This document shows, one piece after another, positions 1 through 37,317 of a DNA stretch of 37,317 nucleotides (within the stretch, counting starts at the first letter, position 1; each line of letters starts with the position of its first letter). A program made the translations under genes and the position numbers. Source of the DNA: an uncultured Myxococcales bacterium. GTDB taxonomy: Bacteria; Myxococcota_A; Bradymonadia; UBA7976; UBA1532. The stretch covers positions 1 through 37,317 of the forward strand of contig CAINDO010000389.1 of NCBI GenBank assembly GCA_903847385.1, written 5' to 3'. The notes beneath the pieces were generated by a model that did no database searches, was not told where the DNA came from, and worked only from the letters and a program-made list of their open reading frames with translations.

Positions 1-323
1 CGCCGGCCGGCCCGCCCCGCCTGGTCGTGGACTCACTGAAGATCGTCGGGGGGGCCAGCGCCGGCGACATCAAGCGTCGCATGGCGGCCGCCGAGGCCAC
101 GATCCGCGCCTGCGTCGCCCGCGATCCGTCGCTGAAGGCCGGCGCCCAGGCCGTCGTGAAGGTCGTCGTGGACGGAGACGGCTTCTTCGGCGAGCCCGAG
201 GTCTCCGGCGACGCCGGCCTCGGCCGGTGTGCGGCGGCGGCGGTCAAGGGCGCCCGGCTCGACCGGCGGCCGGACACCGGCGACATCCGGGTCATCGTTC
301 CCCTGCGATTGGAGGCCCCGTGA
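1..323 (+). CDS. AgmX/PglI C-terminal (TonB-like) domain protein, 3' part only
   Basis: The reading frame is open from base 3 with no stop upstream, so this is the 3' end of a longer gene and the GTG at 27 is probably internal. About 100 residues are visible. They match the AgmX/PglI C-terminal domain pattern: an LKIVGG opening, an IRACV segment where the family usually has IRxCY, a VVKVVVDGDG strand (the 'G-V' periplasmic hairpin), a second Cys in GRCAAAAVKG, and a closing IRVIVPLRLE strand. The family is common in Myxococcota, where it ends proteins linked to motility, secretion or envelope functions, and its fold resembles the TonB C-terminus. The stop overlaps the GTG start of the next gene by four bases, so it belongs to the same operon as the cytochrome-like lipoproteins. 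What the missing N-terminal part does cannot be judged here. Confidence 0.75.
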   Translation, partial: PAGPPRLVVDSLKIVGGASAGDIKRRMAAAEATIRACVARDPSLKAGAQAVVKVVVDGDGFFGEPEVSGDAGLGRCAAAAVKGARLDRRPDTGDIRVIVPLRLEAP

Positions 324-775
324 ACACGCCGCGCGTCTTGCTGTGGGCGCTGCTCGGGCTGGCCTCGACCGCCTGCGCCGAGATCGGCCCGGACGTCGGC
401 GAGGCCCTCGAGGTCGACACCGGCGCCTGCATGCTCGAGGACTCGGACCCCGAGACGGACGTCCGCTGGGCGGACGTGAGGTCCGTCATCTTCGCGAAGC
501 GCTGCGGGTGCCACATGACGCCCGCCGGCTTCGGCGCCACGGTGGGCGGTCTGCTGCTGGCCGACCACGCCTCGGCGTTGAAGGGCGGCCGCCACATGAA
601 GGCCGATCCGGCGGTCGTCGCCATCGCCCCCGGCGACCCCTGCGGCAGCTACATCGTGGCCAAGACGGGCAGCACGCCGCCCTTCGGCGCGCGCATGCCC
701 CTGAGCGCGAAGCCTTTGTCCGGTGAAGAGCGTCGACTGCTGATCGACTGGATCGCGGAAGGAGCCCTGCGTTGA
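320..775 (+). CDS. Cytochrome-c-like lipoprotein with CxCH motif
   Basis: 151 residues. I chose GTG 320 because it overlaps the upstream stop as GTGA and gives a lipoprotein signal (LLWALLGLASTAC, lipid-attached Cys at about residue 17). The rest resembles the small c-type cytochrome domain found in planctomycete- and myxobacterial-type proteins: a VRSVIFAKRC start, a GGLLLADHASALKGG segment, a PFGARMPLS segment offering a possible Met ligand, and an LSGEERRLLIDWIAEGA C-terminal helix. The expected CxxCH is one residue short (CGCH), so covalent heme attachment is uncertain. The protein may have lost heme, or bind it or a metal in an unusual way. Two other cysteines (about residues 34 and 112) could form a disulfide. 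It would sit in the outer or inner membrane facing the periplasm. The function is not established. Confidence 0.7.
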   Translation: MNTPRVLLWALLGLASTACAEIGPDVGEALEVDTGACMLEDSDPETDVRWADVRSVIFAKRCGCHMTPAGFGATVGGLLLADHASALKGGRHMKADPAVVAIAPGDPCGSYIVAKTGSTPPFGARMPLSAKPLSGEERRLLIDWIAEGALR

Positions 776-1119
776 GCCGAACTCCCTGGTTGGCCGCCCT
801 GCTCGGCGCGGGGTTCGTCGCCCTGACCGCCTGCGGCGCGGCGCCCAACAGCATCGATGTCAGCGGCTACCCGCCGGACATGCAGGCGCGCTACGACCTC
901 TTCGAGCGTCGCTGCACCCGCTGCCACGAGCTCGAGCGGCCCTTGAACGCCCGCGTGGGCGAGGGCGGCTGGGGCAAGTACGTGCAGCGCATGGCCCGCC
1001 ACCCCGCCGCCGGCATCTCGGCGCAGGAGCAGCGCGAGATCGCGATCTTCCTCGAGTACCACGCCGAGCGCCGCCGCGCGCAGGCCGAGGCCCCGGCCAG
1101 CGCAGGAGGTGCCCCGTGA
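772..1119 (+). CDS. Monoheme cytochrome c lipoprotein
   Basis: 115 residues. The start is TTG 772, overlapping the previous stop as TTGA; the frame opens with a good lipoprotein signal (LLGAGFVALTAC, Cys21). A canonical heme c site, CTRCH, lies at residues 48-52 in the context YDLFERRCTRCHELERPLN. A possible distal Met is in QRMARHP at about residue 74. The ending EQREIAIFLEYHAE is the usual C-terminal helix of small cytochromes c. It is about the length of a single class I-like domain. It would be a lipid-anchored electron carrier. It lies between the CxCH lipoprotein and the heme-motif porin, and all are translationally coupled, so it likely passes electrons to or from those partners. The partner assignment is inference. 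Confidence 0.8.
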   Translation: MSRTPWLAALLGAGFVALTACGAAPNSIDVSGYPPDMQARYDLFERRCTRCHELERPLNARVGEGGWGKYVQRMARHPAAGISAQEQREIAIFLEYHAERRRAQAEAPASAGGAP

Positions 1120-2222
1120 CCGGAGTCGTCTTCTTTGCGGTGCTCATGCTCGCGGACGTGAACTTCGCCGGCAGCATCTACGTGAACCAGCCCACCCTCG
1201 TCACCGAGGCGCAGGGGCAGGACAAACGCGATCTGCTCGGCGACACGAGCTACGGCATGAACGCCGAGGCCGCCTTCAAGGTCGTCGCCGAGGTGCAGGA
1301 CCACGTGTCGGCCAGCGCCAAGGTCTGCTACGGCTGCCACGGCTTCATGGCCGACATGGCCTACTTCGACTGGACCATCGCCGATCAGTTCAACGTGCGC
1401 GCCGGGCGGTTCCCCGTACCCTTCGGCGAGTTCTACCTGCGCCACGACCCGGCCAACCACCGCTCGGCGACGAAGCCTTTGCCCTACGAGATGGGGCGCA
1501 TGCTGCGGCGCAACCAGTTCAACCTGGCGGTGCTCCCCGAGCCCTACCCGGACAACGGCGTCGAGCTCTTCGGTACGTTCCGCGGCGAGACGGCCGAGCT
1601 CTCGTACAACGCCTACGCCGTCTCCGGCCTCAAGGGGGACGCGGCCACCGGCGACCTGGACTTCATCCGCAGCCGCTCCGAGTACATCGCCGACAACAAC
1701 CGCTCGCCGACCGCCGGCGGCCGCCTCACGCTGGCGTTCCCCAACCTGCCGATCTCCGCCTGGCGCTGGTTCGCCCTGGGCCTGAGCGGCATGTGGGGCC
1801 ACTACGACGACGACGAGCTGACCTATCTCCTGGGCGGCGTGGACCTCTACACCCGGGTGCAGAAGATCAACCTGCGCGGCGAGGTCATGTTCCGGCGGAC
1901 CGAGATCCCCAACGCCCAGGCCGCGTTCCGCAACACGCTGCAAGACCTCTACGTCCAGCGCGACGGCTTCTACGTCGAGCTGGACGGGCCGCTCGCCGAT
2001 CACTTCGAGTGGCTCGTCCGCTTCGACGGCTTCCGCCGCAGCGGCGCGCTGCCGGTGGCCTCGACGCTGGAGAGCACCGACTCGCGCATCTACCGCTACA
2101 CGGGCGGCTTCAACATCCTGCCCACCACGGGCGTGAAGCTGAAGCTCTCTTACGAGTACTGGCAGTTCTCGGACTTCCCCGCGGCGCAGATCGTCCATTC
2201 GGGGCTGGTGGGGACGTTCTGA
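1116..2222 (+). CDS. Outer-membrane porin-like beta-barrel protein with a CxxCH heme motif
   Basis: 368 residues. GTG 1116 overlaps the previous stop (GTGA) and has an AGGAGG ribosome site six bases upstream. The N-terminus is a short hydrophobic export signal (residues 1-13). The rest alternates amphipathic strands rich in aromatic residues with polar loops and ends in phenylalanine (GLVGTF), as outer-membrane barrels do. The segment DWTIADQFNVRAGRFPVPFGEF is like the phosphate-selective-porin type, in which this strand pair starts the barrel. The unusual part is CYGCH at residues 71-75, placed at the end of an early strand (VSASAKV). A c-type heme here would put a redox centre at the rim or wall of the barrel. 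Which face of the membrane it is on cannot be told from sequence. Porin-cytochrome conduits of the MtrAB type are known, but there porin and cytochrome are separate proteins. The role as an electron conduit is inference. Confidence 0.7.
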   Translation: MTGVVFFAVLMLADVNFAGSIYVNQPTLVTEAQGQDKRDLLGDTSYGMNAEAAFKVVAEVQDHVSASAKVCYGCHGFMADMAYFDWTIADQFNVRAGRFPVPFGEFYLRHDPANHRSATKPLPYEMGRMLRRNQFNLAVLPEPYPDNGVELFGTFRGETAELSYNAYAVSGLKGDAATGDLDFIRSRSEYIADNNRSPTAGGRLTLAFPNLPISAWRWFALGLSGMWGHYDDDELTYLLGGVDLYTRVQKINLRGEVMFRRTEIPNAQAAFRNTLQDLYVQRDGFYVELDGPLADHFEWLVRFDGFRRSGALPVASTLESTDSRIYRYTGGFNILPTTGVKLKLSYEYWQFSDFPAAQIVHSGLVGTF

Positions 2223-2224
2223 AG

Positions 2225-2863
2225 ATGACCATGTCCAACTCGATCGTGACACCCCGCCGGGGGTTCCTGAAGCAGCTCGGCCTCGGCCTGACGGCCTTTC
2301 CGCTCGCCGCGTGTTTCCCGCGCGCCGGGGAGACCACGCAGGGCGCGGGCGGGAGCGGGGGTGGGGGCGGCGCCGGGGGCGGGCTCTTGCCGCTGGACGA
2401 GGCCGAGGCGCAGGTCCTCGCGGCGGAGTTCCTCATGGAGGACTACGCCATCTTCGCCTACACCGCGGCCGCGCCGGCGCTGGACGACGCCACCCGGGCG
2501 GTGGCGACGCTCTTCCGCGACCACCACAAGGCCCACCAGGACCACGCCGGCGAGACCCTCATCGCCCGCGGCCTCTCGGCGCCGACGCCGCCGGCCACCT
2601 ACGACGTCGAGCTGCCGAGCGATCCCATCGCCATCCTGCGGCTCGCGCTCAGCCTGGAGGCCCAGGCGGTCAACGGTTACCACGCCTTCGTGGCCCAGCA
2701 CGGCGATCCGGCCCTGCGCACGGTGGCCGCCAGCATCCTGGCCTGCGAGGTCACGCACGCCGTGTCGCTCCTGCAGGCCCTCGGCGACGACGCCGCGCTG
2801 ACCTTCGCCTTCGCGACGGACCTGCCGTCGCACGTCAATGTGTTTCTGACCGGCTATCCTTGA
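2225..2863 (+). CDS. Tat-exported ferritin-like domain lipoprotein
   Basis: 212 residues, two bases after the porin gene. A twin-arginine signal (RRGFLKQLG) is followed by a lipobox-like LAAC, so it is probably exported folded and lipid-anchored. A Gly-rich linker (about residues 39-54) leads to a four-helix bundle. Candidate metal ligands appear in ferritin-like order: MEDYAIFAY in helix 1, RDHHKAHQDH in helix 2, SLEAQAVNGYHAF in helix 3 and CEVTHAVSLLQ in helix 4. The spacing suits a di-iron or di-manganese site. Tat export fits insertion of the metal in the cytoplasm. ATG 2225 is used here; ATG 2231 two codons later is also possible. Its place at the end of a cytochrome/porin operon suggests metal oxidation or peroxide handling in the envelope, but the substrate is unknown. 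Confidence 0.75.
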   Translation: MTMSNSIVTPRRGFLKQLGLGLTAFPLAACFPRAGETTQGAGGSGGGGGAGGGLLPLDEAEAQVLAAEFLMEDYAIFAYTAAAPALDDATRAVATLFRDHHKAHQDHAGETLIARGLSAPTPPATYDVELPSDPIAILRLALSLEAQAVNGYHAFVAQHGDPALRTVAASILACEVTHAVSLLQALGDDAALTFAFATDLPSHVNVFLTGYP

Positions 2864-2890
2864 CCCGCGCCCATCGGTGCGCAGGATCGT
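2860..2890 (+). promoter_or_regulatory. Possible sigma-70-type promoter for clpSA
   Basis: TTGACC (2860-2865) overlaps the ferritin-like gene's stop and is followed after 19 bases by GATCGT. The -10 is weak and the spacing is long, so this is only a candidate for separate expression of clpS and clpA. Confidence 0.25.
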
Positions 2891-2896
2891 GACTCC

Positions 2897-3256
2897 ATGA
2901 GCACCCCCAAGAAGCCCGGCGGCAACGACCGCCGCGACGACGACCTCGGCCGCGAGCGACGCGAAGGCGTCGGCACGCTGACCCGCAAGCAGACGAAGCG
3001 TCCGCCGCTTTACAAGGTGCTGCTGCACAACGACGACTACACCACGCGCGACTTCGTGGTGCTGGTCCTGGTCCGGTACTTCCACAAGAACCAGACCGAG
3101 GCGACGCACATCATGCTGCACGTCCACCACAACGGCATGGGCGTCGCCGGCATCTACCCCTACGACATCGCCTCGACGAAGAAGCACCAGGTCGAGCAGC
3201 TCGCGCGCCAGTACGAGATGCCCCTCAAGCTCAGCCTCGAGCCGGAAGACGGTTGA
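2897..3256 (+). CDS. clpS: ATP-dependent Clp protease adaptor ClpS
   Basis: 119 residues, slightly longer than typical ClpS because of a charged N-terminal extension (residues 1-35, KKPGGNDRRDDD...). ClpS delivers N-end-rule substrates to the ClpA unfoldase in the cytoplasm. The substrate-pocket signature is clear: LLHNDDYTTRDFVV at about residues 38-52, the helix VRYFHKNQTEATHIMLHVHHNG, and GVAGIYPYDIA. The flexible N-terminal extension is the part that in known ClpS proteins enters the ClpA pore. It is separated from clpA by 25 bases, the standard clpS-clpA arrangement. Confidence 0.97.
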   Translation: MSTPKKPGGNDRRDDDLGRERREGVGTLTRKQTKRPPLYKVLLHNDDYTTRDFVVLVLVRYFHKNQTEATHIMLHVHHNGMGVAGIYPYDIASTKKHQVEQLARQYEMPLKLSLEPEDG

Positions 3257-3281
3257 CCCGCCAGGTGAGGATCGAGTTCCC

Positions 3282-5665
<2,384 letters not shown>

Positions 5666-5669
<4 letters not shown>

Positions 5670-8600
5670 ACGCGGTCGAGGCCCCGTTCATCGCCGAACG
5701 CTTCCGGCTCGAGCGCCCGCTCGGGGCCGGGGGCATGGGCGTCGTTTACGCGGCCTTCGACATCCAGGCGGACGACCACCCGGTCGCGCTGAAGATGCAG
5801 CGTCATCCGGACGAGGCGTCCACGCAGCGGTTTCTGCGCGAGGCCGAGATCCTCGCGGGCGTGCGGACGCCGGGCATCGTGGGCTACCGCGGGCACGGGC
5901 AGCTCGAGGACGGCCGCGTGTGGATCGCCCTGGAGTGGCTGGTCGGCGAGACCCTGCAGCAGCGGCTCCTGCGCGGCTCGCTCGCGCCCGTCGAGGCCCT
6001 GGCGCTCTGCGCCCGCGTGGCGGGCTCGCTGGCGCAATTGCACGCCCGGGGCGTGGTCCACCGCGACATCAAACCGGAGAACCTCTTTCTCCGCGGGGCG
6101 GACCCGGCGGACGTGTGCCTGCTGGATCTGGGCATCGCCCGGCTCATGGACCCGGAGCGCCGGACGACGCGGCAGGGCATGGTGGTCGGCACGCCGGCCT
6201 ACATGGCCCCGGAGCAGGCGCGGGCCGCGCCGGAGCTGGACCACCGCGCCGACCTCTACGCCCTGGGGGTCGTGCTCTACGAGTGCCTGAGCGGCCGCCA
6301 GGCCTGGCCCGGGGAGAACCCCCTGGCGGTGATGGTCAAGCTCCTGGTGGAGCCCGCACCCCGCCTGGCCCATGCCCGCCCGGACCTCGCGGGACCGCTG
6401 GACGCGCTCGTCGCTCGTTTGATGGCCTTTCGCCCCGCCGAGCGCCCGCCGACGGCCGAGGTCTGCGCCGCCGAGATCGCCGCCCTCGTCGGCCGCCTGG
6501 AGGCCCTGCCCGCCGTCGCCCTCGCGGGCACGCAGACCCCACCGCCGGCCCTCGCGCCGGCCCCGAGCGCCCTGGGCGCCGCGGAGCTGCGCATCTGCAC
6601 CCTGCTGCTGGTCGCCGACGCCGCGGGGGGCGCCCCGGCGGCCTCCGAAGCCGAACGTTGGCAGGCCCACGTGGACACGCTGCTCGCCGAGAACGAGGCC
6701 ACCTCGGCCATTCTGGCGGATGGCTCGTTGCTGATCGTCTTCGCCGGTCGGGACATGCCCACGGACCAGGCGGCGCGCGCGGCCCGGTGCGCCCTGGCGC
6801 TGGCCGCGCACCGGGAGACGGCCTCGGTCGTCGTGGCCACGGGCGCGCTGCGCCTGCCGCCGGACGCCACGGACGCGCCACCCCTGGGGCAGGTCATCGA
6901 CCGCGCCGTCGACGCGCTCCACGCCACGGCGCCGAGCCGCGTCCGCCTGGACGCCACCACGGCCGGCCTGCTGGACGCCCGCTTCGTCCTGGCCGAGCCG
7001 CTGCCCGGCGAGTCGGGCGAGCGCATCCTGCTCGGCGAGATCGAGCCGGCCTCCCGGGCCCGCCTGGTGCGCGGCCGGCCCTCGCCGTTCGTGGGGCGCG
7101 AGCGCGAGCTGCTGCTGATGGACGCCTGGCTGCGCGAGACCGTCCAGAGCCGGCGCGCGCGGTCCGTCACGGTCCATGGCGCCGCGGGGCTGGGCAAGAC
7201 GCGGCTGCGCGACGAGCTGCTGGCCCGCTGGATGACCACCCAGCCCATGGTGCTGGCCATCACTGGGAGCTGCCCCGAGCGCGGCGCGCACGGCGCCGGC
7301 ATGCGTGACCTGCTGCTCCACGCCGTCGGCACCGCCGCGACGGAGCCGGCGGACCATCGCCGCCATCGCTTGCGGGCCTGGCTCGGCTTGAACCTCGCCG
7401 AGGACACCGTGCAGCGGGCGCTGCCCTTCCTGGCCGAGCTCCTGGGCATCTCCGACGCCACCTCGCCCTCACCGCTGCTCGTCGCCGCCCGCGGGGCCCC
7501 CGAGGAGATGGCCGAGGCCGTCAATCGGGCGGTCACCGAGGCGCTGCGCGGCCTTTTGGGGCAGGGGCCCGTGGCGCTCGTGCTCGACGACGCCCAGCGG
7601 ATCGATCCGGGCACCCATGCCATGCTCACGCGGGCGCTGGCGGTGCTCCACGACCAGCCGCTCTTCGTGGTCCGTCTGCAGCGCACGCCGCCGGACGCCG
7701 GGCCGGGGCCGGGGCCCCGCGCGGACCTGCCCCTGCCGCCCCTCGCGGACACCGCGGCGGACCGCTTCGTGGCCGCCGTGCTCGGGGGCGCGCCGGAGCT
7801 GCGGGCCCGCCTCGTCGCGCGGGCCGCCGGCGTGCCGTACCTGCTCGAGGAGCTCGTGCGCGCCGCCGCCGACGGCGAGGGCGACCGCCTGCCCGAGACC
7901 GTGCTGGCCATGGTCCAGGCGCGCATCGCCCTCCAGGGCGCCCTGGAGAAGCGGGTCCTGCGCGCCGCGAGCATCTTCGGCGTGGCCTTCAACGGGGCGG
8001 GCGTGGCCCATCTGCTGCCGGACGTGCCCTTCGCCGCCCTGGACGCCGCGTTGGTCACACTCGCCGGCGCCGAGCTGCTGGATGCCCGGGTCGGCGGCTG
8101 GCGCTTCGCCCAGGAGACCATTCGTGAAGCCGCCTACGCGATGCTCACGCCCGAGGATCGCCTGGCCGGCCACGCCCGGGCCGCCGACTGGCTGCGCTTG
8201 CAGGCCCCCGGGTCGAGCTGGGAGATCGCCGAGCACCTGATCTCCGCGGACCAGGCCGAGGCGGCCGCGCGGTACTTCGTGCAGGCGGCCGACCTGAGCC
8301 TGGAGCGAAACGACCTCACGGGCGCGACGGAGCTGGCCAATCGCGGCCTCGCCGCCTGCGCGGGCGTCGCGGGCGCCGACCCGAACGCCGTGGCCGCCGT
8401 GGGCGCGCTGCACCAGGTCCTGGCCCACGTCGCCGGCTGGCAGGGCCGTCGTGTCGAGCTGGCCCACCACGCCGAGCAGGCGCTCCAGCGCCTCGCGCCT
8501 CCGAGCCTGCACTGGTTCCGCGCCCTGGGCGACTGGATCACGGTTCAGACGGACTTCGACGACCCGCGGGCCCGCACCCGCCTCGACGCGCTGATCGAGG

Positions 8601-9568
8601 CCGCCGAGCGCGCCGACCGCCCCGAACTGCGCGCGGCGGCGGCGATGTGCCTGTGCCGGGTGGCCGCGCGGGTGTCCGAGCGGGGCGCGAACGCGCAGAC
8701 GGAGGCCCTGTTCCGGGTGGCCTTCGACCTGGGGCGCGAGGCCGACCTGCTGCCCCCCGCCGGGGCCATGGTGCAACGCACCATCGCCGCGCGCGCATGG
8801 CGGCACGGGGACGTCGGCACCGCCCGGGCGGCCCTGCGGCGCGCGCTCTACGAGTTCGAACGTTCGGGCTTCGAGCGGCCCGCCGCGGGCGTGCGCGGCA
8901 ACCTCGGGGCCATCTGCAATGAGCTCGGCCTCTACGACGAGGCCCTCGCCCTGCTGGACGAGACCGTGCGCGAGGCCGGGCGTCTCGGGCTCGTCCGCGT
9001 CGAGGCCGCGGCCTGGCACAACCTCGGGCACACGCTGTTCCGCGTCGGGCGCCTGGAAGAGGCCGAGGAGGCCGAGTTGACCGCGCTCTCGTACTTCGAC
9101 GCCCAGGCCGACGGCCTGATGGCCGGCGCGGCGCGCTGTTACCTGGCGCGCATCCACACGCACCAGGGGCGCCCGGCCCAGGCCGAGGGCGAGGCCCGGC
9201 GGGCCGCGGCCGCCCTCGTCGACGCCGCCGTGCCCCTGTACGTCCTGGCCCAGACGACCCTCACCGAGGCCCTGCTGGCCCAGGACCGCGCGGACGCCGC
9301 CTGCCGGGCCGCCGAGGACGCCGCGCGCGCCGCCGACACGCTCGCGGCCCTCGGTGAGGGCGAGATCCTCTTCGCGGTCATGCACGGCGAGGCGCTGGAC
9401 GCCGCCGGCCGCCCCGCCGAGGCGGCGCTGCGCTTCGAACACGCCCGCCGGGCCGTCCTGCGGCGCGCCGAGGCGCTCGCCGAGCCCGAGGTCCGCGAGG
9501 CCTGGACGACCCAGGTCGCCGAGAACGTCCAGGCCATGACCCGCGCTGCGCAGATGGGCGCGCCGTGA
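5666..9568 (+). CDS. Ser/Thr protein kinase fused to cyclase-like, AAA ATPase and TPR-like regions
   Basis: 1300 residues, starting at GTG 5666 on the last bases of clpA. Residues 13-275 form a Hanks-type kinase: glycine loop GAGGMGVVY, VALKM lysine, HRDIKPEN (about 132), DLG in place of DFG (about 154), and GTPAYMAPEQ. Residues about 305-465 look like a degenerate nucleotide-cyclase fold without a recognisable metal-binding set. Residues about 470-730 hold an ATPase of the predictor/AAA-16 type that opens with SPFVGRERELLLMDAWL, with Walker A GAAGLGKT (about 505) and Walker B VALVLDDAQ (about 640). The rest, to the end, is alpha-helical and TPR-like (Ala/Leu-rich repeats such as LGLYDEALALLDETVREAGRLG). 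There is no transmembrane segment, so it is cytoplasmic. Such kinase-ATPase-TPR giants are typical of myxobacteria; the substrate is unknown. The coupling to clpA suggests a link to protein quality control, which is inference. Confidence 0.9.
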
Positions 9569-9624
9569 ATCCGCCGGGCCCGTGGCGCGTCCGTGGGGGA
9601 GGGCCCCCTCGCCCCGGAGTGACC

Positions 9625-10272
9625 ATGCCGACCATCGCGCGTTCGCTCGTCCTCGCCGTGCTGGCCCTGTCGGCCTGCGGCGCGCCCGCCTATGTGCAGC
9701 CCGTGCCGCCGCCCGCGCCGCCGCCGGTCGTCGTCTACGTTCAGGCGCCCGCCCCGGCCCCGGCGGTCGCGCCGCCGCAGACCCCGGCCCGCGTCGAAGT
9801 GGTGGTCCTGCCCGTCAGCCCCCCCGTCTCGCGCCCGGCCCCGCCGGTGCGCCTGCGGCACCCGGTGGTCTTTGTCGGCCGGCCGGGAACTTGGGGCCTG
9901 CGTCCCACCCCGCCGGACCACCCGCGGCGCCACGCGAAGCCACCGCGGCGCCACGCCGAGCGGCCGGACCGGCGAGAGCGTGCGCGTGAACCGGAACGCG
10001 GGCACGATCGCGACGCCGACCGCCCGGAGCGCCGTGAGCGCGGGCACGACCGCGACGCGGACCGACCGGCCCGACCGGATCGCCGAGAGCGCGACCGCGA
10101 AGCCGACCGCCCCGAGCGCCGCGAGCGCGAGAAGCCCCCCGTCCGCGGCCCGGCGATGCGCGTCCGAAAGGTCGTCGGGCGCCCCGTGGTCGCGCCCCGC
10201 CCCGCCGCCCCGCCGAGCGCGACCCCCGGCCGCCCGCCGTTCGCCCCGAGAAAGCCCCCGCGCCACCGATGA
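9625..10272 (+). CDS. Arg/Asp-rich low-complexity lipoprotein
   Basis: 215 residues. I chose ATG 9625 over a GTG 60 bases upstream because it has GGAG a few bases before it and gives a clean lipoprotein signal (IARSLVLAVLALSAC, Cys at about 18). After the anchor comes a Pro/Ala/Val-rich stretch (YVQPVPPPAPPP and similar), then a highly charged region built on RDADRPERRERG-type repeats, and a Pro/Arg-rich end. Nothing in it suggests an enzyme. Such proteins may act as envelope spacers or bind polyanions, but no function can be assigned. Its last codons (PPRHR) are copied in the short repeat downstream, and its TGA overlaps an ATG (ATGA). Confidence 0.65.
   Translation: MPTIARSLVLAVLALSACGAPAYVQPVPPPAPPPVVVYVQAPAPAPAVAPPQTPARVEVVVLPVSPPVSRPAPPVRLRHPVVFVGRPGTWGLRPTPPDHPRRHAKPPRRHAERPDRRERAREPERGHDRDADRPERRERGHDRDADRPARPDRRERDREADRPERREREKPPVRGPAMRVRKVVGRPVVAPRPAAPPSATPGRPPFAPRKPPRHR
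9997..10131 (+). repeat. Degenerate coding tandem repeat (HDRDADRPERRERG units)
   Basis: Inside the lipoprotein gene, a unit of about 14-20 codons recurs about three times. It encodes HDRDADRPERRERG, then HDRDADRPARPDRRER, then DREADRPERRERE. The DNA copies are imperfect (GGCACGAtCGCGACGC against GGCACGAcCGCGACGC), so the repeat is old or under protein-level selection for charge. Confidence 0.7.
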
Positions 10273-10311
10273 AGCCCCCCCACCGATGAAGCCCCCCCAC
10301 CGATGAAGCCC
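10269..10311 (+). repeat. 17-bp tandem repeat forming ATGA-linked mini-ORFs
   Basis: The unit ATGAAGCCCCCCCACCG occurs twice exactly (10269, 10286), and the third copy (10303) starts the next gene with ATGAAGCCC. Because 17 is not a multiple of three, each ATG is in a different frame. The first two each encode only MKPPHR and stop at a TGA overlapping the next ATG. The upstream gene's own TGA also overlaps the first ATG. A ribosome could therefore step from gene to gene through two six-codon cistrons. The unit resembles the final codons of the upstream gene, so it probably arose by duplication of the junction. Confidence 0.85.
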
Positions 10312-10674
10312 TCGACCCTCGCCCTCGCCCTCGGCGCCCAGCTCGGCGCGATCCTGCTCGCCTTCGGGGTCCAGCGCGCCGTCACCGGCGGCTCGGCCAG
10401 CGGCCTGCCCTTCATCGTCGGCGGCATCTTCGGCACGCAGCTCGGCGCGCTCCGGCACGCCCGCCTGCCGGGGAGCGTGAACGACGCCCGCGCCAGGGGC
10501 ACCCTGAGCGCCGTGCTGTGCGTCGGCGCGCTCGCCTGCGGCCTCGGCCTGCAGGTCGCCTTCGCGCCCTTCGTGGCGCCGGAGATCACGCTGGGCTTCG
10601 CCGCCGTCGGCAGCGCGGTCTTCCCCTGGGTGCTGTTCAACCAGATGTGGCGCGCGGTCCGCCCGAAGGGTTGA
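10303..10674 (+). CDS. Small four-helix membrane protein, unknown function
   Basis: 123 residues. Four hydrophobic segments are visible: about residues 6-26, 36-52, 67-88 and 92-113. The loops are short and the tail is positively charged (MWRAVRPKG). No motif links it to a known family in my reading. It could be a small inner-membrane protein of the DUF type. The start is the third copy of the 17-bp repeat; it has no separate ribosome site beyond the upstream G-poor repeat, so it probably depends on translational coupling with the lipoprotein gene. Confidence 0.65.
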   Translation: MKPSTLALALGAQLGAILLAFGVQRAVTGGSASGLPFIVGGIFGTQLGALRHARLPGSVNDARARGTLSAVLCVGALACGLGLQVAFAPFVAPEITLGFAAVGSAVFPWVLFNQMWRAVRPKG

Positions 10675-10687
10675 GCGCGCGAGAACG

Positions 10688-10696
10688 TGCTATCGT
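10688..10696 (+). promoter_or_regulatory. Possible extended -10 promoter for the NtrC-type regulator
   Basis: TGC-TATCGT fits an extended -10 (TGnTAtnnT) nine bases before the regulator's ATG, so the mRNA would be nearly leaderless. No -35 at proper distance is seen. Confidence 0.3.
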
Positions 10697-10705
10697 CGGC
10701 GCCCC

Positions 10706-12091
10706 ATGACCCCGGACGCCTCTGCCCCGTGTCGCGTGCTGCTCATCGACGACGATGAGGCCTTCCGCATCGCCATGGGCAAGGCGCTGCGCCGCCGCGG
10801 GTTCGAGGTCACGCCCATCTCCGGGGGCGAGGCGGCCATCGCCGCGCTGACGGAGACCACGGGCGAGCCGCACCACGTGGCGGTCCTGGATCTTCGCATG
10901 CCGGACGTCGGCGGCCTCGAGGTCCTGCGCCGCACCAGCGCACGCACGCTGCCCGTCGTCGTGCTCACGGGGCACGGCTCCGTGCCGGACGCCGTGGAGG
11001 CCATGCGCCTCGGCGCCCACACGTTCCTGATGAAGCCGCTGGACGCCGAGGCCCTCGCGCCCATCCTGGCCGACGCCGTCGCGCCCGCCGGGGCCGTGGA
11101 CGACAGCTTCGTCGGCGAGGCGCCGGCCACCCGCGCCGCCCGCGGCGTGCTCGAGCGCCTCGCGCAGGCGGACGAGCCCATCCTCCTCACGGGCGAGACG
11201 GGCACGGGCAAAGAGGTCGCCGCGCGTTTCGTGCATCGTCGGTCGAGGCGCGCCCAGGCGCCCTTCGTGCCGGTCAACATGGCCTGCCTGCCCCGCGAGC
11301 TCGTCGAGAGCGAGCTCTTCGGCCATGCCCGGGGTTCGTTCACGGGCGCCGATCGCCGCAAAGTCGGCCTGCTCGAGGAGACGGGGGAGGGGACACTCTT
11401 CCTCGACGAGATCGCCGAGCTCCCCATCGAGCACCAGCCCAAGCTGCTCCGCGTCATCGAGAGCCGCATGTACCGGCCCGTCGGCGAGACGCGCGAGCGG
11501 CCCTTCCACGGCCGCCTCGTCGCCGCCACCCATCGGGACCTGGCCGAGGAGGTCCGCCGCGGCCGCTTCCGGCAGGATCTCTTCTACCGGCTGCAGGTGC
11601 TGCCGCTGTCGTTGCCGGCGCTCCGCGAGCGGCCCGACGACATCCTGCCGATCCTGACGCACTGGCTCGGCGCCGTCGGCCGCCGGCCCCTGGAGCTCTC
11701 GCCCGGGGCCTGCGAGGCCCTGCTGCGCCACGACTGGCCGGGCAACGTCCGCGAACTGGTCAACCTGGCCCGCCGGCTCACGCTCTTCGCCGAGAACGGT
11801 CGGGTCGACGCCCCCCTGGTGCGCAAGATGCTCGCGGCCAACCCCTTCGCCGGGCCGGCCCACCCGACGACCTTCCCGGTCACTGCGCCGTCGGACGCCG
11901 CGGGCGCGGCGCTGGACGCCGAGACGGGCGAGCCCGAGGCCATCACGCTCGAGGATCTGGAGCGCCGCCACATCGAGCGCCTGCTCGGGCACCACCGCAA
12001 CGTCACCCGCGTCGCCGAGATTCTGGACATCAACCGGCGCACGCTCCAACGCAAACTGCGTGCCTGGGGAATTGACGTAGATGAATCGTGA
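10706..12091 (+). CDS. NtrC-family sigma-54-dependent response regulator (orphan)
   Basis: 461 residues. The receiver domain (about 8-125) has the acidic pair Asp15/Asp16, phosphoacceptor Asp62 (VAVLDLRMPD) and Lys110 (FLMKPLD). The sigma-54 activator AAA domain (about 135-360) has Walker A GETGTGKE (163-170), GSFTGA (210-215, the GAFTGA sigma-54 contact loop with A-to-S at the second position), Walker B LFLDEI (231-236), and the arginine-finger and sensor region FRQDLFYRLQVLPL. A Fis-type helix-turn-helix (about 420-456, NVTRVAEILDINRRTLQRKLRAWGI) binds DNA. No histidine kinase gene is adjacent. It lies directly before a control region with paired dyads and a sigma-54 promoter in front of the ACIII-caa3 operon, so the simplest reading is that it activates that operon. 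The signal it responds to is unknown. Confidence 0.95.
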   Translation: MTPDASAPCRVLLIDDDEAFRIAMGKALRRRGFEVTPISGGEAAIAALTETTGEPHHVAVLDLRMPDVGGLEVLRRTSARTLPVVVLTGHGSVPDAVEAMRLGAHTFLMKPLDAEALAPILADAVAPAGAVDDSFVGEAPATRAARGVLERLAQADEPILLTGETGTGKEVAARFVHRRSRRAQAPFVPVNMACLPRELVESELFGHARGSFTGADRRKVGLLEETGEGTLFLDEIAELPIEHQPKLLRVIESRMYRPVGETRERPFHGRLVAATHRDLAEEVRRGRFRQDLFYRLQVLPLSLPALRERPDDILPILTHWLGAVGRRPLELSPGACEALLRHDWPGNVRELVNLARRLTLFAENGRVDAPLVRKMLAANPFAGPAHPTTFPVTAPSDAAGAALDAETGEPEAITLEDLERRHIERLLGHHRNVTRVAEILDINRRTLQRKLRAWGIDVDES

Positions 12092-12140
12092 TGCGGCATT
12101 TTGCCGCGCCGCTTTTGCCGCCGGTGCGACATTCTGCCGC
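12092..12140 (+). promoter_or_regulatory. Paired dyad upstream activator sites (candidate UAS)
   Basis: TGCGGCATTTTGCCGC (12092-12107) and TGCGACATTCTGCCGC (12125-12140) match at 14 of 16 positions. Each contains a 15-bp dyad: GCGGCA-N3-TGCCGC with perfect arms in the first, and one arm mismatch in the second. Their starts are 33 bp apart, close to three helical turns, and a half-site (TTTTGCCGC, 12113-12121) lies between them. The dyad centres are about 87 and 120 bp upstream of the -12 element at 12220, a normal place for enhancer sites of NtrC-family activators. Confidence 0.65.
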
Positions 12141-12161
12141 GGCCCAAGTCGGCGAAATTTA

Positions 12162-12190
12162 TGGACTTGAGCCGCTCCCTTTGCTAGAAG
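12162..12190 (+). promoter_or_regulatory. Possible sigma-70-type promoter upstream of actA
   Basis: TGGACT (12162-12167), 17-base spacer, TAGAAG (12185-12190) preceded by TGC. Each hexamer matches four of six consensus bases. It could give basal expression alongside the sigma-54 promoter. Confidence 0.35.
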
Positions 12191-12205
12191 CGCCCCCCAA
12201 TCTGA

Positions 12206-12220
12206 TGGCATGCGTCTTGC
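12206..12220 (+). promoter_or_regulatory. Sigma-54 (-24/-12) promoter for the act-cox operon
   Basis: TGGCATG-CGTC-TTGC matches the sigma-54 consensus TGGCACG-N4-TTGC at all but one position, with exact GG-to-GC spacing. The predicted transcription start is about 12232, giving an 80-base leader before actA. An NtrC-family activator gene and paired dyad sites lie immediately upstream. Confidence 0.7.
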
Positions 12221-12240
12221 CGGTTCGGGGGTGAACCGGC
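12219..12240 (+). promoter_or_regulatory. Perfect 8-bp inverted repeat overlapping the -12 element
   Basis: GCCGGTTC (12219-12226), six-base loop GGGGGT, GAACCGGC (12233-12240). The left arm includes the GC of the -12 element and the right arm lies at the expected start of transcription. It could be a repressor operator blocking the promoter. Confidence 0.5.
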
Positions 12241-12312
12241 CGCACGACGGCCAACGGATGCGCGTCCACACGCTCCAATTTCGGAGCGGTTGCCAGACGA
12301 GGTTGCGCCGCG

Positions 12313-12999
12313 ATGAGCAACGAGAATCCTGGCCACGACGGGAAGAAACCCCTGTTCGTCTTCCCGGAATTCCACAACCGGATCCCGCTGATGCTGGCCC
12401 CCGTGCTGGCCTTGGCGCCGATCGGCCTGATCGGGGCGATCTGGTACTACTTCTCGCCCAGTTTCACGGACGTGGGATACCAGCCCGACCAGCCCGTGCC
12501 GTACAGCCACAAGCTGCACGCGGGCGACCTCGGCATCGACTGCCGGTACTGCCACGTGGGGGTCGAGAAGGGCCCCCACGCCGGCGTGCCGCCCACGCAG
12601 ACGTGCATGAACTGCCACGCCTCCGTGAAGAAGGACAGCCCGCTGCTCACGCCGGTGCGTGAGAGCTGGACGTCCGGCGAGTCGATGCAGTGGGTCCGGA
12701 TCCACAAGTCCCCGGACTACGTCTACTTCGACCACTCGGCGCACGTGCGCGCCACCATCGGCTGCGAGGCGTGCCACGGCCGCATCGACCAGGCCGTGGT
12801 GGTCAAGCAGGAGCAGCCGCTGAGCATGTCGTGGTGCCTGGAGTGCCACAAGGCGCCGGAGAACTACCTCCGGCCGCGCGGCACGGCCACGGTGATGGGC
12901 TACAAGCCCGAGGGCGGCGACCAGCTGGCCCAGGGCACGAAGCTCAAGAAGGAAAACAACATCAATCCCCCCATCCATTGCTCGGGGTGCCACCGATGA
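12313..12999 (+). CDS. actA: Alternative complex III subunit ActA, pentaheme cytochrome c
   Basis: 228 residues. A short cytoplasmic N-terminus is followed by one transmembrane anchor (about 25-47) and a periplasmic domain with five CxxCH sites at residues 77-81, 98-102, 151-155, 175-179 and 223-227. Extra histidines for distal ligation are present (PYSHKLHA, YFDHSAH). Five hemes plus a single anchor is the ActA pattern of alternative complex III, the quinol:electron-acceptor oxidoreductase that replaces the bc1 complex. It carries electrons out of the complex towards the oxidase. The stop overlaps the actB ATG (ATGA). This is the first gene of the operon, about 80 bases after the predicted sigma-54 start site. 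Confidence 0.95.
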   Translation: MSNENPGHDGKKPLFVFPEFHNRIPLMLAPVLALAPIGLIGAIWYYFSPSFTDVGYQPDQPVPYSHKLHAGDLGIDCRYCHVGVEKGPHAGVPPTQTCMNCHASVKKDSPLLTPVRESWTSGESMQWVRIHKSPDYVYFDHSAHVRATIGCEACHGRIDQAVVVKQEQPLSMSWCLECHKAPENYLRPRGTATVMGYKPEGGDQLAQGTKLKKENNINPPIHCSGCHR

Positions 13000-15900
13000 G
13001 CAACGACAAGCGCTATTGGCGGAGCCTCGAGGAGCTCGAGAACACGCCCGCCTTCCAGGAAGCCCTCCTCAAGGAGTTCCCGGAAGAGGTCGAGGCCGAC
13101 GCGGTCGACACGACCACCCGGCGCCACTTCCTCGGCGTGATGGGCGCGTCCATCGCCATGACCTCCCTCGCCGGCTGCGTCCGCCGCCCCGAGCAGAAGA
13201 TCCTCCCGTACACGCGGGCTCCCGAGGATCTCATCCCCGGCGTCGCGCAGTACTACGCGACGGGGACCAGCATCGGCGGTCGGGCCATCGGGCTCGTGGT
13301 CGAGGCCCATGAGGGCCGCCCGACCAAGATCGAGGGCAACCCGGGCTCCGCGGCGGCGGGCGTCGTCCGCTCCGGCGGCACCACGGCGCTGCACCAGGCC
13401 TCGGTGCTCAACCTCTACGATCCCCAGCGGCTGCGCCTCCCCATGGCCGCGGGCAAGCCCTCGGACTGGTCGGCGGCGACCACGGCCCTCAAGGCCAAGG
13501 CCGAGGCCCTCAAGGCCGCCAGTGGCGCCGGCCTGGTCATCCTGAGCGAGGCGCTGCCCTCGCCCACGCTGGCCAAGCTCCGGGAGCGCTTCCACACCGC
13601 GTACCCCCAGGCCAAGTGGTTCACCTACGAGCCCCTGGCCGAGGACAACGAGCGCACCGGCCTCAAGGCCGCGTGGGGCGAGCCGGTCGTGCCGGTGTTC
13701 CGCCTCGCGCAGGCCCGCGTCGTCGTCTCCCTCGACAGCGACTTCCTCGGCACCGAGGGCGACGTCGTCGAGAACGCGGCCGGCTGGGCCCGCAGCCGCA
13801 AGGTGAACACCGGCGAGGACCGCATGTCCCGCCTGTACGCCATCGAAGGCCACCTCTCGATCACCGGCACCAACGCCGACCATCGCCTGCGCGTGAAGAC
13901 CTCGCAGGTCGAGGCCTTCGCCTGGGCGCTCGCCGCCGAGCTGCTGAAGGACAACAAGGTCGTCCTGCCCGCCGACATGGTGCCCCTGGCCAAGGCCGCG
14001 CCCGGCATCGACCCCAAGTTCGTCGCCGCCGTCGCCGCCGACCTGCAGGGCAACCGGGGCGGGGCCCTGGTCATCGCCGGCCGCCGTCAGCCGCCCGCCG
14101 TGCACGCCCTCGCGGCGGCCATGAACGCCGGCCTCGAGTCCCACGGCAGCACGGTCTACTACTACCCGGACCACCGCCGCCCGGCGACGGAGAACGGCGA
14201 CCTCGCCAACATCAAGGAGCTCGCGGGCCTCTTGAACGGCGGCGCGGTCGACACGCTGGTGGTGCTCGGCGGCAACCCCGCCTACACGGCCCCGGCCGAC
14301 CTCGGCTTCACGGCCGCGTTCGCCAAGGCCAAGACGAAGATCTGCCTCTGCGACTTCGTGGACGAGACGAGCAAGGCGGCCGACTGGGCCCTGCCGCGCG
14401 CGCACTTCCTCGAGGCCTGGGGCGATGTCGTCTCCACGGACGGCAAGGTCACGCTCCAGCAGCCGGTCATCTCCCCGCTGTGGGGCGGCAAGAGCGAGAT
14501 CGAGCTGCTCGCCCTCCTCCTCGGCGAGACCGAGACGGACGGTTACAGCCTCGTGCGCAACTACTGGAAGGGCCGCGAAGGCGCGGTCTCCTTCTACAAG
14601 AAGTGGCGCAAGTGGCTGGCGGACGGCTTCCGCACCGGCGACGAGTTCGGTGTCGTCCCCACCTACAAGCAGCCCGCCGGCCTCGCCGGCGTGACTTCGA
14701 GCCCCGCCCCCGCCGGCGAGGGCTTCGAGGTCACCTTCTACGATGGTTTCCTGCACGACGGCCGCTTCGGCAACAACGCCTGGCTGCTCGAGACGCCGGA
14801 CATCGTCAGCAAGGTCGTGTGGGACAACCCGGCCCTGGTGAACGTCAAGACGGCGCGGGATCTCGGCCTGGCCGACGAAGACCGCGTCACGATCGAGGTC
14901 GGCGGCCGCAAGCTCGAGACGGTCGTTTGCATCGTCCCCGGCCTGGCCGATGGCAACATCAGCCTCCAGCTCGGCTTCGGGCGCGACTTCAACAGCTTCC
15001 TGCCCTACCACGAGTCGGGCAAGGTCGGCTTCGACGTCAACGTGCTCCGCACGGTGGACGCCGCCGGTTTCGCCGCGGGCGCCAAGCTCTCCAAGACGGG
15101 CGGCACGTACCCCCTCGCCAAGACGCAGGTCTACGCGAAGCAGGACCCCGGCTTCGGCTACGCGGCCCGCCCGATGGTCCGCGAGGCGACGCTCGAGGAG
15201 TTCAAGAAGAACCCCAAGTTCGCCAAAGAGGGCATCATCGAAGAGGGCAAGCCCCGGCCGCAGGCCATGGTGGTGCACCCGCCCGAGCAGGCCATCTACC
15301 AGGAGCTCACCTACGACGGCGAGTTCCAGTGGGGCATGGCCATCGACCTGACGACCTGCACGGGCTGCGGCTCCTGCATGGTCGCCTGCGTCGCGGAGAA
15401 CAACCTCTCCATGGTCGGCAAGGACCAGGTCCGCCGCGGCCGTGAGATGCACTGGATCCGCATGGACCGGTACTTCGTCTCCGACGACGAGACCAAGCCG
15501 GACGAGATCCAGGTGGTGCACCAGCCCCTCGGCTGCCACCACTGCGAGAACGCGCCCTGCGAGAACGTCTGCCCGGTCCAGGCCACGTCGCACAGCCCCG
15601 AGGGCCTCAACGACATGGCCTACAACCGCTGCATCGGCACGCGGTACTGCGCGAACAACTGCCCCTTCAAGGTGCGGCGGTTCAACTTCTATCACTACTC
15701 CAAGGACGCCCCCGAGACGGTGCACATGGCCCGCAACCCGAACGTGACCGTCCGGTTCCGCGGTGTCATCGAGAAGTGCACCTACTGCGTGCAGCGCATC
15801 AACCTCGGCCGGCAGGCCTCCAAGGCCGCGGAGTCCCCGCAGGCCAAGAAGGCGGCGATCGACGCCATCACGCCGGCCTGCGCGCAGGCCTGCCCGACGA

Positions 15901-16058
15901 CCTCCATCGTCTTCGGCAACATCAAGGACAAGGAGACCAAGGTCTCCAAGGCCAAGGCCGCCGATCGCAACTACCGGCTCCTCACCGAGCTGAACGTCAA
16001 GCCGCGCACCTCGTACCTCGCGAAGGTGCGCAATCCCAACCCGGGCCTGGGGGCGTAA
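12996..16058 (+). CDS. actB: Alternative complex III subunit ActB (fused molybdopterin-like and iron-sulfur protein)
   Basis: 1020 residues. A twin-arginine signal at about 42-64 (TTRRHFLGVMG...) ends in SLAGC, a possible lipid-attachment site. The first part (about 65-740) has the fold of molybdopterin oxidoreductases (LVVEAHEGRPTKIEGNP, VVLGGNPAY) but lacks the N-terminal cysteine cluster and an obvious cofactor ligand, as in known ActB, where it holds no molybdenum. The C-terminal ferredoxin-like part has four cysteine groups: CTGCGSCMVAC (about 788), CHHCENAPCENVC (about 847), CIGTRYCANNC, and CTYC paired with CAQAC. Together these suit three [4Fe-4S] and one [3Fe-4S] or a similar set. 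It sits on the periplasmic side, contacting ActA and ActC. A formate dehydrogenase or nitrate reductase label would be misleading. Confidence 0.95.
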   Translation: MSNDKRYWRSLEELENTPAFQEALLKEFPEEVEADAVDTTTRRHFLGVMGASIAMTSLAGCVRRPEQKILPYTRAPEDLIPGVAQYYATGTSIGGRAIGLVVEAHEGRPTKIEGNPGSAAAGVVRSGGTTALHQASVLNLYDPQRLRLPMAAGKPSDWSAATTALKAKAEALKAASGAGLVILSEALPSPTLAKLRERFHTAYPQAKWFTYEPLAEDNERTGLKAAWGEPVVPVFRLAQARVVVSLDSDFLGTEGDVVENAAGWARSRKVNTGEDRMSRLYAIEGHLSITGTNADHRLRVKTSQVEAFAWALAAELLKDNKVVLPADMVPLAKAAPGIDPKFVAAVAADLQGNRGGALVIAGRRQPPAVHALAAAMNAGLESHGSTVYYYPDHRRPATENGDLANIKELAGLLNGGAVDTLVVLGGNPAYTAPADLGFTAAFAKAKTKICLCDFVDETSKAADWALPRAHFLEAWGDVVSTDGKVTLQQPVISPLWGGKSEIELLALLLGETETDGYSLVRNYWKGREGAVSFYKKWRKWLADGFRTGDEFGVVPTYKQPAGLAGVTSSPAPAGEGFEVTFYDGFLHDGRFGNNAWLLETPDIVSKVVWDNPALVNVKTARDLGLADEDRVTIEVGGRKLETVVCIVPGLADGNISLQLGFGRDFNSFLPYHESGKVGFDVNVLRTVDAAGFAAGAKLSKTGGTYPLAKTQVYAKQDPGFGYAARPMVREATLEEFKKNPKFAKEGIIEEGKPRPQAMVVHPPEQAIYQELTYDGEFQWGMAIDLTTCTGCGSCMVACVAENNLSMVGKDQVRRGREMHWIRMDRYFVSDDETKPDEIQVVHQPLGCHHCENAPCENVCPVQATSHSPEGLNDMAYNRCIGTRYCANNCPFKVRRFNFYHYSKDAPETVHMARNPNVTVRFRGVIEKCTYCVQRINLGRQASKAAESPQAKKAAIDAITPACAQACPTTSIVFGNIKDKETKVSKAKAADRNYRLLTELNVKPRTSYLAKVRNPNPGLGA

Positions 16059-16064
16059 GCGACC

Positions 16065-17495
16065 ATGTCGAACGCGAACTACCAGACACAAACGGTCTTT
16101 CCGCCGCCCCTGGTCGAGGGCAACCAGACCTTCCACACCATCACCGACGCCATCTGTCGGGTGGTCGAGGCGCCGCCCTCGAAGGGCTGGATCGCCTCGT
16201 TCCTCATGGCGCTGCTCGGCCTCGGTGTGCTCGGCGTCTCCGTCGGCTGGCTCATCTGGGAAGGCACCGGCATCTGGGGTCTGAACCAGCCGGTCTCCTG
16301 GGGCTTCGCCATCGTGAACTTCGTGTTCTGGGTGGGCATCGGCCACGCCGGGACGCTGATCTCCGCGATCCTCTTCCTGTTCCGCCAGAAGTGGCGCACG
16401 TCGATCAACCGCTTCGCCGAAGCGATGACGATCTTCGCCGTCATCTGCGCGTTGCTGTTCCCGACCATCCACGTCGGTCGCGTGTGGCTGCTCTACTGGG
16501 CGCTGCCCATCCCCAACCAGATGGGCATGTGGCCGAACTTCCGCAGCCCGCTGCTCTGGGACGTCTTCGCGGTCTCCACGTACTTCACGGTGTCCCTGCT
16601 CTTCTGGTACGTCGGCCTCATCCCCGACCTCGCCACGCTGCGCGACCGCGCCAAGAGCAAGCTCGCCTACTACGCGTACGGCATGTTCGCCCTCGGGTGG
16701 CGCGGCGCGAACCGTCACTGGCAGAACTACGAGAAGGCCTACCTGATCCTGGCCGGCCTCTCGGCGCCGCTGGTGCTCTCGGTGCACACCATCGTGTCCT
16801 TCGACTTCGCCGTGTCGGTCATCCCCGGGTGGCACACGACGATCTTCCCCCCGTACTTCGTCGCCGGCGCCATCTTCTCCGGCTTCGCGATGGTGCTCAC
16901 GCTGGCCATCCCGGCGCGGAAGATCTTCAAGCTCGAGCAGTTCATCACCGTCCGTCACGTCGAGAACATGAACAAGATCATCCTCGTGACGGGCATGATG
17001 GTCGGCTACGCCTACGCGATGGAGTTCTTCATCGCCTGGTACTCGGGCTCCGAGTACGAGAGCTGGACCTTCATCAACCGCGCGTTCGGTCCCTACTGGT
17101 GGGCCTACTGGATCATGGTGAGCTGCAACGTGATCACGCCGCAGCTCTTCTGGTTCCAGAAGATCCGCCAGAACATGACCCTCTCGTTCATCCTGTCGAT
17201 CTTCGTGAACATCGGTATGTGGTTCGAGCGCTTCGTCATCACGATGTCGCTCCACCGCGACTACGTGCCCTCGTCCTGGGACTACTACAAGCCGACCATC
17301 TGGGACTTCGGGTGCCTCATCGGCTCCTTCGGTCTGTTCTTCACGCTGTTCCTGCTCTTCCTGAAGTTCCTGCCCGCCATCGCCATCTCCGAGGTGAAGG
17401 GTGTGATGCCGCAGGCGGATCCGCATTGGGAGGGCTACGCCGACCACGGCGACGACCACGGTTCTCACGCCGCGGGGGAGAAGCACCATGGCTGA
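16065..17495 (+). CDS. actC: Alternative complex III membrane subunit ActC (NrfD family)
   Basis: 476 residues with about ten hydrophobic segments, starting seven bases after actB. It opens with a polar N-terminus containing [13 protein letters not shown], then membrane helices with the NrfD/PsrC-family look ([51 protein letters not shown]). This subunit forms the quinol-binding site and a proposed proton path in known ACIII structures. The C-terminus is His- and Asp-rich ([19 protein letters not shown]), which is unusual and shared in kind with other proteins of the operon. The last eight bases overlap actD. Confidence 0.95.
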
Positions 17496-18024
17496 GGCAC
17501 GCGTCTGGGGGCTCGTCGCCGAGTTCGAGAACCCCGCCAAACTCCTCCATGCCGCCGAGGGCCTGCGTGACGCCGGCTACAAGCGCTACGAGGTCTGGTC
17601 TCCGTTTCCGGTTCACGGCATGGACAACGCCATGGGGCTCTCCCGCTCCAAGGTGCCCTGGTTCGTGCTCGGCGGTGGCCTCACCGGCATGACCTGCGCG
17701 CTGCTGCTGCAGTGGTGGTCCGGCGCGGTCGAGTACCCCGTCATGATCGGTGGCAAGCCTCTGTTCGCCTTCGAGTTCGCCACGCCGGTGACCTTCGAGG
17801 CGTCCGTGCTGCTGTCGGCCTTCGGCGCCGTCTTCAGCATGATCGGCCTGAACCGCCTCCCGAACCCCTATCACCCGCTGGACAAGGTCGCGATGTTCCG
17901 CCGCTCCACGGACGACGGCTTCTTCATCTCGATCGAGACCCGCGACGGCAAGTTCGACCTGCACCGGAGCCGCGAGCTGCTCGAGAGCCTCGGTGGCCGG
18001 CACGTGACCGTGGTCGAGGAGTGA
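17488..18024 (+). CDS. actD: Alternative complex III subunit ActD (DUF3341)
   Basis: 178 residues. A soluble N-terminal ferredoxin-like fold ([41 protein letters not shown]) is followed by two transmembrane helices (about 50-74 and 93-118), joined by a loop with [18 protein letters not shown], and a C-terminal tail ending in RHVTVVEE. This is the standard DUF3341 layout of ActD, a membrane subunit without cofactors that packs against ActC. ATG 17488 overlaps the end of actC. Confidence 0.93.
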
Positions 18025-18028
18025 AGCG

Positions 18029-18646
18029 ATGCGCAGCCTGATCGCAATGCTGGTCGCCGCGGCCGCGTTGGGCGGGTGCCGCGGGGAGCCCTCGAAGCTC
18101 CCCCCGGTGCACCTGAACCCCAACATGGACACGCAGGACAAGTACAAGGCCTACGGCGCCAGCCACCTCTTCCAGGACGGCCGCACCATGCGCGAGCCGC
18201 CCGCGAACACGGTCCAGTTCGGCCTCTCGAAGGAGAGCGACGAGATCTACCGTGGTCAGGACGAGTTCGGGAACTTCATCAGCAAGTTCCCCGTCACGCT
18301 CGACGCGAAGCTGATGAAGCGTGGCCAGGAGCGCTACGACATCTTCTGCGCGCCGTGCCACGACAAGTCCGGCGGCGGCAAGGGCATGGTCGCGCAGCGG
18401 CCCGGCCTCGTGCCCCCGCCCAGCTTCGTCGACTCCACGGACGTCAACGGGCGCCGCATCATCAACATGCCGGTCGGTGAGATCTTCAACACGATCACCA
18501 ACGGCAAGAACACGATGCCGGCCTACCGCACGCAGATCCCCACCGACGACCGGTGGGCCATCATCGCCTATCTCCGGGCGCTCCAGCGTGGCCAGAACGC
18601 CCGTTTGAGCGATGTTCCGGCCGACCAGCAGGGGAGCCTCAAATGA
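18029..18646 (+). CDS. actE: Alternative complex III subunit ActE, monoheme cytochrome c lipoprotein
   Basis: 205 residues. A lipoprotein signal ends at LGGC (Cys17). One heme c site, CAPCH, is at residues 107-111, followed by DKSGGGKGM. A distal Met is available in INMPVGE or NTMPAYRTQI. DRWAIIAYLRALQ is the C-terminal cytochrome helix. ActE lies on the periplasmic face beside ActA and may be the exit to the oxidase. The stop overlaps the actF ATG (ATGA). Confidence 0.94.
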   Translation: MRSLIAMLVAAAALGGCRGEPSKLPPVHLNPNMDTQDKYKAYGASHLFQDGRTMREPPANTVQFGLSKESDEIYRGQDEFGNFISKFPVTLDAKLMKRGQERYDIFCAPCHDKSGGGKGMVAQRPGLVPPPSFVDSTDVNGRRIINMPVGEIFNTITNGKNTMPAYRTQIPTDDRWAIIAYLRALQRGQNARLSDVPADQQGSLK

Positions 18647-19857
18647 GCGCACATGGCCCTGTCTTTCGCGACAACGCGAAGCTCGATCCGGCGCTCGCCG
18701 GCAGCCTAATCAAGGGCGGCTACGCCGTCGGCGGTCTCGCGCTGCTCGCCAGCGTCGGCGGCGGGTTCGCCGGCGGGGACGAAGGAAAGAAGCAGTTCTT
18801 CTTCTCCTGGCTCGCGGCGTACATGCCCTTCATCACGATCGCCGTCTGCGCGCTCTTCTTCTCCGTGCTGCACCACCTGGTGCGGGCGAGCTGGAGCACC
18901 GCGGTCCGGCGCGTGGCCGAGAACCTCGCCGGGAACATCCCGATGATGGCGGTCCTGTTCATCCCGATCCTGCTCGGCATGGGCGACCTCTATCACTGGT
19001 CCCACCACGACGCCGTCGAGCACGACGCCGTGTTGAAGGCCAAGTCCGGCTACCTCAACACCGGCTTCTTCATCGGTCGCGCGGTCTTCTTCTTCCTGGT
19101 CTGGACGTTCCTGCAGCACTTCTTCCGCACGAACAGCCTGAAGCAGGACGAGACGGGCGACGTCGCGCTGACCTTCAAGATGCGCAAGCTGGCCCCCGTG
19201 GCCACGCTGCTCTTCGCCCTGACGATTTCCTTCGCGGCGTTCGACTGGTCGATGAGCACCTCGCCGCACTGGTTCAGCACCATCTACGGCGTGTTCACGT
19301 TCGCAGGCGGCATGATGGGCATGTTCGCCTCCATGGCGCTCGCGACCCTCTGGATCACCGGCCGCGGCGCCCTGGGCACCACGCTCACCGTCGACAACTT
19401 CCACGACGTCGGCAAGTTGATGTGGGGCTTCATGGTCTTCTGGACCTACACGGGCTTCAGCCAGTACTTCCTGATCTGGTACGGCAACATCCCCGAGGAG
19501 ACCATCTACTTCACGATCCGTCAGAACAACGGCTGGATGTCGGTCTTCCTCCTGATGGTGATCGGCCACTTCATCGCGCCGTTCTGGATCCTGATGAGCC
19601 GCCACATGAAGCGCAGCCGGGCGATGCTCGGCGCCGGCGCCGCCTGGCTGCTCCTGATGCACTACATGGACCACTACTTCATGGTCATGCCGGTGCTCCA
19701 CGAGCACCTGCACTTCCACTGGCTCGATGCCACCTGCCTGATCTCCATCACCGGCTTCTTTGTCGCCGGCTGGGCGCAGCGCACGGTCAAGCACAACCTG
19801 GTGCCCGTGAAGGATCCTCAGCTCCTCGCTTCGATGGGGTACGAGAATGCAGTCTGA
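18643..19857 (+). CDS. actF: Alternative complex III membrane subunit ActF (NrfD-like)
   Basis: 404 residues. ATG 18643 overlaps the actE stop. About ten membrane helices are visible, with conserved-looking polar positions (HHLVRASWSTAVRR, DLYHWSHHDAVEHDAVLKAKSGYLNTGFF, MWGFMVFWTYTGFSQYFLIWYGNIPEET). It is a shorter relative of ActC, lacks heme ligands expected of a cytochrome b, and in known complexes forms the second NrfD-like half with a possible proton path. The end overlaps the following small gene by 11 bases. Confidence 0.94.
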   Translation: MSAHGPVFRDNAKLDPALAGSLIKGGYAVGGLALLASVGGGFAGGDEGKKQFFFSWLAAYMPFITIAVCALFFSVLHHLVRASWSTAVRRVAENLAGNIPMMAVLFIPILLGMGDLYHWSHHDAVEHDAVLKAKSGYLNTGFFIGRAVFFFLVWTFLQHFFRTNSLKQDETGDVALTFKMRKLAPVATLLFALTISFAAFDWSMSTSPHWFSTIYGVFTFAGGMMGMFASMALATLWITGRGALGTTLTVDNFHDVGKLMWGFMVFWTYTGFSQYFLIWYGNIPEETIYFTIRQNNGWMSVFLLMVIGHFIAPFWILMSRHMKRSRAMLGAGAAWLLLMHYMDHYFMVMPVLHEHLHFHWLDATCLISITGFFVAGWAQRTVKHNLVPVKDPQLLASMGYENAV

Positions 19858-20182
19858 ATCTCACGCCCACGACGATCACGGCGGCCACGACCAGACGGCG
19901 GCCAGCGAAGAAAAGCTCCGCTCCGGCCTCGTCTTCGCCTGGGGCCTGGGCATGTTCATCGCCGTGCTCATCTGCATCGGCTTCCTGACCGGCTACTTCT
20001 GGCAGAAGCGCGACGCCCACGTGGCCGAGCAGGTCGGCGGTCACTCCACGTTCGGGGACACCGCGGTCAAGCTCAACAAGGTCGTCGAGGGGCGGCTGAC
20101 GGGCTACAAGAAGCTCGGCGACGACCGCTACCAGATCCCCGTCGACGTGGCCATGAAGAAGGTCGTCGAGGAAGGTCTCTGA
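19847..20182 (+). CDS. Small one-helix membrane protein between actF and sco (possible ActG)
   Basis: 111 residues. The His-rich cytoplasmic-type N-terminus (ESHAHDDHGGHDQ) is followed by a single membrane helix at about 28-50 and a soluble C-terminal part of about 60 residues. The C-terminal part includes GHSTFGDTAVKLNKVVEGRLTGYKKLGDDRYQIPVDVAMKKVVEEGL; its YQIPVDVAMKKV ending resembles the short periplasmic segment in small proteins accompanying ACIII operons. The size and position after actF fit the small seventh subunit (ActG) reported for Chloroflexus ACIII, but I cannot confirm homology. The gene starts within actF and is four bases from sco, so it is surely co-expressed. Confidence 0.75.
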   Translation: MQSESHAHDDHGGHDQTAASEEKLRSGLVFAWGLGMFIAVLICIGFLTGYFWQKRDAHVAEQVGGHSTFGDTAVKLNKVVEGRLTGYKKLGDDRYQIPVDVAMKKVVEEGL

Positions 20183-20186
20183 GCGC

Positions 20187-21041
20187 TTGAAGACGCGTCT
20201 GGCCATCCTGCTCGCCCTGCTTTGGGGCGGCTCCGTGTGGGCGAACGAGGACCGCGTGCCTCCCATGCCTCCGGAGCTCAAAGCCGTGGAGATCACCGAG
20301 CACCTCGGTGACAAGCTCCCGCTCGGGCTGCCGTTCGTCGACGAGACGGGCCTGGCCGTGACGCTGGGGGACTATTTCAAGGCTGGCCGGCCGGTCCTCC
20401 TGACGCTGAACTATTACGAGTGCCCGATGCTCTGCAACCTCGTGCTGACCGGGCTGGTCGATGGGCTGAAGGCCATGGACTGGACCCCGGGCAAGGAGTT
20501 CGAGGTCGTCACGGTGAGCATCAACCACCGTGAGGGCCCCGCGCTCGCCCTGGCGAAGAAGAAGTCTCACGTCGAGGCCATCGGCAAGCCCGGGGCCGAG
20601 GACGGATGGCACTTCCTCACGGGCAAGACGGAGAGCATCGAGGCCCTGACGAAGACGGTGGGCTTCGGTTATCGGTGGGATCCGGATCAGATGCAGTACG
20701 CCCACGGCGCGGCCATCTTCATGGTCAGCCCGGACGGCGTGCTCACCCGGTATCTCTATGGGATCCAGTATCCGGCGAAGGACATTCGCCTCGCCCTGGT
20801 GGAAGCCGGGGAGGGGAAGCTGGGCAGCGTGGTCGACAAGTTCCTGCTGTACTGCTTCCACTACGTGCCCTCGTCGCAGAAGTACGAATTTTACATCTGG
20901 GGAGCGATGCGGCTCGGTGGGTTGTTGACCGTGCTGGCAGTCGGATCGCTTCTCGGGGTGCTCTGGGCTCGGGAGCGGCGCCTGACGCGCGCCCTCGCCG
21001 CGGCCGTGCCGCCCACTGACCACGCAGTGACACGCGCCTGA
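20187..21041 (+). CDS. sco: SCO1/SenC-family copper chaperone, membrane-anchored
   Basis: 284 residues, starting at TTG 20187 with a signal peptide (LAILLALLWGGSVWA). The thioredoxin-like domain has the copper-binding Cys79-x3-Cys83 (YECPMLCN) and His173 (YAHGAAIFMV), the full SCO metal site. Unlike most SCO proteins, it has a C-terminal membrane helix (about 244-264) followed by a basic tail. SCO proteins deliver copper to the CuA site of oxidase subunit II, and here the gene sits directly before coxB. A GC hairpin spans its stop codon. Confidence 0.93.
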   Translation: MKTRLAILLALLWGGSVWANEDRVPPMPPELKAVEITEHLGDKLPLGLPFVDETGLAVTLGDYFKAGRPVLLTLNYYECPMLCNLVLTGLVDGLKAMDWTPGKEFEVVTVSINHREGPALALAKKKSHVEAIGKPGAEDGWHFLTGKTESIEALTKTVGFGYRWDPDQMQYAHGAAIFMVSPDGVLTRYLYGIQYPAKDIRLALVEAGEGKLGSVVDKFLLYCFHYVPSSQKYEFYIWGAMRLGGLLTVLAVGSLLGVLWARERRLTRALAAAVPPTDHAVTRA

Positions 21042-21048
21042 CGGCGCG
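21033..21048 (+). other. Hairpin around the sco stop codon
   Basis: CGCGCC-TGAC-GGCGCG, a perfect 6-bp stem with the stop codon in the loop, just before the coxB ribosome site (GGGAG, 21049-21053). It could serve as an mRNA processing or stability point between the ACIII and oxidase parts; no U-run follows. Confidence 0.4.
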
Positions 21049-21063
21049 CGGGAGAACTTATCG

Positions 21064-21993
21064 ATGGAGACCGGAAGCAGCTTCTGGATGCCAGCGCAGG
21101 CTTCGACGTTCGCCGGAGACGTCGACGATCTCTACTTCTTCATCTACTGGCTCTGCGTCTTTTTCTTCCTGGTGATTGCGGGCGGCACCGTCCTCTTCGC
21201 CTGGAAGTATCGACGCCGACGGCCGGACCAGCTCGCCTCGGCGCAGATCACCCACAACACGCTCATCGAAGCGGCGTGGACGATCATCCCGACGATCATC
21301 TGCATCGGGATCTTCGCGTGGTCCTTCAAGGTCTACATGGGCCTGCAGGTCGCCCCCGCGGATGCCGCCGAGTACAAGGTGGTCGGCAAGCAGTGGGCCT
21401 GGGAGTTCACCGAGCCCGACGGCTGCCAGACCTACGGCGAGCTGCACGTGCAGGCGGACAAACCCGTCAAGCTGCTGATGCGCTCCGAGGACGTGATCCA
21501 CTCGTTCTACGTCCCGGACTTCCGCATCAAGCAGGACGTGATCCCGGGCCGTTACACGGGCCTCTGGTTCCAGGCGCCGAAGGCCAACGCCCAGGGCCAT
21601 CAGGTGTTCTGCACCGAGTACTGCGGCACCAGCCACTCCGACATGCTCGCGAAGGTCATCGTGCATACGGCGGAGGAGATGGAGAAGAAGGCCTGGTGCG
21701 AGACCAAGGCCGACGCCGCCACCGGCGAGAAGCTGTACAAGGCGCTGTGCGCGGCCTGCCACACCACCGACGGCAACCGGCTCGTCGGTCCGAGCTTCAA
21801 GGCGCTCTTCGGGCGCGATGAGAAGCTGACCGGTGGCGCCACCGTAAAGGTCGACGAGAACTACATCGTCGAGTCGATTCGCAACCCGATGGCCAAGGTG
21901 GTCGACACCTACCCGCCGGCGATGCCGCCCTTCCCCCAGCTGAAGGACAAGGAAATCGACGCCATCATCATGTACCTCAAGACGCTGAAGTGA
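21064..21993 (+). CDS. coxB: Cytochrome c oxidase subunit II with fused cytochrome c (caa3 type)
   Basis: 309 residues. Two transmembrane helices (about 23-47 and 70-91) precede the CuA cupredoxin domain with His146 (VIHSFYVPD), Cys183, Cys187, His191 and Met194 ([12 protein letters not shown]), the full CuA set. A fused C-terminal cytochrome c domain has CAACH at 229-233 and a Met ligand in [10 protein letters not shown]. This fusion defines the caa3 class, in which the oxidase takes electrons directly from ACIII or a soluble carrier. Its frame overlaps the GTG before coxA. Confidence 0.97.
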
Positions 21994-22007
21994 CGGGAGC
22001 CACGGAA

Positions 22008-23650
<1,643 letters not shown>

Positions 23651-23660
23651 GGCGCGCGGC

Positions 23661-24314
23661 ATGAACACCATCGTCAAGCATCATCACGCCCACCACTTCG
23701 CCAGCGCCGCCCAGGAGTTCTCGGCGGCGAAGATGGGGATGTGGCTGTTCCTGGTCACCGAAGTGCTGCTCTTCAGCGGTCTCTTCCTCGGCTACGCCGT
23801 GATGAAGACGCTGTACCCGGAGATGTGGCACGAGGCCTCCCACCACCTCGACTGGAAGCTCGGCGGTCTGAACACCCTCGTGCTCATCACCAGCTCGTTC
23901 ACGATGGCGCTCGCGGTGAACGCCGCGCAGACCAACAAGGCGGGCGAGAAGAACGCTCGCCTCGTCGGCCTCCTGACCGCCACGATCCTCCTGGCGGGCT
24001 GCTTCCTCGTCGTGAAGTACTTCGAGTACAGCCACAAGTTCCACGATGGCATCCTGCCCGGCGCCCACTACACGTACGGCGGCATCAACGCCCCGAACGC
24101 GCACCTGTTCTTCGGCCTGTACTTCCTCATGACCGGCCTGCACGGCTTCCACGTCGTGGTCGGCATGGGCGTGCTCACCTGGGTTCTGCTCCGCGCCAAG
24201 AAGGGCCACTTCTATTCGGAGTACTACACCCCGGTCGAGGTCGGCGGCCTCTACTGGCACCTCGTCGACCTCATCTGGATCTATCTTTTCCCGCTTCTCT
24301 ATCTGGTGGGCTGA
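23661..24314 (+). CDS. coxC: Cytochrome c oxidase subunit III
   Basis: 217 residues with five clear membrane helices, the short form of subunit III found in bacteria. The motifs KMGMWLFLVTEVLLFSGLF, NTLVLITSSFTMALAV, FFGLYFLMTGLHGFHVVVGMGV and GGLYWHLVDLIWIYLFPLLYL are the family's signature. The N-terminus is His-rich (VKHHHAHHFAS). The subunit has no metal and stabilises the proton uptake side of subunit I. It starts ten bases after the corrected end of coxA. Confidence 0.96.
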   Translation: MNTIVKHHHAHHFASAAQEFSAAKMGMWLFLVTEVLLFSGLFLGYAVMKTLYPEMWHEASHHLDWKLGGLNTLVLITSSFTMALAVNAAQTNKAGEKNARLVGLLTATILLAGCFLVVKYFEYSHKFHDGILPGAHYTYGGINAPNAHLFFGLYFLMTGLHGFHVVVGMGVLTWVLLRAKKGHFYSEYYTPVEVGGLYWHLVDLIWIYLFPLLYLVG

Positions 24315-24327
24315 GGAGTCCCGCGCC

Positions 24328-24957
24328 ATGAGTCACGACAACACCCATGAGCACGGTGGCGGCGATCACGGCCACCACGTCGTCCCGATGAAGATCTACA
24401 TCGGCGTCTTCGCGACGCTGCTGTTCCTGACGGTCGTCACCGTCGCCGTCGCCCAGGTGGACCTGGGACCGGCGAACATGCTGGTCGCCATGATCGTCGC
24501 CACGATCAAGGCCAGCCTGGTCTGCATGTTCTTCATGCAGCTGAAGTACGACGAGAAGCTCAACGGCATCATCTTCGTCTTCGGCCTGATCTTCGTCGCG
24601 CTGTTCTTCCTGTTCACCACGCTGGACGTCTTCAGCCGAGGGTTCATCGACCCCCGTCAGGACAACCTGTACATGCAGCAGGAGAAGATGAAGGCGCTGA
24701 AGTACGAGGTCGAGCAGAAGCGGAACAAGGCCTTCCCGGCCGTCGGCCTCGCGGCGGATACGCCCCCGAAGGACGAGCTCGTGCCGCCCCCGCCGCCGCC
24801 CTCGGCGCCGGACGGTGGTGTGCTGGCCGATGGTGGCGTGGCGCCGGCCGAGGGCAGCGCCCCTGCCTCCGCCGTCGCCGCTCCGGGCAGCGCCGAGGCG
24901 CCCGCCTCCGCGGCCCCGGGCAGCGTGCCCGCCTCCGCCGCCCCCTCCGCGCCCTGA
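24328..24957 (+). CDS. coxD: Cytochrome c oxidase subunit IV family protein with Ala/Pro-rich tail
   Basis: 209 residues. A His-rich N-terminus (HEHGGGDHGHHV) precedes three membrane helices (about 21-45, 52-72, 78-100), including VATIKASLVCMFFMQLKYDEKLN, the signature of prokaryotic subunit IV (COX4_pro). Usual members are about 100 residues. Here a charged segment (YMQQEKMKALKYEVEQKRNKAF) and then some 60 residues of Ala/Pro/Ser/Gly repeats (PASAAPGSVPASAAPSAP) extend it. The tail is low-complexity and may be disordered; its function is unknown. It is the last gene before a terminator-like hairpin. Confidence 0.9.
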   Translation: MSHDNTHEHGGGDHGHHVVPMKIYIGVFATLLFLTVVTVAVAQVDLGPANMLVAMIVATIKASLVCMFFMQLKYDEKLNGIIFVFGLIFVALFFLFTTLDVFSRGFIDPRQDNLYMQQEKMKALKYEVEQKRNKAFPAVGLAADTPPKDELVPPPPPPSAPDGGVLADGGVAPAEGSAPASAVAAPGSAEAPASAAPGSVPASAAPSAP

Positions 24958-24968
24958 CCTGCCCTTCG

Positions 24969-24988
24969 GCCGACCCGCACGGGTCGGC
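24969..24988 (+). terminator. Terminator-like hairpin after coxD
   Basis: GCCGACCC-GCAC-GGGTCGGC, a perfect 8-bp stem with a four-base loop, 12 bases after the coxD stop. There is no long U-run (only AATTT nearby), so efficiency is uncertain, but its place between the operon end and a new promoter supports the role. Confidence 0.65.
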
Positions 24989-25006
24989 GCTCGAATTTCC
25001 CCCGAC

Positions 25007-25036
25007 TTGACCATCGTAGCCGGCAGGGCGGACAAT
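25007..25036 (+). promoter_or_regulatory. Sigma-70-type promoter for the PH-like/receiver gene pair
   Basis: TTGACC (25007-25012), 18-base spacer, GACAAT (25031-25036). The start site would be about 25043, just before a good ribosome site (GGAGG, 25047-25051) and ATG 25061. Confidence 0.55.
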
Positions 25037-25060
25037 CCGCCCAGACGGAGGTCCCCTTCG

Positions 25061-25732
25061 ATGGCCGAACCGGCGCCGGAACCCGCCCCGCATCCCCTGA
25101 TCGTCATTCGCCCGCTCCCGGATGTCGTCTACCTGTACCCGACCGCGATCCTGACGCTGATCTGCGGGCTCGTGGTGCAGTTCGGCGGCGCGTCCGAGAA
25201 CAACCCCGGTGTCACCGGGATCCTCTTCACGATCTTTTTCTTCACGAACCTGTCCATGCTGGCGTTCGACTACACCCGCATGACGGCCGTGGCGCTCGTG
25301 CTCGGTGGTGTGATCCTCGGGCTGCTGGCGGTGCTGTTCCCCGGTCTGCGGACGCTCCTGCACGACGTCCTCGATCAGCCCATGTTCATGAACGCCACGT
25401 ATTACTGGATATGGTCCGGTGGGTTCGGCGTCTTGCTGTTGGTCGTTCTGGCCCGCACGAAGTTCGACTACTGGGAAATCAACAGCAACGAGATCATCCA
25501 TCGTCGCGGCATCTTGGGCGACGTGGAGCGCTGGCCGGCACCGAATACGAGAATGTCCAAGGAAATCAAGGATGTGCTGGAGTACCTGCTGTTCCGGTCC
25601 GGACGGCTGGTGCTCGTTCCGCCCGGGGAGCAGCGGGCGATCGTCATCGACAACGTGCCGAACATCAACGCCGTGGAGGTCGAGATTCAGCGCGTCCTGA
25701 GCACCTTGCGGGTGTCGTCCGATGGCGGGTGA
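25061..25732 (+). CDS. Four-helix membrane protein with C-terminal PH-like domain
   Basis: 223 residues. ATG 25061 has GGAGG nine bases upstream. A Pro-rich N-terminus is followed by four membrane helices (about 22-41, 51-69, 75-94, 113-131). The C-terminal soluble domain (about 135-215) looks like a bacterial PH-type fold: YWEINSNEIIHRRGILGD opens it like the 'Y-x-I-T-x-x-E-I-x-x-x-x-G' start of bPH domains, followed by beta strands (SGRLVLVP, RAIVIDNV) and a closing helix (EVEIQRVLSTL). The domain call is from pattern only. The gene overlaps the next by 11 bases, so the two products probably work together. The function is unknown. Confidence 0.75.
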   Translation: MAEPAPEPAPHPLIVIRPLPDVVYLYPTAILTLICGLVVQFGGASENNPGVTGILFTIFFFTNLSMLAFDYTRMTAVALVLGGVILGLLAVLFPGLRTLLHDVLDQPMFMNATYYWIWSGGFGVLLLVVLARTKFDYWEINSNEIIHRRGILGDVERWPAPNTRMSKEIKDVLEYLLFRSGRLVLVPPGEQRAIVIDNVPNINAVEVEIQRVLSTLRVSSDGG

Positions 25733-26828
25733 GCGGGGGCCGGCCGTTCTGGTGGTGAGCGGGGACAGCGCGGTGCGCGGGGCGACCAACTCCGTCTTGC
25801 CCCTGGCCGGGTGGCGCGTGCAGGACGTGCCCTCGTACACCCTGGCGATGCACAACCTGAAGATCGCCCTGCCCGAGGTTCTGCTGCTCGACCAGAAGTT
25901 CCAGGAGGGCGACGCGCTCCAACTCATCAAGGCCGTGCGATACCTGCCCGGACAGGAGGACCTGATCATCGCGCTCATGGTCGAGTCCATCGACCGGACG
26001 ATGGCGGTTCAGTACGTGCGCGCCGGCATTCAGGTTTTCCTGGCCAAGCCCCTGAACATCGTGGATGTCTGCGAGAAGCTCGCCGAGCAGGTCGCGAACG
26101 CTGGGCGCATCGAACCGCCGCCGCCCGAGGAGGATCCGCTCGCGCGGCCGACGGTGGTCCTGGCGACGCCGAACCTGAACTTCAAGGAGATGGCCGAGAA
26201 GGCGCTGCTCGACGAGTGCGACCTGCTCTTCTTCGACGGGGTCCGAGGGATCGACGCCGAGCGGCGTGCGGCCTCGATCATCCTGGTGGATGAAGGACTG
26301 CCGGGCGGTCTGGACGCGCTGCCCAACTGGCGGGTGCTGTTCGGGCAGGACGCCATCGCGGTCGCGATGACCACGCGTGGCGGCGACGCGCCCGAGGGCT
26401 ACGCCGCGACGCTGGTGAAACCCGTCCGGGACACCGCGCTGCGAAAGACGGTGCGGCAGTACACCGATCGCGAACGCTACGGCATCTTCCCGATGCAGAA
26501 CGGCGTGGTCGTGCGCATCCGCGACGGTTGGCAGGCGCTCACGGAGAGCATCTTCGAAGAGTACCTGATGAACATCGACGAGATCGCCGAGCTCACCAAG
26601 GAGACCGGCCGCAAGTGGCTCTGCATCGACGGGCCGTACATCGGCGCGCCGGAGCAGATCCCGCGCACCCGGGCGCTCTACGAGGCGGCGGAGCGGCCGG
26701 GACTGCACGTCGGCGTCGTGACGCTCCAGTCGGACACGTCGCGGGTGGCGCTGCACTGCAACATTCGACCGATCTATGTGCACAACAAGACGGCGGAGTT
26801 CATCAAGGCGGTTCAGGACCTGGCCTGA
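25722..26828 (+). CDS. Tandem receiver-domain protein with an uncharacterised C-terminal domain
   Basis: 368 residues. Receiver 1 (about 8-127) has Asp57 (EVLLLDQKF) and Lys109 (VFLAKPL), but its acidic pair is reduced to GD (residues 14-15). Pseudo-receiver 2 (about 143-247) has Asp190 (IILVDEGLP) and Lys233 (ATLVKPV) in matching places and a very divergent start. The last 120 residues (VRIRDGWQALTESIFEEYLMNIDEIAELTKETGRKW...IYVHNKTAEFIKAVQDLA) match no output domain I recognise. There is no DNA-binding motif. With weakened phospho-sites it may act as a protein-interaction scaffold or stand-alone sensor. It is translationally coupled to the membrane PH-like protein. Confidence 0.75.
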   Translation: MAGERGPAVLVVSGDSAVRGATNSVLPLAGWRVQDVPSYTLAMHNLKIALPEVLLLDQKFQEGDALQLIKAVRYLPGQEDLIIALMVESIDRTMAVQYVRAGIQVFLAKPLNIVDVCEKLAEQVANAGRIEPPPPEEDPLARPTVVLATPNLNFKEMAEKALLDECDLLFFDGVRGIDAERRAASIILVDEGLPGGLDALPNWRVLFGQDAIAVAMTTRGGDAPEGYAATLVKPVRDTALRKTVRQYTDRERYGIFPMQNGVVVRIRDGWQALTESIFEEYLMNIDEIAELTKETGRKWLCIDGPYIGAPEQIPRTRALYEAAERPGLHVGVVTLQSDTSRVALHCNIRPIYVHNKTAEFIKAVQDLA

Positions 26829-26846
26829 GCCGCCTCGAGGCCGGGG

Positions 26847-27731
26847 TCAGGGCAGCTCGATGGGCTCGACCTTGGCCGGCGGCGCGGCGGGGGCCTTCTT
26901 GCCGCCTTTGCCCTTCTTCGAGGCCGGCGCGGGGGTCGCCGGCGCGGGCTCGGACGGCGGCGCAGCGCTGGCCGGCGCCTCGGCGGAGGGCGGCGCCGGG
27001 GGCGGCGGGTTGGCGGCCGTGGTCGCGGCCTCGTCGAGCTGGTAGCGCTTCTCGCTGTCGCTCCAGGCGAAGATGCGCGACGCGCCGCCCGCCTCGAAGA
27101 CCACGACGGGTTTGCCCTCGGCCTTCGTCGACTTCCACTGGGCGAAGAGCTCGACGTTCTCGTTCGTCTTGAGCTTCAGCGACTCGCTCAGCAGGTCGCG
27201 CGGACCCTCGGGCGAGACCGTGAGGGAGAAGAGCCGCACGCCCTGGTAGGCGTCCGCCCCGAGCCCGGACTCGCGGACCACGACCTCGGGCACGCCGTCG
27301 AACGTGATGTCCGCGACCTGGATCTCGAGGTCCACCGAACTGGGGCTTTCCGCCGAGGGATCGATGAGCGTCAGGTTCCAGCGGGTCTTGGGATCCGGGG
27401 TCAGGAACGCCAGGCGCTGGTCCGTCCCGCCGATGGCGGCCTCTTCGCCCAGGCCCTCTTCGGCGAGCTCCTCGGCGACCAGCGTGTAGACGATGGCGCA
27501 GCCGAGCGGCTCGGCCGGGGTCTCACCGACGGCGGGTTTCGTGACGGGGACGCGTTTGGTGACCGCCTGAAGCTCGGGGCCGAGCTGCTTGCGGAGGCGG
27601 GCGTCGGCCTGTTTGCAGGCGGAGGACGTCCCGGAGTCGTCGTTGGTGGGCTTCTCGGGGCTGCTGCCGCAGGCCGCGAGGGCCAGGGCGAGCGTCGGGA
27701 GCGAATGGGCGAGGCGGCGGTGCGCGGACAT
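26847..27731 (-). CDS. Lipoprotein with Pro/Ala/Lys-rich tail, unknown function
   Basis: 294 residues. ATG 27731 is preferred over an upstream ATG 33 bases earlier because GGAGGAAA precedes it and the signal is clean (AHSLPTLALALAAC). The mature part has a mixed alpha/beta look with DIEIQVADITFDGVPEVVV-type strands (the visible text is VDLEIQVADITFDGVPEVVVRESG), resembling proteins with an FG-GAP- or VCBS-like fragment that describe a property of the target gene product, but this is weak. The last 75 residues are Pro/Ala-rich and end with Lys-rich SKKGKGGKKAP. It follows creD by 60 bases on the same strand and meets the plus-strand receiver gene tail-to-tail 18 bases away. Confidence 0.75.
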   Translation of the reverse strand: MSAHRRLAHSLPTLALALAACGSSPEKPTNDDSGTSSACKQADARLRKQLGPELQAVTKRVPVTKPAVGETPAEPLGCAIVYTLVAEELAEEGLGEEAAIGGTDQRLAFLTPDPKTRWNLTLIDPSAESPSSVDLEIQVADITFDGVPEVVVRESGLGADAYQGVRLFSLTVSPEGPRDLLSESLKLKTNENVELFAQWKSTKAEGKPVVVFEAGGASRIFAWSDSEKRYQLDEAATTAANPPPPAPPSAEAPASAAPPSEPAPATPAPASKKGKGGKKAPAAPPAKVEPIELP

Positions 27732-27791
27732 GGCGATTTCCTCCAATGCCGCGGCGTATCGCAAAACCGGGCGGCGCGCAACGCCCGCGGC

Positions 27792-29078
27792 TCAGGCGGC
27801 CGGCTGCACGCTGGCCGGGGGCAGGGGGGGGCGAGCCGCGCCGCGGGCGAAGACCTCGGACCACCTGACGCGGCCGGTGAGCTGCATCAGCACGAAGAGG
27901 GTGAGAATCGACAGCACCGTGACGGTGAGGCCCGTGAAGCCCTCCCAGAAGTAGGCCAGCGAGAAGCCGACCAGGTAGACGAGCTGGGCGAGCGCCGCCT
28001 CGACGAAGGCGAACCGGCTGCTGACGACGAGCCGCAGGTAGCTGACCACGAGCACCATGCTCATCAGGCTGCTGAGGACGAAGGCCGGCACGATGTGCAG
28101 GTGGTCCACCGAGTAGGCGAAGAGCAGGTGGAAGGCGAAGAACGCGCCGGCGACGAACAGATAGTTGATGGGGTGGATGTCGATGCGCCGCAGCGTGCCG
28201 AGCACGAACAGAATCAGGAAGTAGAAGAGCAGCGAGATGGGCGCCGAGAAGCTGAGCGCCGCCGCCAGCTCACCGGGCTGCAGGCGGGTCGGCGTCTTCA
28301 TGCCGATGGCCTGGCCCGTGACGACCTGCTTGAAGTCCCAGGCGAGCTGGTAGCCGCCGTCCGTGGGCGTCTTGAGCGAGGGCGAGATGGTCCCGACGGG
28401 AAAGTCGATGGCGTCGAAGTCCGTGCTCATCTGCAGCTTGAAGTTCTCCAGGCTCGACACACCGGTCGAGGGCACGTAGCGCCACTCGTTCGCGCCCCGG
28501 CTGCGGTAGGCCACGTTGATGGCCAGCGTGTCGCCGGGTTTCACCTGGACCTCGGTGAAGACCTTGCCGCTCTCGGGCTGCAGCGTCGCGGCGCGGTCCT
28601 CGCCGTTCACCACGAACTTGAAGCCGTCGTACAGACCCTCGGCGACGGGGAACTCGAAGACGAGGCGGACCTTGCCGGTCTTGTCTTCGCGGTGTTTGTA
28701 GAGCCAGTTCGCGTCGAACGCGACGTTGTAGAGCGAGTACCACATCAGACCCTTCAGGCGCTGGTCGAGGCCGATGTCGACCTGGATGTCCGTGCCCGAG
28801 AAGCGCACGGGCATCTCGCGGTGGACCTTCTCGTGTTCGGTCACGTTGACGGTCTGACCATTGTTCACCTCGACGCGCTGAACCTCGCGGTCCTCCTCCC
28901 AGATGAAGGTCGACTGCGGGGCGTTCTGCACGTGCTCGCGCCCCCAAAGCTCTTGAACCTCCGGGCCCAGGCGCTCGCCTTGGGACCAGGTGCGTTGAGT
29001 CATGACACCGCCGAGCACCATCCAGGCGATGCTGGCCATACCGAAGACGAAACAGATGGCTACGATGCGTCCGATCAT
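27792..29078 (-). CDS. creD: CreD-family inner membrane protein
   Basis: 428 residues. ATG 29078 has GGAGG nine bases upstream and begins the first membrane helix (IGRIVAICFVFGMASIAWMVLGGVM); earlier ATGs lack a ribosome site. The layout is that of CreD: one N-terminal helix, a large periplasmic domain (about 30-290; GERLGPEVQELWG, YRSRGANEWRYVPSTGVSSLENF), then about six helices (SLLFYFLILFVLGTLRRIDIHPINYLFVAGAFFAFHLLFAYSVDHL is the family signature). In enterobacteria CreD is induced by CreBC and affects envelope and beta-lactam tolerance. Here a kinase and an OmpR-type regulator lie directly upstream on the same strand, which supports a CreBCD-like unit. Confidence 0.92.
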   Translation of the reverse strand: MIGRIVAICFVFGMASIAWMVLGGVMTQRTWSQGERLGPEVQELWGREHVQNAPQSTFIWEEDREVQRVEVNNGQTVNVTEHEKVHREMPVRFSGTDIQVDIGLDQRLKGLMWYSLYNVAFDANWLYKHREDKTGKVRLVFEFPVAEGLYDGFKFVVNGEDRAATLQPESGKVFTEVQVKPGDTLAINVAYRSRGANEWRYVPSTGVSSLENFKLQMSTDFDAIDFPVGTISPSLKTPTDGGYQLAWDFKQVVTGQAIGMKTPTRLQPGELAAALSFSAPISLLFYFLILFVLGTLRRIDIHPINYLFVAGAFFAFHLLFAYSVDHLHIVPAFVLSSLMSMVLVVSYLRLVVSSRFAFVEAALAQLVYLVGFSLAYFWEGFTGLTVTVLSILTLFVLMQLTGRVRWSEVFARGAARPPLPPASVQPAA

Positions 29079-29169
29079 GGGGAGAGACCTCCGTCGTTTG
29101 GGTGAGGTCAGCATCGCAAGTTCCGATGAAACCCTGACGACGGACCCGTGGAAGTCCCGCGGAGAGAAT

Positions 29170-29186
29170 GTGCAAAACCGGTGCAA
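29170..29186 (-). promoter_or_regulatory. Direct repeat upstream of creD (candidate regulator box)
   Basis: On the minus strand the sequence reads TTGCACCGGTTTTGCAC, two TTGCAC copies with an 11-bp period, 92-108 bp upstream of the creD ATG. The E. coli CreB box is TTCAC-N6-TTCAC, also with an 11-bp period; this site reads TGCAC-N6-TGCAC, one base different per half. OmpR-type regulators bind such tandem repeats. Confidence 0.55.
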
Positions 29187-29219
29187 TCGCGCGGAGCGCG
29201 GGCGCTCGAGCCGGTCCGC

Positions 29220-30806
29220 TCAGATCAGCAGCGTGAAAGTCGTCTCGCCGGGCCGAGACTCGACCTCGACGCGGCCCCCGCGGCTGCGGGCGATGGCGGC
29301 CACGATCGCCAGGCCGAGGCCCGTGCCTCCGCGCCCCCGCTCCGTGGTGAAGAAGCGCTCGAACAGCCGGGCGCGGTTCTTCTCGCTGATGCCCGGGCCG
29401 TGATCGGTGACGCCGACCTGTATCGTGCCCGGGGCGGCGGCCTGGACGCTCAGGTGAACCGGCGCGTCCCCGCCGTGGCGCAGCGCGTTGTCCACCAGGT
29501 TGCCCACGGCGCTCTCCAGGTGCTCCGGGGCGATGGACAGCCGCTCGGGCGTCGAGTCCGCCACGGTGAGCGTGAGGCGCGGCCCGTGGCGCTCGGCGAG
29601 CGCGCCGAACCAGGCGCGCAGGTCGATGTGTTCCGCGGGCGGAGGCGTCACGGCGTTCTCGATGCGCGCGAGCTCCAGCAGGCGGAACACCAGGCGCTCC
29701 ATGCGCTGCGTATCCGTGGAGATGTTGCGCAGGAACCGCGCGCGCTCGTCCGGGGTCATGTCCGTGTCGCTCTCGGCGAGCAGCTCCACCGCGCCACGGA
29801 TCGAGGTCAGCGGGGTCTTCAGCTCGTGCCCGGCCTGGGCGGCGAACGCGGCGACGTACTCGGCGCGCTCCGTGAGCTGCTGCCGCAGGGCGTCGAGCGA
29901 CTCGGAGAGCGCGAACAACTCCGCGGGCACGAACCCCCGGGCGCGAAACGTGCGCCGCGGCTCGCCGCGGGTGATGGCGGCGGCGTCCTCCATGAGGGCC
30001 TCGACGGGGCGGCTGATGGCCCGGGAGAGCGCGTAGGCGACGGACACCGTGAGGCCGACGCACAAGAGCAGCGCCAGGGCCAGCTCGGCGCGGTAGAGCC
30101 ACAGCGCCTCGACGACGTCGACCCCCGTGCGCGACAGACGCACGACGGCGATCACTCGGCCGTCGGCGAAGACCGGCATGCCCGTGAACAGACGCACCTG
30201 ACCGCGCCGCCGGATGCCATCGAGCGGCGGCGTGGGTTCGTCGCTCACGCGTTCCCGCCCGACGACGGTGTAATGGCCGGAGAGCGCGCCCTGGACCTCG
30301 GGCAGGTCGTCGAGCACGGCGCCGAGCTCCGCCCCGCTCGAAGCCACGACCACCCCGCGCTCGTCCAGCACCCGCATGCCCGTGAGCGTGACGCGTTTGG
30401 CCCGGTCCAGGGGGCCCTTCAGGCGCGCGCCGGCCCGGAAGGCGGGGGTGTCGGCGACGTCGGCGAAGCGGGTGGGCGGGGCGGCCCGCGGCAGAATGCT
30501 CTGCGTGGGATCGAACTGCGGCGCGAGCGGGTAGAACGACTCGGTGGTGCCCGGCGGGCGCGCGGAGGCGGCGTCCGTCGAGCGGCCGTTCTCGGCGGCC
30601 CAGGCGTCTCGATAGACCTCGCCGATCCACACGGACTCGGCGATCAGCGCGGCCTCCGTCTGATGCAGAAGATGGGTCTGATAGATGCGCAGCAGGAGCA
30701 GCGCGATGATCGGCGCGAGCAGGATCAGCGCGTTGACGGCGAGGATGAGCAGCCGGATGGGCGGGCGCCGGCGTTGGGGCTGGCTCGCTTCGGCGGTCTC
30801 GGTCAT
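29220..30806 (-). CDS. Sensor histidine kinase (CreC-like)
   Basis: 528 residues. The start ATG 30806 has a purine-poor but G-rich leader and gives a normal N-terminus: basic residues, then TM1 (about 18-40). The periplasmic sensor region runs to about 225, and TM2 (about 233-258) is followed by a HAMP-like segment (ISRPVEALMEDAAAITRG). The dimerisation helix has His327 (AGHELKTPLTSIRG). The ATPase part has the N box (VGNLVDNALRHGG), the G1 box (DHGPGIS), the F box (LFERFFTTE) and the G2 box (GGTGLGLAI). This is a complete transmembrane kinase. It lies between the OmpR-type regulator and creD, so it is probably the CreC equivalent. Confidence 0.92.
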   Translation of the reverse strand: MTETAEASQPQRRRPPIRLLILAVNALILLAPIIALLLLRIYQTHLLHQTEAALIAESVWIGEVYRDAWAAENGRSTDAASARPPGTTESFYPLAPQFDPTQSILPRAAPPTRFADVADTPAFRAGARLKGPLDRAKRVTLTGMRVLDERGVVVASSGAELGAVLDDLPEVQGALSGHYTVVGRERVSDEPTPPLDGIRRRGQVRLFTGMPVFADGRVIAVVRLSRTGVDVVEALWLYRAELALALLLCVGLTVSVAYALSRAISRPVEALMEDAAAITRGEPRRTFRARGFVPAELFALSESLDALRQQLTERAEYVAAFAAQAGHELKTPLTSIRGAVELLAESDTDMTPDERARFLRNISTDTQRMERLVFRLLELARIENAVTPPPAEHIDLRAWFGALAERHGPRLTLTVADSTPERLSIAPEHLESAVGNLVDNALRHGGDAPVHLSVQAAAPGTIQVGVTDHGPGISEKNRARLFERFFTTERGRGGTGLGLAIVAAIARSRGGRVEVESRPGETTFTLLI

Positions 30807-30884
30807 GGCACCGCCCCCCCGCCCCGCTGAGCGGGGACGGCCCCCCGAAGGGGGCTTCGCTCCCTGCGGTCGCTCATGGCACCG
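30803..30884. repeat. 71-bp REP-like insert flanked by 11-bp direct repeats
   Basis: TCATGGCACCG occurs at 30803-30813 and 30874-30884. Between the copies are two GC hairpins: CCCCGC-TGA-GCGGGG (30822-30836) and GCCCCC-CGAA-GGGGGC (30840-30855). The repeated 11-mer contains the stop/start overlap (ATGA on the minus strand) of regulator and kinase, so the element looks like an insertion into, or a duplication of, the junction. On the minus strand it also contains a 24-codon frame (ATG 30877 to the TGA at 30803-30805) whose ends overlap the regulator stop and the kinase start, so coupling is kept. Confidence 0.65.
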
Positions 30885-31569
30885 ACAGTCGATAGCCCAC
30901 GCCGTACACGGTCTCGACGGGGTCGGCGCCCAGCTCGGCGAACTTGCGCCGCAGGCGACGGATGTGACTGTCGATGGTGCGATCGGTGATGTGATGGTCC
31001 GGGCCGAAGGCCTGGTCGGTGAGGGCGTCCCGGCTGAACACACGGCCGGGCGAGGCCAGCAGCACGCGCAGCAGCTCGAACTCGGAGACGGTCAGCACCA
31101 GCTCGCGCTCCCGCCAGTAACACCGGTGGGTCTCGGGCTCCAGGCGCAGGTGACCGCTGTGGATCGCTGCGGGCACGGGCGCCGGCGGGGTGGACGCGCC
31201 GCGCTGCGTGCGCCGCAGGACGACCTTCAGGCGCGTGACGACCTCGCGCGGCGAGAACGGCTTGGTCACATAGTCGTCCGCGCCCATCTCCAGGCCCAGG
31301 ATGCGGTCCAGCTCGTCGTCCCGGCTGCTCAGGAACAGAATCGGCGTGTCATGAGTGGCGCGCAGGCGCCGACACACCTCGAGGCCGTCCTCCTCGGGCA
31401 TCACGATGTCCAGCAGCAGACAGTCGAACGGCGGCTGCGCGGCGTGGAAACAGGCGATCGCCTCACGGCCGTCGGCGGCCTCGACGACGGTGTGTCCCGC
31501 CCGCACCAGCGCGAACCGCAGGACCTCGCGGATGTGCGGGTCGTCGTCGGCGATGAGCACGTGCGCCAT
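30874..31569 (-). CDS. OmpR/PhoB-family response regulator (CreB-like)
   Basis: 231 residues. The receiver domain (about 1-118) has Asp8/Asp9, phosphoacceptor Asp54 (LLLDIVMPEEDG) and Lys103 (YVTKPFSPRE). The winged-helix DNA-binding domain (about 138-230) has ELVLTVSEFELLRVLLASPGRVFSRDALTDQAFG, RTIDSHIRRLRRKF and the terminal hairpin VETVYGVGYRLSV. This is a standard two-component transcription factor, cognate to the kinase directly downstream. Direct-repeat DNA sites are typical of the family, and one lies before creD. The gene begins six bases after the end of the flavoprotein gene, so the two share an mRNA. Confidence 0.94.
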   Translation of the reverse strand: MAHVLIADDDPHIREVLRFALVRAGHTVVEAADGREAIACFHAAQPPFDCLLLDIVMPEEDGLEVCRRLRATHDTPILFLSSRDDELDRILGLEMGADDYVTKPFSPREVVTRLKVVLRRTQRGASTPPAPVPAAIHSGHLRLEPETHRCYWRERELVLTVSEFELLRVLLASPGRVFSRDALTDQAFGPDHHITDRTIDSHIRRLRRKFAELGADPVETVYGVGYRLSVP

Positions 31570-31575
31570 GGGGCG

Positions 31576-32727
31576 TCAGAGCTGGCTCGTGTCGGTCTCG
31601 AGGCCCAGCAGCACGCGGCCCACCAGGGCCTGCACCTGGGGGGTGACCATCATGTGTTGCGTGGCCACGTGGACATCGCGGAAGTGTCGCTGCAACGGGT
31701 TGTGATCGTACACGCTGGCGCCGCCGCCGGCCTCGTACATCAGATCCACCGCGTCCGCCGACTCGCGGACGGCATGGCAGGCGGCATTGCGCAGGCGCGC
31801 CCGCATGGGCACCGGCGCGGGCGTGTCTTCTTCGGCGGCGGTGAGCATGGCGGTCTCGGCCGTCTCGAAGAGCCAGGCGCGGGCGGCGCAGCGTTTGGCC
31901 TCGGCGCGGGCCACGGCGAGCTGCACCAGCTCGCGTTGCGCCAGGCCGCGGCGGCCGTTCAGGGTGGCCTTGCTGTTGGCCAGCGTGTTCAGGGCCCCGA
32001 TGGCCGAGTGGGCGATGCCCAGCGACACCGCCGCGATGCCGGCGGCGAGCACGCCGAAGACGGGCACGCCGAGCAGGGGGGCGATGCGGCGCGGCGGGTC
32101 GTCCACCAGGGAGAACGTGCGGTTGTTCGGCACGAACGCCTCGTCGATGAGCAGATCGTGGCTGCCCGTGCCGCGCAGGCCGCTGACGTCCCACGTGTCG
32201 ACGATGGTCGTCTGCTCGGCCTTGAAGACGAAACACCGCATCTCGGGCATGCCGCCGGTGCGCACGAGCGCGCCGACCATGCGGTGCTGCGCGTGCTCGC
32301 ACCCGCTGGCGTAGGGCCACTGACCGCTGACGCGGTAGCCGTGCGTGACCGGGTGGGCCTCGCCCATGGGCGCGAAGACGCCGCTGGCGACCGAGTCCTC
32401 CGGGCCGAAGATCTCTTCGTTCGTCGCGTCGTCCATCCAGCCGCACATGAGCGACGAGGTGATGGCGATCATCACCGTCCAGCCGGCGGAGGCGTCCGCC
32501 CGGGCGATGGCCTCGATGGCGGCGAGCACCGTGGGCAGGCCGGCGGCGGAGCCGCCGAGCGCCTGGGGCAGGGCGAGCTTGAACGCGCCGGCGGCGATCA
32601 GAGCCTCGAGGACCTCGGGCGGCATGCGCCGTTCGGCCTCGATGGCGGGGGCGTACGGCGCGATCTGCTGCGTGGCGCGGTAGATGCGTCGGAGCGCTTC
32701 GGTATCCAGACGGGCGGCTTCGTCCAT
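31576..32727 (-). CDS. Acyl-CoA dehydrogenase-fold flavoprotein (two-component monooxygenase-like)
   Basis: 383 residues. ATG 32727 follows a probable promoter very closely; longer upstream frames would run into the divergent gene's leader. The fold is that of acyl-CoA dehydrogenases and group D flavin monooxygenases such as HsaA: helical N-domain (MPPEVLEALIAAGAFKLALPQALGG), beta domain (GYRVSGQWPYASGCEHAQH, TWDVSGLRGTGSHDLLIDEAFVP), and helical C-domain ending with YDHNPLQRHFRDVHVATQHMMV. The RHFRDVHVATQH ending and the absence of the dehydrogenase catalytic Glu segment favour the monooxygenase/dibenzothiophene-desulfurisation-like branch. FMN or FAD and a separate reductase would be needed. 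The substrate is unknown. It is the first gene of the minus-strand run leading to the regulator and kinase. Confidence 0.85.
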   Translation of the reverse strand: MDEAARLDTEALRRIYRATQQIAPYAPAIEAERRMPPEVLEALIAAGAFKLALPQALGGSAAGLPTVLAAIEAIARADASAGWTVMIAITSSLMCGWMDDATNEEIFGPEDSVASGVFAPMGEAHPVTHGYRVSGQWPYASGCEHAQHRMVGALVRTGGMPEMRCFVFKAEQTTIVDTWDVSGLRGTGSHDLLIDEAFVPNNRTFSLVDDPPRRIAPLLGVPVFGVLAAGIAAVSLGIAHSAIGALNTLANSKATLNGRRGLAQRELVQLAVARAEAKRCAARAWLFETAETAMLTAAEEDTPAPVPMRARLRNAACHAVRESADAVDLMYEAGGGASVYDHNPLQRHFRDVHVATQHMMVTPQVQALVGRVLLGLETDTSQL

Positions 32728-32735
32728 GACCCCGC

Positions 32736-32764
32736 AATAAACAGACCCCGCGGTGCAGGCGCAA
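32736..32764 (-). promoter_or_regulatory. Probable leaderless promoter for the flavoprotein gene
   Basis: Read on the minus strand: TTGCGC (32764-32759), 17-base spacer, TTTATT (32741-32736), then only eight bases to the ATG. The mRNA would start at or near the start codon. The site is in the 103-bp divergent region; I see no clear promoter for the plus-strand phosphotransferase in it. Confidence 0.45.
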
Positions 32765-32830
32765 GCGCGATGTTCTCGGGCGCCCGTCGGGCCGCGTGAC
32801 GCGCGCGGGGCGCCGTGCGAGCATTGCGCC

Positions 32831-33922
32831 ATGCACGAAGCGCTCATCGACCCCGCCCGCCCCCCGCGCAGCCGCGAGACGCTCGACGCCGCCGCGGTCC
32901 ACGACTGGCTCCGCCGGCGCGTGCCCGCCCTGGCCGAGGTCGCCGCGCCGCCGGAGATCCTGCAGTTCCCCGGGGGCGCCTCGAACCTGACCTACCTGCT
33001 GCGGTACACCACCCCTGCGCTCGAGCTGGTGTTGCGGAGCCCGCCCTTCGGCCACAAGGCCAAGAGCGCGCACGACATGGTGCGCGAGGCCCGCCTGATG
33101 ACCGCGCTCGCGCCGGTCTTCCCGGAGGTGCCGGCGGTGGTCGCCGTGTGCGACGCCGCCGCCGACGGGCCGCTCGACTGCGAGTTCTACGTGATGGCGC
33201 GCATCCGCGGCATCATCCCGCGCACGGACCTGCCGGCGGCGCTGGGCCTGGACGCGGCCCGCACCCGCCAGCTCTGCCTGAACGTGCTCTGCCGACTCGT
33301 GGCGCTCCACGCCGTGGACTGGCAGGCCGCGGGCCTGGGGCACCTGGGCCGTGGCGAGGGCTACGTGCAGCGGCAGATCGAGGGCTGGTCCCGGCGCTAC
33401 CGCGACGCCCGCACCCCGGACGTGCCCGACTTCGAGGGCGTGATGGCCTGGCTGGCGGCGAACAGGCCGCCCGAATCGGGTATCTGCTTGATCCACAACG
33501 ACTTTCGCTTCGACAACGTGGTGCTCGACCCGGCGGATCCGCTGCGGGTGATCGGCGTGCTCGACTGGGAGATGGCCACGCTCGGCGACCCCCTGATGGA
33601 CCTGGGCAACAGCCTGGCCTACTGGGTGCGCGACGACGACGAGCCGATGTTTCAGGTGATGCGTCGGCAGCCCACCAACGCGCCGGGCATGCTCAGCCGC
33701 GAGGAGGTCGTGGCCTACTATTGCGCGCAGACCGGGCGGCCGGTCGGGGACTTCACGTTCTACTCGATCTACGGCCTGTTCCGGCTCGCCGGCATCCTGC
33801 AGCAGATCTATCAGCGGTTCGTGCAGGGCAACGCCCAGAACCCGCAGTTCGGCATGTTCGGGAGCCTGGTGACGGTGCTGGAGGCGCGTTGCCTGCGGAT
33901 CATCGGCGGCGCGGCGGGGTAG
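32831..33922 (+). CDS. APH-family phosphotransferase (ACAD10/11-like kinase domain)
   Basis: 363 residues. ATG 32831 is the first start after the divergent region and gives a normal N-terminus; a longer frame from 32753 would overlap the opposite promoter. The kinase fold of the aminoglycoside-phosphotransferase family is visible: FPGGASNLTYLLRY (nucleotide loop), catalytic HNDFRFDN (His222, Asp224) and metal-binding Asp245 (VLDWEMATLGDPLMDLGNSLAYWV). The latter run is typical of the branch that resembles the N-terminal kinase of mammalian ACAD10/ACAD11, which works on 4-hydroxy fatty acyl substrates; the acceptor here is unproven. The divergent neighbour has an acyl-CoA dehydrogenase fold and a dehydrogenase gene follows, consistent with lipid or acyl catabolism. 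Confidence 0.9.
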   Translation: MHEALIDPARPPRSRETLDAAAVHDWLRRRVPALAEVAAPPEILQFPGGASNLTYLLRYTTPALELVLRSPPFGHKAKSAHDMVREARLMTALAPVFPEVPAVVAVCDAAADGPLDCEFYVMARIRGIIPRTDLPAALGLDAARTRQLCLNVLCRLVALHAVDWQAAGLGHLGRGEGYVQRQIEGWSRRYRDARTPDVPDFEGVMAWLAANRPPESGICLIHNDFRFDNVVLDPADPLRVIGVLDWEMATLGDPLMDLGNSLAYWVRDDDEPMFQVMRRQPTNAPGMLSREEVVAYYCAQTGRPVGDFTFYSIYGLFRLAGILQQIYQRFVQGNAQNPQFGMFGSLVTVLEARCLRIIGGAAG

Positions 33923-33924
33923 CG

Positions 33925-33953
33925 CACGGGCCCCCTCGACGCCGCGGCCCGTG
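33925..33953 (+). terminator. Terminator-like hairpin after the phosphotransferase gene
   Basis: CACGGGCC (33925-33932), 13-base loop, GGCCCGTG (33946-33953): a perfect 8-bp stem starting three bases after the stop. There is no U-run, so termination would need help; it might only stabilise the mRNA end. Confidence 0.45.
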
Positions 33954-33991
33954 TCGGTCTACGGTGCAGCGGCACTGACCGCGGAGTCCCC

Positions 33992-34763
33992 ATGTCCCTG
34001 CAGAACCTCTTCGATCTCACCGGCAAGATCGCCCTGGTGACCGGCGCGAGCCGGGGGCATCGGCGAGTCCATCGCGCGCCTGCTGGCCGCGCAGGGCGCG
34101 CACGTGATCGTGGCCAGCCGCAAGGCCGCGAGCTGCGAGGCCGTGGCGGAGAGCATCCGCGCGGCGGGCGGCTCCGCCGAGGCGGCGGGCGTGCACATCG
34201 GCGAGATGGCCCAGATCGAGGCCCTGTGGGCCGATCTGAAGGCCCGCCACGGTCGCGTGGACATCGTGGTCAACAACGCCGCCGCCAACCCCTACTTCGG
34301 GCCCATCGCGGACACGGACCTCGGCGCTTTCCAGAAGACCCTGGACGTGAACGTGCGCGGCTACTTCTACATGAGCGCCCACGCGGTCAAGCTCATGGCG
34401 GCCAACGGCGGCGGGGCCATCGTCAACGTGGCGTCCGTCAACGGTGTGATCCCCGGCGCGTTCCAGGGCATCTATTCGATCACCAAGGCGGCCGTGATCT
34501 CGATGACGCAGGCGTTCGCCAAAGAGCACGCCAAGGATGCCATCCGCGTGAACGCGCTGCTGCCCGGCGCCACGGACACGAAGTTCGCCGCCGCCATCGT
34601 GCACAACCCGGACATCCTGCAGATGGTGCTCGGGCACGTGCCGATGAACCGCGTCGCGCAGCCGGACGAGATGGCCGGGGCCGTACTGTATCTCGTGTCC
34701 GCGGCGGGCAGTTACACCACGGGCGCTTGCCTCAATGTCGACGGCGGGTATCTGATCGCCTGA
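33992..34763 (+). CDS. Short-chain dehydrogenase/reductase, frameshifted near the 5' end
   Basis: The protein starts at ATG 33992 (GGAG upstream) as MSLQNLFDLTGKIALVTGASRG and breaks in the G run at 34053-34057. Removing one G gives GASRGIGESIARLLAAQGAHVIVASR and an intact 256-residue enzyme ending at 34763. The usual parts are present: the TGxxxGIG cofactor loop (in the restored frame), NNAAANPYFGP, Ser in NVASVNG, YSITK (Tyr-x3-Lys), and the C-terminal NVDGGYLIA. A basic residue after the second strand (ASRKA) suggests NADP. As written the sequence would not give a full protein; the likely cause is a homopolymer error. It is a classical SDR, and the substrate cannot be told. The stop shares one base with the next ATG. 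Confidence 0.88.
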
Positions 34764-37317
34764 TGCGAAACCGCCTCGCCATCGCCCTGCCGCTCACCCT
34801 CGCGGCCCTCGCGACGCCCGCGCCCGCCGCGGGGCAGGGCGTCGAGCGCCACTACATCGCCAACGACGATCACACGGACTACTACTGGTCCGGGGACGCC
34901 GCGCAGTATCGCCGGGCGTTCCTGGACACGCTCGACTATTACATGGACCAGGCGGAGTCGACGGCCGACCGGCCCGTAGACGGCCGGGGTCGCTACAACG
35001 TCGACGGCTCGCTGTGGATCTGGGAGTACGAACACGCCCGGACCCCGGCGGAGTTCGCGCGGCTGATCGACCACGTGCGCGCCGGCAACATCAGCGTGCC
35101 GTTCCAGTCGCTGGTGCTGCTCCCGGGGGCGATGCCCACGGAGGCCGTGCTCCGGGACATGTATTACGCCGGCAGTCTGGAGCGCCGCTTCGGGCTGGAT
35201 CTCGACCTCGTCGTGAACATGGAGAACCAGACGCTCCCGGCGGGGCTGGCGTCGCTGTGGGCCGGCGCCGGGGCGCGCTACTCCTGGCGCGGCGTGTGCG
35301 CCTGCGCCACGAACGTGCCGTTGCCCGAGCTGATCGACCGGCCGCGGGAGATCTACCGCTACACCGGGCCGGACGGCGCCTCCGTGCTGCTCAAGTGGAA
35401 CTCGATGGTCGGGGACAACCGGGGGCTCGGCGGGTACGCCGAGGCGCGCGACCCCGCCGCCATCGTGCAGTACATGAGCGGGGACGCCCTTTTCCATGCC
35501 CGCTGGCCCTGGAACATCTACGCCGCGTTCGGATACGGCTGGGACGACCTGGAGTCGCGCACGACGGCCTTCATCGACGCTTCGGAGGCGCTCTCGAACC
35601 GCAACCGGCGCGTCATCGTGTCCAACGAGGTCGACTTCTTCCGCGACTTCGAGGCGAGCCATGGCGACGAGCTCGAGCACTTCGGCGGGGCCTTCGGGAA
35701 CGAGTGGGATCTGTACGTGGCCTCGATGCAGAGCGTCGCGGCGCCATTCCGGCGGGCCATCGCGAAGCTGCGGACGGCCGAGACGCTGGCGGCGGTGGTG
35801 CTCTCGACGGACCCGGCGTCCATCGACCCGCGGGATGCCGCGCGGGCCCAGGCGTTCATCAACCTGGGCTTGTTCTACGAGCACGACTGGGTGGCCAACG
35901 GCGAGGTGCCCCGTGAGCGGCGCGTGCAGTTCCAGCGCGACACGCTCTCGCAGGTTCAGGGGTACGTGAACGACCTGCAGGACTCCGCTCTGGCCGCGCT
36001 CGGGCGGCAGGTGCGGGTCGATGCCGGCGCGTCGCCCCGCTACGCCGTCTTCAACGCGTTGGGGTTCGTGCGCACGGGAGCCGTGGACCTGCCGCACGCG
36101 GGCGCGGGGCCATTCTCGGTGTTCGACGTGGCGACGGGCGCCGAGGTCCCCGCGCAGGTCGTCGAGGGCGGGCTGCGGATTCTGGCCGCCGACGTGCCGG
36201 CCGTGGGTTACCGCGTGTTCGAGGTGCGGCCGGGGGCGGGGCGCGACTTCGGCCCGGCGGCGAGCCTGGCCGGCGGGGACACCGTGGACAACGGCATCGT
36301 GCGCCTGCGGCTCCGCGGGGACGGCGCGCTGGACACGGTCACGGAGGTCGCCTCCGGGCGGGCGCTGGTGGGCGCCGGCGGCGCCTGGAACCTGCAGGGG
36401 CCCGGCCGTGCGGGCGCGCCCGGGGCGGTGCGTGTGGCCGAGTCCGGGCCCGTGTCCGTCACGCTCGAGGTGGACGTGGCGAGCGCGCCGCGGCATCGCA
36501 CGCGCGTGACGCTGCACCGCGGCCTGGACCGCGTGGAGATCCACAACGTCATCGACGAGGGTTTCTCGGACACGGTCGGCTACGGCTTCGACTTCGCGCT
36601 GCGGGATCAAATCATGCGGCATGAAGAGGTCGGCGCGGTGCTGCGCGTCGGGCGGCAGCGCGACGGGGGCGACTATGTCGACGTCGGCACGCGCACGGAC
36701 TTCCTCACGCTGAATCACTTCGTCGACCTGAGCGAGGCCCGCTTCGGCGTGACGCTCAGCTCGCGGGACAGCCAGTTCTTCCGCGCGGGGCGCAGCGACG
36801 TCTCGACGCTGGACACCGCGACGCCGAGCGTGTTCGCGGTCGTCGGCATGCAGGTGGACGGCCGGCACCTGGGCATCCCGGACCAGGGCTACGACACGCG
36901 TTTCGTCGCCGACTTCGCGCTGCGCGCCCACCCGGCCTACGACGCCGCCGAGGCCATGCGCTTCGGGCTCGACGACCACACGCCCCTGCTGGCGACGCAG
37001 GTCTCGGGGGACGCCGCCGCGCCGCTCCCCGCCGATCGCTGGGGCCTCTTGCACGTGGAGTCGCCGGACGCCGTGCTGTTCGCGCTGAAGCCGGCGGAGA
37101 CGGGCATCGCCGACGGGGTGATGGCGCGGGTCTGGCACCTGGGCGAGGCCGAGGGCCGCGTGACGCTCCGCCCGGATGCGCAGGAGCTCGGCGGTGCGCG
37201 GCGCGTGTCGCACGTCGAGGTCGACGGTGAGGCTTTGCCGCTGGTCGGGGGCGCGCTGGTGGACACGCTGCCGCGGCAGGCGCTGCGCAGCTATCGTCTG
37301 ACCTTCGGCGACGGCCC
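34763..37317 (+). CDS. Secreted GH38-like alpha-mannosidase family protein, 3' end missing
   Basis: About 851 codons, still open at the window end. A signal peptide (about 1-23, ALPLTLAALATPAPAA) directs export. Zinc-ligand residues of GH38 appear in DDHTDYYW (His37, Asp39), corresponding to the HxDxGW motif. The conserved central part includes SLERRFGLDLDLVVNMENQTLPAGLASLWAGAGARYSW; where GH38 enzymes place the nucleophile Asp, this protein seems to have Glu154 (NMENQ). Further on, FYEHDWVANGEV and the C-terminal beta-sandwich (NGIVRLRLRGDGALDTVTEVASGRAL, RTRVTLHRGLDRVEIHNVIDE) follow the GH38 order. It would act on mannose-containing glycans outside the cell or in the periplasm, but the altered nucleophile makes activity uncertain. 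It overlaps the SDR stop by one base. Confidence 0.8.
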   Translation, partial: MRNRLAIALPLTLAALATPAPAAGQGVERHYIANDDHTDYYWSGDAAQYRRAFLDTLDYYMDQAESTADRPVDGRGRYNVDGSLWIWEYEHARTPAEFARLIDHVRAGNISVPFQSLVLLPGAMPTEAVLRDMYYAGSLERRFGLDLDLVVNMENQTLPAGLASLWAGAGARYSWRGVCACATNVPLPELIDRPREIYRYTGPDGASVLLKWNSMVGDNRGLGGYAEARDPAAIVQYMSGDALFHARWPWNIYAAFGYGWDDLESRTTAFIDASEALSNRNRRVIVSNEVDFFRDFEASHGDELEHFGGAFGNEWDLYVASMQSVAAPFRRAIAKLRTAETLAAVVLSTDPASIDPRDAARAQAFINLGLFYEHDWVANGEVPRERRVQFQRDTLSQVQGYVNDLQDSALAALGRQVRVDAGASPRYAVFNALGFVRTGAVDLPHAGAGPFSVFDVATGAEVPAQVVEGGLRILAADVPAVGYRVFEVRPGAGRDFGPAASLAGGDTVDNGIVRLRLRGDGALDTVTEVASGRALVGAGGAWNLQGPGRAGAPGAVRVAESGPVSVTLEVDVASAPRHRTRVTLHRGLDRVEIHNVIDEGFSDTVGYGFDFALRDQIMRHEEVGAVLRVGRQRDGGDYVDVGTRTDFLTLNHFVDLSEARFGVTLSSRDSQFFRAGRSDVSTLDTATPSVFAVVGMQVDGRHLGIPDQGYDTRFVADFALRAHPAYDAAEAMRFGLDDHTPLLATQVSGDAAAPLPADRWGLLHVESPDAVLFALKPAETGIADGVMARVWHLGEAEGRVTLRPDAQELGGARRVSHVEVDGEALPLVGGALVDTLPRQALRSYRLTFGDG

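Follow-up and report, generated by a model that had tools for sequence, protein, structure and literature searches.

The region at positions 12092-12220 of the stretch analysed here is quite probably a composite promoter, in which basal sigma-70 transcription of an operon for alternative complex III (ACIII) and a caa3 oxidase, a whole segment of the aerobic respiratory chain, is combined with transcription from a sigma-54 promoter under a dedicated, orphan regulator of the NtrC type. The window is the whole 37,317-nucleotide contig C389, which belongs to a 9.48-Mb draft genome from uncultured Myxococcota. Many bacteria replace bc1, and ACIII is the main substitute known in them; the locus provides a concrete and testable switch for it. 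A wider reading, given about even chances, is that an order-specific, dedicated sigma-54 activator with RegA/RegR-like sites runs ACIII-caa3 through tandem sigma-70 and sigma-54 promoters, and that in a sister genus the regulator switched to sigma-70 only, losing GAFTGA and the -24/-12 element and keeping the dyads, which would amount to a sigma-factor switch in extant genomes.

Organization of the locus

The features on which the argument is based are the following.

10706-12091 (+): orphan NtrC-type response regulator of 461 amino acids, with a receiver, a sigma-54 AAA+ domain with a GSFTGA loop, and a Fis-type HTH with NRRTLQRKL
12092-12107 (+): dyad 1, TGCGGCATTTTGCCGC, predicted regulator (enhancer) site, from motif, conservation and shuffles
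12125-12140 (+): dyad 2, TGCGACATTCTGCCGC, predicted regulator (enhancer) site, on the same three grounds
12162-12190 (+): sigma-70-like promoter TGGACT-N17-TAGAAG, with an A-rich stretch ahead of it, recurring in the order
12206-12220 (+): sigma-54 -24/-12 element TGGCATG-CGTC-TTGC, TGGCATGCGTCTTGC, predicted start near 12232
12313-12999 (+): actA, multihaem cytochrome c, first gene of the ACIII-caa3 operon
12996-16058 (+): actB, molybdopterin-like and Fe-S subunit
16065-17495 (+): actC, NrfD-type membrane subunit
17488-18024 (+): actD (Pfam ActD, 7.2e-61)
18029-18646 (+): actE, cytochrome c
18553-19857 (+): probable actF, from position and codon bias only (high-GC3 open frame), start uncertain
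20187-21041 (+): SCO1/SenC copper chaperone
21064-21993 (+): coxB with a fused cytochrome c domain (caa3-type subunit II)
21990-23573 (+): coxA (subunit I)
23661-24314 (+): coxC (subunit III)
24328-24957 (+): coxD (prokaryotic subunit IV)

The operon thus has the composition expected of an ACIII-caa3 operon, i.e. actABCDEF together with a cytochrome-c-fused COX2, COX1 and COX3, with ActF assigned from position (the probable actF had no Pfam or NCBIfam match). The oxidase is assigned to the caa3 type because COX2 is fused to cytochrome c. The plus-strand run behind the oxidase genes ends with a reading frame at 25722-26828, which combines an N-terminal receiver-like domain (a weak match to Pfam Response_reg) with a long uncharacterised C-terminus.

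The 221 bases between the regulator gene and actA contain, in order, dyad 1, dyad 2, the sigma-70-like promoter and the -24/-12 element. The initial annotation had reported two dyad-shaped sites of 16 bp right after the regulator gene, and the sequence bears this out: they are identical at 14 of 16 positions, lie 33 bp apart from start to start, and are the only two matches in the window at up to three mismatches. The consensus in the order is TGCGRCA-N3-TGYCGC, and the spacing of the dyads varies widely across genomes, from about 19 to 110 bp. The -24/-12 element conforms to TGGCAYG-N4-TTGC with GG and GC at -24 and -12, and its sequence has no other match in the window at up to one mismatch; at up to three mismatches the pattern is uninformative (82 occurrences against 81 expected). 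Both the dyad pair and the -24/-12 element reached p = 0.001 in dinucleotide shuffles of the 221-bp region, a value that is the floor for 1000 shuffles, none of which equalled either score. An rpoN gene is present in the genome, as in all 16 genomes sampled from the order, G013 and G014 included. The promoter had been placed about 80 bp beyond the dyads; the element and the order of parts stand, but the distance is shorter, the -24 starting 65 bp past the end of dyad 2.

The sigma-54 reading of the region was supported but incomplete, since a conserved sigma-70-like promoter between the dyads and the -24/-12 element had been missed. It consists of TGGACT (12162-12167), 17 bp, and TAGAAG (12185-12190), with a predicted start at about 12197. 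The corresponding pattern, T[GA]GAC[AT]-N16/17 followed by a TA-type -10, was found in 12 of 13 members of the order against 0.18 expected from shuffles, an optimistic figure, given that these very sequences were the source of the pattern. The surrounding DNA aligns poorly, yet the element recurs in it, and it is also present in two genomes without the regulator (G003 and G010).

Two further sequences were observed in the leader, which aligns poorly across genomes when searched for a conserved RNA upstream of actA. An inverted repeat, GCCGGTTC-GGGGGT-GAACCGGC at 12219-12240 (+), spans the predicted sigma-54 start, and at the same place in G008 and G009 the arms differ in sequence and are again complementary. 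Just before the start of actA, at 12295-12312, lies a GAGGTTGC-type sequence that most members of the family share, among them genomes that lack the regulator.

The regulator

The protein combines a receiver, an AAA+ sigma-54 domain and a Fis-type HTH (Pfam Response_reg, 7.9e-22; Sigma54_activat, 1.6e-61; HTH_8, 2.2e-11), the architecture of a bEBP. It is not NtrC itself, since ntrC, its best NCBIfam model, scores below the equivalog cut-off. GAFTGA is the sigma-54-contacting loop of the activator, and its role and that of the -24/-12 element are established knowledge. In the orthologue alignment the loop reads GSFTGA in G000, the genome of the window, and in G001 and GAFTGA in the others, and is lost in G013 and G014. 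The change of the second residue from A to S is known from LevR, a validated activator, and the window regulator keeps a loop of functional type, by which ATP-dependent opening of the sigma-54 holoenzyme is predicted.

The presence of the AAA+ domain sets the protein apart from the RegA/PrrA/RegR family, which has a short receiver and an HTH, and its HTH scores 14.9 bits against ActR_PrrA, where the family cut-off is 250. The best match of this HTH among solved structures is the response regulator 3rqi (E = 5.5e-4, with RRTLQRKL in common). The NCBIfam models DhaR and Fis outscore ActR_PrrA on it, and a DNA specificity of the RegA type is therefore suggestive at most at the level of sequence. 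This type of HTH occurs once per genome at E <= 1e-5, and a search by HTH in 41 other genomes of the class returned no regulator outside the order.

The description of the activator as an orphan holds. No kinase gene adjoins it in the window or in those orthologue neighbourhoods that were inspected, and the two reading frames just upstream (9583-10272 and 10309-10674) have no Pfam match and are not kinases. A RegB-like kinase was considered as the partner and rejected, given that strong matches occur in only 6 of the 16 genomes and do not track the regulator.

Conservation across the order

Twelve of the 16 sampled genomes (G000 onward) have a clear orthologue of the regulator, at 46-77% identity, and four have none; as members of one order the 12 are not independent samples. 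The initial annotation had named absence of promoter and dyad conservation, where the regulator is conserved, as the result that would count against it, and the comparison across the order did not yield that result. Eight genomes combine an intact GxFTGA regulator with a readable actA region, and seven of them keep both the dyads and the -24/-12 element (TGGYAYG-N4-TTGC) upstream of actA (G000, G001, G006, G008, G009, G012 and G015, all at p = 0.001), while three members of the order that have actA and lack the regulator (G003, G004 and G010) keep neither, and the same is true of G016 and G021 from another family. In three of the seven the regulator and actA are not neighbours, the regulator lying beside rplQ in G009 and G012 and on another contig in G008, and the elements stay at actA. 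Few blocks of the intergenic region are as well conserved as the -24/-12 element, and in four genomes this extends to its CGTC spacer. The actA region of G007 is cut by a contig end and that of G011 is not readable; in G007 a dyad follows the regulator gene.

G005 breaks the rule, so that the sigma-54 reading holds in seven genomes of eight. Its regulator, with an intact GAFTGA, is separated from actA by 3.2 kb that include another gene, and upstream of actA there is a single weak dyad and nothing that convinces as a -24/-12 element (p = 0.09 and 0.11). Either the sigma-54 input at actA has been lost there or the regulator has another target. This genome also has a second, diverged ACIII cluster (L210, G005:C42:211000-219000; ActA 46%, ActB 38%), near which no dyads were found.

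Beyond the order, simple patterns applied to 77 ACIII upstream regions from many phyla matched only members of this order and one lone dyad. The latter, at L205:2658-2674, is a perfect TGCGGCAACTTGCCGCA; it precedes actA by about 90 bp in the MAG of an unrelated delta-proteobacterium.

The regulator appears to be dedicated to the ACIII-caa3 operon, and a single target is the simplest reading of the sequence data. In its own genome the dyad pattern has eight forward matches against seven for the reversed control, i.e. no genome-wide enrichment, and in most of eight genomes the exact pattern occurs near the reversed-control count. Seven dyad sites away from actA, inspected in four genomes, all fall within coding sequence or at its edge, which together with the lack of enrichment is consistent with a single target. 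A wider regulon was thus rejected, there being no second target among the inspected sites; degenerate targets could be missed. Autoregulation in G009 and G012 was also rejected, as no strong dyad was found around the regulator gene there.

Coupled loss in a sister genus

G013 and G014 represent one genus of the sister family, and their regulators adjoin actA. Both proteins lack GAFTGA and keep Walker A, Walker B and the HTH. Each actA promoter retains two dyads (p = 0.001), while the -24/-12 element is damaged in G013 (TGGTATGCTTATCGC, with TCGC in place of the TTGC of the others) and no GG-N10-GC element is found upstream of actA in G014. G015 belongs to that family as well and retains both the loop and the -24/-12 element. 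The loss of the loop in G013 and G014 is probably one evolutionary event in one genus, not two. The joint loss of loop and -24/-12 element is strong evidence that the regulator and promoter halves work as a pair, and, as an independent line beside the conservation across the order, it lends sequence-level support to the proposal of sigma-54/NtrC-type control of the operon. Loss or change of GAFTGA accompanies sigma-70 dependence in TyrR, DhaR and HupR (PMC3162934). With the operators kept, the losses in this genus offer a natural experiment on the route from a sigma-54 activator to a sigma-70 regulator.

Proposed mechanism and alternatives

The mechanism proposed here joins anatomy, conservation, co-occurrence and coupled loss, all read from the sequence, to predicted steps of binding, phosphorylation, activation and polymerase exclusion and to a putative signal. 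Basal transcription of the ACIII-caa3 operon would start from the sigma-70-like promoter at 12162-12190. A kinase encoded elsewhere would phosphorylate the regulator (10706-12091) in response to a signal that is perhaps oxygen or redox, and the regulator would then oligomerise on the dyads at 12092-12140, whose centres precede the sigma-54 start by about 100-130 bp. From there its AAA+ domain and GSFTGA loop would open the sigma-54 complex and so activate the promoter at 12206-12220, with a start near 12232. The sigma-70-like and sigma-54 sites lie within one polymerase footprint, and the two modes are therefore probably mutually exclusive alternatives. In the genus of G013 and G014, the sigma-70-like promoter is presumably the only one on which the regulator acts, by way of the dyads.

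That last arrangement might apply to the window itself, the sigma-70-like promoter driving the operon, the regulator activating or repressing it through the dyads, and the -24/-12 element being minor or unused. The sigma-70-like promoter is indeed the most widely conserved element and lies beside the dyads, the regulators of G013 and G014 lack GAFTGA where dyads are kept, and EBPs without GAFTGA that work with sigma-70 are known. This is nevertheless quite unlikely, as the strong conservation of the -24/-12 element and its spacer speaks against it, and an element without use would not be expected to follow the loop, as the -24/-12 element does in being lost where the loop is lost. It is very improbable that the dyads do no more than form an RNA hairpin or a terminator for the regulator gene, with the -24/-12 element matching by chance. 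G-C-rich dyads can form hairpins, and those of the window directly follow the stop codon of the regulator; however, a search for terminator-like sites gave none, the scores of both elements are above those of shuffles in seven genomes, and a terminator is contradicted by G008, G009 and G012, where the dyads are upstream of actA rather than behind the regulator.

Another possibility concerns the binder of the dyads, which might be the sites of a separate RegA-type regulator with a RegB-like kinase, the sigma-54 activator using other sites or having another target. The published RegR box, quoted in PMC5506826 as GNGRCRTTNNGNCGC, is matched by both dyads of the window, and some orthologous actA sites deviate from it. 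A RegA/RegB-like pair is found in 6 of the 16 genomes, including that of the window (C221), and in four genomes a dyad like TGCGACGATTNGTCGCA, or one base off, follows regA. These dyads lie just after the regA-like gene and ahead of the downstream gene (L230:3458-3474, L231:2992-3008, L232:3383-3399 and L235:58-74), and are possibly RegA sites. The RegB-like kinase of G000 may be split over contig ends, with its C-terminal part beside regA (C221:16047-16730, L230) and its N-terminal part at C663:2-619 (L229). The RegA-type reading is nonetheless unlikely: members of the order without the sigma-54 regulator lack the dyads as well, and G009 (95% complete), G012 (93%) and G015 have dyads at actA and no full-length RegA homologue was found in them, from which the sigma-54 regulator appears to be the better candidate binder. 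Since RegBA never occurs without the sigma-54 regulator in the genomes compared, the dyads may be used by both alike.

Comparison with known systems

The initial annotation knew of no described case of such control of an ACIII-oxidase operon. In the open-access literature, with subscription journals mostly uncovered, no account of sigma-54 regulation of ACIII or caa3 was found. The principle is not new, as sigma-54 control of other oxidases has precedents, and novelty lies in the ACIII-caa3 target and the dedicated regulator. NmpR, of the NmpRSTU system of M. xanthus, is an NtrC-like regulator with experimental support that controls a cbb3 oxidase operon (PMC11841059). Like the window regulator it belongs to Myxococcota; it binds paired dyads (15 bp, GCGCA-N5-TGCGC) upstream of a sigma-54 site and activates genes of oxygen use, the cbb3 operon among them (PMC11841059). 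It differs in its multi-target regulon, known kinases, cbb3 target and other dyad, whereas the system described here has an orphan gene, GCGRCA-N3-TGYCGC dyads and apparently a single target, ACIII-caa3. The cyd operon of Acidithiobacillus ferrooxidans, according to the excerpts of PMC5506826, is also a terminal-oxidase operon with both promoters, sigma-54-dependent and a second, sigma-70 one (starts mapped by 5' RACE), and with a sigma-54 regulator gene, AFE_0957, upstream. It encodes cytochrome bd instead of ACIII-caa3 and belongs to an unrelated lineage, and those excerpts give no defined AFE_0957 sites.

RegA, PrrA and RegR resemble the window system in the RegR box that its dyads fit, and in the likeness of the RRTLQRKL HTH to 3rqi; they differ in having no AAA+ domain, and the HTH of the window regulator is nearer to the DhaR and Fis models. 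The GAFTGA-less EBPs (TyrR, DhaR and HupR of R. capsulatus) have lost or changed the loop and work with sigma-70, like the regulators of G013 and G014, whereas the window's own regulator keeps the functional-type loop GSFTGA. Compared with all of these, what is new here is the target, the dedicated orphan regulator and the natural loss experiment.
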